Notes under the pieces: model-generated | Seen by the model: only the letters and a program-made list of their open reading frames with translations | The model's database searches: none | Told to the model about the DNA's origin: nothing | Program-made: the position numbers and the translations under genes | Shown: positions 1 through 51,053 of the stretch, in pieces | Position numbering within the stretch: position 1 is the stretch's first letter | Layout of the letters: every line of letters starts with the position of its first letter | NCBI GenBank assembly: GCA_029865225.1 | Contig: JAOUHJ010000019.1 | Location: 1-51,053 of the forward strand | Source: Nitrospira sp. | GTDB taxonomy: Bacteria; Nitrospirota; Nitrospiria; Nitrospirales; Nitrospiraceae | Reading direction: 5' to 3' | DNA length: 51,053 bases

Positions 1-72
1 CCGTGCTTCTTCCATGTCGATCACCATGCCTGGCATCATGCCCGATTCAGCACAGCCGCCGCTCAGACTCAT
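1..72 (-). CDS. Possible transposase N-terminus, running off the left edge
   Basis: Reading the minus strand from an ATG at 72 gives an open frame to the window edge, starting MSLSGGCAES and continuing to VIDMEEAR. A short leader ending in D-M-E-E-A-R reminds me of some integrase-core (DDE) transposases, and two direct repeats lie just upstream as at the ends of several IS families. Only 24 residues are visible, so the family cannot be fixed. It could be chance, but the repeats make an insertion-sequence end more likely. Confidence 0.35.
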   Translation of the reverse strand, partial: MSLSGGCAESGMMPGMVIDMEEAR

Positions 73-119
73 TTCTCGTTGGAAATACGACCCGGCTTCA
101 GACTCATTTCATATTGGAA
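64..119. repeat. Pair of ~22-bp direct repeats, possible IS end
   Basis: CAGACTCATTTC-NNN-TTGGAA occurs at 64-84 and again at 99-119, 35 bp apart, differing only in the three central bases. The first copy overlaps the start codon of the leftward open frame. Repeated terminal motifs next to a transposase start are typical of some IS families, where they bind the transposase. That role is inference. Confidence 0.5.
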
Positions 120-223
120 GAGGCTATGGCTTGACGGTGTTTGGCGAAACTGGCATGCTCCGCACCATTTTTTGATGGTCTGAAGGACAAGCCTACGCGT
201 CTGCTTTGAGAAAGGATCGATCA

Positions 224-673
224 ATGATGTCTATCATTTGCCGGGTCTCAATCGGTCTCTGTCTTGTTTCTGCCTGGGCTTGGACGCCTGTCCACGCAGC
301 CCCACAGAACCTCTGTGCCCTGTTTACAACCAGTGAAGTCCAGACCTTGCTAGGAACCGCAGTCGAGTCGGGGGAAACAGCGGCGATGGGAACGGGGTGT
401 CAGTGGTTCGGGAAAGACGAAGAATCCTATGCGATCATTCAAGCCGTCGGCCCTGACTTCTGGGTCGATCCGCAGCAGGCTCCAGGCTATGAGCCGATTC
501 CCAAGCTCGGACAGAGTGCATACTCTCATCCAGATTTGGAGGGCGGGTGGCGTGCCATGGTCTTGACGCCTGATGCTGCGATCTCTGTGGTCATGATCGG
601 GGAAACTGCCACGCGCAGTAACACCATCTCCCTAGTCCGTCAGGTGCAGGAGCGACGTGCAAGGGGGAAATGA
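224..673 (+). CDS. Small secreted protein, DUF3558-like
   Basis: 149 residues from the ATG at 224, preceded by an AAAGGA ribosome-binding site; a second ATG follows directly. A signal peptide (about residues 1-25, hydrophobic core followed by VHA-AP) precedes a mature region beginning N-L-C-A-L-F-T-T-S-E-V. That pattern of a cysteine followed by 'LFT..EV..LLG' and a second cysteine (G-C-Q-W) resembles the DUF3558 group of exported proteins of unknown function. It ends with basic residues. It stands alone upstream of nnrS with a 56-bp gap and might be co-transcribed. No enzymatic motif is visible. Export is well supported; the family name is tentative. Confidence 0.6.
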   Translation: MMSIICRVSIGLCLVSAWAWTPVHAAPQNLCALFTTSEVQTLLGTAVESGETAAMGTGCQWFGKDEESYAIIQAVGPDFWVDPQQAPGYEPIPKLGQSAYSHPDLEGGWRAMVLTPDAAISVVMIGETATRSNTISLVRQVQERRARGK

Positions 674-729
674 GAGGATAGGTCCTCGGTTGACATTCCG
701 TTGATTCACATCCGAGAATCCTTGCCGAC

Positions 730-1974
730 ATGTCTGCCAAGGAACTCCCGATTGTTACTCAGCCAACTGTAGCTCCCGTTCAAGAAGACGACGAGCCCAC
801 GTTTCCGCCATACAAGGGGCCGGCCTTCTTATCGTATGGGTTTAGGCCGTTCTTTCTCGGGGCGGCTTTGTTCACCGGTTTGGCTATCCTTGCTTGGGTC
901 GCCCTCTTCGCAGGTAGGGTGTCGATGGATTTTCTCTATCCTCCTCGAGAATGGCACGTCCATGAAATGCTGTTCGGATACTTGCCCGCCTTGATCGCCG
1001 GATTCCTGTTGACCGCTATGCCCAATTGGACGGACCGGATGCCCTTGAGAGGGACGCCGCTTCTCCTGCTCTTCCTCCTGTGGTTCGGAGGACGGCTCCT
1101 CATGGTGTTCCCGTGGGCAGGGGCAACGACAGCGGCCGTGATCGACGGGGCCTTCTTGGTGATCTTGGCTGTCTATGTCTGGCGGGAGATTATTGCAGCC
1201 AGGACTTGGGATCGGGCACCGATCGGAGTCTTGGTCAGCTTATACGCCTGTGCCAATATCCTCTTTCATCTCTCTGCATTGCGCGGTTCGTCCACCGACT
1301 CTCCTGAGCGCTTTGCCTTGTCGGTCATGACCCTGATGTTGACCGTCATCGGTGGACGGCTTGCACCCACCTTTGCCCGGGAGTACCTGGAGGGTCGGAA
1401 GCTCTCTCCGTTGCCAGAGGTCTTTTCTCGAGTCGATGGTATTGCGATCGTGTTGGTATTGTTGGGGGTGGTGGCGTGGAATCTCCAGCCGGAGAGTCTC
1501 CGGGCAGGATCCCTACTGATTGTGGGTGGAGTCGCGAGTCTGATCCGATGGCTGCGGTGGGGAGGGTGGAGAACTTGGCAGGAACCATTGGTATTGATCC
1601 TCCATATCGGCTATGCCTGGATCGGTTTGTTCCTAGTCGCCCTTGGCGCGTCGATTCTTGGGGTTGGGTTTACCCCTGAAAATGCGGTGCATCTCCTGAC
1701 CACCGGCGCGATGGGCTCGATGACGCTCGCGGTGATGACGCGCGCGAGCCTGGGTCACACCGGACGACCTCGGCACGCTGATCGGCTGACTGTGACGATC
1801 TATCTGTTGATCAACCTTGGCGCGCTACTGAGGATTTTTGCACCGAATCCCGATACGCCTACGGCTTTCACCCATGCAATGCTAAGCCTGTCGGCCATTG
1901 GGTGGAGCGGGGCATATTTGCTCTTCGTATTCCACTATGGGCCATATCTTGTCCGTCCGAGCCTGGATGAGTAG
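730..1974 (+). CDS. nnrS: NnrS family membrane protein
   Basis: 414 residues with about twelve hydrophobic segments after a proline-rich cytoplasmic leader of about 35 residues. The S-Y-G-F-R-P-F-F-L stretch (about residues 36-44), the W-H-V-H-E-M-L-F-G-Y motif (about 77-86) and the late G-x-M-T-L-A-V-M-T-R-A-S-L-G-H-T-G motif are NnrS hallmarks. NnrS is a polytopic haem- and copper-containing protein known from denitrifiers, where it eases nitric-oxide stress on iron pools, often under an NO-sensing Crp/Fnr regulator. Here it is distant from the Crp/Fnr genes of the window and shows none of their 16-bp palindromes upstream. The length is typical. No strong Shine-Dalgarno precedes the ATG. 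Confidence 0.9.
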   Translation: MSAKELPIVTQPTVAPVQEDDEPTFPPYKGPAFLSYGFRPFFLGAALFTGLAILAWVALFAGRVSMDFLYPPREWHVHEMLFGYLPALIAGFLLTAMPNWTDRMPLRGTPLLLLFLLWFGGRLLMVFPWAGATTAAVIDGAFLVILAVYVWREIIAARTWDRAPIGVLVSLYACANILFHLSALRGSSTDSPERFALSVMTLMLTVIGGRLAPTFAREYLEGRKLSPLPEVFSRVDGIAIVLVLLGVVAWNLQPESLRAGSLLIVGGVASLIRWLRWGGWRTWQEPLVLILHIGYAWIGLFLVALGASILGVGFTPENAVHLLTTGAMGSMTLAVMTRASLGHTGRPRHADRLTVTIYLLINLGALLRIFAPNPDTPTAFTHAMLSLSAIGWSGAYLLFVFHYGPYLVRPSLDE

Positions 1975-2108
1975 AGACCGTGAAACCACGGCAATTCGTG
2001 TGTCTGGCTCTGGATGTTTGGGCGGGTAGGTGGCGCCCCATTGACTAGTGCTGTAAGATGAATATCTATAAGAAAGCTGAACGTGCCAGAATAGCTTGGA
2101 CGATCTCG

Positions 2109-2232
2109 TCAGGTTGTTCAAAATGGCTGTCCAGCAAAACCGCAGCGAGTGAGATGCTGAGGCGTACTTCTCAGTACGTTGAGGCATTGAGCGAAGCGAG
2201 AACGCAGCTGGCGGTCATTTTCAACAACCTGA
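2109..2232. repeat. 124-bp near-palindromic repeat (MITE/REP-like) next to ssrA
   Basis: The ends are imperfect inverted repeats: 2109-2135 starts TCAGGTTGTT and 2207-2232 ends AACAACCTGA, and the arms pair over about 26 positions with a few mismatches. A perfect inner hairpin, CGTACT-tctc-AGTACG, occupies 2163-2178. No reading frame is present. The structure fits a non-autonomous miniature transposable element or REP cluster. It stops 5 bp before the mature 5' end of the tmRNA, so it occupies the place where the ssrA promoter should lie. From memory, similar palindromes are common in Nitrospira genomes, but this was not checked. Confidence 0.7.
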
Positions 2233-2237
2233 ACAAA

Positions 2238-2588
2238 GGGGGCGACCGGTTTCGACGGGGATACTGAGGTCACTGTCGCATGTCGAGCTCTCGGGAACTC
2301 GTAAAAGTCCGAGAAAAATGCAACTGCCAATCAAGAACTGGCACTCGCAGCCTAATTTAGGCTGAGACGTCGTTCCACCTGAGGCCCGCGGGGGTGGAAT
2401 GGCGTGATGCAGCGGGCTGGTCCAAAGTCGGTGCTCAGCGGCTGCGGACGAGAACTTTCTGGGCTAGTGGCTGTTCTAAGCCTGCCGATGGGCGTGGATG
2501 GCTGCGAACCTTAAATTATCGGCTACACATGTAGACACAGTGCACTGACGGTCTTCGGACAGGGGTTCAACTCCCCTCGCCTCCACCA
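2238..2588 (+). ncRNA. ssrA: tmRNA (SsrA)
   Basis: Transfer-messenger RNA, which rescues stalled ribosomes together with SmpB and tags the nascent protein for proteolysis. The 5' end GGGGGCGA pairs with TCGCCTCC before the discriminator A and encoded CCA at 2586-2588, giving the tRNA-like acceptor stem. GACCGGTTTCGACGG follows the 5' end, and the 3' T-arm contains GGGGTTCAACTCCCC. The tag frame reads A-T-A-N-Q-E-L-A-L-A-A then TAA at about 2318-2353, ending in the usual degron. The length of 351 nt is normal for a one-piece tmRNA. Its 3' end is overlapped on the other strand by the end of the serine recombinase gene, as expected if ssrA is the target of an integrating element. Confidence 0.95.
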
Positions 2589-4252
2589 CCAGCGTTGATC
2601 ACGCTGGTTCCGGTTAAAAGTCGGCCAAATGTCCCGGTTGCCGTGAAGCGGTAGCCGGGCCTGTGGTTCTCCTCAATGGGTTCACAGAGGATGTGTCCTT
2701 CCAGCAACGTCCTCAACATCTGACGAGCCAAAGGCACGTGCCGCCCCAGCAACGCAGGGTGATTGCCCAAGGCCTCTCGTAGTCGTTTGGTAATCTGTCG
2801 TTCATTCAAAGAGAGGGTCGTGGTCAGGGCTTGAAGCTGCGCGAGTTCGGCGACAAGACTCTCCTTTCGTGCTTCTTCCCGATGAAGGGACTGGACGACG
2901 GTTGGTGTTCCGTGACCGCTTGCGATCAGCTCCACAAGGTGTTGGAGGCGCGTCTCGAGGAGAGAAAGTTCCCGAGTGACGGCCGAACGCCGATCCGGAG
3001 AGTGCGCCTGCTGTGTCCGCAACTTTTCCAATGCTCGTGTGATTGACGCTGAAAGGACTCGTCCGTCGATGGCCTCATTCATAGCACTCAGGACCGCCGA
3101 ATCAAGAAGGTTTTGCTTAATGGAGACGGCATTCCTACAGATCGACGTTCCACGCTTGTGAAAGTAGGAACATCGGTAAACCGTCTGCCCAGACCGCCCA
3201 TCACGGCCTTTACTGATCGCCACTATGGAGCCTCCGCACCGGCCACATTTGGCGATACTACTCAGGAGATACGCGCTGCGCTGGTTCTCACCGGTCGGGC
3301 GCGACACAAACCTTCCCTGACCTTCTCGCTTATACGCCGCAGCGTTTCGCTTCCGAAGGGCTTCAACCTGTCCCCACAAAGCATCGGATACGATCCGCAA
3401 TTCTGGGGCCTCCAGTCGAAGCCAGTCGGACTGCGGTCGCTTGCGCTGCTTCTTGGTGCCGTCTCGCTGAATAGTCTGTGTTCGATTCCACCACACGATG
3501 CCCCGGTAGAGATCTCGCCGAAGAATCTCCCGGATGGCCGTCGGACACCAACCGAGAGGCCCACCCATCGGTGGAGAGACCAGCGCTTGATTGAGGGTCT
3601 TCGCAATAGCCGCCAAGCCACATCCTGCCGCATACTGTTCGAAAATCTGCGCCACGATCCGAGATTGCTCCGGATTAATCTTCCTCACGACATGTTGTCG
3701 CCTGAGTGTCCCATCCGAGTTTCGATCGGTGCCATACACCGGCTGATTGTCGTATCCGTAAATTTTGTTTCCGGTCACGTAGAGACTCTTGGCCTTACGC
3801 ATCATCGCGTCATGGGTCCGTTGGCTCGCCTTCTCGCGTTCAAACTCTGACGCAAAATTGGTCAGAGCGAGGAGCATCTTGTCCGTAGCACTGTCGAGTG
3901 TCCGTTCCTGGTTCGTAAGATAGAAGAAAACCCGAACGCCGGCATCGACAATCTGTTTGAAGGCATACCCGACTTGGATGGCCTCGCGACCCAGACGCGA
4001 TTCTTCAGACATCACAAGAACATGGAACGGAGGGCGGGGTTTCAGCGCATTCATCAGTCGGAGAAATCCTGGGCGCTTCACGAACTCGGCGCCACTGACC
4101 CCGTCATCCATGTAGATGTGTTCGTCGGAAACCGTCCAGCCCTTGGACTCGGCGTATGCTCGTGCGTTCTCGATCTGTCGCGTGACGGAGCGGGCTTCCG
4201 CAGCCACGCCCGTTTGTTCGGTAGATTTCCTCGCGTACACAGCAGCACGCAT
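2567..4252 (-). CDS. Large serine recombinase (site-specific integrase)
   Basis: 561 residues. The catalytic domain begins M-R-A-A-V-Y-A-R-K-S, with the nucleophilic serine at residue 10, followed by V-S-G-A-E-F-x-x-R-P and S-E-E-S-R-L-G-R. A 'Recombinase' DNA-binding domain follows (about 160-280), then a zinc ribbon with C-G-R-C-G and a downstream C-x(n)-C pair (about 330-375), and a coiled-coil stretch (about 400-480). Such enzymes integrate and excise phages and mobile elements. The ATG at 4252 has an AAGGAG site 8 nt upstream; a GTG five codons earlier contains that site and is less likely. The last seven codons and the stop read antisense through the 3' end of ssrA, which ties the element to that locus. 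It probably mobilised the region to its right. Confidence 0.92.
   Translation of the reverse strand: MRAAVYARKSTEQTGVAAEARSVTRQIENARAYAESKGWTVSDEHIYMDDGVSGAEFVKRPGFLRLMNALKPRPPFHVLVMSEESRLGREAIQVGYAFKQIVDAGVRVFFYLTNQERTLDSATDKMLLALTNFASEFEREKASQRTHDAMMRKAKSLYVTGNKIYGYDNQPVYGTDRNSDGTLRRQHVVRKINPEQSRIVAQIFEQYAAGCGLAAIAKTLNQALVSPPMGGPLGWCPTAIREILRRDLYRGIVWWNRTQTIQRDGTKKQRKRPQSDWLRLEAPELRIVSDALWGQVEALRKRNAAAYKREGQGRFVSRPTGENQRSAYLLSSIAKCGRCGGSIVAISKGRDGRSGQTVYRCSYFHKRGTSICRNAVSIKQNLLDSAVLSAMNEAIDGRVLSASITRALEKLRTQQAHSPDRRSAVTRELSLLETRLQHLVELIASGHGTPTVVQSLHREEARKESLVAELAQLQALTTTLSLNERQITKRLREALGNHPALLGRHVPLARQMLRTLLEGHILCEPIEENHRPGYRFTATGTFGRLLTGTSVINAGGGGEGS
2588..2608. other. Perfect 8-bp hairpin directly after the tmRNA CCA
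   Basis: ACCAGCGT and ACGCTGGT flank a 5-nt loop, beginning at the last base of the encoded CCA. There is no following T-run, so it would be a weak intrinsic terminator at best. It lies inside the 3' part of the recombinase gene. It could serve as an ssrA processing or termination signal, or be part of the recombinase crossover region. Which of these holds cannot be told from sequence. Confidence 0.45.
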
Positions 4253-4253
4253 A

Positions 4254-4484
4254 TTAAGCTCCTTCACTCTCGTGAGGGTGTGAAGGATGCCGTTGAGTCT
4301 CGGACAATGTCAAGCGCGGAGAGGAACCTATGGCACGAGTTGACTGGTATTCCGCCACGAGGATATTGGCCAGGATATCGACCACGGCATCAAAAACATG
4401 TGGCGGCCAGGTATCCGAAGTATGGCCTCCGTGGCGGGACTCCTGCTGCTTAACGGCATCGCGAGTATGTGATGAAGGAGTCAT
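4254..4484 (-). CDS. Small hypothetical protein coupled to the recombinase
   Basis: About 76 residues, ending two bases before the recombinase ATG, so the two are probably translationally coupled; its last codons hold the recombinase ribosome-binding site. The C-terminal half (F-D-A-V-V-D-I-L-A-N-I-L-V-A-E-Y) is an amphipathic helix of a type often seen in short proteins encoded upstream of serine recombinases. The start is uncertain: ATGs at 4484 and 4502 both lack a good Shine-Dalgarno. The function is unknown. The position and helix favour a real gene over a chance frame. Confidence 0.45.
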   Translation of the reverse strand: MTPSSHTRDAVKQQESRHGGHTSDTWPPHVFDAVVDILANILVAEYQSTRAIGSSPRLTLSETQRHPSHPHESEGA

Positions 4485-5337
4485 CTTAGAGAGCATGATC
4501 ACTCATTCTTTCGCCGATAGCTTGAGTCTCCGAGACGCACTTATGAGAGGGTTCAGAATTTAAGACCATACCGAGAAGGTAGGGGACGCTGGCCAAACGA
4601 AAGGACCGTGGGGTTGGGTAGACCAGCATTGCAAGGAGTCACTCACCTGGGTATGCAGAAAGCCGAGAGTCGGGGCGAGTTTCTGCTGAGGCGTTGCTGG
4701 CCTGCGCTGGGCGGGGTGCTCTGGCAGCCACGCATCTGAGGCACCGCGCCCGGAGACGCCGTGCCAGCCCGGTGCACCGTCGTGTCGCGCAACGCGACTC
4801 GACCGTGCCAAGAGAATGGGCGTGGTCCATCAAGGGGTGTGGCACGCCCCTGGCAACCGCCCCACCTCAGACGGTGTCACGCTTGCAGCCGCGCGTTGCC
4901 ACAGTCGAGGAGATTCAGTTGCGCCCTCGATGTGGGTGAGGGGCGCTACACGATGTTGAGAAGAGGTCGGTGCGCGAATCCGCTGTGTGAGGCCATTCAT
5001 GAACGATTCGGCTCTTCGGGGAGGATCAAGGAGCAGAAAGGATAAGATTCGGATGCAGATACGAGTGTCACCACTTCATAGCTATATTCGGCACCGGATG
5101 CTTGTGCGCCGATGATAGCGAGATGTTCCTTCGTCGTGCCGCAAGGGGCGCGGACGTACCATCTTGGGCTGAACCGGACCAGACCGGCTGGCGCATGGGT
5201 CAAGGAACCGCAACATTTCCTGCTCACTCGCCGCAGTGATGGAGCAGCATGGAAGTGTACACATTCAATGTTCACACATTGACATATGCGAGGTCTTCGA
5301 GTACGCTTTAAATGAGTACATAAACAGGAGAGGAGTC
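4485..5337. other. 853-bp stretch without a supported gene
   Basis: Several short frames exist on both strands but none has a recognisable domain together with a ribosome-binding site. A minus-strand frame around 5045-5190 (W-Y-V-R-A-P-C-G-T-T-K-E-H-L-A) looks protein-like and could be the remnant of a gene from the mobile element. I could not identify it. The last part presumably holds the promoter of the toxin-antitoxin pair that starts at 5338. Confidence 0.4.
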
Positions 5338-5616
5338 ATGCCCCGAGTCGCTGTAGACGATAACAAGCGGATGAATCTCCGGGTGCGACCGGAGCAGAAG
5401 GCCACGCTCGTGCGGGCGGCGGCGTTGAGAAATACGGACCTAACGGATTTCGTGCTGCAACCGGCCTTGCGCGAAGCCAAGAAGGTGATCGAAGAGGCCG
5501 AGCGCATCATGTTATCGGAGCGGGACAGCCTCATGGTGCTGAAGCTGCTCGAAAAGCCCCCTGCATCGAACGCCCGGCTCAGGAAGGCGCTCGCATCGTT
5601 ACCGAAAGCGAAATGA
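5338..5616 (+). CDS. DUF1778 antitoxin, TacA-like
   Basis: 92 residues from the ATG at 5338, preceded by a strong GGAGAGGAG site; earlier in-frame codons were rejected for this reason. The N-terminal R-M-N-L-R-V-R-P-E-Q-K is the ribbon-helix-helix strand of DUF1778 antitoxins, followed by helices containing L-T-D-F-V-L and the R-I-M-L-S-E-R-D neck that typically contacts the toxin. DUF1778 proteins bind operator DNA and neutralise a GNAT toxin encoded directly downstream. Here the two genes overlap in an ATGA, the classic arrangement. It sits between the recombinase and plasmid-type genes and probably stabilises the mobile element. Autorepression of the promoter is likely by analogy. Confidence 0.9.
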   Translation: MPRVAVDDNKRMNLRVRPEQKATLVRAAALRNTDLTDFVLQPALREAKKVIEEAERIMLSERDSLMVLKLLEKPPASNARLRKALASLPKAK

Positions 5617-6140
5617 GCGTCCCGGCTTGGCACGAGGAGCCGATCGGCAAACACCACGACCGCAAGGCGTTTGACTGCGGCGATGCCGCGATGAACGAGT
5701 TTCTGCATCGGTACGCCCGCCAAAGTCACGACGCCGGCGGCGCGAAAACCTTCCTTGCGATCGACAATGCCGACAACACGACGGTCCTGGGCTTCTATAG
5801 CCTCGCGCCCGGCGCGCTCGCGTATGCGGACACGCCGGAGATGGTACGGCGCGGCCTCGCGCGTCACGATGTTCCGGGCTTTCGGCTTGCACGTATCGCG
5901 ACACATGTGCGAGTGCAGAGGAAGGGCCTAGGTGGCCAGCTACTGGCTGCAGCAGGCCGTCGCTGCCTGCGCGCGGCGGTTGACGTGGGCGGCGTGATCC
6001 TCATCATCGATGCGAAAAACGAGCGCGCCGCCGACTGGTACGCCGCATACGGCGCTGTGCCCTTAGCGAATACTCCACGCACGCTCGTCATGTCCCTTGC
6101 GACGTTTGCAACCGAACCGAAGGCCAAGGGTCGGGCATAA
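5613..6140 (+). CDS. GNAT acetyltransferase toxin, TacT/AtaT-like
   Basis: 175 residues, overlapping the antitoxin gene by 4 bp. The GNAT fold is visible: the acetyl-CoA loop is in R-V-Q-R-K-G-L-G-G-Q-L-L (about 107-118), and the C-terminal A-A-D-W-Y-A-A-Y-G-A motif carries the tyrosine thought to act as general acid. The D-C-G-D-A-A-M-N-E-F-L-H-R-Y-A start is highly characteristic of TacT/AtaT-type toxins, which acetylate aminoacyl-tRNA and stop translation. It needs the upstream DUF1778 protein for neutralisation. The length is normal and no key residue appears lost. GC content is high relative to some neighbours, consistent with transfer. Confidence 0.9.
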   Translation: MSVPAWHEEPIGKHHDRKAFDCGDAAMNEFLHRYARQSHDAGGAKTFLAIDNADNTTVLGFYSLAPGALAYADTPEMVRRGLARHDVPGFRLARIATHVRVQRKGLGGQLLAAAGRRCLRAAVDVGGVILIIDAKNERAADWYAAYGAVPLANTPRTLVMSLATFATEPKAKGRA

Positions 6141-6802
6141 CGCATCTCAGCATGATGATGTGATGAGGAGTTCATCTCGCCCCTCCCATACATCCTCGCC
6201 ATCGAGTCCATCCGTCCCTTCAAATTCAGTCTGGTCTAAGCATTGCGGGATCGTCCGGTCGTTTCGTACGCCGCTCGACTCTGATTCTGCCCCCTGCTTT
6301 CCCCACAATGGTGAAGCTTCCCTGGCAACCTCGCGAGAGCAGTTCAGCATGCCTCTTCGTTCAGGGACCAGCTGACGCGTAGGTGGTCGCCTGTTGGCCG
6401 ATAACTGCGACAAGCTCAAGACCGTCTCGAAACCGACTCGTTGATGCTCTTCCACCTTGGTGAACGGGTGTGGTCTCTTCCGTCTACTTGAACCGGACCT
6501 TCTCGCCTCGTCCGTTGGATCTGCTCTCCAATGCTGTGCTGGTGATGAGCGGGGACCGGGCTTGTGGTTTCGGGTCCAGTGCCTGTGGGCATCCGGCCGT
6601 CGCCCTGGCTTTCCACCGGCGGGCTGCGTCGATCATGCCCGCGCGCCGCGAGAATCCGCGTCGTCTTCCGCGGTCATTCCTCCGCTTCGCGCCCGCCGGC
6701 CCGCCAGGTGCTGACGGCCTCTCTGTCTCCTCTGTCGTCGCTGTGTGGCCTCCACGCCTGGTGAGAGGCCAACACATCAACTCTAACTTAAGGAGACACA
6801 CT
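6141..6802. other. 662-bp non-coding or decayed stretch
   Basis: No frame in this stretch combines a domain, a plausible start and a ribosome-binding site. The long plus-strand frame entering the next gene from 6470 has an implausible arginine- and proline-rich composition and is probably only an upstream extension of that gene's frame. No tRNA, hairpin with T-run or repeat was recognised. It may hold the promoter for the two small genes that follow. Confidence 0.4.
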
Positions 6803-7045
6803 ATGGCACCTCAAGACAAGAAACCCAAGCCGGTCACCACGCTGCGATGCAGCCGCATCAAGGCGAGCATCTGGGAGAACGGCGGCATGAACGGTCCGTT
6901 CTACAACGTGACTGTCGCTCGCTCGTACAAGGACCGGGATGGCGTCTGGAAGAATTCCGAGTCCTTCGGAGTCGCAGACCTTGACGCGCTGATCGTCGTC
7001 GCCCAACAGGCGACACGCTGGATCGCGGAGCGGTCGGAACGCTGA
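6803..7045 (+). CDS. Small conserved plasmid/ICE-type protein of unknown function
   Basis: 80 residues starting at the ATG after TTAAGGAGACACACT, a near-perfect ribosome-binding site that excludes the longer frame. The core reads R-I-K-A-S-I-W-E-N-G, N-G-P-F-Y-N-V-T-V-A-R-S-Y-K-D and W-K-N-S-E-S-F, a pattern I recognise from short proteins next to conjugation and mobilization genes in many phyla, without an assigned role. It lacks membrane segments and cysteines. It lies 66 bp upstream of the DUF6908 gene, another mobile-element protein, and both probably form one transcript. No function is proposed. Confidence 0.75.
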   Translation: MAPQDKKPKPVTTLRCSRIKASIWENGGMNGPFYNVTVARSYKDRDGVWKNSESFGVADLDALIVVAQQATRWIAERSER

Positions 7046-7111
7046 CCGTCATGGGAAGCCTCCGGCCCTCGGGTCGGGGGCTTCCTGCATCTGAAGAAAG
7101 GAGACAAGACG

Positions 7112-7536
7112 ATGAACAGGTATCAGGAATTTGCGACGTATCTCGATCAGCTGCTCGGCGGCGTCCATGCCGTCCGTATCGCGGTGTCCGGCTACCTGCC
7201 ACTCTCGGTCGAAGAGATTGGATCCAGTGGAGATGGATCCCGGCTGGTGTCCTTGTGCCACTACGGCGAACAGAACGGCGATCTCATGCGCGATCCCGAC
7301 ATCGTGTTTCTGTTTCACAATTTGCCAGATGGCACGGCAGCCGAACCGGTGTCGTTCCGGAACGACTACCTGGGGATCGTTCAGGAGGTCTATCGGTATA
7401 ACGAGGTTGGCAGACGCACCCATGTCCTGCCCTCGCTCAACAGGAGTTAACGGAGTTTGCCGAGAGCTGGTTTGCCAATCTAAAGGATCAGGGCTTCTTT
7501 GCCCCTACCGCAGTGCGAGAGATCCTCTCTCCGTGA
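7112..7536 (+). pseudogene. DUF6908 protein gene with a frameshift near its end
   Basis: The first frame (7112-7450) has an AAAGGAG site and encodes V-S-G-Y-L-P-L-S-V-E, S-L-C-H-Y-G-E-Q-N-G-D-L-M-R-D-P-D, the signature of DUF6908, a domain found in plasmid and ICE proteins. It stops early with L-N-R-S. The next frame immediately supplies the expected C-terminus: from 7435 it reads A-Q-Q-E-L-T-E-F-A-E-S-W-F-A-N-L-K-D-Q-G-F-F and ends at TGA 7534-7536. A single indel around 7425-7440 therefore separates the two parts. It is either a decaying gene or a sequence error. The function of the family is unknown. Confidence 0.75.
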
Positions 7537-7625
7537 TCGCATCGATCCCTTCAGGGGGCATGATGTGATCACATCATGCCCCTGTCACAACAGGAAACTC
7601 TCACAGAACGGTGAACCAGTGGGGC

Positions 7626-8441
7626 TTACCGCTTCGTGCCGAGGAAGAGAAAGCTGGTGGTTCGGGCGTTGTTGAGCGCCGCACTATACAGCCGGTTGGT
7701 CGCGGCGTCGTAGAAGGCCACACCTGTAAGCGTCTCGGTTCCCTGGCGACAGGCGCCCCCTCCGAATATCACCGAGATCTGGATTGCATTGCCCTTGGGA
7801 TGGGGAGACAAGGTCCCAGTAACGGTGCATCCATCTGACGAATGACCGGACAGCATCCCAGCTGCATCCACGGTCACGGTGACCGTGTGGTTATCGCTAC
7901 GGAGCCCTGCATAGGTCCCGGCGATCAGATTCAGGTTCGGGGTCGACTCATAGTCAGCATTGTACGTACTCGTAAAGCTTTCGGGGCTGCTAGTGATGTA
8001 CGCGATCGTTCCGTGAAAGCTCTTGCTCGGCACATAGCTGCCACGTATCGTCGCCGCGCGAATGCCTGCGCCTTGCACATTAAAATCTCTCGTATTTGAG
8101 GAGCCGAAGGAGCCGGAGTGTGACGTGCCAGTTCCTTGAATGAGTCCAGCCAGGATATTGGGATTGTTTTTTGCCGAATAGAACAGCCAGTAGGAGCCGT
8201 CATCCAGGACTAGTCCAGCGATGGCTCGGCCCGTATGAGTCGTGCCCGTCCAGCGACCTTCCGCCGAGGTGGGCGTGGGCTGCGGTAGAGAAGAAGGGTT
8301 ACTCTCGCCATACCCGCCGCCACAGGCGGCGGGAGCGAACCCACTATTGAAGCAGTTGGCGAAGCTGCCACAGGCCACGAGCCCGCTCATCAGGCCGAGG
8401 GCCAGAAGGCATCGAAGAACGTGTGTCCCGATCATGTGCAT
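7626..8441 (-). CDS. Predicted lipoprotein, beta-rich
   Basis: 271 residues with a signal peptide and lipobox (L-V-A-C, cysteine at about residue 24), then a Gly/Pro/Ser-rich linker to about 60. The rest is two beta-rich units: one beginning G-R-W-T-G-T-T-H-T-G-R-A and one beginning I-A-G-T-Y-A-G-L-R-S, each continuing with alternating polar/hydrophobic strands, so an internal duplication is likely. I recognise no enzyme motif. It faces the opposite way to its neighbours and looks like cargo in the mobile-element remnant. Lipid anchoring is well supported; anything beyond an envelope role is unknown. Confidence 0.7.
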   Translation of the reverse strand: MHMIGTHVLRCLLALGLMSGLVACGSFANCFNSGFAPAACGGGYGESNPSSLPQPTPTSAEGRWTGTTHTGRAIAGLVLDDGSYWLFYSAKNNPNILAGLIQGTGTSHSGSFGSSNTRDFNVQGAGIRAATIRGSYVPSKSFHGTIAYITSSPESFTSTYNADYESTPNLNLIAGTYAGLRSDNHTVTVTVDAAGMLSGHSSDGCTVTGTLSPHPKGNAIQISVIFGGGACRQGTETLTGVAFYDAATNRLYSAALNNARTTSFLFLGTKR

Positions 8442-8848
8442 GGTGATGCCCGCAACAACGTATAAGGGGTTCCCTGTCTCAGGATAACAGGAGGAGATCC
8501 CCCCTCAAATCGGGACCCCCGAATGGCTGGAAACTGGACCAGCCGATTCCTCATGCCAGCCTGTTTTGCTTGCCGGAGGCTCCACCGACTGGCCGATCCG
8601 AGCCCGTTTCTGGCGTCCTGTGCACTGTCTGGAAGATTGCTCTGTGAGCTTGGATCCGTGTCGGCATAGGTTGGTGGAAGACCGATTTTAAGAGGTTGCA
8701 GGATATGGCTTTCGCCCGTAGTTGTCTTACATTATGGGTTTATCGTATTCTTGTTGACCATGCCTGTTGACCCTTCGGTGAACAGAATCAGACCCAGGTC
8801 TGGGAACGGGCGTCGGACGTCTCAACTGGGGTGGATGCGGGTATTCTG
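8442..8848. other. 407-bp intergenic stretch between divergent genes
   Basis: This lies between the leftward lipoprotein gene and mobC. No open frame with a start signal and no repeat was recognised. It should contain the two divergent promoters, and since it lies directly 5' of mobC it is a reasonable place for an origin of transfer. I could not identify a nic consensus by eye. Confidence 0.35.
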
Positions 8849-9400
8849 ATGGGGCAGCGGGCGAAACGGACGACCACGGTTACAGTGGATCTGGGTGATC
8901 TGAAAGGACCCTGGCAGGCCTGGTGCCAGAACCATGGCATCACGCCAAGTCACGCCCTGCGGAACGCCCTTCGGCAGGCCATGGATCGAAAGGCGACCCA
9001 GGCTCCTGCGCCTCCGCTGCGAGTCACCCAGAAGCGAGAACGGGCGACTGCTCGCATCGAACTGAACCTGACGACCTCAGAGCTCGCCGCACTGAAAAAG
9101 ATGGCTGGTCACGAAGGCTACGTGCCGACGAAATGGCTGGTGGCGATGGTGCGTACCAAATTGACTGGACAGCCGCATGTGGGACAGCCGGAATTGGAGA
9201 CCTTGGCCCGGTCGAATCAGCAACTCCTTGCCTTGGGCAGGAATCTCAACCAGATTGCGAAAGTCCTGAATACCGCGCCTCAGAACAAAGCAGCCTTTCG
9301 GGTCGAGGTCATCACCGAACTCTCTCGCGTGATCCAGGCCCATACGAAGAAGGTGTCCGATATCTTACGCGGAACGGTGGAGCGCTGGCACATCCAATGA
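8849..9400 (+). CDS. mobC: MobC-like relaxosome accessory protein
   Basis: About 183 residues. The central part, R-I-E-L-N-L-T-T-S-E-L-A-A-L-K-K-M-A-G-H-E-G-Y-V-P-T-K-W-L-V, is a ribbon-helix-helix type DNA-binding region. The L-L-A-L-G-R-N-L-N-Q-I-A-K-V-L-N motif is the hallmark of MobC-type mobilization proteins, which help the relaxase nick oriT. The stop overlaps the relaxase start in ATGA, the normal coupling. The start is uncertain: an in-frame GTG at 8831 would add six residues. With the relaxase broken and no type IV secretion genes nearby, it no longer serves transfer on its own unless a partner acts in trans. Confidence 0.8.
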   Translation: MGQRAKRTTTVTVDLGDLKGPWQAWCQNHGITPSHALRNALRQAMDRKATQAPAPPLRVTQKRERATARIELNLTTSELAALKKMAGHEGYVPTKWLVAMVRTKLTGQPHVGQPELETLARSNQQLLALGRNLNQIAKVLNTAPQNKAAFRVEVITELSRVIQAHTKKVSDILRGTVERWHIQ

Positions 9401-9801
9401 GTTCGACAGGGAGCCAGATCGACGAGCAGCTCGATCAGTGGGGGAGTCGGCTCTTCAACGTCTCAACGGAGACCCTCCCACGACCGCCTCGCAGCACGCA
9501 TGGTCGTCGGAGTTCCGCCAAGCCTGTGAGTGCCGGCGGACGGCTCAGCACGCCGCAGGCTCGCGCGACCTATGTGCGACAGAAGCTCCAAGCCATGGTC
9601 CGCCGCTCCCCGCAAGTCGTAGTGAAACTCGTCCGAGCACCGAAAGGGTTGAAGGGCATCTCGAACAACCTCATCTACATTTCGCGGTATGGCCAACTCG
9701 AGCTCGAAGATCAAGACGCTCTGGTGATTTAGGGAAAGGACGCCGTGGCGGATCTGAAAGCTGAATGGCGCGATGGCGAGACAAGTTCCATCATTCATTG
9801 T
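9397..9801 (+). pseudogene. Relaxase N-terminal remnant with an in-frame stop
   Basis: The frame starts in ATGA overlap with mobC: M-S-S-T-G-S-Q-I-D-E-Q-L-D-Q-W-G-S-R-L-F-N. It continues with L-K-A-type positions and K-G-L-K-G-I-S-N-N-L-I-Y-I-S-R-Y-G, the conserved start of VirD2/TraI-like relaxases of integrative elements. TAG at 9730-9732 interrupts it, but the same frame goes on with G-K-D-A-V-A-D-L-K-A-E-W-R-D-G-E before stopping around 9800. The conserved histidine triad and most of the protein are missing. A nonsense change and a deletion have both occurred. The remnant ends 4 bp before the stop codon of the next, unrelated gene, marking the right limit of visible mobile DNA. Confidence 0.8.
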
Positions 9802-9804
9802 TGA

Positions 9805-10764
9805 TCAGGGGAGGTGTTGATGGTCTGTGCTACGCTCTACCCGCTCAGTCGGAAACTTGCGTTCCCGCCATGCATCAAGTCCTCCTTCAAGCGGGCGGAC
9901 ACGTTGAACTCCCTGTCTTTTTAACTTCAGCGCCGTGCGGGCGCTGGAGATATCGTTGGGGCAGGTGCAGTAGAGCACAATTTCTTGGTTCTTCGGCAAT
10001 TCGTCTTGGCGATGCTCGATATCCTCAAACAGCAAGTGGATGGCTCCAGGAATGGCTTCGGGATCCGTTTCTCGCGACAGGGGATTTCGCACATCGACGA
10101 TAATCACTTGTTGCCCGCCATCCATCATGTCCTTTAATTCATCGGCTGAAATCTTGGCCATGCGATGTTCTCGCAGGATTTGCTGTCTGCGATAAAATTT
10201 GTATGCCACAAAAGCGGCGATGCCGATCAGCGCGATCACGAGTATCCACCCACCGGCCTGGTCGAAGACGGTCATGACGGATTCCAACTGGCTGCTAAAC
10301 AAGGCTCCGACGCCTTCGGACAGGATAATCAACAGGAGGGCGCCACCCGCATCATAGAAGAGGAATGCCGGAAGCGTCATGCCGGTCATGCCGGCTAAGG
10401 GAGGCGCAACCGTGCTCAAGCCGGGGACGAATTTTGCGATCAGCAACGTGCTTTTCCCATGCCGCCGAAACATATTCTCAGAACTTCGCACACACGAGTC
10501 AGGCTCAAGCGAGATCTTACAGAGAAGCCCCAAGACACGGCCGCCCTTCACGCGCCCTAAGTAATACCAAGCAAGGTCTGGAAGGACGGCGGCAAGGAGG
10601 GGAACCAGTACCGCGACGCCGACGCTCATCTTGTCCGCTCCGACCAAGGCACCTGCGGTCACGAGGAGCGGAATGGCTGGGATGGGCAGGCCTGCTTGCT
10701 CCAGGAAGACGACCACAAAGAGTACCCACCCGCCGTATTCCATTAAAAACTGCAAGGTATTCAT
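9805..10764 (-). CDS. DedA family membrane protein fused to a rhodanese domain
   Basis: 319 residues with an AAAGGAAC site before the ATG. Residues 1-205 are a DedA/SNARE-associated domain: an E-Q-A-G-L-P-I-P-A motif near 22-30, F-R-R-H-G-K-S-T-L-L-I-A-K-F-V-P-G-L (about 100-117) and several membrane segments. DedA proteins are implicated in recycling lipid carriers such as undecaprenyl phosphate and in membrane homeostasis. Residues 215-305 form a rhodanese-like domain with D-V-R-N-P-x-S-R-E and the active-site loop L-Y-C-T-C-P-N-D-I-S-S-A-R-T, with the nucleophilic cysteine present. Such fusions exist in other bacteria. Its end touches the relaxase remnant. Confidence 0.88.
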   Translation of the reverse strand: MNTLQFLMEYGGWVLFVVVFLEQAGLPIPAIPLLVTAGALVGADKMSVGVAVLVPLLAAVLPDLAWYYLGRVKGGRVLGLLCKISLEPDSCVRSSENMFRRHGKSTLLIAKFVPGLSTVAPPLAGMTGMTLPAFLFYDAGGALLLIILSEGVGALFSSQLESVMTVFDQAGGWILVIALIGIAAFVAYKFYRRQQILREHRMAKISADELKDMMDGGQQVIIVDVRNPLSRETDPEAIPGAIHLLFEDIEHRQDELPKNQEIVLYCTCPNDISSARTALKLKRQGVQRVRPLEGGLDAWRERKFPTERVERSTDHQHLP

Positions 10765-10828
10765 ATCGAGTTCCTTTGGTTGGTGTGCATGAGCGGCGAA
10801 TCCTTACCCGCGCGGAGACAGCGTGGAT

Positions 10829-11443
10829 TCAATGACGTGGAGTGGCCGCAGTGCCCCCTCGAATGGTCGAGGCAATGTTTTGGCTGATGGTTAGCAGCGC
10901 TCGACTATGAGCAGCGACCAAGGCATCGTAGCTCCCGTCAGACACGGCTTCTTGAACGGATGCCCTATCGGTCCGTTGCGTTCCATCCACCAATCGTACC
11001 GTCCAGATGGCATCGATCGTGGCGGTTTTCCCAAGGACTGACTCGAAGTGTTGAACATTGACCGACACTCGCACGTCGGCGTGCTCTGCTCCATGCTGGG
11101 GATAGGAGAAAATCGCCCGGGTGCTCAGAAGATGGACAAGGTTATCGGCCAACACTCGTGCGAATTCTGTTTTAAGCGGTCCGGCCCAGCGATGTGACCC
11201 GGCGAGGATGACACGGTGCTCACTCGTGCGTAGGACGAGCTGCGGGCGATCGACCATGTCTGGCAGCGTAACCGGTCCCAGGCCGACCGACTGCGCGAAC
11301 GCCTCAGGCTGGGGACCGCCACGGTCTCGGATGGCCTGGCTGCTCAGAGTATAGTGGTTGAGGGTGACGGACGACGCACAGCCAGTCGTCAACACGAGAC
11401 TTGCGAGTCCGGCAATGGCGAGTTGGGGCAGGTTGCTGATCAT
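10829..11443 (-). CDS. pqiC: PqiC-like outer-membrane lipoprotein
   Basis: 204 residues with a signal peptide and lipobox T-T-G-C (cysteine about residue 22). The mature part begins N-H-Y-T-L-S and contains G-P-V-T-L-P-D-M-V-D-R-P-Q-L-V-L-R and H-R-W-A-G-P-L-K, the conserved pattern of ABC-type transport auxiliary lipoproteins (PqiC/DUF330). In Escherichia coli PqiC sits in the outer membrane and receives the PqiB needle, forming a path for lipids between membranes. It is the last gene of the pqiA-pqiA-pqiB-pqiC operon and overlaps pqiB by 4 bp, which supports the assignment. No defect is visible. Confidence 0.88.
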   Translation of the reverse strand: MISNLPQLAIAGLASLVLTTGCASSVTLNHYTLSSQAIRDRGGPQPEAFAQSVGLGPVTLPDMVDRPQLVLRTSEHRVILAGSHRWAGPLKTEFARVLADNLVHLLSTRAIFSYPQHGAEHADVRVSVNVQHFESVLGKTATIDAIWTVRLVDGTQRTDRASVQEAVSDGSYDALVAAHSRALLTISQNIASTIRGGTAATPRH

Positions 11444-13080
11444 GGCCTCTCCTCTGTTCTCCCACGAATGAGGGATTCAGGGTGGCGTTCGAGAAATTCC
11501 GCCAGCTCGTGAAGTGATTGAGATGCCCGTCCAAGCTGACGCAACGCGTCACGCGCATCTTGCTGAAGGGGCGCATCAGTCTCCAGAAGATGTTCTGCGG
11601 CGAGCAGCGTACGTCGCAATTCTTGCAATGCCTCCTCAGCCTTCGGTGCAACCTGTTTGTCCAACTGCTGCGCCAACGCATCCGTACTCTGCAGCATTGC
11701 CTGCAGGGAGCCGAGGGTTCGACGAAGATCTGCCATGAGTTCATCCACCGGCAGCCGCTCCAACTTCTGCGCAAAGTGGGATAAGGTATGCTGCAGGCTT
11801 GCAAGGCTACTTGGAATCGTCGGCAGCTCGGGAGGAGCCTTTTGCCAGTTGACCGATGCCTTGGCGGCGTCATGGAAAAAGTCGAGCGCCACAAAAAGCT
11901 GTCCGGTGAGGAGGCTGCCCGTCGTGAGTTGTGCCCGTAGCCCACGAGCGACGAGCGCATCGATTTCCTGCCTTGTGGGAGCCTCCGCGTGGGCCATCGG
12001 CATGTCATCCGGTTGGACATGTCGCGCCAGTTGATCGGGGTAGAGCGCGAGCTCGACAGGAAACCGATAGGTCCTGGCCTTTTCATCGTAGCCCATCTCG
12101 ATGCCTACCACCTCACCGACTGGGAGCCCGTGCAGCTCAACCGGAGCTCCGAGAGCCAATCCTCGCAAGGACTCCGTGAAATACACCGTGAATCGGAGCG
12201 TCCCCTGGTCCGGTCGTTTCATCGCCAGGTCCCGGTCTGGATACATTACGAAACTCGTGTTGTCAGCGGCCTGCGGCGCGATTGAGGCGCTCGGTGGGGT
12301 CTCAAAGGCGATTCCACCGACCAAGATCGAGATCAGGGATTGCGTGTGCATCTTCAGCCCGGCAGAATCAACGGTCACGTCCAGGCCGCTCGCGTTCCAA
12401 AACCTCGTGTTGGTAGTGACGTATCGATCATGGGGCGCGGCGACAAAGATTCGTGTCACCACAGCGGTTCCATCCGTATCGAGCTCAGTGGACAAGACCT
12501 TTCCTACGGGCACTCGGTGAAAGTAGACGGGTGTGCCGGTATCGAGCGACCCTTGGCCGGTCCCTCGGAGGACAAATTGCCTGCCTGCGACATCTCCGGT
12601 GATAATCGGAGGAATTTCGAGCCCCTCAAAATCTCGTTTCGACTCGAGCGATTTCCCCACATCCAGGCCAATGTACGATCCAGAGAACAAGGTGCCGAGT
12701 TCCGTCACTTGTCCGCCTGTCACCCGTGTGCGGACGACCCAGAACCTTGTGTCCTCGACCAGATGCGCAGAGAAGTTGCTGACCATGTCAGCGGTCACGA
12801 CGACGTGAGAGAGGTCTTCACTGATGGTAATCTGCCTCACTTCTCCTACATCGACATTCTTGTATTTGATTTTCGTCTTGCCGGGCTCCAGCCCCTCTGC
12901 GGCTCTGAATGTGATGGTAATCGTCGGCCCATGTTCGAGAACGGCTTTGATCGCAATCCATCCGCCGATCAGAGCGGAGACGATCGGCACCAACCACACA
13001 AGATGAAGCGACCACCGTCCCTTCGGCGCAGCCACTGCACTCGCAACGTCCAACGGCTCGTCTGTGTGCCTGTCATTCAT
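11440..13080 (-). CDS. pqiB: PqiB-like MCE protein, intermembrane lipid transport
   Basis: 546 residues. A single N-terminal membrane helix (about 25-45; H-L-V-W-L-V-P-I-V-S-A-L-I-G-G) is followed by three MCE/MlaD repeats. The first starts around I-T-I-T-F-R-A-A-E-G-L-E-P-G-K-T, the second around G-S-L-D-T-G-T-P-V-Y-F-H-R-V-P-V-G and the third around L-R-G-L-A-L-G-A-P-V-E-L-H-G-L-P-V-G. A C-terminal coiled-coil tail rich in Leu/Gln (about 430-530) forms the needle in the E. coli homologue. It acts with PqiA and PqiC in moving lipids across the periplasm. It overlaps both neighbouring genes, so the operon is tightly coupled. Confidence 0.92.
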   Translation of the reverse strand: MNDRHTDEPLDVASAVAAPKGRWSLHLVWLVPIVSALIGGWIAIKAVLEHGPTITITFRAAEGLEPGKTKIKYKNVDVGEVRQITISEDLSHVVVTADMVSNFSAHLVEDTRFWVVRTRVTGGQVTELGTLFSGSYIGLDVGKSLESKRDFEGLEIPPIITGDVAGRQFVLRGTGQGSLDTGTPVYFHRVPVGKVLSTELDTDGTAVVTRIFVAAPHDRYVTTNTRFWNASGLDVTVDSAGLKMHTQSLISILVGGIAFETPPSASIAPQAADNTSFVMYPDRDLAMKRPDQGTLRFTVYFTESLRGLALGAPVELHGLPVGEVVGIEMGYDEKARTYRFPVELALYPDQLARHVQPDDMPMAHAEAPTRQEIDALVARGLRAQLTTGSLLTGQLFVALDFFHDAAKASVNWQKAPPELPTIPSSLASLQHTLSHFAQKLERLPVDELMADLRRTLGSLQAMLQSTDALAQQLDKQVAPKAEEALQELRRTLLAAEHLLETDAPLQQDARDALRQLGRASQSLHELAEFLERHPESLIRGRTEERP

Positions 13081-13711
13081 GGGTGCGAGACACCTTCTGG
13101 GTCGGATCCCAGATCAGCCGGGGATCAAAGGCCATGGCCGACAGCATGCTGAGCACCACCACGGCACCAAAGTAGACGGCCCCACTGCGAGGTGTTACCG
13201 TTGCGAGTGGATGAAATTGCACCAGCGCTGCCAGAATCGCGACGACATACACATCAAGCATGGACCAGCGCCCGACCAGTTCGACTAATCGGTAGAGCTT
13301 CGTTCGTTCAAGGGGTCGCCAGCCAGACTGGTAATGGGCTGTGATCAGGAGGAGGGTCATCGCCAAGAGTTTCAGCACGGGCACCACGATACTGGCGATG
13401 AACACGACGAGGGCCAGCAACCACGATCCGCTATGCCACAGGTAGGCGACTCCACTCACAATCGTGTTTTCCTCTCTGCCCAACACGGATTGTGTTTCCA
13501 TGATCGGGAGCACGTTGGCTGGTATGTAGAGAATATAGGCGGCTACCAGATAGGCGGAGGCACGCTCGATGCTATTCGTCTTACGGAAACGGAGAGAACT
13601 GCCGCACCGACCACACGACGACGCGCCTTCCCGCGCCGGCCGCGAAACAAGGCCGCAAGTATGGCAGGCGTAGAGCCCGAGTGCTTTCGCCGTGCTCGGT
13701 GAGGGTCTCAT
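13073..13711 (-). CDS. pqiA: PqiA-domain membrane protein (second copy)
   Basis: About 212 residues from the ATG at 13711, which overlaps the stop of the upstream pqiA-type gene in ATGA; a longer frame back to 13888 lies inside that gene and was rejected. An N-terminal zinc-ribbon-like C-H-T-C-G and C-G-R-C-G pair precedes four membrane segments with I-P-A-N-V-L-P-I-M-E-T and R-W-S-M-L-D-V-Y-V-V. These are the standard PqiA motifs. In E. coli one PqiA carries both halves; here two genes encode the two halves. The protein anchors the PqiB needle at the inner membrane. Confidence 0.88.
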   Translation of the reverse strand: MRPSPSTAKALGLYACHTCGLVSRPAREGASSCGRCGSSLRFRKTNSIERASAYLVAAYILYIPANVLPIMETQSVLGREENTIVSGVAYLWHSGSWLLALVVFIASIVVPVLKLLAMTLLLITAHYQSGWRPLERTKLYRLVELVGRWSMLDVYVVAILAALVQFHPLATVTPRSGAVYFGAVVVLSMLSAMAFDPRLIWDPTQKVSRTHE

Positions 13712-14331
13712 TGGGGGGACACCTGTTCCCAAAGGTGCCGAAGATTGAACGACGCGCTCGTCGCAACCAGCAAGACCATCATGCCGCCCAGTGACCACAG
13801 GGCAACCCCGATCACGATATCGGCCATGTGCGCCAGCTTGACGAGAGCTACGAGCACCCCCATGAAAAATATTTCGACCATGCTCCATGGTCGCGCGAGC
13901 GTCAGCAGTCGCAGCAGCTTAGGTATCCACGTCGATGTTCGCCACATTCGCAATGCAAGCAGCACCGATAACATGACCGTCAACTCAAGGGCCGGCAACA
14001 GCATGGTCGTGGCCGCGATGAGAACCGCGAAGACGTATAGGCCATCGTTCCAGAGTTGTTGCACCGCTGTGTACAGGCTCGAAGAGGTCACATTCCCTTG
14101 TAGCTCCAGCTCCATGATCGGAAACGTGACGCCGATGAGAAACAGCACCACGGCGCCGAGGGAGAAGGCGAGTGCGCGGTCGAGACTACCGGGCGCGTAC
14201 CGATACAGAGGACCGTCACATCGTCGGCAGAGCGCCCACCCCCCGGCGGGAAGGGCGATCGGGCGTTGGAGGAGGTCGCACTCGTCGCAGGCGATCAGGT
14301 TCGTTGGCGGCCGACGTTCTGGGAGTCTCAT
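13708..14331 (-). CDS. pqiA: PqiA-domain membrane protein (first copy)
   Basis: About 207 residues. The ATG at 14331 has GAGGA 8 nt upstream and is preferred over an in-frame ATG 15 bp earlier and over the longer frame to 14469. C-D-E-C-D and C-R-R-C-D form a zinc ribbon (about 15-45), then four membrane segments follow with T-F-P-I-M-E-L-E and R-P-W-S-M-V-E-I-F-F-M-G. It is the first gene of the pqi operon and corresponds to the N-terminal half of a full-length PqiA. Splitting of PqiA into two coupled genes is known elsewhere. No operator was recognised upstream. Confidence 0.86.
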   Translation of the reverse strand: MRLPERRPPTNLIACDECDLLQRPIALPAGGWALCRRCDGPLYRYAPGSLDRALAFSLGAVVLFLIGVTFPIMELELQGNVTSSSLYTAVQQLWNDGLYVFAVLIAATTMLLPALELTVMLSVLLALRMWRTSTWIPKLLRLLTLARPWSMVEIFFMGVLVALVKLAHMADIVIGVALWSLGGMMVLLVATSASFNLRHLWEQVSPQ

Positions 14332-14496
14332 CGCTGACGTCCTCATCCGTGTCCGGCGCTTCCCAGCCGGACGTTGTTGTAATACCGGTCTTGGCCAAAG
14401 CAAGAACGATGTAAGGTACAATTGCCTGCCGCAGACATATGAAACACCGGTAACTCCTGCGAACCTCATAGAGAGACGGACGGAAAAAGATGCTCG

Positions 14497-15612
14497 TCAC
14501 TCCGGGAAAACACGGGGAGAAACTGCCTGTTGCCATCCTTCACCAGACAGATTGTTGAGAAAGGCTTCCAAGTCCGCTCGTTCGTCGTCACTCAGAAACA
14601 GAGGTCGCATCATGGGATTCTGATGTGGATTGTTCACCCCTCCGTGGTTGTAAAAGTTCACCACTTCTCTGAGTGTCTTAAACCGACCATCATGCATGTA
14701 TGGAGCAGTCCGAGCGACTTCTCGCAGTGTCGGCGTCTTGAAGGCGCCGATATCTTCCGGCTGACGGGTCACGGAATAACGGCCGAGATCGACGTGGGTT
14801 GACTCCCAACCCACTCCGAGATTGTGGTACTGCTCGTCGGTGTAGTTGGGTCCGGCGTGACACCGCACACACCCCCCCTTGCCTCGAAACACGAGGAACC
14901 CTCGTTGTGCGGCGGCAGGGAGAGCAGTCGCATCCCCATGATAATCGAATCGATCGACAGGACTGTTGCCGGAGAGGATGGTCCATTGGAAATGGGTCAG
15001 GGCGGTCGCAATGCCATCCTCGGTCACATGCGAGCCGAATGCCTCGCGAAACAGGCGACGATAGCCGGGAATTGACCTGATCATGGAGAGGAGGTCGCGT
15101 TGAGAGAGGCCATGTTCAACCGGACTGAGAAAAGGCTCACGTGTCTGTTCTGGAAGTGTGTGCGCTCGTCCGTCCCAAAAAAATGACCGACCGTACAGGC
15201 GATTCACAACGGTGGGGGCATTACGATGTCCACGCAGGCCTTTGATGCCGGTTGAAACAACGTTCCCATCGGTAAACGCACGGGAGGGCAGATGGCACGA
15301 ACTACAGGCGATCGTGCCATCTCCTGAAAGTCGCTTGTCGAAAAACAGAAACCGGCCAAGCTCAACGGACTGTTTGGTGGGACGACTCTCAAATGGGAGA
15401 AAGTCATTCGGGTCACCCAATCCGAGGAGATGAGGAATCTCTTTGTCTGTTGCGCGAAGAGGATCCAGCGCCATCGCGTTGGCGCTGAGAACGAATATCC
15501 CACAAAGGCTGAAAACCCTCGCTAGAGCAAGCACGAAAGAAATGGGGCACCATGAACGATTTGGGGCGAGTTGCTTGATGTCCATGAGCATCGAGAATGT
15601 CTTCTGAATCAT
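14497..15612 (-). CDS. Di-haem cytochrome c peroxidase / MauG family protein
   Basis: 371 residues with an N-terminal signal segment (about 20-48, ending N-A-M-A-L-D). Two haem motifs are present: C-S-S-C-H (about 102) and C-V-R-C-H (about 252), as in bacterial cytochrome c peroxidases. The L-G-R-F-L-F-F-D-K-R-L-S-G-D-G-T-I-A-C stretch and the late F-K-T-P-T-L-R-E-V-A-R-T-A-P-Y-M-H-D-G motif are family hallmarks; the methionine there is the usual distal ligand candidate. It should act in the periplasm, reducing hydrogen peroxide or oxidising a protein partner. The start is not certain because no strong ribosome-binding site precedes any of the three ATGs near 15585-15612. A CATCTAGA core, partially matching the palindromes found further right, lies at 15617-15624. 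Confidence 0.9.
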   Translation of the reverse strand: MIQKTFSMLMDIKQLAPNRSWCPISFVLALARVFSLCGIFVLSANAMALDPLRATDKEIPHLLGLGDPNDFLPFESRPTKQSVELGRFLFFDKRLSGDGTIACSSCHLPSRAFTDGNVVSTGIKGLRGHRNAPTVVNRLYGRSFFWDGRAHTLPEQTREPFLSPVEHGLSQRDLLSMIRSIPGYRRLFREAFGSHVTEDGIATALTHFQWTILSGNSPVDRFDYHGDATALPAAAQRGFLVFRGKGGCVRCHAGPNYTDEQYHNLGVGWESTHVDLGRYSVTRQPEDIGAFKTPTLREVARTAPYMHDGRFKTLREVVNFYNHGGVNNPHQNPMMRPLFLSDDERADLEAFLNNLSGEGWQQAVSPRVFPE

Positions 15613-15670
15613 TGTTCATCTAGACCGAAGGTAATTCGGGACATGAGAGCTCGGTCGACACATCGCCCCG

Positions 15671-16888
15671 TCATTTCTGAATGGCAATCGCCGGGGTTGG
15701 ATATTTACTTAAGTCCGTGACCGCCATCTGAAAGAGATACGACAGCACGGCAAACGACTCCTGGTTCCAATTGGACACCGTTTCTGGTCCTGCGGGGTAC
15801 TTTTTGACCGAATAGTACCGCCCCTCAAATGGCACGGCGAACTCGATTCCTTCCGGCTTTGTGAGTGATTCGACGACTTCCAGCGTGTGTACTGGATTGC
15901 GCACTGGCGTATGGGTCCTTGGGTCGGAGGCAACGGCAAACTCACGATCCTCCTCGAAATCACGACCGATAAACCCAATAATCGCATTGATGCTTCTCAA
16001 GAGTACTGTGCCATGAAGCGGATAGTCGCCTCCTGGGTAGCCAGGTCGAATATCAACCAATACTTGGCTTTCCGGATACTGAAGCGCTTCCAGATGCAGC
16101 CGTCGTCGTTCTTCGTTGGGCAGGCGCTTCGAGTCGTAGTTGGAGATCAAGAGCCGTCCGACGGTCGGGCGCCACACGGTATGCGTGCCGTTCTCGACAT
16201 TCACTTCCCAACGATACCCTTTCTCTGTCGCGTCGACGATTTCACGCGGGTCGGGGGGGCGAACCAATAACGTCTGGGTATCGTTGAACAACAGCGGTTC
16301 GACGTAGAGGTGCCGCTCTTTTTCCAGACCAGCCAAATGCAGTGCTCGGCGACGAAATTCAACGAATCCTTCTCCCTCCGAAGGACGGTTAATGAATAAG
16401 TGCCTTCCATCACTTTCGTCGATCGAAAACCCCCTGGCCATCAAACGCAACAGCATGTTGAGCTCGTAGCCTTGGTGCGCCAAAGCTTTCAATGTGCTTT
16501 CATTGAGCGGTTGAAGAATTCGCCTTGTAAATTCCTCACCCGTGATGGGGATAATAGTGATTGTCGGGTTTTCCGCGACACTCATGCCGTATTCGAGACC
16601 GACCGGGTATTCCGATGGATCCACGGCATGCCCAATTCCTCCGCGAATTCCCGCATCCGTCCGGAAATCGAACGTCGCGGCGACACTTGACACCGCTGTA
16701 AAATGAACCGGTCTATGGTATCGCGCGCGTGCAATATTGAGCAGCAAGAGATCTGCCTCCACATAACTGACCGTCCGGTCGTACTCCAGCACGGCGCGAT
16801 GGGTTGCGAGAGGAGAAAGACACCCACTCACGCCGAAGACACATGCAAGGTGTAGACATAGCGATACAAGTAAGAATGACCATCTCAT
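15671..16888 (-). CDS. Lipoprotein of unknown function
   Basis: 405 residues with a signal peptide and lipobox V-S-G-C (cysteine about residue 23). The mature protein begins with L-A-T-H-R-A-V-L-E-Y-D-R-T-V and L-L-L-L-N-I-A-R-A-R-Y-H-R-P-V-H-F, an arrangement I know from conserved proteobacterial lipoproteins without an assigned role. The remainder mixes beta and helix with no catalytic motif. It is separated by 58 bp from the peroxidase gene downstream and may be co-transcribed with it. Outer-membrane anchoring is likely because the residue after the cysteine is leucine rather than aspartate. Confidence 0.75.
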   Translation of the reverse strand: MRWSFLLVSLCLHLACVFGVSGCLSPLATHRAVLEYDRTVSYVEADLLLLNIARARYHRPVHFTAVSSVAATFDFRTDAGIRGGIGHAVDPSEYPVGLEYGMSVAENPTITIIPITGEEFTRRILQPLNESTLKALAHQGYELNMLLRLMARGFSIDESDGRHLFINRPSEGEGFVEFRRRALHLAGLEKERHLYVEPLLFNDTQTLLVRPPDPREIVDATEKGYRWEVNVENGTHTVWRPTVGRLLISNYDSKRLPNEERRRLHLEALQYPESQVLVDIRPGYPGGDYPLHGTVLLRSINAIIGFIGRDFEEDREFAVASDPRTHTPVRNPVHTLEVVESLTKPEGIEFAVPFEGRYYSVKKYPAGPETVSNWNQESFAVLSYLFQMAVTDLSKYPTPAIAIQK

Positions 16889-16972
16889 ATACGCACGTTA
16901 AGACAGTGAGAGAATTGGCCGAACAAGGTAGCCGATGACGTGTGGTCGTCGGCTACCGAGTCCAACGGGCGG

Positions 16973-17617
16973 CTACTTTTTCATGCTCATGGGATTAGCC
17001 GCGCGCAGCACGGGGTAATACTGCGAGAAGACGAAATCCACAGCATTCGTTTCATGACACTTGTTGCACTCGTCGACTTTGTTCGGCTTTGACACCTCCT
17101 TGAGTGGGTAGGTATGTCCATAGCTGAAGAAACCCCAGTTTCCAGGATCTTTCGGAAAGAGCTTGGAATCCTTGACGGAGATCTCAAGCCCGGTAAACTC
17201 CCCTTGGAAATAGCCCTCTCCGCTGGCCGCTTCTTTTGCACCAACGCTGGTCAATTCCTTCACGATCACCGTACCATCCCGATACTTACCGTTCTTTTGG
17301 TAGTAATCGAAGCTCGCTGGATCTATGTAGACATTATGAAACTCAGGAAAATTCGCCTTCCCATCGTTCATGTCATTCGGAGTCACAGGGGTCCCGACAA
17401 AGATCCATTTTCGGAATGTCCAGAAGGGCGGCCTTTTCAGCTTGCCTTCAGGGGTGTACTCAATCGCCCCAGGTATTGTGGATGGGGGAGCACCGGACGG
17501 AGGAGAGCCAGCCGTTGCAGAGCTGAGGCTGCCGATGGTCGACCAGAGCATTCCTCCAAGCGCAACGGTTGCTGCTAAGACGATCCGTGCTGTCCGACTG
17601 CCACTTGTTTTATACAT
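16973..17617 (-). CDS. Cytochrome P460 family protein (copy A)
   Basis: 214 residues from the ATG at 17617, which has a strong AAGGAGG site; the longer frame was rejected. A signal peptide (about 1-37) is followed by a cytochrome P460 domain: F-R-K-W-x-F-V-G-T-P-V-T-P-N-D, F-P-E-F-H-N-V-Y-I-D-P, D-G-T-V-I-V-K-E-L and the haem motif C-N-K-C-H near 185. P460 cytochromes carry a c-type haem cross-linked to a lysine and oxidise hydroxylamine, in some cases with nitric oxide to N2O. The VKEL lysine is the likely cross-link candidate (inference). The gene is divergent from a Crp/Fnr-type regulator, and the shared gap holds a 16-bp palindrome. Confidence 0.9.
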   Translation of the reverse strand: MYKTSGSRTARIVLAATVALGGMLWSTIGSLSSATAGSPPSGAPPSTIPGAIEYTPEGKLKRPPFWTFRKWIFVGTPVTPNDMNDGKANFPEFHNVYIDPASFDYYQKNGKYRDGTVIVKELTSVGAKEAASGEGYFQGEFTGLEISVKDSKLFPKDPGNWGFFSYGHTYPLKEVSKPNKVDECNKCHETNAVDFVFSQYYPVLRAANPMSMKK

Positions 17618-17688
17618 ACAGACCTCCTTAAGATTTAGAGCGTCAAAGATGACGTGCGTATACATGCCATGTTTGTGGGGCGACCAAC

Positions 17689-17704
17689 CGTCACCTACAT
17701 GACA
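17689..17704. promoter_or_regulatory. 16-bp palindrome, copy 1 (predicted Crp/Fnr-type operator)
   Basis: CGTCACCTACATGACA matches the pattern T-G-T-C-N8-G-A-C-A seen at four other places in this block (one end base deviates). It lies between the divergent P460 copy A gene (start 72 bp away) and the first regulator gene (53 bp away), so it could control both. The half-site resembles those of CooA-type members of the Crp/Fnr family. The operator role is inference. Confidence 0.65.
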
Positions 17705-17756
17705 AAACGAAATTAAAACTACACAAGAACGTGTTGCGAAACCGAACGCACCTCAC

Positions 17757-18497
17757 ATGCAGATCCCAACATCACTGGCAACAGATTTTCTAACGGTTGC
17801 AGGACGTCTCCGAACTGCTCGGAGGCATGTGTTAAAGGACAAAGCGCTGATCTATGGGGCATTCGACCCAGAGAAGGTGTATATCGTCGAGCACGGATAT
17901 GTGCGTTTAGGAACGACCCAAGCGGACGGTCGCCTGGCCACTCGTGCCCTGCTGGGGAAAGCATCGATCTTCGGAGACCTTCCGTTCTGTCCTTCCACGT
18001 CCGAGCAAAGCGGAGTTGCTGTTGCGAGCGGAGAAACCTACGTGCTCGAACTGAAACGTCCCGTCTTAGAGGCAGCTGTGCACCAGGATGAGACTGTGCG
18101 CCAGATACTCCTGGAAATTTACGGGCTTCAGTTTCGATTTCTTGATCGTCGACTGCAGTGGCAGTTTGTCATGCCCCTGGAGAGGAGGATTGCGACGGTA
18201 CTGTTGGACTTAATGTGTTTTGGAGGGAAGCCTTGTCCCCACCATCCTGGGTATGCCATTGACATCCGGCTGACGCACCAAGAACTCTCCGAGCTCGTCC
18301 TGGCGGCCCGATCAAACGTGACTCCTATTCTGCATACCTTCCGTGCTCACAATGTCATTTCTTACTCACGGGCATACATCTGTGTTCGGACGCTTGATGC
18401 GCTGGCAAAGATCGGCGGAGATGTTGCCGGGAGACAGGACGCCAGCTTGCGATCGTCTCCAACGCACTATCCACCCATGTACACAAGAACAAAATAG
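17757..18497 (+). CDS. Crp/Fnr family transcription regulator (intact copy)
   Basis: 246 residues. The N-terminal part (about 10-110) is a shortened cyclic-nucleotide-binding-type beta roll: Y-I-V-E-H-G-Y-V-R-L-G-T, G-K-A-S-I-F-G-D-L-P-F. A dimerisation helix (about 120-150, L-E-I-Y-G-L-Q-F-R-F-L-D-R-R-L-Q-W) and a winged helix follow (about 165-225), with L-T-H-Q-E-L-S-E-L-V-L-A-A-R-S-N-V-T-P-I-L as the helix-turn-helix. It lacks the phosphate-binding arginine-serine pair of CRP and the FNR cysteines, so its signal is unknown. Two frameshifted paralogues lie at 24.1 and 24.8 kb. It is divergent from P460 copy A across a palindromic site, suggesting local, possibly autoregulatory control. Confidence 0.88.
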   Translation: MQIPTSLATDFLTVAGRLRTARRHVLKDKALIYGAFDPEKVYIVEHGYVRLGTTQADGRLATRALLGKASIFGDLPFCPSTSEQSGVAVASGETYVLELKRPVLEAAVHQDETVRQILLEIYGLQFRFLDRRLQWQFVMPLERRIATVLLDLMCFGGKPCPHHPGYAIDIRLTHQELSELVLAARSNVTPILHTFRAHNVISYSRAYICVRTLDALAKIGGDVAGRQDASLRSSPTHYPPMYTRTK

Positions 18498-18758
18498 TTC
18501 ATCACATTACACATGCCCACTGTAACGTCTCATCGACGCCAAGCCCCCGGGGCATGAACGGTCTTATCTGCTGTCTTGCTCAAGAGACCAGGAATGCCCG
18601 ACCAACCAACGATGCAGATCGGGCCGTCATGCCAGCCACAAAAAACTCCAGAGGCTTCTCCTGAAGCTGGGCTGGCAGTCGACTCTTGCACTCTTACATG
18701 GAGAGATCATTACGCTGAATGTACCCCTCCATAGGATTGCCTCGCTGCTCCGGCCCCG

Positions 18759-19532
18759 CTAGTTGGCTCCTTGAGCCTTCACATGACGAAGTCGTGTGAC
18801 GACTTGATCTGTTGTCAGCACTTCATGCCCTAGAAATTCGTAATTGATCAATGCAGCATCGAGAGCTGCCTGTCCGCCCGCCGCCACCGCATCAGCGACG
18901 ATGATAACGTCAAACCCATTTTCAACAGCATCTCGAGCATGAGACTCTACACACATATTGGCGGCCATTCCGTACATGATCAGGGTTTCAATCCCATATT
19001 GTCTGAGCTGCAACGCCGCATCACCAGTCCAGAAATTACTCAAGCCTTTGTGGGGATTCATGACCACCGTGTTTTCATCTGGTTTTAGTTCAGGGTGGTA
19101 ATCATGTCCCCAGGTACCTTGAATAAACATCTTGTTCTCAAACATGATCTTATCGATGCCGTTCAGGCTTTTCCAATTCTTGTAGTCATTGTGCGTGTAC
19201 ATATGAGTCGAATAGAAGACTGGAATCCCGACTTCTTTGGCAACCCTCCGGAGCGTTTTCTCACGTTCAACCACCTTATTTCTGGTGACAGTTTCACCAA
19301 CCAAGGGCCAGGCACCACCGCCTTCTGAAAGGAAGTCATTTTGCGGGTCCGTCACAAACATCGCCGTCTTTTTTAAATCAATTGCTAGCGTTTGCTTGGG
19401 CATAAATGTTTGTTGATAGACATAGCCATTGGGGGTGACGGCAGCCGTCGTTTCTGCTCTGGCTACCTCTGTCTGGCCAAGGCCTGGAATAACCATCAGC
19501 AATGTCGTACAAAACACTGTTTTCAGTGTCAT
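18759..19532 (-). CDS. Secreted isochorismatase-like cysteine hydrolase
   Basis: 257 residues with a signal peptide (about 1-26, ending ARA). The fold is the isochorismatase/nicotinamidase type: F-V-T-D-P-Q-N-D-F-L holds the catalytic aspartate, T-W-G-H-D-Y-H-P-E-L follows, N-P-H-K-G-L-S holds the lysine, and M-A-A-N-M-C-V-E-S-H-A-R-D-A holds the nucleophilic cysteine. Such enzymes hydrolyse amides or vinyl ethers; the substrate cannot be told. Export of an isochorismatase-like protein is somewhat unusual. It lies 69 bp downstream of the lactonase-fold gene on the same strand, so the two are probably one operon. Confidence 0.88.
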   Translation of the reverse strand: MTLKTVFCTTLLMVIPGLGQTEVARAETTAAVTPNGYVYQQTFMPKQTLAIDLKKTAMFVTDPQNDFLSEGGGAWPLVGETVTRNKVVEREKTLRRVAKEVGIPVFYSTHMYTHNDYKNWKSLNGIDKIMFENKMFIQGTWGHDYHPELKPDENTVVMNPHKGLSNFWTGDAALQLRQYGIETLIMYGMAANMCVESHARDAVENGFDVIIVADAVAAGGQAALDAALINYEFLGHEVLTTDQVVTRLRHVKAQGAN

Positions 19533-19601
19533 GCAACTTCTCCTTTCAGTCTTAAGTTTGCACCTAGAATCTGCACCGTGGTCTGCCCAATAACTTCTAT
19601 C

Positions 19602-20921
19602 CTATCGATTGACTGTGGCAATCCCCTGTGGGCGAGAACGATAGTGCACCCCGTCTTGGCCGAGATGCCGTGAGTGCGCAACGGACGGAACCCCCTGGCC
19701 ATTGAGCCGCAAACTGTGCAAGATGTTCCCTTCCTCGCGCTTGTTCTCATCGGTTTGGTTGATCCGCTGACAGATCACGTAGAGAACCGTCTCCTCGGGA
19801 TTCAAGCCACATTGAAACGCGGTACTCCCCGGCTGGTTGAACATGCGGTTATTGATGAACCACTCTCCCGGGTGGGGCAGTTGCAGCCGGCTGATCTCGA
19901 CAGGCTTGACTGCTCGCTCGCCAGAAATGTCGTAGGTGCTCACGGTGGCGGCCTTGTCATCTTTGTCCGTCCGAGGAAGGTTGTTCACGGTGTAGAGCCG
20001 CGTCCCTTTCTTGTTGGTGAGCAGCCAGCAAATATCTTGACCGCTGTTCTTAACGGAGCCCAAGAACGTCATGTCGCCGTCCTTGCTGAACCGGTACACC
20101 CCCAGTTCATTGCGGGTGACAAAACCCACGTACAGCAACGGTTCGGTCGGATGCGCCCAAATGCCGAGCGGCATCGACGGAACGCCGTCCATGCCTTTGT
20201 ATTTGTAGCCGGCATTTGTCTCTGGGATCTGCACCAGGCTTCGCTCGGTTAACCGACCATCTCGCCCAACCTGAAAGACATGGAGTTGTCCCTGCACGCT
20301 TGGTTGAGTGCCGGCCAAGAACGATCTCGTTCCTTCACCGTCAAAATCTACGTCCACCTGGAAGTCATTGCCGAACGCAACCTCAGGATTCGACTGAGGG
20401 ACATACACTTGTGTTGGTTTGTGCGAGTTCTCCACGTCAACCTTGGAGACAAATCGCAAGGCACCGTTCTGTTCGATGGCGAACGAGACGTAGCTGGCTT
20501 TCGCGGCTCCACGCAACGCCTCGATCTGATGATAATCCTCGTTCCGATTCGAGACGAGCAGCGTCGTACCGCTCAGCGAAAGACTGTTCGGTGCGACACC
20601 CTGTGATGGGAACGGCGAACCTTTCACATGTAGCAATGATCCATCGGTCTGAATATCGAAGACCGCGATGGTGTTGCTGTGCGTGTTGACAGTAAAGAGA
20701 CGCTTCCCGTCCCGGCTGACAATCAACGGGGTGTCGTTGTCATGTGGACCGAGCTTGCCATGGGTGTCATTGTTGATGCCCGTGCCTCCTGTATAGAACG
20801 GATTTCCTGGCAGCGGATCCAGCGTGCCATTGTCTTTTCGGTTGTAGCCCAGTACCGCATTTTGTCCCTCACGAATGTCGTTCGTTTGGATATACAGAAA
20901 CTGGCTCTGGCGAGTCGTCAT
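19602..20921 (-). CDS. Lactonase-fold beta-propeller protein
   Basis: 439 residues without a clear signal peptide. Repeated blades carry motifs such as V-S-R-D-G-K-R-L-F-T-V-N-T-H-S-N-T-I-A-V-F-D-I, G-L-N-P-E-E-T-V-L-Y-V-I and I-W-A-H-P-T-E-P-L-L-Y-V-G-F-V, typical of the 6-phosphogluconolactonase-like (Lgl/YbhE) propeller family. Members include true lactonases and many proteins of unknown role. A GAGG site precedes the ATG. It heads a two-gene unit with the isochorismatase-like hydrolase. A perfect 14-bp palindrome core lies about 150 bp upstream, which places it in the proposed regulon. Confidence 0.8.
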   Translation of the reverse strand: MTTRQSQFLYIQTNDIREGQNAVLGYNRKDNGTLDPLPGNPFYTGGTGINNDTHGKLGPHDNDTPLIVSRDGKRLFTVNTHSNTIAVFDIQTDGSLLHVKGSPFPSQGVAPNSLSLSGTTLLVSNRNEDYHQIEALRGAAKASYVSFAIEQNGALRFVSKVDVENSHKPTQVYVPQSNPEVAFGNDFQVDVDFDGEGTRSFLAGTQPSVQGQLHVFQVGRDGRLTERSLVQIPETNAGYKYKGMDGVPSMPLGIWAHPTEPLLYVGFVTRNELGVYRFSKDGDMTFLGSVKNSGQDICWLLTNKKGTRLYTVNNLPRTDKDDKAATVSTYDISGERAVKPVEISRLQLPHPGEWFINNRMFNQPGSTAFQCGLNPEETVLYVICQRINQTDENKREEGNILHSLRLNGQGVPSVAHSRHLGQDGVHYRSRPQGIATVNR

Positions 20922-21072
20922 ATTTAGACCTCCTCTAATTTAAGAAATCACATAGGTCCACGTATCCTTCTCGAAGGTACCGGGTACGTGAACCGAATTG
21001 CCCAGGCCGCAATTCTCTGTTCAACTTTGAGCTGACTGTGCACTGGCATACGCCATTCTCTTTGATCGTGTC

Positions 21073-21088
21073 TGTCATCTAGATGACC
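21073..21088. promoter_or_regulatory. 16-bp palindrome, copy 2, in a 319-bp gene-free gap
   Basis: TGTCATCTAGATGACC; the inner 14 bases are a perfect palindrome. It is 152 bp upstream of the lactonase-fold gene. The gap 20922-21240 holds no gene I can support. The site fits the same consensus as the copies beside the P460 and regulator genes. Confidence 0.7.
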
Positions 21089-21240
21089 ATCATGATCGAG
21101 ATGCGTACACCAGGGGTCTTTCCCACCATGCCGTCATCTCGCGTCAGTGCGTGAGTTACCGCTCTGTAAAATCAGCAGATCCCAGTTATCGGTGGAAGAT
21201 GCACCTGCGGCGCTCCTCCTCTACTGGTAGGGACCGGCTG

Positions 21241-21987
21241 CTACCGATGATCTGCGGGAATTTGAATGCTGATAGCCCCGGCAAGTTCTCCTGCCCGAGC
21301 GCCTTCTCGTGGATAGCCGGAAATGTCGAGAATTCCCTTGGGGTTTCCGTGACAAGTGAGACAATCCTCTGAATAATAGATTGGCATCATGGTTCTAAGT
21401 AACCGTCCGGCATCGACCCATTCGACAATCGGAGCGGGCGAAGCCGATTGGTTCGCCAGCCGCGTCAGGACTGTCTCTTCGTACGCATCCGGAGTGTTTT
21501 TCAAGTTCCTCGGGCTCAGGGTGGTTTGTTTGATCGTCACGTGGGATCGGTTGGAGAACTTCCGTGCGGCCTGACTGCCGAATGTAGCCGGGATAAAGTT
21601 CTTATATCCGATTCCACGCTGATTGATCACAAACTGTGCGTCCCCGACGACTTCTTTGCTCGCCAGCAGCAGCGCAGCCAAGAGCTCTTTGGTAGGTGAA
21701 GGGAGAGATGAGGGCGGATGGCTCAGATCGATGCGGGTCTGTTCGAGAAACTCGTCACGTACCAGCCGTTCAAAGACCTCGGGAGTGAATCCCTTCTCGC
21801 CTTTGCCAGGATCGTTGATCAATGGTTGGTTTCGGTCGACGACGAGACGTCCTGCATTGAGGAACGTTGTCAGGAGCTGCGCAGTCTGCTCCATGTCCTT
21901 CTGCGAGTCCTGCGTCCAGCCGATCTGGGGACAGAGGAGCGGCAGGATCACACCAACCAGCCGGAAGACGTTCGACAGGATGATCAT
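21241..21987 (-). CDS. Tll0287-like (DUF3365) haem protein
   Basis: 248 residues with a signal peptide (about 1-25). The domain shows N-Q-R-G-I-G-Y-K-N-F-I-P-A-T-F-G, A-R-K-F-S and S-P-x-N-L-K-N-x-P-D-A-Y-E, then Y-Y-S-E-D-C-L-T-C-H-G-N-P-K-G near the C-terminus. That is the DUF3365/Tll0287 pattern, a PAS-like periplasmic haem c domain that serves as redox or gas sensor in several proteins. It stands alone here without a kinase domain. It is the third gene of a leftward unit after the outer-membrane protein and the solute-binding lipoprotein, 15 bp after the latter. Confidence 0.85.
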   Translation of the reverse strand: MIILSNVFRLVGVILPLLCPQIGWTQDSQKDMEQTAQLLTTFLNAGRLVVDRNQPLINDPGKGEKGFTPEVFERLVRDEFLEQTRIDLSHPPSSLPSPTKELLAALLLASKEVVGDAQFVINQRGIGYKNFIPATFGSQAARKFSNRSHVTIKQTTLSPRNLKNTPDAYEETVLTRLANQSASPAPIVEWVDAGRLLRTMMPIYYSEDCLTCHGNPKGILDISGYPREGARAGELAGAISIQIPADHR

Positions 21988-22002
21988 AAATGCCTCGTGT
22001 TT

Positions 22003-23067
22003 TCAGTTCCCTTCTGTCACACGGCATTGTCCTTGATCATAGTGATCAGGAACTTGTGTCACCTCAAGTGGCAACCCTTCCGTGGTCGCCCGGCGAGTGG
22101 GCGCATATTCTGCCTTGATCCAACGTGTGCGCATCTGCTTCAACCGACCTGATTCTTCCAAACGAAAGAGCAAGTTGTTTAAGAACCATTGGAGGCGTCG
22201 GTGCTCGTCGCTTGTCACGACCGAGAGATCCTCCTGCGTCAAAATCAGTGGAGTACGGTCTAATTGTGTCAACAGCTGCCAATCCTGCCAGACCCGCTTC
22301 GTGACATACTCGAGTATTGAATGGTCAGACAGGATGACATCGATCTTGGGGTCTCTGGTTTCGATTGCTGCGGGGAGAGAATCACAGACCACCAATCGGA
22401 TCTGTTTGAGGTTGGCCTGGGCATAGAGGTGAGCGGATCGTCCCTTCTGAACCGCTATGGCTAAACCTGTAAAACCTTCCTGAACAGCTGCGAGCGTATC
22501 CCAATCCCCGATCCGCTTTCCAAACTGCGTCCGCACACGTTCTGCTACCCTAGGCTCGTGGACGATGGCGGCGATCCCGTCATCGCGCAAGTACGGAGTC
22601 GAAAACCATAAACCCGGTGGCCTTGCTCCGGGAACAGTCCCGCTCACGGATGAGACAAAGAGATCGAGCTGTCCTTCGTTCATTTTGATGAACAGATCCG
22701 GGAAACGAGTGACGTGGAGGGTTGGAACGATGGGGGCCGGTCCGCCGCAATGAGCGGTGAGTGCGTCGGTGACCTCTCTGATGAGTTCGATATCCAGGCC
22801 CGTCACCCGAACCCCTTCATCGGTGTAGACCGCGGGAAAAACGAAGGGGCGAAATGGTTCAACGGAAATACCGACGCGCAATCGCCCCCTTGCACAGATG
22901 GCGGACAGTTCATCGCGGGTCAATGGATGGACCATGGTGATCGCGTCGTAGACCAACCCACAACCCTGCAAGAAGATCACTGCCAACAACAGCAAGGTGC
23001 TGAGATTGACGCGTGTGAGTCTTTCGCGTGCATCGATGGTTTGTCTCATGTCACGAACCCGTCGCAT
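22003..23067 (-). CDS. Solute-binding lipoprotein, family 3 type
   Basis: About 354 residues from the ATG at 23067 (an alternative is 18 bp further in); the longer frame overlaps the upstream gene and was rejected. A lipobox L-Q-G-C lies near residue 36. The body matches bacterial extracellular solute-binding protein family 3: G-R-L-R-V-G-I-S-V-E-P-F-R-P-F, G-L-D-I-E-L-I-R-E-V, L-D-L-F-V-S-S-V-S and F-S-T-P-Y-L-R-D-D-G-I-A. Such proteins usually bind amino acids for an ABC importer, but no permease or ATPase gene is near, so a sensory role with the adjacent haem protein is possible. It lies 4 bp after the upstream gene. Confidence 0.82.
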   Translation of the reverse strand: MRRVRDMRQTIDARERLTRVNLSTLLLLAVIFLQGCGLVYDAITMVHPLTRDELSAICARGRLRVGISVEPFRPFVFPAVYTDEGVRVTGLDIELIREVTDALTAHCGGPAPIVPTLHVTRFPDLFIKMNEGQLDLFVSSVSGTVPGARPPGLWFSTPYLRDDGIAAIVHEPRVAERVRTQFGKRIGDWDTLAAVQEGFTGLAIAVQKGRSAHLYAQANLKQIRLVVCDSLPAAIETRDPKIDVILSDHSILEYVTKRVWQDWQLLTQLDRTPLILTQEDLSVVTSDEHRRLQWFLNNLLFRLEESGRLKQMRTRWIKAEYAPTRRATTEGLPLEVTQVPDHYDQGQCRVTEGN

Positions 23068-23071
23068 AACG

Positions 23072-23716
23072 TTAGAGTCGAAAGCCGATCGTGAACAGCC
23101 ATTGTTCAGACAGATCAGACGTACCCCGAAAGTCGATCTCAAACCGTGTGTATTGAAGCCCCATGTCGACCGATAGCCCATGGGTCACGGGGAATCGCAC
23201 CCCGATCTGCCCGCCGTAGAGATACCCGGGAGAATGTTCACCGCGTCCAGGAAGGGTCCCGCCTAGTGCGGCTCCAACGTATGGCACCGCTCGATTTTCG
23301 AGCGGTCCGAAGAGCACATGTCGGATGACTCGATTGATCGGCCAGGCTTTTGGAACATCCAAGACGTCGATGAAATTATTCCACCGGGGGTTGAGGTACA
23401 GCGAATGTTGATCCGTGGTGAACGCCGGGGTGTGGTGGCTGTAGTACTGGTAGACGGTTCTCACTTCAAGCGGTCCATACTGAAGGGCGGTGAACCCTGC
23501 TTGAAGCACGAGGACCCGACGCGTCGGCGCAAACGTTCGGTGGTTGAAGGACACATCGAAGTTAAAGGGCCGGAGCGGGAGAACGTTGAGTACAGCTTCC
23601 TGGGCTGCGACCTCGCACGGCAGCGCTGAGGCAAAGAGAAGCATACCGAAAACGAGCCGAGAACCATAGCCATACGTCTTCAGTGCCCATCTGCTCACAC
23701 CTTGTCGTTTAATCAT
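23072..23716 (-). CDS. Outer-membrane beta-barrel protein
   Basis: About 214 residues from the ATG at 23716, chosen because a signal peptide (L-V-F-G-M-L-L-F-A-S-A-L-P, cleavage after VAA or AAQ) follows; in-frame starts at 23764 and 23782 are possible. The mature protein consists of alternating amphipathic strands and ends in S-E-Q-W-L-F-T-I-G-F-R-L, a C-terminal aromatic strand ending in F-R-L. It is a small eight-stranded type of barrel; resemblance to PagL-type lipid A deacylases was considered but no catalytic triad was secure. It heads the unit with the solute-binding and haem proteins, downstream of a palindrome at 23885. Confidence 0.7.
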   Translation of the reverse strand: MIKRQGVSRWALKTYGYGSRLVFGMLLFASALPCEVAAQEAVLNVLPLRPFNFDVSFNHRTFAPTRRVLVLQAGFTALQYGPLEVRTVYQYYSHHTPAFTTDQHSLYLNPRWNNFIDVLDVPKAWPINRVIRHVLFGPLENRAVPYVGAALGGTLPGRGEHSPGYLYGGQIGVRFPVTHGLSVDMGLQYTRFEIDFRGTSDLSEQWLFTIGFRL

Positions 23717-23884
23717 TTTGGTCGTTGTAAGAATGTTTGACTCAAGAGAAGGCTGCTGTGCCATCGAAACCACGCGAACCATACGGCAGTCGTTTGACTC
23801 ATACGTGAATATCGCCTTCGCGTAACCTAAAAAGGCTTAACTCGATATCGTGATGAAAGGTACCAATGAGGGACCATGGGCGTC

Positions 23885-23900
23885 TGTCTTCTAGGTGACA
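23885..23900. promoter_or_regulatory. 16-bp palindrome, copy 3
   Basis: TGTCTTCTAGGTGACA, extended outward to GTC...GAC on both sides, so 22 bases show dyad symmetry. It lies between the leftward outer-membrane gene and the rightward second regulator gene, as copy 1 does for the first pair. This placement between divergent promoters supports an operator. Confidence 0.7.
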
Positions 23901-24071
23901 GACACCCATGGTGAATTTGAGCTAACAGTATGAACATTCCGCGGCGTTTGGGAACATGCTCCTCCGACTATAAACAAAGATCGTTTTGGGCGATGGAGGC
24001 ACGTGGAACAGGCTGCGGGTCTCTTTTTTTATTTGAGAGAGCGGTTGTGCGTGGAGTTGGTTCAGAAGACG

Positions 24072-24739
24072 ATGAAGCTTCCTCTCACAATTGCGGCCCC
24101 ACTTCTTACCTCATTGGGTGCCTTACGGCCTATTCGCAAGATCAAGATGAATCACGGGCAGATCGTCTACAAGACCCTTGCGGTTGGCCGAACATACGTG
24201 GTGCAGGAGGGTTACATTCGTCTCATTCACATCGAGGGCGACGGCCGTACCAACTTCTGGGATTTGATAGGTATCGGAGGAATGTTTGGAGATCTGCCGT
24301 TTGCCCTCACCATGCCTCAACAGATAGAGCGTGCCATCACGGGTGGATCGACCTGCCTTTTGGAGTTTTCTCGTGCTGCGTTGGAGAGAGAGAGGCAGAG
24401 CGTAGTCAAGAGTTCAATCGAACCCTCGTGAGAACGTATGGGGCTCTCTTAAGTTTTGGAGAGCAGCGTCTTCGGTGGCGGCTTACCAATCCATTAGCAC
24501 GTCGGGCGGCCCTTGTTTTCACCGACCTATTGCATTTCGGCGCAGGGCCATACCCTCACGGGCCTGGTTACTTGATACAGATTCGAATGACACAAGAGGA
24601 ATTCGCCGAACTCCTTGGTGTTGCGCGTCAAACACTCAACTCTCTTATGCAAGAGTGGAAGAGACAAGGTATGGTCTCCTATACCAGATCCTGTTTCTGT
24701 ATTTGCAATCTAGAGGGGCTTCAAAAGATTGTGTCCTAA
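24072..24739 (+). pseudogene. Crp/Fnr family regulator, second copy, frameshifted at a GA tract
   Basis: The first frame (M-K-L-P-L-T-I-A-A-P-L from 24072) encodes the sensor half with V-V-Q-E-G-Y-I-R-L-I-H and G-G-M-F-G-D-L-P-F and stops at 24431. The second frame supplies the rest: S-Q-E-F-N-R-T-L-V-R-T-Y-G, R-L-R-W-R-L-T-N-P-L-A-R-R and the DNA-binding M-T-Q-E-E-F-A-E-L-L-G-V-A-R-Q-T-L-N, ending at 24739. The switch point is a GAGAGAGAGAG tract at 24384-24394. Removing one GA unit restores a continuous 220-residue regulator. It is either a pseudogene, a slippage-controlled gene or a sequence error. It is a paralogue of the copy at 17.8 kb. Confidence 0.82.
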
Positions 24740-24833
24740 TACCCTGTGACATCATTGACTCGCGCCGATACACCAGGGACTGACCGCTGATCCATCTTCA
24801 TCGTCAGACACTAAGGGGAAAAAGGCCTTCATC

Positions 24834-25541
24834 ATGAAAATCCCAGACGCGCTCTCGACACGTTTTCTGGCTGCTCTCCAGAGAGTCCATCCCATCCAGC
24901 GACGCACGCTGAAGGACAAGATGTTGGTGTATGAGTCCCTCATGCCTGGGAAAACGTATGTCATCGAAGCTGGGTATGTCCGCATTGTGTCGGCGGAAGC
25001 CAGTGGCCGATACGTCACCCGTTCGTTATTTGGAGCCGGGGCTATCTTGGGAGACCTCCCCTTTGGTTTGACGATCTTCTGGAATGAAGAATCGGCAGTA
25101 GCAAATGGGACGGCCATCGTGCTCGAACTCGACGAGCCCGTATTGAACGAGCTTCCAAAACCGATGAGGATCTACGGCAGGGGCTTCTGGAGACCTATGG
25201 CCACCAGTTGCATTTTCTTGATCGTCGGCTGCAGTGGCAGCTCACCTCGCCGTTGCAACGGCGGGTTGCGATGGCACTCGTTGATCTGATGTGTTTCGCG
25301 GGGCGGCCATGCAATCATGGCCGTGGTTATGTCGTGGACGTCCGGATAACACATGAGGAGCTTTCTGAGCTTGTGGCGGCATCCCGTCCCAATGTGAGTG
25401 CCATCATGAAAACTCTGCGTGACCAAGGCGTTCTCTCCTACAGACGGGCCTATGTGTGTGCGAGACCTTGACGCCCTCGGTTGCATCGCGGCGCCTGATT
25501 TCCTGCATATCAAAGGGTTCCAGAATTTGTCGTCTAGATGA
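24834..25541 (+). pseudogene. Crp/Fnr family regulator, third copy, two frame breaks
   Basis: From the ATG at 24834 the sensor half reads T-L-K-D-K-M-L-V-Y-E-S and Y-V-I-E-A-G-Y-V-R-I, closely matching the intact copy. The frame changes at the A-run 25157-25160; one extra A would join it to D-E-D-L-R-Q-G-L-L-E-T-Y-G-H-Q-L-H-F-L-D-R. The DNA-binding half (T-H-E-E-L-S-E-L-V-A-A-S-R-P-N-V-S) follows. A second break near 25452-25458 (a GTGTG tract) shifts the C-terminus; one added GT gives V-C-V-R-D-L-D-A-L and an end at 25541. It lies 99 bp upstream of P460 copy B, mirroring the first regulator and P460 copy A. Confidence 0.8.
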
Positions 25542-25543
25542 CA
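25528..25543. promoter_or_regulatory. 16-bp palindrome, copy 4
   Basis: TGTCGTCTAGATGACA, a one-mismatch palindrome, ends 97 bp upstream of the ATG of P460 copy B. It overlaps the end of the reconstructed third regulator frame, so the site would sit at the regulator-P460 junction. It is a close match to copies 2 and 3. Confidence 0.7.
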
Positions 25544-25640
25544 GAAGCATTGGAAAGACAACGTGTAGAATTCCGTCGTCATTATTCAGGCACCCCGTAT
25601 GTTGGGTGACGATCACTGTTACTAAGGAAAGGTGGGAATC

Positions 25641-26252
25641 ATGAAACACATGCTTTTCGGAGTCGTTGTTCTTGTATGCGGGGCTGTCTGGCTGACCGGA
25701 TTATCCAACGCTGAACAAGAAAAACCGTTTGCTCCGAACGTCGACGTCGCCACGGGGGCTCTCCGGGTTCCAAATAACTACACAGAATGGCCCACGCTCG
25801 GCACCTGGGCTCATGCCAACACCGATGAGAAACTGGAAAAAAATGGGCCTGGCCTTCACGAATACCACACGGTGTACACGCAGCCCTCAACGATTGCCCA
25901 CTACAAAAAGACGGGGCAGTTCCCAGACGGCGCGGTATTGGTAAAGGAACTCTTAAACGCGGAGACGATGGCGATGAGCACAGGACCCGCAGTCGGCCAT
26001 GCCACCACTCTCAAAGGCTGGTTTGTGCTCGTGCGCGATACCAAGGGGCGGTACAAAGATTCGAAGGTGTGGGGAGATGGGTGGGCCTGGGGCCTCTTTA
26101 ATAAGGAGGACATGACTCACTCTGTCACGAAAAATTACAAAGTCGAATGCATTCCCTGCCACATTCCTGCTAAGGGGTTGGCCCCTGCACATGCGGCAGA
26201 AGCGGACAAATGGATCTATACGCTTGGCTATCCGATTTTGCAAAAACAATAG
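25641..26252 (+). CDS. Cytochrome P460 family protein (copy B)
   Basis: 203 residues from the ATG at 25641. A signal peptide (about 1-25, ending L-S-N-A-E) leads to a P460 domain with P-N-N-Y-T-E-W-P-T-L-G-T-W, L-H-E-Y-H-T-V-Y-T-Q-P, D-G-A-V-L-V-K-E-L and the haem motif C-I-P-C-H near 176. The layout matches copy A at about 17 kb, though the sequences are well diverged. The lysine of VKEL is again the likely haem cross-link (inference from the family). Such proteins detoxify hydroxylamine or NO in ammonia and methane oxidisers. It lies downstream of a regulator remnant and a palindromic site. Confidence 0.9.
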   Translation: MKHMLFGVVVLVCGAVWLTGLSNAEQEKPFAPNVDVATGALRVPNNYTEWPTLGTWAHANTDEKLEKNGPGLHEYHTVYTQPSTIAHYKKTGQFPDGAVLVKELLNAETMAMSTGPAVGHATTLKGWFVLVRDTKGRYKDSKVWGDGWAWGLFNKEDMTHSVTKNYKVECIPCHIPAKGLAPAHAAEADKWIYTLGYPILQKQ

Positions 26253-26567
26253 CTCGAGGCCTATGTCTGTGTAGTGCCTCTCAAGAGGGTGGGTGGTGAT
26301 GTCCCATCCATGTTCCTGATGACGACGCATATTCAATTCGCCAACACCTACGCCAGGGAACTCGAAGGTGCGCATGTTCCCTGGCAGCCCACGAAGGTCC
26401 CTTCGCCAAAAATGTCTTCGAGTGAATGTGGGCGAGCGAGCTTTGTCGCTCGCTAGATGTTGGTTGGCTTCATCCGTGGCATCATGAATACGGACAACAT
26501 GACGATCCCTGGTGAGACGATCGACGTAAAGTTGTCGAGCCTCATTCGCTACGATAAGGAGCACCAC
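26253..26567. other. 315-bp gene-free stretch
   Basis: Between P460 copy B and msrA. A short plus-strand frame (26274-26456) has no start signal or recognisable content. No palindrome of the 16-bp type was found. A long minus-strand frame crossing this stretch is an antisense shadow of P460 and msrA. The stretch probably only holds the msrA promoter. Confidence 0.5.
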
Positions 26568-27077
26568 ATGAGCCAGACGGAAACGGCCATTCTGGCCGGC
26601 GGCTGTTTTTGGGGCATGCAAGATCTCATTCGCAAATTGCCGGGAGTCGTCTCGACGCGGGTAGGCTATAGCGGCGGCGATGTGCCGAACGCCACCTACC
26701 GCAACCATGGAACTCATGCAGAAGCCATTGAAGTTGTGTTTGACCCTGGCAAGCTGACGTTTCGCAATCTGTTGGAGGTGTTTTTTCAGATCCACGATCC
26801 CACCACCTTGAATCGTCAAGGCAACGATCATGGGAGCTCGTATCGATCGGGGATCTACTACATGTCTGGTGCACAGCGCGCTGTAGCGGAAGAGACGATT
26901 GCCGATGTCAACGCATCCGGGTTGTGGCCAGGCAAGGTTGTGACGGAGGTTCGGCCTGCTGGTCCATTTTGGGAGGCAGAACCGGAACATCAGGATTATC
27001 TCGAGCGGAATCCTCACGGATATACATGCCACTTTCCAAGACCTCATTGGAAAGTACCGCTTCGGTCAGTTTCTTAA
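26568..27077 (+). CDS. msrA: Peptide methionine sulfoxide reductase MsrA
   Basis: 169 residues from the ATG at 26568, preceded by AAGGAG; an upstream frame extension was rejected. G-G-C-F-W-G near the N-terminus holds the catalytic cysteine. [52 protein letters not shown] and E-H-Q-D-Y-L are all family hallmarks. MsrA reduces the S form of methionine sulfoxide in proteins. No signal peptide is visible, so it acts in the cytoplasm. Its place among periplasmic cytochromes and a peroxidase suggests an oxidative-stress setting. Confidence 0.95.
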
Positions 27078-27195
27078 CGAGGGAGCTCGTCATTTCGGAG
27101 GGGGACCTTGCGGTAATCATTAAGCCGTTACAGGTCGGAGATGTTTGGGCTCAACAGAATACCTACAAAGACTTCTGTAACAAAAGGAATGCACA

Positions 27196-27672
27196 ATGAA
27201 TTCAATGAGAGCACAACAGAACGTGGTAGTCATGATGGCCATGATTCTCTGGCTTATCCCATTCGCCCAGCAGACCGTGGCGGCCGAGTCCGAGGGGGGA
27301 CAACAGAGTTCCTGTGTCCAGCCGAGGACAACTGCTAACGCTTCGGAAGACACTTTCGCTAAGACGAACCCGCTTCCTGCTTCCAGCGATGTCCTTCAGG
27401 CTGGAAAAGGACTGTATCTTCATGACGCGAAGCCGATGGCCTGCGCGCTGTGCCACGGCAAGCGGGGAGAAGGGAAAGGACCGGTCAGCGGGGGAATGAT
27501 GCCGCCTGCGCGCGATTTCACATGCGGTGCCATGATGCGCGAGATCTCGGACGGGCAGCTGTTCTGGATCACAAAGCACGGTTCTTCAGGCACAGGGATG
27601 ATGGCGTTTCCGGATTTGTCGGATGAAGAAGTGTGGCAGCTTGTTCACTATATGAGAAGCCTCGCAAAGTAA
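27196..27672 (+). CDS. Mono-haem cytochrome c, class I-like
   Basis: 158 residues. A signal peptide (about 1-30, ending T-V-A-A-E) is followed by a low-complexity linker and one haem domain with A-G-K-G-L-Y-L-H-D-A-K-P, C-A-L-C-H-G-K-R-G-E-G-K-G-P (haem, about 82-86), P-P-A-R-D-F-T and a late G-M-M-A-F-P-D-L-S-D-E-E-V-W-Q-L-V-H-Y-M-R-S-L. The methionine of M-M-A-F-P is the probable second axial ligand. It is a small periplasmic electron carrier and could serve the P460 or peroxidase proteins nearby, which is inference. The in-frame M-N-S-M-R start is kept. Confidence 0.88.
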   Translation: MNSMRAQQNVVVMMAMILWLIPFAQQTVAAESEGGQQSSCVQPRTTANASEDTFAKTNPLPASSDVLQAGKGLYLHDAKPMACALCHGKRGEGKGPVSGGMMPPARDFTCGAMMREISDGQLFWITKHGSSGTGMMAFPDLSDEEVWQLVHYMRSLAK

Positions 27673-27919
27673 AAGAGGCCTTCTGACATCTGTAACTCAA
27701 GACTTCGCCTGAGAAGCAGCGAACCCTCATCGGGTTTCGACAACCATAGCTATTCAAAGAACTGCAAGGCCGAGCCTAGATTGGAATAGCGTTACCGTTC
27801 GGCCACTACAGCTCTACATCAGGCATTCTGAAGACCATCTTTGCTCCCCTGAAACCAAGCTGCAGCGGTGGATTTCCGTGGAAGTACCTCCCATCGAGAT
27901 ACGAGAAACTTCTATTTCT

Positions 27920-27935
27920 TGTCGTAAACATGACA
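27920..27935. promoter_or_regulatory. 16-bp palindrome, copy 5, in a 516-bp gene-free gap
   Basis: TGTCGTAAACATGACA keeps both half-sites (T-G-T-C and T-G-A-C-A) but not the central CTAG. It lies 253 bp upstream of the outer-membrane gene at 28189. A second, half-preserved copy (TGAACAATAGGTGACA) sits at 28170-28185, just before that gene's start codon. No gene was found in 27673-28188. Confidence 0.55.
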
Positions 27936-28188
27936 GAGAGGTGTTCGCTCACCATGTAGAGTAACAACTCGGTCTACTACATCTACATCTTGTTTTTTAT
28001 GTGCTCATCGACCAGTGGGTTAAGGAGCCGTTGTACCTAACCATATGGATCTCTCCAGCACGCAAGATCCAGCAGCTAATCGTTCAACGGGCAAGAGCTT
28101 TGTATGTTCGACCAATCGAGTCATGTTCTGACCAGGTCAAGGGTACATGCTTTGGCATCTACGTATGCCTGAACAATAGGTGACAGAC

Positions 28189-29217
28189 ATGAAACTGCAG
28201 ATCGCGACATGGTGTGGATGGTCACTTCTTTCTCTATTGTTGTTTTGTTCTCAGGCCGGGGCTGAGACGGGTGTCCAATCTGAATCTGGATGGCATGTTG
28301 GCGGAAAAATGAATGCGTTTTACACCGACGATGTCTCTGTGTTCTCGACATCACAACGACTGTCGTTGCGAGAGGATCCCACACAACCATTAGTCCAGGC
28401 GACCCGTCAAGGTGCGAGTGGAGTATTCGAGCCCGTTGCCTACCTCACGAGATCATTTCAGTCTGGCTGGGGGAATACCGAGCTAACGGCACGTGCACAG
28501 GGGTTTGTGTTTACAGACCATACTGAATTCTCTCACGGCACCTATGGAACACAGCTTGCGCACATGCTCCCTGGCGAGACCATTTTCAGGATGCGGTACC
28601 ACTATGGCCCGCGTATGCTCTTAGGCAATCACGTCGAGAGTCAGTTGGAGCCGTTGGGTTTTGGTATTGGGAAAGAGTACGTAACGACACACTTTGGAAC
28701 CGCAGAGCTGGAGCGAAAAATTCTCGACACTCTCAGCATTCGCGGTCTAGCCCGATATGGAGATCGATCGTACAACGACAGATTTTCACATCGGGACACA
28801 CGCTTTTGGACCCTTGGGACTCACCTGGAGTGGGAAATCAGGCCAGGAGTCGAATTCATAATCGGTTACCATTACGAACGAGGTTTGGCACAGGGTAGAA
28901 AGACTCCACAGTTAGGGGAGGATATCTCCTCCTTCACGCACTACGTCGAAGCGGAACTAGAGGTTCGAGTGACAGACAAAATCACAGTCAAGGGTGGCTT
29001 TGATTTCGAACGAAATACCTTTACCTCAGGTTTTCCGGATGATGACTTCCGGGGCGCACACGAAATGATTTACCAGGGAGAAGCAGCGGTACGATACCAG
29101 CTCACGGAGGCTCTCGCGTTCACGATTGGCTATATACACGGGCAACGGAAACTAAGTTTTGAAGAAGAAGCAAGCAAGATAAACATCGTCTCGTTTGGGA
29201 GTGCCTTTAATTTCTGA
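28189..29217 (+). CDS. Outer-membrane beta-barrel protein
   Basis: 342 residues from the ATG at 28189 (a GTG nine bases earlier is less likely). A signal peptide (about 1-25, ending A-G-A-E) precedes a chain of amphipathic strands such as W-H-V-G-G-K-M-N-A-F-Y-T, E-L-T-A-R-A-Q-G-F-V-F and K-I-T-V-K-G-G-F-D-F-E-R. It ends I-V-S-F-G-S-A-F-N-F, with the terminal phenylalanine expected by the Bam machinery. A barrel of about 14-16 strands is likely. I cannot name a substrate. The 16-bp palindrome upstream suggests co-regulation with the P460 block. Confidence 0.78.
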   Translation: MKLQIATWCGWSLLSLLLFCSQAGAETGVQSESGWHVGGKMNAFYTDDVSVFSTSQRLSLREDPTQPLVQATRQGASGVFEPVAYLTRSFQSGWGNTELTARAQGFVFTDHTEFSHGTYGTQLAHMLPGETIFRMRYHYGPRMLLGNHVESQLEPLGFGIGKEYVTTHFGTAELERKILDTLSIRGLARYGDRSYNDRFSHRDTRFWTLGTHLEWEIRPGVEFIIGYHYERGLAQGRKTPQLGEDISSFTHYVEAELEVRVTDKITVKGGFDFERNTFTSGFPDDDFRGAHEMIYQGEAAVRYQLTEALAFTIGYIHGQRKLSFEEEASKINIVSFGSAFNF

Positions 29218-29418
29218 TCAGATGGTTTCTGTTCGATTCTCTCCCCTGCGGTAGACTGACCGTCTCCTGATTTCGTAAGCCTGTTCAGAATGGGGAGTAT
29301 GAGTAAACCAGGACCTTAGCACAAACCAGAGACAAGAAATTGTATGCCTGCTTGTCCCACAGGCAGAAATAGAATAAATCGCTGATCCGGCAGGATGGGT
29401 CCCTGCTCGAAGATGGGT

Positions 29419-29739
29419 TTATGCAGAACGACGCACCCGGGTCAGCCGTCTGTGCTTGGGATGCTGTAATTCGACTCGGACCGGCCGCCCAAGCGCCGCG
29501 GCCATGTTCACCAGCGCATCTAAGGAAAAGCGAGAGATCCGTCCGCGGAGGAGATCATTGATCCGCGGTTGCGTGACCCCACATTTGGCACCCGCTTCAA
29601 CCTGAGTCCATCCGTTCTCCTCAATGACCTCGGTGAGCTGCCGCATGAGCTCAGATCGCGCACGCAAATTCGCCGCTTGTTCGGGTGTATCGGCCAAGGC
29701 ATCCCACACACTCTTGAAACTATGGATCGTCTTAGTCAT
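29419..29739 (-). CDS. XRE-type antitoxin, HigA-like (module 1)
   Basis: 106 residues from the ATG at 29739, which overlaps the end of the upstream toxin gene by 8 bp; the longer frame was rejected. The N-terminal F-K-S-V-W-D-A-L-A-D-T-P-E-Q-A-A-N-L-R-A-R-S-E-L is followed by a helix-turn-helix (E-N-G-W-T-Q-V-E-A-G-A-K-C-G-V-T-Q-P-R-I-N-D-L-L-R-G). Such HTH_37-type proteins neutralise RelE/HigB toxins encoded directly upstream and repress their own promoter. It differs from its twin at 30894 at nine positions. Divergence is concentrated at the C-terminus. Confidence 0.9.
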   Translation of the reverse strand: MTKTIHSFKSVWDALADTPEQAANLRARSELMRQLTEVIEENGWTQVEAGAKCGVTQPRINDLLRGRISRFSLDALVNMAAALGRPVRVELQHPKHRRLTRVRRSA

Positions 29740-30061
29740 GTCTCCCTCGCCTGAGTTCAGCGTACCGCGTTCTCGCCAGCTCGATGTCGCGCTCGCTCGT
29801 GGCCCGAGCTTTCTTCTGAAACGCATGCAACACGTAGACGGCCTCCGCGAAGCGGGCTATGTAGACCACGCGATACGTACCGGAGTCACCCCATACTCGG
29901 AGTTCTTCAACTCCCTTTCCAACCGACGACATCGGTTTGAAATCGGTTGGCTGCTTGCCGTGCTGGACTTGCTCCAGTTGGTACCCCGCATCATGCCGCA
30001 CATCTTCTGGAAACTGTCGGAGACACTCCAGCGAGTTTCCAAGAAAGCGCAGCGGTTTCAC
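29732..30061 (-). CDS. RelE/HigB-family toxin, phage Gp49-like (module 1)
   Basis: 109 residues. K-P-L-R-F-L-G-N-S-L-E-C-L-R-Q-F-P start, H-D-A-G-Y-Q-L-E-Q-V-Q-H-G-K-Q-P, E-L-R-V-W-G-D-S-G-T-Y-R-V-V-Y-I-A-R-F and V-L-H-A-F-Q-K-K-A-R-A-T are the usual Gp49-like/HigB motifs. Family members are mRNA interferases acting at the ribosome. The toxin-first order with overlap is the HigBA arrangement. Only three residues differ from the second copy at 31207, so the duplication is recent. No damage to either reading frame is seen. Confidence 0.9.
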   Translation of the reverse strand: MKPLRFLGNSLECLRQFPEDVRHDAGYQLEQVQHGKQPTDFKPMSSVGKGVEELRVWGDSGTYRVVYIARFAEAVYVLHAFQKKARATSERDIELARTRYAELRRGRHD

Positions 30062-30223
30062 AGAGTGATTATACCCGTTTGGATATACTGTGACAAGCCC
30101 AAGAAGATGCGATCAAGCGGGAGGTTCAAGGGCACCAGGTTAGGTATCATGCGGCAAGCACTGTCCCTTCGATTGTGAAGGTGAGGGAGGGGCTGAGGCA
30201 GGCTATCAACGATGGGTTGAGCG

Positions 30224-30375
30224 CCTCGCCTCCACCAAACCTCGCTTGCGCGTACCGCCGCGTTCGATCAAATCGCGGCGGATAGGTACTTTGCCTCCAG
30301 TGGGCTCTGATTCTTAACGTCGGCTGACCCGTCGGCTTCTCCCCTTATTGATGCCGTCGGGTAAACCCCACCAGC
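30224..30375. repeat. Structured hairpin repeats after toxin-antitoxin module 1
   Basis: A stem CCGCCGCG/CGCGGCGG (about 30255-30281) is followed by GGATAGGTAC; 79 bp on, a stem CCCGTCGGC/GCCGTCGGG leads to GGGTAAACCCCACCAG at 30359. A further short hairpin (GTGCTC-aatc-GAGCAC) follows near 30391. The units resemble those after module 2. This is the main content of the gene-free stretch 30062-30528. They may be REP-like elements or structured RNA. Confidence 0.6.
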
Positions 30376-30528
30376 AAGTCCGCCTTCCCGTGCTCAATCG
30401 AGCACATCCATGCTCGCTCATGGCGGGCCGGTATTAGAAGTTCGACTCGCCATTCGATCGCTCGGCCCAGAGGCTCTCGACGGGCGGACTCAGGGCTCGC
30501 CTGTCCCGAGCGAAAGCCGAGGGGCGGT

Positions 30529-30816
30529 ATGTATTGCGTGTACCTGCTGCGCTGTTCGGATGATTCCTTTTCTGTAGGCTCAACGAAGAACGTGGGAGGT
30601 CGCGTTCGTACCCACGATAGTGGTCGAAGGGCAACCTACACATTCAAACGTCGGCTCGTTCGATTAATGTACACAGAGGTCTTTGATACGGAAACGCAAG
30701 CCATCAAGCGAGAGCGTCAGCTAAAAAGATGGAGTGCTACAAAAAAGGCAGACCCTGATTGCTGGCAAGATCGAAAAGCTCAGAAGTTTGAGCAAGCGAC
30801 GTGCGTCGGGATGTGA
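30529..30816 (+). CDS. GIY-YIG nuclease domain protein, UPF0213-like
   Basis: 95 residues. V-Y-L-L-R-C-S-D-D-S-F-S-V-G-S-T is the degenerate GIY-YIG core, followed by R-x-x-T-H-D-S-G-R-R-A-T-Y-T, the glutamate of Y-T-E-V-F and K-R-E-R-Q-L-K-R-W-S, all as in short single-domain GIY-YIG proteins. The second tyrosine of the signature, normally Y-x-G, is replaced by serine, which could reduce activity. The C-terminus also departs from the usual ending. The gene is flanked by the duplicated toxin-antitoxin blocks and faces the other way. The cellular role of this subgroup is unknown. Confidence 0.8.
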   Translation: MYCVYLLRCSDDSFSVGSTKNVGGRVRTHDSGRRATYTFKRRLVRLMYTEVFDTETQAIKRERQLKRWSATKKADPDCWQDRKAQKFEQATCVGM

Positions 30817-30893
30817 ACGCTCCAATTAGCTGAGCTGGAAAGAGTCTTCAACCCACCAGTAGGTCTATCTCCTCCTGCTCAACTGTTGGGGGG

Positions 30894-31214
30894 TTAGGCA
30901 GAACGACGTTCTCGGGACAACCGTTTGGGCTTGGGATGCTCTAATTCGACGCGGACCGGCCGCCCAAGCGCCGCGGCAATATTCACTAGCGCATCCAAGG
31001 AAAAGCGCGAGATCCGTCCGCGAAGCAGATCATTGATCCGCGGCTGCGTGACCCCACATTTGGCACCCGCTTCCATTTGAGTCCACCCGTTCTCCTCAAT
31101 GACATCGGTGATCTGCCGCATGAGCTCAGATCGCGCACGCAAATTCGCCGCCTGTTCGGGTGTATCGGCCAAGGCATCCCACACACTCTTGAAACTGTGG
31201 ATCGTCTTAGTCAT
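30894..31214 (-). CDS. XRE-type antitoxin, HigA-like (module 2)
   Basis: 106 residues, start ATG at 31214, again overlapping the toxin gene end by 8 bp. The helix-turn-helix is identical to module 1 apart from V-to-M in Q-M-E-A-G-A-K-C. Changes such as Q-to-E and H-to-P cluster near the C-terminal E-H-P-K-P-K-R-L-S. This region often contacts the toxin, so cross-neutralisation between the two modules may be altered, though the toxins are almost identical. Function as for module 1. Confidence 0.9.
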   Translation of the reverse strand: MTKTIHSFKSVWDALADTPEQAANLRARSELMRQITDVIEENGWTQMEAGAKCGVTQPRINDLLRGRISRFSLDALVNIAAALGRPVRVELEHPKPKRLSRERRSA

Positions 31215-31536
31215 GTCTCCCTCGCCTGAGTTCAACGTATCGCGTTCTCGCCAGCTCGATGTCGCGCTCGCTCGTGGCCCGGGCTTTCTTCTGAAACGCA
31301 TGCAACACGTAGACGGCTTCAGCGAAGCGAGCTATGTAGACCACGCGATAGGTACCGGAGTCATCCCACACCCGGAGTTCCTCAACTCCTTTTCCAACCG
31401 ACGACATCGGTTTGAAATCGGTTGGCTGCTTGCCGTGCTGGACTTGCTCCAGTTGGTATCCTGCATCGTGCCGAGCATCTTCCGGAAACTGTCGGAGACA
31501 CTCCAGCGAGTTTCCGAGAAAGCGCAGCGGTTTCAC
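31207..31536 (-). CDS. RelE/HigB-family toxin, phage Gp49-like (module 2)
   Basis: 109 residues differing from the first copy only by V-to-A, G-to-D and A-to-V. All motif residues are kept, including R-V-V-Y-I-A-R-F and H-A-F-Q-K-K. The upstream 170 bp, with the presumed promoter, are also shared, so both modules should respond alike. Retaining two intact toxins suggests both are still neutralised. See module 1 for mechanism. Confidence 0.9.
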   Translation of the reverse strand: MKPLRFLGNSLECLRQFPEDARHDAGYQLEQVQHGKQPTDFKPMSSVGKGVEELRVWDDSGTYRVVYIARFAEAVYVLHAFQKKARATSERDIELARTRYVELRRGRHD

Positions 31537-31698
31537 GGATCAATTATACCCGTTTGGATATATGGTGACAAGCTCAAGTAGAGGCGATCAAGTGGGAGGC
31601 TCAAGGGTACCGAGTTAAGTGTCATGCGGCGAGCACTGTCCCTTCGATTGTGAAGGTGAGAGAGGGGCTGAGGCAGGCTATCAACGATGGGTTGAGCG

Positions 31699-31950
31699 CC
31701 TTGCCTCCACCAAACCACACTTCGTGTGTACCGCCCGCTATTCATCGCCTTATCGTGATAGATGCGGGCGGATAAACTCCTTAAGTGTCGTTTCATCTCT
31801 TCGGTTGACCCAGCACCTATTTTATGGTTTTGATTCGTAATCAACGACGCCGGATGGAACCCACCAGTGTGTTGCCTTTTCTCTCCCGTCTACCGCGGGC
31901 TCTTTTTCGCTTTATCGAATCAGCGCCCACGGATAAACCCTACCAGTGTT
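31699..31950. repeat. Structured hairpin repeats after toxin-antitoxin module 2
   Basis: Three units begin with GGAT(A/G)(A/G)A-type motifs at 31770, 31852 and 31931, 82 and 79 bp apart, reading GGATAAACTCC, GGATGGAACCC and GGATAAACCCT, the last two followed by ACCAGTGT. Before the first is a stem CCGCCCGC/GCGGGCGG; before the third CCGCGGGC/GCCCACGG. The first stem is the counterpart of CCGCCGCG/CGCGGCGG in the other copy, with compensating changes. The stretch 31537-32209 has no supported gene apart from these repeats and, at its right end, the otsA promoter region. Confidence 0.6.
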
Positions 31951-32209
31951 CAACTTCTTCTTCCGTCAGCTCGACCTAGAGCCATGCAGATGGCTCTGGG
32001 GACGGTATATAGTCCACAAGCCGCTGTTCACTAATCCCGCATTTCTCTCCTGTTGTGGGTATCTCGTCACACTGTCCGGCATGATCGGTAGAGCCATCCG
32101 TTTACCTCTCCCGATCAATGCAGAAATCCGACGGATATAGAGTAAATACTGTAGGTATACAACATGGGTATATTTAGTTTATGTGCACAACGTACACTTA
32201 TGTCCGCAC

Positions 32210-34441
32210 ATGAGACTCTCACTACGATTCATCATCCCGTTGGCGTTCGTCTTGGGCTTTATTGCCTATGGGGTCATCAGCCTCGTCGATTCTCTGGAAC
32301 AAAAATGGTTCGTCCGGGATCTCGACCTGCGGTCCAAGCTGATGGTTGGCACGATGGAAAAGCCGCTCGCCGACCTCGTCGCGACGAATTCCAAGAACAA
32401 GATCCGGGCGTATTTTACTCGTATCGTCCAGGATGAACGGCTGTACGCGATCGGCTTCTGCAGTCGCGAGAACCGCCTGTTGTACGAGACCCAATCCTAC
32501 CCCGAAGATGTGACGTGCCAGGCGACCATGAGTCTCTCTCCAGGCTCGTCGACCATGATGTCGCTCGGCCACGGGCTTGTTCACATCACATCGGCGACGA
32601 TCGAATCAAGCGGACATCCCATCGGACGGCTGGTTCTACTCCACGACATGAGTTTCATCGAGCAACGCAGCAGCGACACCCGGTGGTACATCTTCTACTT
32701 TTTTGTGGGACTTGCGGCGGTAATCTCGCTGATCACCGTGTCGGTTGCACACATCAGCTGGCATGGGTGGGTCGTGAGTGTTCGAGCCATGCTGGGCGGG
32801 GAAGGGCTCCTCGCTCGTCTGAAGCACGAGGACCATGCGCCGGAACTCCGACCGCTGGCCCAGGATCTGCGGTCGCTGGTTCAAGCGCTGGAGACCGACC
32901 GCCGCATGCGCGATGAAAGCCAGGTGTCGTGGAGTCCAGCCAGCCTCAGGTCGATCCTTCATGAACAGCTTGCCGGGGACCAAGTCCTGATTGTCTCCAA
33001 TCGGCAACCCTACGCCCATAATTGGCAGGATCAGAACATTGTGGTGCAGGTGCCGGCGAGTGGGCTGGTGTCGGCCCTTGAACCGGTCATGCGGGCCTGT
33101 TCCGGGACGTGGATTGCGCATGGAAACGGGTCGGCTGATCGAGCCATGGTGGATCAACGGGATCATGTTGCTGTCCCACCCGCCCATCCTACGTATCAGA
33201 TTCGTCGGGTATGGCTGACGCCGGAAGAAGAGGCTGGATACTACTATGGATTTTCCAATGAGGGGCTCTGGCCGCTTTGTCATATCGCCCATGTCCGGCC
33301 CACATTCCGGTCGTCTGATTGGAAGCAGTATGTCGCCGTCAACGAGCGGTTTGCGCAAGCCGTGTATGAGGAGGCGACGAACGACAATCCGGTCGTGCTC
33401 GTGCAGGACTACCATTTTGCCCTGCTTCCAAGGCTGATTCGAAATCAATTACCGAATGCGACAATCATCATGTTTTGGCATATCCCCTGGCCGAATGCCG
33501 AGAGCTTCGGGATCTGTCCCTGGCGGGAGGAAATTCTCGATGGTCTGCTGGGAAGCAGCATTCTGGGATTCCACACCAGAGTACATTGCAATAACTTCAT
33601 CGATAGTGTCGATCGTCTGCTCGAAACACGGATCGATCGCAACAGTTCGACGATCTCCTTCGGGGGCAAGATGACCGCGGTCAACCCCTATCCGATTTCC
33701 ATTGAATGGCCTATCCAATGGCTGGCGGACCAGAAGCCGGTGCCGGAATGCCGAATGAGTCTACGAGAGCGCTACGGGATGCCTTCCAACCGCCTTATTG
33801 GGCTGGGAGTAGAGCGCCTGGACTACACCAAGGGGATCATCGAACGGTTCATGGCTGTGGAACGGCTGCTGGAACTTCAGCCAGAGTGGATCGGGCGATT
33901 TACTTTTCTTCAGATCGCGGCTCCCAGTCGATGGGTCATCGAACAATACAACAGTTTTAACAGGCAGGTCTTGGCGTTGGCGGAGCAGATCAACAAGCGG
34001 TTTGGCCGAGACGGCTATCAGCCGATCTCTTTAAAGATCCAACATCATGAGCCGGCGGAGGTGTACGAGTGTTATCGTGGCGCGGACCTATGCGTCGTGA
34101 GCAGTCTCCATGACGGCATGAATCTCGTTGCCAAGGAATTTATCGGTGCCCGTGATGACGAGCAGGGGGTGTTGATCTTGAGCCAGTTTACCGGTGCAGC
34201 CCGTGAGTTGACGGAAGCACTGGTGATCAACCCGTACGACATCGATCAATTTGCCGCCGCACTACACCTTGCGTTGACGATGCCCACAACGGAGCAACGA
34301 GCCCGCATGCAGAGCATGCGTGGACTGATTCAAGAGTTTAACGTATATCGCTGGGCTGGTCGTATGCTGATGGATGCCGCTCGCATGCGCCAAAAAGAGC
34401 GAGTGATGAAGCAAGTCGGGCAGGCAAGTTTGTTGAGCTGA
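32210..34441 (+). CDS. otsA: Membrane-anchored trehalose-6-phosphate synthase
   Basis: 743 residues, about 270 longer than ordinary OtsA. A membrane helix (7-26), an extracytoplasmic domain (27-158) and a second helix (159-181) precede a HAMP-like linker. The GT20 glycosyltransferase starts near 265 with V-L-I-V-S-N-R-Q-P and shows V-Q-D-Y-H-F-A-L-L-P, F-W-H-I-P-W-P-N-A-E, L-G-V-E-R-L-D-Y-T-K-G-I and S-L-H-D-G-M-N-L-V-A-K-E-F. It makes trehalose 6-phosphate from a nucleotide-activated glucose and glucose 6-phosphate. The sensor-like N-terminus suggests that activity or location responds to an envelope signal; this is inference. The otsB gene follows after 18 bp. The ATG at 32210 lacks a strong ribosome-binding site. 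Confidence 0.9.
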   Translation: MRLSLRFIIPLAFVLGFIAYGVISLVDSLEQKWFVRDLDLRSKLMVGTMEKPLADLVATNSKNKIRAYFTRIVQDERLYAIGFCSRENRLLYETQSYPEDVTCQATMSLSPGSSTMMSLGHGLVHITSATIESSGHPIGRLVLLHDMSFIEQRSSDTRWYIFYFFVGLAAVISLITVSVAHISWHGWVVSVRAMLGGEGLLARLKHEDHAPELRPLAQDLRSLVQALETDRRMRDESQVSWSPASLRSILHEQLAGDQVLIVSNRQPYAHNWQDQNIVVQVPASGLVSALEPVMRACSGTWIAHGNGSADRAMVDQRDHVAVPPAHPTYQIRRVWLTPEEEAGYYYGFSNEGLWPLCHIAHVRPTFRSSDWKQYVAVNERFAQAVYEEATNDNPVVLVQDYHFALLPRLIRNQLPNATIIMFWHIPWPNAESFGICPWREEILDGLLGSSILGFHTRVHCNNFIDSVDRLLETRIDRNSSTISFGGKMTAVNPYPISIEWPIQWLADQKPVPECRMSLRERYGMPSNRLIGLGVERLDYTKGIIERFMAVERLLELQPEWIGRFTFLQIAAPSRWVIEQYNSFNRQVLALAEQINKRFGRDGYQPISLKIQHHEPAEVYECYRGADLCVVSSLHDGMNLVAKEFIGARDDEQGVLILSQFTGAARELTEALVINPYDIDQFAAALHLALTMPTTEQRARMQSMRGLIQEFNVYRWAGRMLMDAARMRQKERVMKQVGQASLLS

Positions 34442-34459
34442 GAGGGTGGTGATCAAGCG

Positions 34460-35218
34460 ATGAACTACCTCTTGTCTGAAAAAGGAAGACGAGAGCTGGA
34501 GGCGCTCTCGAAGGGGCGGTGTCTGTACGCGTTTGATTTTGACGGCACCCTCGCCAAGATCGTTTCCGATCCTGGTGGCGCTCGACTAGGGCGCTCCGTC
34601 CAAGTTTGGCTCGAGGCACTCGCGAAACGCGCTCAGACCGCCGTGATCTCAGGTCGTTCATTGGAGGACCTTCGGTCTCGTATCGGGGCTGGGGTCTCTT
34701 GTCTAGTCGGGAACCATGGTTCAGAAGGTCCTCATGTGGTACAGGAGGAGATGTTCCAAGTCCAAGAGACCTGTAACGGCTGGCTTCAACTGATCACCGA
34801 TCAATTTCAGGCTGACCTAACCCAATGCGGAGTGTTCGTTGAAAAGAAGTCGTACTCGCTCTCATTCCACTACCGAACAGTTCAACAGCGAAGCGAGGCT
34901 CGGGCGCTGATCTCCCGGATTGTTGCTGAATTGGCTCCCACTCCACGGATCGTGCTGGGGAAATCGGTGGTCAATGTCATGCCGACAACGGCGTGGCACA
35001 AGGGAACGGCGTTGCAGAAATGCATGCGCCAACTCGGTTGTACGACCGCCCTCTATGTGGGTGACGATGTAACCGATGAAGATGTGTTTGCTCTACGAGA
35101 TCCTCGGGTCCTTACCGTGAGAATCGGGAAGAAGAATGCCTCATCAGCCCGGTTCTTCCTCAACCGCCAAACGGAAATCGCGCAGGTATTACGGTTGATT
35201 GTTGAAATGGCTGGGTGA
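34460..35218 (+). CDS. otsB: Trehalose-6-phosphate phosphatase
   Basis: 252 residues of the HAD superfamily. F-D-F-D-G-T-L-A-K-I (about 22-31) holds the nucleophile and acid aspartates. V-I-S-G-R-S-L-E-D-L-R follows, then G-N-H-G-S-E-G, the lysine region near G-K-S-V-V-N-V-M-P and G-D-D-V-T-D-E-D-V-F with the metal-binding aspartates. It removes phosphate from trehalose 6-phosphate, completing trehalose synthesis. It sits 18 bp after otsA on the same strand with a GGTGGT-type spacer and is surely co-expressed. Length and motifs are normal. Trehalose serves as osmolyte or stress protectant. Confidence 0.95.
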   Translation: MNYLLSEKGRRELEALSKGRCLYAFDFDGTLAKIVSDPGGARLGRSVQVWLEALAKRAQTAVISGRSLEDLRSRIGAGVSCLVGNHGSEGPHVVQEEMFQVQETCNGWLQLITDQFQADLTQCGVFVEKKSYSLSFHYRTVQQRSEARALISRIVAELAPTPRIVLGKSVVNVMPTTAWHKGTALQKCMRQLGCTTALYVGDDVTDEDVFALRDPRVLTVRIGKKNASSARFFLNRQTEIAQVLRLIVEMAG

Positions 35219-35240
35219 AGAGCCAGCACGAGCCCTTGAG

Positions 35241-36791
35241 TTACTCCGCTAACGGAGATCGTTCTCGTCCAAGAAGTAGGTCATAGGGAGCAAAGTCATC
35301 GGTCAAGACGACACCGGCAGGCCAAGGTTCCGTCCGGCGGGTACCCAATAGCGCGATGGATTCCATTGGTAGGCGATGACTCTGAGCCATCTCAGAAATC
35401 CGAGTTTCAATCTCTGCTGCCGGTTCAGCTTCGATGGGACGGCCCCCAAAAAAGATCAAGTTTTTTGCCGGCGTCATGCTGGTCCTCCATGGGCCTTCGA
35501 CTGCGAATGTTAGGAGAGCAGGGAAGGACTGGCGCAGGGTTTGTACAACTGCGGCGGCTCGGGCAAGGTCTCCTTCCTTACTGGATGAAGCGAGGTTCAC
35601 CGCGAGGACCCCGTCTGGATTCAGTCGCGTCCGCACTAATGAGTAGAACTCCGCCGTGGTGAGATGAAAAGGGATCATGTCTCGGGCGAAGGCATCGATC
35701 CACATGAGATCGTAGGTCTGCTCTGTGGCATTGAGAAAGGCCCGCCCGTCTTTCACGAACACATGATGGTTCACTGGGGGGTGATAATCGAAAAATTCTT
35801 CGGCCATTTGAACCACCACTGGATCAAACTCAATGACATCGAGTTCCAATGTCGGCCAATGTTTTGCCAACCATTTGGCTATGGAGCCGCCGCCATGCCC
35901 AAGGATGAGGCCGCGTCGTGGTTGTGGGGTCAGGGCCAGCGAAGACACCATCATTTGACTATACGGAAGAAACAGGTATGTCGGGTCGGCCTTCCACATG
36001 GTGGCATGAAACGTTCGATCCAATACCAGATACCGAAAGAGATCATCTTCTCGAATCCGAACCTGCTGATACGGACTTTCCTCTTGGTGAATCGGGACCT
36101 TCAACCGTTCAATCGGATGGAGGGCGGTCGCTCCTAGAAGAGAGCAACAGCCCAGAACGATCAGCACGATGAGGCGGCTTGTCGAGGTCCCTTTCGCAAG
36201 CCACAAGATCCCAAGTCCTACCTGTATGCCGCCAAGCCATGCGACCAGCGAGTGGCTTCCGAGCCACGAAAGTAGAAAGAACGCCGTCCCCCAGGTTCCG
36301 GCCAGGCTTCCCACCGTCGACAGGGCGATCATCCGTCCGGTCTGCCGACCGAGATGGTTCATATCTGCCACTGCCAGTCGTAACATGGCCGGTAGCACAC
36401 CACTGAGCCCGAACGCAGGTGGTGCGAGCAGAATGGTTGCCGCTAGACAAGGGCCCAAGCGAGGGTCTTGGACCACTTTCTCGATTTCGAAAAGAATGGG
36501 CTGGTTCGCCCAGGCGATGAGAAAAGTCCACGCTCCAGAAAAAAGCAATAATGCCGCCAGCACCCGTCCATCGGTGTAACGATCGGAGATCCACCCGCCG
36601 AAGGCGTATCCGCTGCTCATGGCGGCCAGAATCACTCCGATTAAGGCGCCCCACACAAACAGTGAACTGCCGAATACCGGTGCCAGCAGGCGACTGCCGA
36701 GGATTTCCAATGCCATGACCACCGCGCCGGTCACCAGAGCGGTCAGGAGCAAAAACCAACGTGGAATTTTTGGAATTCTTGGAGGGGACAT
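35241..36791 (-). CDS. Membrane-bound spermidine synthase-like protein
   Basis: 516 residues. The N-terminal 220 form about seven membrane segments with A-L-E-I-L-G-S-R-L-L-A-P-V-F-G-S-S-L-F-V-W-G and G-Y-A-F-G-G-W-I-S-D-R, as in the fused-MFS spermidine synthase group. The C-terminal half is a PABS/methyltransferase fold: L-I-L-G-H-G-G-G-S-I-A, D-V-I-E-F-D-P-V-V-V-Q-M-A, V-K-D-G-R-A-F-L and M-W-I-D-A-F-A-R-D-M-I-P-F-H-L-T-T-A-E-F-Y. Such proteins may aminopropylate putrescine or act on other substrates; several spermidine-specific residues are not conserved, so the reaction is open. It converges with otsB and stands alone. Confidence 0.82.
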   Translation of the reverse strand: MSPPRIPKIPRWFLLLTALVTGAVVMALEILGSRLLAPVFGSSLFVWGALIGVILAAMSSGYAFGGWISDRYTDGRVLAALLLFSGAWTFLIAWANQPILFEIEKVVQDPRLGPCLAATILLAPPAFGLSGVLPAMLRLAVADMNHLGRQTGRMIALSTVGSLAGTWGTAFFLLSWLGSHSLVAWLGGIQVGLGILWLAKGTSTSRLIVLIVLGCCSLLGATALHPIERLKVPIHQEESPYQQVRIREDDLFRYLVLDRTFHATMWKADPTYLFLPYSQMMVSSLALTPQPRRGLILGHGGGSIAKWLAKHWPTLELDVIEFDPVVVQMAEEFFDYHPPVNHHVFVKDGRAFLNATEQTYDLMWIDAFARDMIPFHLTTAEFYSLVRTRLNPDGVLAVNLASSSKEGDLARAAAVVQTLRQSFPALLTFAVEGPWRTSMTPAKNLIFFGGRPIEAEPAAEIETRISEMAQSHRLPMESIALLGTRRTEPWPAGVVLTDDFAPYDLLLGRERSPLAE

Positions 36792-36975
36792 TGACTAAAT
36801 CGAGGAGATACAAAGGCTCCATACCAACACGGAAACGCGGTTGGATTGTACTCAACGTGTTTTTCGAGAGTCAACGAATCCTGGAAAGTTGTGAACAAAT
36901 CCCTGAACTCATTGCCTGAGGTCGCCCAGGTTGCTATACTTTCCACCTAATTCCCTAGTGTAAGGAGGGTGAGGC

Positions 36976-38301
36976 ATGCATATCAGTGTCATTGGAACCG
37001 GTTATGTCGGACTCGTTACTGGAGCGTGCTTTGCCGAGTTCGGCGTTCAAGTCACCTGTATGGATAGTGATAGCCGAAGGATTGAAAAGCTTGAGAAAGG
37101 CGAGATTCCGTTTTATGAACCTGGTATTGCGGAACTCGTCGCCAAGGGGGTTAAGGAAGGACGACTGAGTTTCACGACGAACATTGCTCAAGCGGTGGAC
37201 AAGGCATTGGTGATCTTTATTGCCGTGGGGACACCTCCTAGTGCCGATGGCAGCGCCGACTTGTCTTTCGTCAAAAAGGTGGGAGAAGGGATCGCCCACC
37301 ATATGAACAGTTACAAAGTCATTGTGACGAAATCGACTGTTCCGGTAGGGACGGGAGAAACGATCCGTGAAGTTGTCAAGAAGACCCAAAAAACACCGAT
37401 CAGATTCGACATCGTCTCAAACCCGGAATTCTTGCGAGAAGGGTCTGCCATCGAGGACTTTATGCGGCCCAATCGAGTGGTAATCGGCGCCGACAGTGAC
37501 CAGGCGATCGCCATTATGAAGGATCTGTATCGTCCTCTTTACCTCATCGAAACCCCGATCGTCGTGACCGACGTTCCGACGGCCGAGCTCATTAAATATG
37601 CGTCCAATGCGTTTCTGGCGACAAAGATCTCATTCATCAATGAAATCGCCAATCTTTGCGAACGAGTCGGCGCCAACGTTCAGATGGTGGCGAAAGGGAT
37701 GGGGTTGGATCATCGAATTGGGTCGAAGTTTCTGCATGCCGGACCTGGATTCGGTGGATCCTGTTTCCCTAAAGATCTGGCAGCACTCATTCAGACAGGA
37801 GAACGCAACGGCTACCCGATGCAAATTGCCTCAGCTGCGTCACGTGTGAACGACATTCAACGTGGGCGGATGATCGATAAAATTCGCGAGGCAGTCGGAG
37901 GGCTGAAAGGGAAGACATTAGCTATGCTCGGGCTTTCCTTCAAGCCGAATACCAATGACCTCCGGGAAGCACCGGCGTTGGCCATCAGTCGTGCGCTCTT
38001 GGCCGAGGGGGCATCCATTCGAGCGTACGATCCCGAAGCCATGACGGAAGCATGCCAGTTGATACCGGAGCTACAGCCGTGCCGAGATACCTACCATGCA
38101 GCAGAAGGGGCTGATGCGTTGGTGCTCATGACGGAGTGGAATGTCTTTCGAAATCTCGAATTTGAGAAGCTGAAGTCTCTTATGCGTACCCCGATCTTGC
38201 TCGATCTGCGAAATGTCTATGAGCCGGAGCGTATTGCACTAGCCGGGTTCAAACATCTCTCCGTAGGACGTGTTGCTCAGAATCCGCGAACCACCACCTA
38301 A
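36976..38301 (+). CDS. ugd: UDP-glucose 6-dehydrogenase
   Basis: 441 residues with a TAAGGAGGGTGAGGC site before the ATG. G-T-G-Y-V-G-L-V-T-G at the N-terminus binds NAD. V-G-T-P-P-S-A-D-G-S-A-D, S-T-V-P-V-G-T-G, N-P-E-F-L-R-E-G-S-A-I-E-D-F and G-P-G-F-G-G-S-C-F-P-K-D, with the catalytic cysteine, follow. L-G-L-S-F-K-P-N-T-N-D-L-R-E-A-P is the C-terminal domain signature. It oxidises UDP-glucose to UDP-glucuronate for surface polysaccharides. Length and motifs are typical. No other polysaccharide gene is near. Confidence 0.96.
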   Translation: MHISVIGTGYVGLVTGACFAEFGVQVTCMDSDSRRIEKLEKGEIPFYEPGIAELVAKGVKEGRLSFTTNIAQAVDKALVIFIAVGTPPSADGSADLSFVKKVGEGIAHHMNSYKVIVTKSTVPVGTGETIREVVKKTQKTPIRFDIVSNPEFLREGSAIEDFMRPNRVVIGADSDQAIAIMKDLYRPLYLIETPIVVTDVPTAELIKYASNAFLATKISFINEIANLCERVGANVQMVAKGMGLDHRIGSKFLHAGPGFGGSCFPKDLAALIQTGERNGYPMQIASAASRVNDIQRGRMIDKIREAVGGLKGKTLAMLGLSFKPNTNDLREAPALAISRALLAEGASIRAYDPEAMTEACQLIPELQPCRDTYHAAEGADALVLMTEWNVFRNLEFEKLKSLMRTPILLDLRNVYEPERIALAGFKHLSVGRVAQNPRTTT

Positions 38302-38307
38302 CTCAGC

Positions 38308-39012
38308 CTAGGTCAGGCGTGGCAACTCGGTCTTGACTGACTCCTTGGTTTTTGGCTTATACCCCATTCGGTCTAACACCTTCATGATCCGTGTCTTCAG
38401 CCGGTCGTCGGCGTCGGTCAACGCGGTCGCCAGCGGTTCAACGGCTGGTTTGCCGATCTTACGAAGAATCTCGGTCGCCGATTGGCGAGTCTCGTCTTCC
38501 TCGGAGACCAGCAATGGAATCAGGGACGGGACAGACGGGCCGCCCAGCTTGATCAACGAATCATAGGCACGTTGCCGAACATCGCCGACCTCGTCATTTA
38601 GTGCCGCCACCAACGGGTCCACGGCTCGAGGGTCTTTCAACTCGCCCAACACTTCTGCCGCATACTTGCGGTTCAACCAATGCGAGTCATTCAGGTCGAG
38701 CAGCATCGCGTCTGCTCTGGCGGTGTTCGGATCCTTTGGCCGGATCCTAAAGTTGGTGGCGACGCGCTTCCCACCTTCCTCCACCACACGGATGGTCGCT
38801 CCATCGCCGGCTTTGAGCTTCTTAAGATCATCCAGAGCCTCCTCAGCCACATCGAGGACGACGGTCTTGCCGTCGTAGGCCAGGAGCTCAACTTCGAGCT
38901 GTCGACTTTCCAGGTTGACCGCAACGACTCGTTCCGTCACCAGATTGAAACCGTCTTTCTTCTCTCCACCTTTCGGAGCAATCTGAATCAGCTTTGGAGT
39001 TTCGTCCGCCAT
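38308..39012 (-). CDS. HEAT-repeat protein with an N-terminal beta domain
   Basis: 234 residues. Residues 1-95 look like a small beta domain (F-N-L-V-T-E-R-V-V-A-V-N-L-E-S-R-Q-L-E-V-E-L-L and A-T-I-R-V-V-E-E-G-G-K-R-V-A-T-N-F) that I cannot name. From about 100 there are four HEAT/PBS-lyase-type repeats with L-N-D-S-H-W-L-N-R-K-Y-A-A-E-V-L-G-E-L-K-D-P-R-A-V-D-P-L-V. HEAT solenoids bind proteins. It is the last gene of the HEAT operon and has an AGAGGA site. The next gene upstream ends 27 bp away. Confidence 0.82.
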   Translation of the reverse strand: MADETPKLIQIAPKGGEKKDGFNLVTERVVAVNLESRQLEVELLAYDGKTVVLDVAEEALDDLKKLKAGDGATIRVVEEGGKRVATNFRIRPKDPNTARADAMLLDLNDSHWLNRKYAAEVLGELKDPRAVDPLVAALNDEVGDVRQRAYDSLIKLGGPSVPSLIPLLVSEEDETRQSATEILRKIGKPAVEPLATALTDADDRLKTRIMKVLDRMGYKPKTKESVKTELPRLT

Positions 39013-39039
39013 GGGTCGTTATCCTCTAGTAATAATGAT

Positions 39040-39807
39040 TTATTGCGCTGTGGGTTTCCATCCAAGACTCGCCAGGACTGCCTCAACCGTTTCCTGGACC
39101 ATCGTGTTCTCGTCTTCAAGTAAAGGCAACAAGGGCTGAACGGCGTCTTTTGCACCGAGTCGTGCCAGCGATTCCGCGGCATTTCGTCGGACCAGCCAGT
39201 CCTCATCTTGCAGTGAATCGATCAGCGGGGTGATTCCTCTCGGATCGCCGATTTTCCCAAGCGCCTCCGCCGCATGACGGCGAACCATCCAATTGGAACC
39301 TAGAAGCCCGTCGATTAGGGCCTCAACCGCCCGTACATCGCCGATCTTTTTCAGGACGCGAGCCGCATCCTCGCGCAGGGTGCTGTCCATGAGCGCGTCG
39401 ATGAGCCCAGGCACCGCTTGTGAATCCCCGATACGCTCAAGAGCCCAGACTGCTGCCGTGCGGACCGCACCGTCTCGGTCTTTTATGGCTCTGACCAGGG
39501 GATCCACGGCACGTCTGTCACGCAATTTTCCGAGTGCTGAAGCCGCCTGTTCTCTGATCGCCCACGAATCGTCCTGCAACGCGTCGATCATCGGTTCCAC
39601 CACCGACGGTCCCATGCGGACCACCGCACTGGTTGCGGCTTCCCGAATGACGGCATCTTCATCGGACATGAGGTCGATCAAACGAGGAAGCGCGTCTGGG
39701 CCGGTCTGGCCAAGACTGGCGATCGCGTGGTCGCGCAGCGCTTCGTTTTCATCCTGCAATGCCTGTATCAGCTGTTCAATTCGACCGGATGTTCCTTGTT
39801 CAGTCAT
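39040..39807 (-). CDS. HEAT-repeat protein
   Basis: 255 residues from the ATG at 39807, which overlaps the stop of the upstream gene by 8 bp; the longer frame was rejected. Eight successive repeats of about 31 residues run through the whole protein, e.g. D-D-S-W-A-I-R-E-Q-A-A-S-A-L-G-K-L-R-D-R-R-A-V-D-P-L-V and S-N-W-M-V-R-R-H-A-A-E-A-L-G-K-I-G-D-P-R-G-I. These are PBS-lyase HEAT-like repeats, forming a curved binding surface. No enzyme domain is present. The role presumably depends on the operon partners and is unknown. Confidence 0.88.
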   Translation of the reverse strand: MTEQGTSGRIEQLIQALQDENEALRDHAIASLGQTGPDALPRLIDLMSDEDAVIREAATSAVVRMGPSVVEPMIDALQDDSWAIREQAASALGKLRDRRAVDPLVRAIKDRDGAVRTAAVWALERIGDSQAVPGLIDALMDSTLREDAARVLKKIGDVRAVEALIDGLLGSNWMVRRHAAEALGKIGDPRGITPLIDSLQDEDWLVRRNAAESLARLGAKDAVQPLLPLLEDENTMVQETVEAVLASLGWKPTAQ

Positions 39808-40900
39808 GCGCTGTGTCCTCTGCGTGGCTGTGGGTTTCGCTGGCCGTGATCGCATCGAGCTTGTCGGCGATGAGGCCGGCATTGTAGGAGACCAGTCCAT
39901 CACGATCGGTTTTCAGCTGATCAAACAGCTCTTTGTGCGGGCGCAAGATTCCCACATCCTTGATCTTGGCCAAGGCTTCGATCGCGTACACCCGTAAGGG
40001 TCGGATCGGAAGGGCGTCAAGATAGAGCCGGCTCGGACGGGCATCGCCGATCAACCCGAGCGCCTTGATCGCCAACTCTTTCACGCCGGTATCCTTGTCA
40101 TGTTCCAACCGTTGCATTAACGGTTCAACCGCCCGCACATCCCCGATTTTTCCCAGGAGGTCTGCTGCCGCCTCGCGGACGAGCCAGTCCTCGTCTTCAA
40201 GGTATTCGATGAGGATCTCAACACTCGGACGGCCGATCCCAAGCAGACCGATGACCGTCGCCATCCGCGCCTCCTCGCGCTCGCTGGCTCCTTCGACCTC
40301 CCGTAACTCGTTGAACGTCGTATCGATCCGCTCGCGGATCGCGCTCAATTTCTTCAACGTGCCGACCGCGATATCTCGGACAACCGGCTGACCCATCGCA
40401 TCGATGAACGCATCAATCGACCGAGGATCTAAGAGTTGATCCAGCATCGAAGCGGCCGCGACCTGTGCCTCATCGTCGGGATGTTTCAACATCTCACAGA
40501 GTGGAAAGATAGCGGTTGGAATCGCCCCGATTAAATGAGTCAGCACCTGCTTTCGTTGGCCGTCGGGTGTGTTAGGAAGCAAGGCCACTAGGGCGCGGGC
40601 GGTGTCTGTATCGAGCATTCCCGCCATCTGTTCAAGGGCTCCTGCACCCGCACCTCGGACAGCCTCTTCATCATGTTCAAGGAGTTCGACGAGCGCCACG
40701 CCGGCTTCCGGATCTTTGATGCGAGCCAACATCGCGGCGGCTTCCTTCTTCAACTCGGGCGGCCCGGACCGTAGCGCCTCGATCAGCGCTCGGACGGAGC
40801 GAGGTCCGCCGGCCACACAGGCTGCCGTCGCCCGCATGCGTCGCCAGTCTTCCTCATGAACTAGCTCTGAGACCAATGTCTCGATTGTTTCTTTCGACAT
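39800..40900 (-). CDS. HEAT-repeat protein
   Basis: 366 residues from the ATG at 40900 (M-S-K-E-T-I-E-T-L-V), 5 bp after the stop of the upstream HEAT gene. Repeats such as D-W-R-R-M-R-A-T-A-A-C-V-A-G-G-P-R-S-V-R-A-L-I-E-A-L and E-D-E-D-W-L-V-R-E-A-A-A-D-L-L-G-K-I-G-D-V-R-A-V-E-P-L cover most of the chain. A less regular middle part (about 160-230) contains charged helices including E-G-A-S-E-R-E-E-A-R. The C-terminus is histidine- and acid-rich. It overlaps the next gene by 8 bp, so translation is coupled. Confidence 0.86.
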   Translation of the reverse strand: MSKETIETLVSELVHEEDWRRMRATAACVAGGPRSVRALIEALRSGPPELKKEAAAMLARIKDPEAGVALVELLEHDEEAVRGAGAGALEQMAGMLDTDTARALVALLPNTPDGQRKQVLTHLIGAIPTAIFPLCEMLKHPDDEAQVAAASMLDQLLDPRSIDAFIDAMGQPVVRDIAVGTLKKLSAIRERIDTTFNELREVEGASEREEARMATVIGLLGIGRPSVEILIEYLEDEDWLVREAAADLLGKIGDVRAVEPLMQRLEHDKDTGVKELAIKALGLIGDARPSRLYLDALPIRPLRVYAIEALAKIKDVGILRPHKELFDQLKTDRDGLVSYNAGLIADKLDAITASETHSHAEDTAHD

Positions 40901-40905
40901 GGCGA

Positions 40906-42003
40906 TTAGGAGTGGATGGTCGAGGCCCGTCGTGGCCTCCATCCAGCTAGGGTCAACGTTTCACGAACATGGAAGCGAATATTGTCGTCTGTCGATTCAT
41001 TTAACAGCGGAATCAGGAATGGAACGACCTTCGCTCCGAAATTGGCCAGCGCGGCTGCCGCTTCTGCACGGGTATAGGTCGGGCCCAGGGCGGCCACAAG
41101 AGAAGGAATCGCCCCTTCGTCACCGATCAGACCCAAGGCTCGTGCCGCCGCGCTTTGGGTAATGAACTCTTCATTCCACTGATCCCCGCAACCGGCTACG
41201 GCCCTCGTCGTCTCCGGAGGCCTGACCCCTGTGAGGACATCGATTAGGACGGGGACGGCGCGCGTATCGCCGATCCGGCCGAGTGCCTCAACCGCCAAGG
41301 TTCGGAGCCCTGGTTCACGCATGGCTGTCAATAAATATTCCACGGCTTTGGAGTCTCTGATTTCTCCTAACGCCCGCACGGCATCTTCACGAACCGCGGA
41401 ATCGTGATCGTTGAACAAGACCCACAGCAGCGGCTCAACCGCCTGTGGGGATCTGCTCTTGCCTAATGATTCCACGGCGTGGAGACGGACAAGCCATTCG
41501 TCATGTTGCAAAGCGGTCACCAACGATGGAATGGCCGCGTCGCCGATGGCGGCCAGTCCTGCAGCGGCTTCCTCACGCACTGCTTTGACCTTGTCCTGGA
41601 GCAGGGGAATGAGCGGCGCGATCGCATCGGCATGTCGTACCAACCCCAGCGCCTTGGCTGCGTGCATCCTGACGATCCAATCGTTGCTCCGGAGGGCCTT
41701 GATGAGGGAAGGGAGCACACGTTCATCTGCGATAGTTGACAAAATGGCTGATGCGGCCTCCTGGACTGACAAGTCAGGCTGTTCAAGACAGGCACCGACC
41801 GCTTCAACCGCCGGTGTTCCGATCGAGCGCAAGGCTTCAACCGCTGCTTCTCGGACAGAGCGATCCTCATCTCGGAGCAGGGCAACCAGAGGAGCGACCG
41901 CTCGCGGGTCCTTAAAGGTCCCGAGAAGACCGGCTGCCTCCTGGCGGATCGCCCAGTCTTCGTCTCTAAGCGCCGCGATCTGTTCCGTCACCGGGTTGCT
42001 CAC
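40906..42003 (-). CDS. HEAT-repeat protein, interrupted-operon side
   Basis: 365 residues if started at the GTG at 42003, which has a GAGGA site 7 nt upstream; an in-frame ATG at 42039 would add 12 residues without a good site. It begins N-P-V-T-E-Q-I-A-A-L-R-D-E-D-W-A-I-R-Q-E-A-A-G-L-L-G and continues with about ten HEAT repeats. A loop around 260-280 contains T-R-A-V-A-G-C-G-D-Q-W-N-E-E, with a cysteine where the repeat is interrupted; a matching insertion with a cysteine occurs in the HEAT protein at 46551. Upstream lies foreign DNA that now separates it from the other part of the operon. Confidence 0.85.
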   Translation of the reverse strand: MSNPVTEQIAALRDEDWAIRQEAAGLLGTFKDPRAVAPLVALLRDEDRSVREAAVEALRSIGTPAVEAVGACLEQPDLSVQEAASAILSTIADERVLPSLIKALRSNDWIVRMHAAKALGLVRHADAIAPLIPLLQDKVKAVREEAAAGLAAIGDAAIPSLVTALQHDEWLVRLHAVESLGKSRSPQAVEPLLWVLFNDHDSAVREDAVRALGEIRDSKAVEYLLTAMREPGLRTLAVEALGRIGDTRAVPVLIDVLTGVRPPETTRAVAGCGDQWNEEFITQSAAARALGLIGDEGAIPSLVAALGPTYTRAEAAAALANFGAKVVPFLIPLLNESTDDNIRFHVRETLTLAGWRPRRASTIHS

Positions 42004-42320
42004 TTGATCATCCTCAGACTCAGCGTACAACCCTAACATGGCGTTTTTCGCGGGGTCAACGAAGCAGAAATGTAGACGCTCACTCAGGCTGCGGGAAAAC
42101 CTCCGCTCATCCTTCGAAAACCTCAGGTCGAACGAAGTGGTGAGTGAGGATGCTGAGCATGGGATTCGAACCAGCCAAGAACGTGTAGGGGCTTCAGTCT
42201 GGCTGGGGAGACTACCAACCACAATAAGTCAATGCTCATGCCAGGACCCGTTCAAGGCCGTTCTACTTGACAGAGCCGCAGGCTCGGCGCAAGAATCTGC
42301 CGCCCTGTTCCGGCTCCTTA

Positions 42321-42779
42321 ATGTTGCCCGAGTCGGTCAAGACGGCACTCCAGGGTCACCTTGCGAAGGTCAAAGCTGTTCATCAACAGGATGTGGCCGA
42401 TGGGTGGGGCCGTGTGCAGCTTCCACATGCACTCGACCGGAAGTACCCCAATGCGCCGAAGGACTGGCGTTGGCAATGGGTCTTTCCCCAAGAACATCGC
42501 TGGAAGAATCCCCAGACGAAGGAAGAAGGTCGCCATCATCTTGACGAATCTCTGGTGCAGAAGGCCGTCAGAGAGGCCGTGATGATGGCCGGTCTCGCGA
42601 AGCGAGCCACGTGCCATACGTTCCGCCATTCCTTTGCCACGCATCTCCTCGAAAGTGGCTCTGACATTCGAACTGTTCAGGAGCTGTTGGGACATCGTGA
42701 TGTCAAAACGACGATGATCTATACGCATGTGCTTCATCGAGGGCCGTCCGGTCTCCGCAGTCCGCTGGATGGAATGTGA
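42321..42779 (+). pseudogene. intI: Integron integrase IntI, 5'-truncated
   Basis: The C-terminal half of a tyrosine recombinase is in frame from 42321 ([10 protein letters not shown]) to TGA 42779. It has the IntI-specific insertion ([24 protein letters not shown]), which separates integron integrases from other recombinases. The catalytic [18 protein letters not shown] and Y-T-H-V boxes are present, as is the typical end G-L-R-S-P-L-D-G-M. About 170 N-terminal residues, including the first catalytic arginine, are missing, so it cannot be active. Unlike standard integrons it points in the same direction as the cassettes. Confidence 0.9.
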
Positions 42780-42961
42780 GCCCAATACGGGAAGAATGTT
42801 ATGCCGATCCGCATAAGAATCCAGGATAACTGGCCAGGCAGACGCAACTCATTGAAACGACAATAGTTATGGCCTATTGTTCGCGAACAGTAGCGGCGTG
42901 TTATACGGACAGGAACTGGCAGATCCGGCTCTTATGCGGATCGGCCTAATCATTGTTAGGC
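42780..42961 (+). other. Integron recombination site at the cassette-array start (attI or large attC)
   Basis: The segment starts GCCCAAT directly after the intI stop and ends GTTAGGC (42955-42961), a perfect GTTRRRY core. Inside, a perfect 16-bp inverted repeat, GCCGATCCGCATAAGA at 42803-42818 and its complement at 42930-42945, makes a long stem. This folding and the core box fit a large attC site; the position beside intI also allows attI. The first cassette gene starts 19 bp after the core. Confidence 0.7.
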
Positions 42962-42979
42962 ACTTAAGGAAGACCGACC

Positions 42980-43558
42980 ATGGAGCAGAGTACCGTTACG
43001 TTGGTGGTTGGCCTCGCAGGCATTGCCTCAACGCTCATTGTCAGCGGTATGGGCTTGTATTACACCGCTAGATCGAGGGCGGCACCGCTTAGGCAAGCAC
43101 TCTTCTCAAAACAGCTAGAGATGGTGGTCGAGATAGTTCATCTCCAGTCAAGAATTCGCGTGTTTGCCACACTTCTTTCTTCCAAGGAAAGCCCGTATCT
43201 CGAAGAAGCTAGGCGTGACATTGGGGAGCACTATAGACAGTTCGCTGAGGCACAAGAGAAGGCAGCAGTCCTCCTTCCTGTTGAACTATGGGTTGAGGTC
43301 AAAGGCCTATCCGACGAAATGTCAGACGCAATCGGCGAGTTTGACTCTCAGGGAATAATTGAGCAGAGAAGAATGAAGACCTTGATTGCTCGAATGACGA
43401 AGGTGGCTCTTCTATCCCGTGTCGTTACCGGTTCTGACGAACTAACCGAGCAGTCAATTGACCTCTTCTCAAGCCAAAAGGAATACGTGCGGGTTGCCAA
43501 TCTTGAGATTGCTCATTTTGAAGAAATCCACTCCCGGGTAAATCGAAAAGATGCCTAA
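42980..43558 (+). CDS. Gene cassette 1: single-pass membrane protein of unknown function
   Basis: 192 residues with an N-terminal membrane helix (about 5-28, T-L-V-V-G-L-A-G-I-A-S-T-L-I-V-S-G-M-G-L-Y-Y-T) and an otherwise helical, charged cytoplasmic part with coiled-coil character (E-A-R-R-D-I-G-E-H-Y-R-Q-F-A-E-A-Q-E-K). I do not recognise a family. It starts 19 bp after an integron core site, and its stop codon lies inside the R'' box of the next attC, which is the normal packing of gene cassettes. Lower GC than the HEAT genes supports foreign origin. It carries no obvious promoter of its own. Confidence 0.8.
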   Translation: MEQSTVTLVVGLAGIASTLIVSGMGLYYTARSRAAPLRQALFSKQLEMVVEIVHLQSRIRVFATLLSSKESPYLEEARRDIGEHYRQFAEAQEKAAVLLPVELWVEVKGLSDEMSDAIGEFDSQGIIEQRRMKTLIARMTKVALLSRVVTGSDELTEQSIDLFSSQKEYVRVANLEIAHFEEIHSRVNRKDA

Positions 43559-43618
43559 CCCTGCAATCAACCGGACCTGTGCAAAAAGCTGCACAGGCCT
43601 GTTATTTCCACGTTGGGC
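43553..43618 (+). other. attC site of cassette 1
   Basis: 66 bp bounded by GCCTAAC (43553-43559, R'' box RYYYAAC) and GTTGGGC (43612-43618, R' box GTTRRRY). The two boxes pair, with one G-T pair. In between, CCTGTGCA and TGCACAGG form an 8-bp hairpin stem, and unpaired bases interrupt the outer stem as expected for single-strand recombination by IntI. The next cassette's ATG follows after 3 bp. This is a textbook attC site. Confidence 0.9.
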
Positions 43619-43621
43619 GTC

Positions 43622-44161
43622 ATGAAAGTCACCTGCACTAAGCCCGATGCTGCTACCAGGCAGCTCGATGTAGCAATCGGTTTGCTGTTCACCGATGGCG
43701 ATCCTTTAGCTGTGCGGACGCTAGCTGGAGCGGCATACGGCATTTTGGCCGACCTTGCAGAAGGCAAAAATAGTGGGGCATCTTGGCGAACCCAAGTCAT
43801 TGAAGACTCCGGGTTGAGTAAGAAGGATGCTCTGAACATCCTAAATGCGGCCCAGAACTACTTAAAGCACGCAGATAAAGATCCTGAGTCGCCCTTGTTA
43901 TTTGACGAGGAAGAAAACGACCACCTAATATTCATCGCGTCTATTGAGTGTGGCGGCCTCGGCCATCCTCTGTCCTTCTCGATGCAGGCGTTTCAAATTT
44001 GGTACCTCGCAATGTATCCAGAGAAGATTGGCCATGACACGGACCCGGTGAAAACATCCAAGAAAATTTTCCCTAGTTTTTCCATGAAAGAGCGTCCTCA
44101 ACAACTAGCGCACGGGCACCAGTTTCTGGAGAAGGTCTTGAAGCACAAAGGTCTGCTGTGA
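43622..44161 (+). CDS. Gene cassette 2: hypothetical helical protein
   Basis: 179 residues from the ATG at 43622, just after the attC core. R-Q-L-D-V-A-I-G-L-L-F-T-D-G-D-P-L-A-V-R-T-L-A-G-A-A-Y-G-I-L-A-D-L resembles a group of helical proteins common in integron cassettes, without known function. The rest includes N-Y-L-K-H-A-D-K-D-P and a conserved-looking F-Q-I-W-Y-L-A-M-Y-P. A remote similarity to HEPN/AbiV-like helical folds is possible but not shown. Its stop is followed by GCCCAAC at 44175-44181, the first box of an attC whose other half is missing. Confidence 0.78.
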   Translation: MKVTCTKPDAATRQLDVAIGLLFTDGDPLAVRTLAGAAYGILADLAEGKNSGASWRTQVIEDSGLSKKDALNILNAAQNYLKHADKDPESPLLFDEEENDHLIFIASIECGGLGHPLSFSMQAFQIWYLAMYPEKIGHDTDPVKTSKKIFPSFSMKERPQQLAHGHQFLEKVLKHKGLL

Positions 44162-44197
44162 GCGCCACAATGCCGCCCAACCATTCGGCGTCAGCAA

Positions 44198-44504
44198 TAA
44201 GGGGTCAAGTCTTGTATCTTGCATAACCGTAGAGAAGAAATGGTATGCATCCGTGACGGGATTCCTTCACCGTGAGTTGGTCCGGTTCCGTGGATTTGCT
44301 TGTCCGATTCCACGGAGGCACTGACAGTGGAGAAAGTCTCCCGACCTGACCAGACACTCGTCATGGCAGGCCGTGGTCACGTCTTCCGGCTGTGGGTAGA
44401 CGTGGAGCAACACCCTGTGAGATATCGGTCAATCTGTATGGGGGATGACCAACCACTCGATCAAGTGAACCAGTGTATATGCAAGAAGCAAGACCTGACC
44501 CTAC
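44198..44504. mobile_element. ~305-bp miniature element with 24-bp inverted ends
   Basis: The left end (TAAGGGGTCAAGTCTTG, then TATCTTGCA, to 44223) is mirrored by the right end at 44480-44503 (TGCAAGAAGCAAGACC, then TGACCCTA), with few mismatches. The inside has a short open frame without recognisable domains, so it is non-autonomous. Similar GGGTCAGGTCTTG motifs, to my memory, often flank REP-associated transposase (Y1) genes; this needs checking. It sits where the attC of cassette 2 should continue and may have destroyed it. Confidence 0.6.
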
Positions 44505-44560
44505 TCATTTCATGCTATTCATCTATTCACTATTCATGCTTAGTATTCATGATTAGAATC

Positions 44561-44576
44561 GACCTCAATTGAGGTC
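44561..44576. terminator. Perfect 16-bp palindrome before a T-rich stretch
   Basis: GACCTCAATTGAGGTC is followed by TTGTTT. The stem can reach 8 bp only with no loop, in practice about 6 bp with a 4-nt loop. It may end transcription from the cassettes. An AT-rich stretch with five imperfect copies of TATTCAT or TTTCAT (44507-44552) lies just before it. No gene was found between 44162 and 44633. Confidence 0.4.
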
Positions 44577-44633
44577 TTGTTTACGCACAAGCCTCATAGC
44601 ATGAATTGACAGATCTCTTGATGGTGCACGCAA

Positions 44634-45839
44634 ATGGGATACTGGAAGGACCGAATGATACGGCAAGAGGAGCAGGGATGGGATTTTGTAGATGATGGCC
44701 TCAACGTTTGCACAAACTGCTTTGATGATGAAGCAATCAAGCGATTCATTGAGGAAAACGCAAGCGAGAAAGAGTGCTCCTACTGCGAAGCATGTTCGGA
44801 AGAACCCATTGCCGCATCAATGAATTCGGTCTTGGAAGTTATAGGGTCCGCTGTTGAACACGGATATGAGGACCCAGCCAACTCTCTACCAGTCGAAGGT
44901 GGGGAGTACGTCTTTAGCACCATGGATATTGATGACGTTCTAGATGAGATCGGGTGGCCTACTCAAAGTGACAGCGTAGCGGATGAAATCCGGGAAGCGT
45001 TTAGCGGTCGAGCCTGGGTGCAGAAGAACTTCTTCGGTCTTCCTGAAGACGACCAACTCCGTTATGGTTGGGACGACTTCGTCGAAGCTGTGAAGTATCG
45101 GACACGATATCTATTTGCGATGCCCTTCACGGACGAATCCCAACTTGGTCTCGATGACATTCCACCGCACAAGATGCTCGAGAAGATTGGTAATGTTATC
45201 GACAATGTCGGGCTGATCCGGGAAGTTAAGGCGGGTACCAAATGGCTCAGGGCACGGATTCATGACCCGAGAGAATCCTACTCTACGGCATCAGAACTTG
45301 GGACTGTTCCACGAGACAAAGCTGTGTACTCGAATAGAATGAGCCCTGCTGGTATTCCAATGTTCTATGGAGCGATGAACGAGGTGACGGCAATTGCTGA
45401 AACCTATCTGCCTAAAGCGGAAAGAAAAGCTGTGGCAACTGTGGCAACATTCAAGACTGCCCATGACATGGACATGCTTGATCTAACGAATCTACCAACA
45501 ATGCCGAGCGCCTTCGACGAGGACTCCAGACACCTGCGTCCAGCGATTGGTTTTCTTGAGGATTTCGTCGAGGAACTTACTCGACCGATTACCAAGGATG
45601 GACGCGAGCACATTGAGTATGTGCCAACACAAATTGTAACGGAATACTTCAGGCACGTATTCAAAACTCCGTCTGGTAAGCCGGTGAGGGGTATTCTGTA
45701 CCATAGTTCGCATATAGACGAAGGGATATGCTGTGTACTGTTTCTTGAGAACGAGAACTGCTGCGAGACAACTCCGGGATGGAAAGTAGACGAGAAGAAT
45801 TGCCTTGGGCTGATTGGGATTATACGGAAGGTGTTATAA
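44634..45839 (+). CDS. HEPN/RES-N-terminal plus RES domain protein (toxin-like)
   Basis: 401 residues. The N-terminus (R-Q-E-E-Q-G-W-D-F-V, C-T-N-C-F-D-D-E, C-S-Y-C) matches the HEPN/RES N-terminal domain with two paired-cysteine motifs. The C-terminal part is a RES domain: L-R-A-R-I-H-D-P, N-R-M-S-P-A-G-I-P-M-F-Y-G-A-M-N-E-V-T-A-I-A-E with the usual tyrosine and glutamate, and G-I-L-Y-H-S-S-H with the serine. RES toxins of Xre-RES systems degrade NAD+. No Xre antitoxin is adjacent, so this larger HEPN-RES type may be self-controlled or act in phage defence, which is inference. It lies in the foreign segment but has no attC after it. Confidence 0.82.
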   Translation: MGYWKDRMIRQEEQGWDFVDDGLNVCTNCFDDEAIKRFIEENASEKECSYCEACSEEPIAASMNSVLEVIGSAVEHGYEDPANSLPVEGGEYVFSTMDIDDVLDEIGWPTQSDSVADEIREAFSGRAWVQKNFFGLPEDDQLRYGWDDFVEAVKYRTRYLFAMPFTDESQLGLDDIPPHKMLEKIGNVIDNVGLIREVKAGTKWLRARIHDPRESYSTASELGTVPRDKAVYSNRMSPAGIPMFYGAMNEVTAIAETYLPKAERKAVATVATFKTAHDMDMLDLTNLPTMPSAFDEDSRHLRPAIGFLEDFVEELTRPITKDGREHIEYVPTQIVTEYFRHVFKTPSGKPVRGILYHSSHIDEGICCVLFLENENCCETTPGWKVDEKNCLGLIGIIRKVL

Positions 45840-46113
45840 GTACTGCTTGCGGGAAAACAACAAGCGGTTGTGAAAAACAGGATCGTGAGTCTGTTTTGGG
45901 CATCGAGTGTACTGTTAGGGGGCATTGCTTGACCTTTCATGTCGGGTACGCGGCTGGGCCTGCCGCTGGCGGAGAGGCGGTGCAACGTCAAGAACCGGCC
46001 CCCATGCGCCCCCTAAAGCACTGTTGAAACTTGGTTGCTGACCTTATCCCCTCTCCCAGCCTTCGGATTCGGCAGGAATCCGCCCATTCGGAGAACTGAC
46101 TGGATCCAGCTCC

Positions 46114-46554
46114 TCACACAAACCGGTCGCGTTCGGCAGGAGTCGGAACACGACAGGTGTCGGCTTTCCCCATCCATCGGTAGCGGCGGCGCGCGACGTA
46201 ATCATAGATGGCGTCACGGAGGGGACGAGGAATCACAATGCCGATATAGAGAAGCGGCCAGAGGCCGGATAGCTGCCTCAGAATTCTTAGTGCCGCCGTG
46301 GATTTGGTGAAGCTACGGCCCTGTTCCAGCAGCAGAAAGGTCTCAAAGTCGTCGGTGGGAAGCCGGAGGTCGGTCAGAGCCTGCTGACCCGTTGCAGATT
46401 GCAATGTGCCGAACTTGAACGATCCCTGAGGATCGCGCGCGATCGTGAAATCGACCCAGGCGTTGCACCAGTTGCAGACCCCGTCGAACAGGATGAGCCG
46501 TTCCTGCGTGGCCCATTCATGGGCTGTGGGGGCAAGCCGTTGGGTATCCGTCAC
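46114..46554 (-). CDS. DCC-family thiol-disulfide oxidoreductase-like protein (DUF393)
   Basis: 146 residues, starting at a GTG that overlaps the stop of the upstream HEAT gene in GTGA. The signature L-I-L-F-D-G-V-C-N-W-C-N-A-W-V-D-F (about 20-36) is the D-x-x-C-x-x-C motif of the DCC family, with a thioredoxin-like fold. F-G-T-L-Q-S-A-T-G-Q and the late R-Y-R-W-M-G-K follow the family pattern. Members are thought to handle disulfides but are little characterised. It belongs to the HEAT operon and marks the left limit of its upstream half; the foreign segment begins after its stop. Confidence 0.88.
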   Translation of the reverse strand: MTDTQRLAPTAHEWATQERLILFDGVCNWCNAWVDFTIARDPQGSFKFGTLQSATGQQALTDLRLPTDDFETFLLLEQGRSFTKSTAALRILRQLSGLWPLLYIGIVIPRPLRDAIYDYVARRRYRWMGKADTCRVPTPAERDRFV

Positions 46555-47906
46555 ACTGTGTCGCCGGACGGGCCGAATCGTCCGGTTTGACCCAATGGCC
46601 GATCGATGCGCAGATTGTCCGCTTGGCTTGAACTGATTTCCACCTCTTCGTCAGGAGGGGTCCAACCAAGCTGTTCCAACGTTTCGAGCGTGATCTGTTT
46701 CAAGGCATCTTTTGCCGTGAGTCGTACAGAGGCGTAGGACAGCACCCGCTCTTTCTCGGCCTCGACCTCGGAGGCTTTAGGATCGAAGAGGAAGGCGATC
46801 AGCGGTTCGATGGCGGTATCGCCGATCACGGTCAGCGCGGACGCGGCCTTTTCACGCAGCACACCGTCTTTCAGCAGCATGATCAAGTCCGGAATAACAC
46901 GCGGGTCTCGAAATTGTCCCAGGGCAGTGGCCGCCGCTTCCTTGATGAAGGCGTCTTCGCTGACGATGCACCCTGGCGTCGGCGAGCCTTCTTGCTTGAT
47001 CCCTTTTCCTTTCAACGCATCCAACACGGCGGGGAGCGCGCGTGAGTCGCCGATCATACCGAGGGAGGCAATAGCATGTCGCTTTACGGCTCCGTCTTTC
47101 ATCGCATCGATCAGCGCATCAATCGCTCGCGAGTCGCCGATCATGCCGAGCGCAATCGTTGCGTCTTCGCGAACGGCGCGATCAGAATCCTTCAGCGCGG
47201 CAATTAGAGCATCGACCACCTTGGCATCGCGGACCCAGGTTTTGCCGATTTGATAGTCCGTCGTCATTCCGCCCAGCGCGCGGGCGGCGTGGCATCGAAC
47301 CACAAAGTCTTTATCCTTTAAGCTGTCGATCAGCGGATCGACGGAAGGATGTCCGATGTACACGAGTGCGGTTCCCGCTGTTTCGCGCACAATCTTGGAA
47401 GAATCTCGGAACAGTTTGACCAATGCCGGAACAGCCTTTGGATCGGCGATCCTGCCCAGTGCTTCAGCAGCAGCGCTCTTGACCGCTCCATCACGATCGC
47501 GACAGGCGAGGATCAAGGCGTCGACCGATCGTGCGTCCCCCATCTTGCCGGCGGCTTTTGCGGCATGTTCACGTACGCGCCAACGTTCGTCCTTCAGACT
47601 TGTGAGGAGTCGATCGAGCACGCCCGGTCCCATTCGCACTGTTGCGTCCACCGCTTGATCACGAACTTCCATGATGGGATCGTTGAACAGCCCGATCAGG
47701 GCTTCGAGCGCTTTCGCCCCACCGATTTTTGACACCGCACAGCCGGCGTGAGCCCGAACGGACCAGAAGTCATCGCTGCACGCACCGATCAGCGCATCCA
47801 AGGTCGTGGGGTCGCCCAGGTCGGCGAGGGTCTTTGCCGCTTCCTCTCGGGTGGCATCGTCTACGTCTTCAAGGGCTTCTAGGAGGTCTTCGAGAACGTC
47901 AGCCAT
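46551..47906 (-). CDS. Large HEAT-repeat protein
   Basis: 451 residues made of about thirteen HEAT/PBS-lyase-type repeats, e.g. D-D-F-W-S-V-R-A-H-A-G-C-A-V-S-K-I-G-G and D-S-D-R-A-V-R-E-D-A-T-I-A-L-G-M-I-G-D-S-R-A-I-D-A-L-I. An insertion near 305-325 contains P-T-P-G-C-I-V-S-E-D-A-F, comparable to the cysteine-bearing loop of the HEAT protein at 40906. The ATG overlaps the upstream gene by 8 bp and the stop overlaps the DCC gene by 4. The protein is probably a scaffold. Its relation to the four-kilobase-distant HEAT genes points to one ancestral operon. Confidence 0.88.
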   Translation of the reverse strand: MADVLEDLLEALEDVDDATREEAAKTLADLGDPTTLDALIGACSDDFWSVRAHAGCAVSKIGGAKALEALIGLFNDPIMEVRDQAVDATVRMGPGVLDRLLTSLKDERWRVREHAAKAAGKMGDARSVDALILACRDRDGAVKSAAAEALGRIADPKAVPALVKLFRDSSKIVRETAGTALVYIGHPSVDPLIDSLKDKDFVVRCHAARALGGMTTDYQIGKTWVRDAKVVDALIAALKDSDRAVREDATIALGMIGDSRAIDALIDAMKDGAVKRHAIASLGMIGDSRALPAVLDALKGKGIKQEGSPTPGCIVSEDAFIKEAAATALGQFRDPRVIPDLIMLLKDGVLREKAASALTVIGDTAIEPLIAFLFDPKASEVEAEKERVLSYASVRLTAKDALKQITLETLEQLGWTPPDEEVEISSSQADNLRIDRPLGQTGRFGPSGDTV

Positions 47907-48363
47907 GGTTAGGGGTCTGCTCGTAGTACGGGTCAGGTTGTCCGCCGTGAGGGTATGTCCGTTTGCACAGGATCACCAGGGTCGCGGTTCCTCGGCCTTG
48001 GACGCATTGGTCCAATGACGTCGAGAAATCGAGTGTGCCGTTCAGATTAACGGTAAAGGGAAAGTCGAAGGTGAAGCTGATGAACTTGTACTTTCCCGGC
48101 CGTAACGGTAGTTCAAGACGTTCCGATGTCTTCGGGGCATCCAATGACTCGGGATCAGAGTTCCAGATGGAAGGGGTGATCCCCGGTACTTGCCACCATG
48201 AAGTCGGTACCAGCTTCGTTGCATCGATGGTAATCAAGTGTTGTTTGAGATGAGCAGGAGGCTCTGCCCCATGGCTCCATTGGGCGGAACCGATCATCAG
48301 TAAGACGGCCAATGTCCATCCGAACGCCAGGAACCGTTGTTGTAGCGCAACGTTGTCGTGCAT
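47899..48363 (-). CDS. Small secreted protein of unknown function
   Basis: 154 residues from the ATG at 48363, 5 bp after the phosphodiesterase-type gene; the longer frame overlapping that gene was rejected. A signal peptide (about 8-31, ending S-H-G-A-E) precedes a beta-rich mature part with Y-K-F-I-S-F-T-F-D-F-P-F-T-V-N-L-N-G-T-L-D-F-S-T-S-L and a conserved-looking cysteine pair (C-V-Q-G-R-G, I-L-C-K-R-T). I do not recognise a family. It is the link between the exported phosphatase-like gene and the HEAT genes, overlapping the HEAT gene by 8 bp. Confidence 0.7.
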   Translation of the reverse strand: MHDNVALQQRFLAFGWTLAVLLMIGSAQWSHGAEPPAHLKQHLITIDATKLVPTSWWQVPGITPSIWNSDPESLDAPKTSERLELPLRPGKYKFISFTFDFPFTVNLNGTLDFSTSLDQCVQGRGTATLVILCKRTYPHGGQPDPYYEQTPNHG

Positions 48364-48368
48364 AGCTG

Positions 48369-49391
48369 TTAACGCTTTTTCGTACGAGGCATGGACTTCT
48401 GAGCTGTCGCCGGCGGTTGAAAAATTTCTTCCACAACCTGGCTGTCCCATTCGGTGTGGGTCTCAAGCTTGAGGATCCGCATCACCGTGGCCCCCGTGTC
48501 GATGATGGATACCGGCTGATTGATGGTTTGGCCTCGCTTGATCCCCGCGCCTGAGACGATCCATGGAACGACCGGTGCCTCGCTTGGCGGCGTCTCGCCT
48601 CCAGGGTCGGTTCCCTTTCCACTGAGCGCCGTGACAAGAACGGTGGTCCGGTCCAAGAGCTTATGGCGCGCGAATAGATCGAGCACGGATTTCATCGATG
48701 CGTCAACGGCCTGTAGGGCATATCGATACTCCTTCGAATCCCATCCGTGGGTTAGACCGGCCCTGCCTGCTTCCGGAAGATGAACCACCAACAAGTGGGG
48801 CAATGAGAGGACGGCATGACCATAGCCATGCCCGCTGGTGGCTTTCTGGAAATACTGCTGGATGTAGGCGACGAGTTTTTGCGGGCCGCACTCGGGCCGC
48901 AACGCCCCGCAGAGTTGATAGTCGGTATAGGGAGTCGGTTTGGCCAGCTGGTAGAGGGATTCATCCATAAAGAAGATGGCACTATCACGGCCTCCGCTCA
49001 AATCCAGATAGTCGAAGAGACTGGGTGGGCGGGGATAACCTCGGCTGAACTCAAACGAATTCCAGGTGATCCCATGCTTCTCCACCGGCATGCCGGTAAT
49101 CAGTGAGGCCATGGTTGGCAGTCGCAGGGCCGGTTCGACCCCGCCTGCGGTCCAGGTAACGGACCCTTCCTTGATCAGCTTCTTCAGGACCGGCATCGTG
49201 ACGCCCTTCAGCGAGTCGTGACTAAACCCCTCGAGAACGAACAGGACGACATGTTCGGCCTGAGGGGTGGAGGGGGCAGTGCCTTTGCCGGTTGATGGCG
49301 CTGCATGACTGCTGGTTGGGATCCCGATCTCGAGAGATAGGGCTACCAACCCAAGAAAAACCAGAGAAAAATACCGAGAAGGATGTTGCAT
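48369..49391 (-). CDS. Secreted alkaline-phosphatase-superfamily protein (phosphodiesterase/NPP-like)
   Basis: 340 residues from the ATG at 49391, with a signal peptide (about 1-30, ending S-H-A-A-P). V-V-L-F-V-L-E-G-F-S-H-D-S-L and R-L-P-T-M-A-S-L-I-T-G-M-P-V-E-K-H-G-I correspond to the metal-binding start and the nucleophile loop of type I phosphodiesterase/nucleotide pyrophosphatase proteins, with a threonine as nucleophile candidate. The expected later D-x-x-x-H and histidine ligands are weak (D-A-S-M-K-S, A-L-S-G-K-G-T), so catalysis may be lost or altered. It is the first gene of the operon that includes the HEAT proteins. Periplasmic location is likely. Confidence 0.75.
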   Translation of the reverse strand: MQHPSRYFSLVFLGLVALSLEIGIPTSSHAAPSTGKGTAPSTPQAEHVVLFVLEGFSHDSLKGVTMPVLKKLIKEGSVTWTAGGVEPALRLPTMASLITGMPVEKHGITWNSFEFSRGYPRPPSLFDYLDLSGGRDSAIFFMDESLYQLAKPTPYTDYQLCGALRPECGPQKLVAYIQQYFQKATSGHGYGHAVLSLPHLLVVHLPEAGRAGLTHGWDSKEYRYALQAVDASMKSVLDLFARHKLLDRTTVLVTALSGKGTDPGGETPPSEAPVVPWIVSGAGIKRGQTINQPVSIIDTGATVMRILKLETHTEWDSQVVEEIFQPPATAQKSMPRTKKR

Positions 49392-49582
49392 GACCAAGAA
49401 TAATCCTCAATATGTGCGAGCCGGTGACCTGGTACCCTAACATGCAAATTTTCTGGAAGGCAAGGTGGGGCAATGCTTTCGCAGAATGCTGGCTAGGCCG
49501 CCGTCCTGCTGTTATGCTGGATGGGGAGCGTTTCCGCTAGGCTTGTACCTGAGCCGCTTGTGTGAGGGGGGAAGCAGAGGTG

Positions 49583-50470
49583 ATGTTGAACAGCCTGCCA
49601 TACCAACTCTTTCGCGTTCTTCCTTTTTGCGGCGCTCTGGTCGTGATGTCTTCTTTTGAGGATCTAGCGTTGGCCGACATCCGGGTCGTGAATGCCCAGG
49701 GCGAACATCGGATGGGAGACCGTGATACGCGTGAAGATGCGATCAGGCTCGCCGTCGAAGCTGCCAAGCGAAACGCGCTCGAACAAGTTGCGGTCTACCT
49801 GGAGAGTGTCACCGTTGTCAGTGATATGGATGTGACCAAGGATGAAATCCGTACCTACACGGCCGGATTGGTAATCGTGCTCACCCAGCAGGTCACGACC
49901 ACCCTCGACGGCGATGTCGTGGTGATACATGTGAATCTGCTTGCACAGATGGACACGGACGAAGTGGCGCGGGCGATCACGGCGCTTCGGGAAAACGAAG
50001 ATGCACGGATGCAACTGGCTGTGCTGAAACAAGAGAATGAACAACTGCACGAAGAGTTAAATGCTGTCAATCAGACACTGGGCACTGCGGCCACTCCGGA
50101 GCAAGTCCAGCAGGCGGCTCAAAAGCGGAAGGAGATTCTCAATCGTGTCCAGTCGAATGCGATGGTGTCGCAAGCCTGGACGAACTGGGTGCTTGTCTCG
50201 CCAGGCAGCGTTTCTCAAGGTTTATTGAATAGCGCTAGCGGACTCTCACCTGCTAACCCCCATATCGCAGTTGCACAGCAGATTATCGCCTATCGGCAAC
50301 CACGGGTCCCCGGACAACCGCCTATGCCCGGAAGCAGGCCGCCACAGATGCCAAAACACGAGATGATTCCGCCGCCTGGCGCATCAGGTACTCCGCGCAC
50401 GCTTAACGAAATGATCCATCGTGCTCCGACGAGGCCACCTCAGTTGAACCATTCGAGGGGAGGGGAGTGA
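49583..50470 (+). CDS. Secreted protein with FlgT/LPP20-like domain
   Basis: 295 residues from the ATG at 49583; a GTG seven codons earlier is possible. A signal peptide (about 1-30) is followed by R-V-V-N-A-Q-G-E-H-R-M-G-D-R-D-T-R-E-D-A-I-R-L-A-V-E-A-A-K-R-N-A-L-E-Q-V-A-V-Y-L, the common start of FlgT-N/LPP20-type domains, and V-I-V-L-T-Q-Q-V-T-T-T-L-D-G-D-V-V-V-I-H-V-N. A coiled coil (about 140-190) and a proline-rich tail follow. No flagellar genes are near, so the flagellar role of FlgT need not apply. It is coupled to the next gene, which has a similar domain. Confidence 0.7.
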   Translation: MLNSLPYQLFRVLPFCGALVVMSSFEDLALADIRVVNAQGEHRMGDRDTREDAIRLAVEAAKRNALEQVAVYLESVTVVSDMDVTKDEIRTYTAGLVIVLTQQVTTTLDGDVVVIHVNLLAQMDTDEVARAITALRENEDARMQLAVLKQENEQLHEELNAVNQTLGTAATPEQVQQAAQKRKEILNRVQSNAMVSQAWTNWVLVSPGSVSQGLLNSASGLSPANPHIAVAQQIIAYRQPRVPGQPPMPGSRPPQMPKHEMIPPPGASGTPRTLNEMIHRAPTRPPQLNHSRGGE

Positions 50471-50472
50471 CG

Positions 50473-50931
50473 ATGAAGAACCAGGTTGGAATTCTCATCG
50501 TCGCTCTCGGGTTCTGGATCAATGGAGGATGGGTCTCCAACAGTCTGGAAGCAGCGGCATCCGACAACGGTGACTACTCTACAGATCAGTATTGGATTGG
50601 TAGGGGACAGGGGGACCTCACAAAAGGGAAGGTGGTTTGCCAGCGAGTGTCGGAGCTTTCGGCTCGAACGGATTTAGCCAAGCAGATTCGCGTGCTTGTG
50701 AAGGAACACCTGATTGATCGTGTCCGCGAACGATCCGGGCGCGAGAGCGAGCAGGATATCGAATTGACTCGTGAAGAAATCGTGCAGGAATATTTGCAAG
50801 ATGTGAAGATCATCGACCGTCGGATCGATGATGAGAATAAGATTTGTACTGCGACCGCAATTATGTCCAAGAACCGTGTTCAATTGACCCCCGCTCCCGA
50901 TCAAGAATCCGCCCCTGCTCGTCTTCCCTAG
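50473..50931 (+). CDS. Small secreted protein, LPP20-like
   Basis: 152 residues from the ATG at 50473, with GAGGGGAG just upstream, 2 bp after the preceding stop. A signal peptide (about 1-28) is followed by Y-W-I-G-R-G-Q-G-D-L-T-K-G-K and C-Q-R-V-S-E-L-S-A-R-T-D-L-A-K-Q-I-R-V-L-V-K-E-H, the pattern of LPP20-type domains, then I-V-Q-E-Y-L-Q-D-V-K-I-I-D-R-R and a conserved-looking C-T-A-T-A-I-M-S. It has no lipobox. It most likely works with the upstream protein in the envelope; the actual function is unknown. Confidence 0.7.
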   Translation: MKNQVGILIVALGFWINGGWVSNSLEAAASDNGDYSTDQYWIGRGQGDLTKGKVVCQRVSELSARTDLAKQIRVLVKEHLIDRVRERSGRESEQDIELTREEIVQEYLQDVKIIDRRIDDENKICTATAIMSKNRVQLTPAPDQESAPARLP

Positions 50932-50961
50932 CCCGCATTATTCATGATGGGCCCAAACAAG

Positions 50962-51053
50962 CTATTCAAGCAACATCCGCAGGGCAATCAAGCCGATGAG
51001 TGGGGCGTGCAGGCCTCATGTCGACAGGTCCTTCCCGCTGGCCAGATGGTCGG
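50962..51053 (-). pseudogene. Possible C-terminal gene fragment at the right edge
   Basis: On the minus strand a frame entering from the edge reads D-H-L-A-S-G-K-D-L-S-T, meets TGA at 51016-51018, then continues G-L-H-A-P-L-I-G-L-I-A-L-R-M-L-L-E and stops at TAG 50962-50964. The second part looks like a natural hydrophobic protein end, so this may be a transposase-type or membrane protein gene broken by a nonsense change. Only about 30 codons are visible. It could also be chance. Confidence 0.3.

Follow-up and report, generated by a model that had tools for sequence, protein, structure and literature searches.

The locus described here raises the question whether a trehalose-6-phosphate (T6P) synthase can be wired directly to a receptor in the cell envelope. 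The window, by which we mean the whole 51,053-nucleotide stretch of Nitrospira sp. DNA that was analysed, contains a gene in which a GT20 glycosyltransferase domain is preceded by 257 residues, close to the 260 or so extra residues counted in a preliminary description. That description had seen in them the membrane layout of a sensor, with a glycosyltransferase as output, and had suggested that an envelope signal such as osmotic stress could control trehalose synthesis. The anatomy has been borne out by the membrane segments, the predicted fold between them, a putative HAMP-type linker and the in-frame GT20 domain; the functional reading is putative, and we regard it as the best available. The module interval originally proposed, 32210-33005, also matches, except that GT20 starts at 32981, so that its final 25 bases already belong to the enzyme. 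The features are these:

32210..34441, forward strand: whole gene, Cache-HAMP-type module plus GT20, a transmembrane T6P-synthase homologue of 743 aa plus stop, with full-length homologues
32231..32287, forward strand: TM1, residues 8-26, from hydropathy, alignment and model; R6, P10, L11 and A19 invariant in 45 window-type sequences
32300..32680, forward strand: periplasmic single-Cache-like (PAS-like) domain, residues 31-157, from model, fold comparison, conservation and weak Cache matches in distant homologues
32459..32461, forward strand: Cys84, invariant in the 45 window-type sequences
32516..32518, forward strand: Cys103, likewise invariant in the 45
32690..32746, forward strand: TM2, residues 161-179, from hydropathy and model
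32756..32911, forward strand: putative diverged HAMP-type linker, residues 183-234, related to HAMP via distant homologues
32930..32971, forward strand: linking helix W241 to L254, directly ahead of GT20 strand 1, from conservation and models
32981..34378, forward strand: GT20 domain, residues 258-723 (PF00982, 6.3e-120, 401.5 bits against a cut-off of 32.5)
34460..35218, same direction (forward strand): otsB, T6P phosphatase, 18 bp downstream (TIGR00685, 121.6 bits, cut-off 68.05)

We think it fairly probable, though well short of certain, that this protein is a transmembrane receptor-enzyme in which a periplasmic Cache-like sensor sets T6P synthesis via a HAMP-type linker. The computed basis for this view comprises the domain order, the fold class of the periplasmic part, homology of the linker to HAMP via distant members, the linkage of module and GT20, purifying selection, an intact active site and the otsB neighbour. 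Dimerization, the direction of control and gating through the N-terminal catalytic loop (N-loop) of the enzyme are inferred.

The window's start codon is an ATG at 32210 (MRLSLRFIIPL...), and a GTG at 32183 is likewise open. Since the ATG has no clear ribosome-binding site, and a promoter scan of 31840-35300 found no consensus sigma-70 promoter, the gene might be taken for an annotation artefact, in which translation of the enzyme begins further downstream and the N-terminal frame is unused. Against this, the frame and the start region are conserved across phyla, dN/dS of the module lies far below 1 (0.05-0.25 in ten pairs), and there is no conserved internal start: eight internal Met codons fall between residues 45 and 233, and even the best conserved is present in at most 28 of 38 non-redundant relatives. 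In some relatives, for example at loci L003, L024 and L063, an in-frame stop lies 2-6 codons upstream of residue 1; many relatives start within a few codons of the window's start, and L024 and L063 carry a Shine-Dalgarno-like stretch. Because of the upstream stops in relatives, the conservation of the module and its low dN/dS, we place the translation start at 32210 or very close to it. Purifying selection acts on the module, which is not a chance reading frame. Translation from a downstream start at GT20, one of two findings that the preliminary description had named as fatal to its view, is ruled out by these observations. The artefact reading is scarcely credible, and for the family it is already refuted by sequence conservation.

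The other such finding, an N-terminal part that relatives do not share, was contradicted as well: the module is kept across phyla. Among 59 near-relative genomes, the window's own included, 31 gave matches, and in 28 of these the match was full length or nearly so. A contig search retained 80 of 123 loci, the majority of them full-length. Besides Nitrospira, the records that hold them carry the labels Oxalobacteraceae, Burkholderiaceae, Rhodocyclaceae, Deltaproteobacteria, Peribacteraceae, Verrucomicrobia and others; labels of MAGs may be wrong. We called a homologue complete if it aligned from residue 1-3 to residue 720 or beyond; this held for 101 of 111 loci, and the other ten (L026, L028, L031, L058, L072, L073, L076, L084, L096 and L102) were dropped before counting. 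All 101 have two TM segments by hydropathy, a figure that partly reflects this selection and to which the profile and GT20 genome counts given below are a less biased complement. Thirty-eight of the 101 share less than 92% mutual identity, and the 37 others in this set share 35-84% identity with the window over the module and 64-90% over GT20. The module is less conserved in sequence than the enzyme, which is usual for sensors and would be expected of an anchor too.

The topology and structure predictions agree with the helix-periplasmic domain-helix layout that had been proposed. An AlphaFold2 model of the module, built with 45 homologues (mean pLDDT 76.9), has helices at residues 2-59 (TM1 plus a long periplasmic helix), 62-76, 148-195 (TM2 and onward), 211-234 and 243-254, and strands at 80-85, 90-93, 114-119, 122-133 and 136-146; a full-length model (mean pLDDT 83.3) agrees with it. 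By model and hydropathy together, a long N-terminal helix and a PAS-like five-stranded sheet stand between two TM helices, the arrangement that defines a single Cache domain. Foldseek against the PDB returned two chains at E <= 0.001, the top one a model of WalK, and a second structure alignment gave Z 12.5 for the WalK extracellular domain (rmsd 2.4 over 125 residues), 11.8 for LuxQ (2.7 over 123) and 10.6 for CitA (2.3 over 112). As modelled, the periplasmic part has the fold of extracytoplasmic Cache/PAS-like domains.

We call this part Cache-like by predicted fold and do not assign it to a Cache family by sequence: no family exceeds its curated cut-off in the 257 residues ahead of GT20, no Cache or HAMP family is listed for the window protein, and a PDB sequence search with the module profile gave nothing significant (best E 0.072). 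Among the 45 window-type modules, a single one matched sCache_4 (0.21) and a single one CHASE4 (0.17). Eight of 16 distant homologues scanned match the Cache superfamily at E <= 0.01, all below the Pfam curated cut-offs, and the other eight do not; the matches are to sCache_3_2 in L142, L144, L145 and L148 (4e-4 to 1.1e-3), dCache_3 in L149 and L240, sCache_like in L150, and SMP_2 plus dCache_1 in L239. SMP_2 is counted here in the Cache superfamily by the definition given in PMC4822843. Hydrophobic matches of the module to Pfam Adeno_E3B (0.002 in the window, found in 25 of 45 homologues) and TMEM107 were below cut-off and were set aside. Nor is an MscS beta-domain, kinase, HisKA or MCP family listed for the window protein, which has only GT20, other glycosyltransferase families and weak sub-threshold matches.

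Besides the four TM1 residues and two cysteines listed above, W33, D37, R41, P98, G139, R153, F165, W187, P215, L220, W241, L246, L250 and G256 are invariant in the 45 window-type sequences. In a wider set of 29 rows, R6, L11, R41, W241 and L246 are kept in all 29, D146 and R153 in 28 and G139 in 27; the 16 distant Nitrospirota sequences in this set have no Cys at the positions of C84 and C103. In the window type, these two cysteines probably form a periplasmic disulfide.

The preliminary description had also called the segment after TM2 a HAMP-like linker, and here the result was mixed. Taken alone, the window-type linker compared by hhalign with the 11 HAMP domains found in the window's genome scored 11.6, a value that three of 60 column shuffles reached; the match is in register with the second HAMP helix. 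The distant linkers, which align in register with that of the window, matched HAMP with E 1.3e-4 and a score of 23.8, above the best of 100 column shuffles (17.5), and pooling distant and window-type linkers gave 26.1 (best shuffle 18.8). Directly after its TM2, L150 matches Pfam HAMP at 7e-4 over positions 3-52 of 53, below cut-off; it is the only one of the 16 distant homologues to match HAMP at E <= 0.01. A weak BaeS match (E 0.016) covers TM2 and the linker, and the alignment places W187 of the window at a position held by a Pro in distant homologues. The segment is best described as a putative diverged HAMP-type linker, by homology through distant family members, with the proviso that the window-type sequences alone do not rise above shuffles.

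The output domain is the only GT20 found in the 4.12-Mb genome, and E. coli OtsA residues R10, Y77, D131, H155, R263, K268, R301, D362 and E370 (Met counted) correspond to R265, Y345, D400, H424, R536, K541, R574, D635 and E643 of the window. We take those listed to be the UDP-Glc/G6P-binding and catalytic residues of OtsA, and by alignment all are intact. Against TIGR02400, the NCBI OtsA equivalog, the domain scores 402.4 bits. Because this is below the cut-off of 564.85, we label it a divergent T6P-synthase homologue rather than a proven OtsA equivalog.

The low score also bears on whether the system concerns trehalose at all. GT20 might make another product, such as glucosylglycerol-phosphate or a different phosphorylated glucoside; besides the missed OtsA cut-off, a match to glucosylglycerol-phosphate synthase (291 bits, cut-off 569) speaks for this, as does a GH15/trehalase-like enzyme (PF00723 plus PF19291) that neighbours 53 of 80 loci and could act on other glucosides. 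Yet the OtsA model scores higher, at 402 bits, and on that comparison we rejected a glucosylglycerol-phosphate synthase identity; the substrate residues of E. coli OtsA are kept, and the downstream neighbour passes the trehalose-phosphatase cut-off. That otsB gene lies directly behind, on the same strand, in 70 of the 80 loci, and lends indirect support to T6P synthesis by the window's GT20; it was not found beside the other ten, two of them at contig ends. Where the GH15/trehalase-like gene is present, Nitrospira loci have it upstream in the opposite orientation, and the other loci mostly have it downstream in the same orientation. The window has no such ORF next to the fused gene, and GH15 genes lie on other contigs of the genome. 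A different product therefore seems improbable to us, and we continue to treat the enzyme as a putative T6P synthase.

The preliminary description had proposed a survey of the architecture across Nitrospirota. A profile restricted to the module (residues 1-262) matched 70 of 295 Nitrospirota genomes, a lower bound, as the two-TM proteins L178, L238, L239, L240 and L242 are in genomes that it missed, and 21 of 300 genomes from the order of the Noviherbaspirillum centre G323. GT20 follows directly and in frame in all 21 of the latter and in 66 of the 70 by coordinates, or 67 once G225, where a contig end interrupts the fusion, had been checked by hand. In G209 only the first part of the module is present, a remnant with no GT20 within 8 kb; in G076 module and GT20 share one contig end and strand and are in different frames in the listed matches; and G261 has a histidine kinase with HAMP, matched over profile positions 150-236 only (TM2-HAMP). 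GT20 itself exceeds its cut-off in 122 of the 295 Nitrospirota and 46 of the 300 Noviherbaspirillum-order genomes. Of 40 genomes sampled in the window's genus, 32 carry GT20, always as a single copy, and these 32 are also the ones that match the module profile. Across Nitrospirota we found three arrangements: the TM module-GT20 protein with a separate otsB, soluble OtsA, and an OtsA-OtsB fusion. GT20 frames of about 745 aa in the phylum do not all have the TM architecture, since 22 rows proved to be OtsA-OtsB fusions.

In a tree of 112 GT20 domains, 54 of the 55 TM-linked rows form one clade (SH-aLRT 100, stem length 0.62), with soluble OtsA outside it and the 22 OtsA-OtsB fusions in a separate clade. 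Many TM rows had been found through the protein itself. Near-copies were removed to reach 55, L225 was labelled TM by hand (its domain ends had been merged), and loci with one TM ahead of GT20 (L058, L072, L096 and L203) and contig-end pieces (L026 and L084) were left out. L238-L242, picked from a GT20 family search, comprise four two-TM clade members and one OtsA-OtsB fusion. Two Aminobacter plasmid homologues (605 and 606 aa; the one compared is 56% identical to the window) look alike in tblastn, and were ruled out as the same architecture: each has one TM and no periplasmic domain. Both fell inside the TM clade when the tree was rebuilt with them. Because they nest there without a periplasmic domain, it appears that in Aminobacter the sensor was lost and the enzyme kept.

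These losses bring in the main rival to our reading, anchoring without sensing. On this account the module tethers T6P synthase at the inner membrane and perhaps dimerizes it, near OtsB, an exporter or the UDP-glucose supply, and the Cache-like fold no longer senses. The Aminobacter proteins and two damaged Nitrospira modules, each on a single MAG contig, are the reason why it retains some probability: in L072 residues 1-144 were not found although 1.9 kb of upstream sequence is present, and in L076 much of residues 76-159 is missing. Oxalobacteraceae-type rows have a shorter periplasmic domain, and by dN this domain is the fastest-evolving part in six of ten pairs and ties in one more. A bare anchor has no need of a folded periplasmic domain, yet some 130 residues of it are kept across phyla, R41 is present in 29 of 29 rows, the distant subclade included, the HAMP-type linker has a conserved connection to GT20, and in another lineage an MscS module sits on GT20. 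We consider simple anchoring unlikely, though a serious contender, and prefer the receptor-enzyme. Neither the position of Aminobacter within the clade nor the two damaged Nitrospira copies shifts this balance, in which the missing periplasmic domain of Aminobacter was already counted.

That MscS fusion is the 55th TM row, L232, which lies outside the TM clade beside a soluble GT20. Its MscS-type module (PF00924, 8.1e-11) is joined to GT20, with the alignment unbroken from the MscS beta-domain into the enzyme. In its genus four more genomes have a match at 80-81% that begins at residue 12-15 and extends to the end, and a sixth has a C-terminal piece; one of the genomes with the fusion, G639, is a single contig of 4.3 Mb (PF00924, 8.6e-12). 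The 10-kb stretches around two such loci (L255 and L256) gave no OtsB match. MscS-GT20 is an independent fusion of similar logic, and it shows that the union of GT20 with a membrane module has been retained on more than one occasion. Because this separate fusion exists, a membrane or osmotic input to the window protein becomes, indirectly, more plausible.

The receptor-enzyme would work as follows. The single-Cache-like domain, held in the periplasm by the two TM helices, would sense an envelope or extracellular cue, which may be osmolarity, envelope stress or a small ligand; osmotic control of the window enzyme is plausible. The resulting change would travel through TM2 and the linker of diverged HAMP type and reach the helix formed by residues 241-254. 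After this helix come GT20 strand 1 and the catalytic N-loop from R265 to G285, the counterpart of Arg9-Gly22 in E. coli. In E. coli OtsA this loop lies in the catalytic centre, in contact with the phosphates of G6P and UDP-glucose (PMC5685639). In the full-length model the N-loop begins at R265. Strand 259-262 ends three residues before it, and five residues separate that strand from the linking helix (here 243-253). Because the helix is so close to the strand and the loop, a HAMP movement could reach the active site. Its effect on the N-loop would set the rate at which T6P is made at the inner membrane, and the OtsB encoded by the neighbouring gene would complete trehalose.

Both halves of this protein have well-known relatives. 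E. coli OtsA and its ots operon share the GT20 fold, the active-site residues and otsB next door, whereas OtsA has 474 aa, no N-terminal module and 34% identity, and falls outside the TM clade. Cache-HAMP receptors, both histidine kinases (WalK, CitA, DctB and LuxQ) and chemoreceptors such as Tlp3, share the periplasmic fold between two TM helices and, putatively, the HAMP-type linker; the output of the window protein, by contrast, is a biosynthetic glycosyltransferase. A 2016 survey of the Cache superfamily lists kinases, chemoreceptors, c-di-GMP enzymes, cyclases, phosphatases, transcription factors and ion channels as outputs, all known signal-transduction domains with the exception of SMP_2 (PMC4822843). 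Bifunctional OtsA-OtsB fusions, from the same phylum, also join GT20 to another domain, but there the phosphatase is C-terminal, the two-TM N-terminal module is missing and the clade is separate. In the msc-gt-tpsp operon of Thermoproteus tenax, the gene of a trehalose synthase is linked to that of a putative mechanosensitive channel, and a partner protein activates T6P synthase (PMC3634074); this system is archaeal, its proteins are separate, its TPSP is bifunctional and no sensor is fused to the synthase. An Arthrobacter OtsA, too, has been tied to osmotic sensing and termed an "osmotic stress sensor", with a role in self-assembly and morphogenesis together with T6P; the word transmembrane, however, does not occur in the text (PMC5685639). 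Receptor layout and enzyme are thus each known, and in open-licence PMC papers we found no description of their combination, either as a Cache-HAMP-GT20 or as an MscS-GT20 protein.

Bacterial osmolyte synthesis is usually ascribed to transcription and to direct ionic effects on soluble enzymes. If our reading is correct, a trehalose synthase wired to a transmembrane receptor would provide a direct path from the state of the envelope to osmolyte flux, and a biosynthetic enzyme would join the known outputs of receptors of the Cache-HAMP type. With the MscS-GT20 fusion, the osmotic idea can be tested directly. A broader proposal, which we hold tentatively and stop just short of calling probable, is that receptor-enzymes of this kind occur across phyla: Cache-HAMP would allosterically gate compatible-solute synthesis without kinase, second messenger or transcription, the HAMP output helix would pull directly on the GT-B catalytic N-loop, and MscS-GT20 would be a similar logic arisen independently, so that one-protein osmoregulatory circuits would have evolved at least twice. 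Because, in the genomes sampled from this genus of Nitrospira, the fused enzyme is the sole GT20 wherever GT20 exists, the finding bears on the salt and drying tolerance of these nitrifiers. In Nitrospira and some other bacteria, a signal from beyond the cell membrane could directly switch the production of stress-protecting trehalose.

Just upstream of the synthase gene (32210-34441, plus strand), a pair comprising a Gp49-type toxin and an HTH antitoxin is present in two copies, of which the domain scan covered one. The copies start 1475 bp apart, share a 300-nt core that is 91% identical, and lie on either side of a GIY-YIG gene. Behind otsB, on the opposite strand, is a membrane protein; members of its family also turn up as neighbours at 25 of the 80 loci of the neighbourhood set.

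29415-31536, minus strand: two toxin-antitoxin copies
30529-30816: GIY-YIG gene
35241-36791, strand opposite to otsB: membrane protein with spermidine-synthase domain

At the Noviherbaspirillum suwonense locus (L090), otsB is missing, and directly behind the TM synthase is an 838-aa GH15/TREH_N frame with about 240 additional N-terminal residues; Pfam gave it no phosphatase match at E 0.01. On Aminobacter plasmids, the TM-clade GT20 is cut down to a single N-terminal TM and adjoins an amylo-alpha-1,6-glucosidase, with no otsB among the neighbours listed.

L090:7312-9825: GH15/TREH_N frame
L257:3884-5701: one-TM GT20
L258:4145-5965: one-TM GT20

Two genomes of the Noviherbaspirillum-order sample carry a further GT20 architecture besides the others encountered, a sucrose-phosphatase-like HAD domain (PF05116) ahead of the fused GT20.

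L198:475-2976: PF05116-GT20 fusion
L203:379-2997: PF05116-GT20 fusion

Finally, in five genomes from one genus of the window's class, GT20 follows an N-terminal MscS mechanosensitive-channel module.

L232:1684-3885 (genome G227): MscS-GT20 fusion
L255:3920-6112 (genome G639): MscS-GT20 fusion
L244, L246 and L247: further MscS-GT20 loci

This fusion is possibly a tension-gated trehalose synthase.
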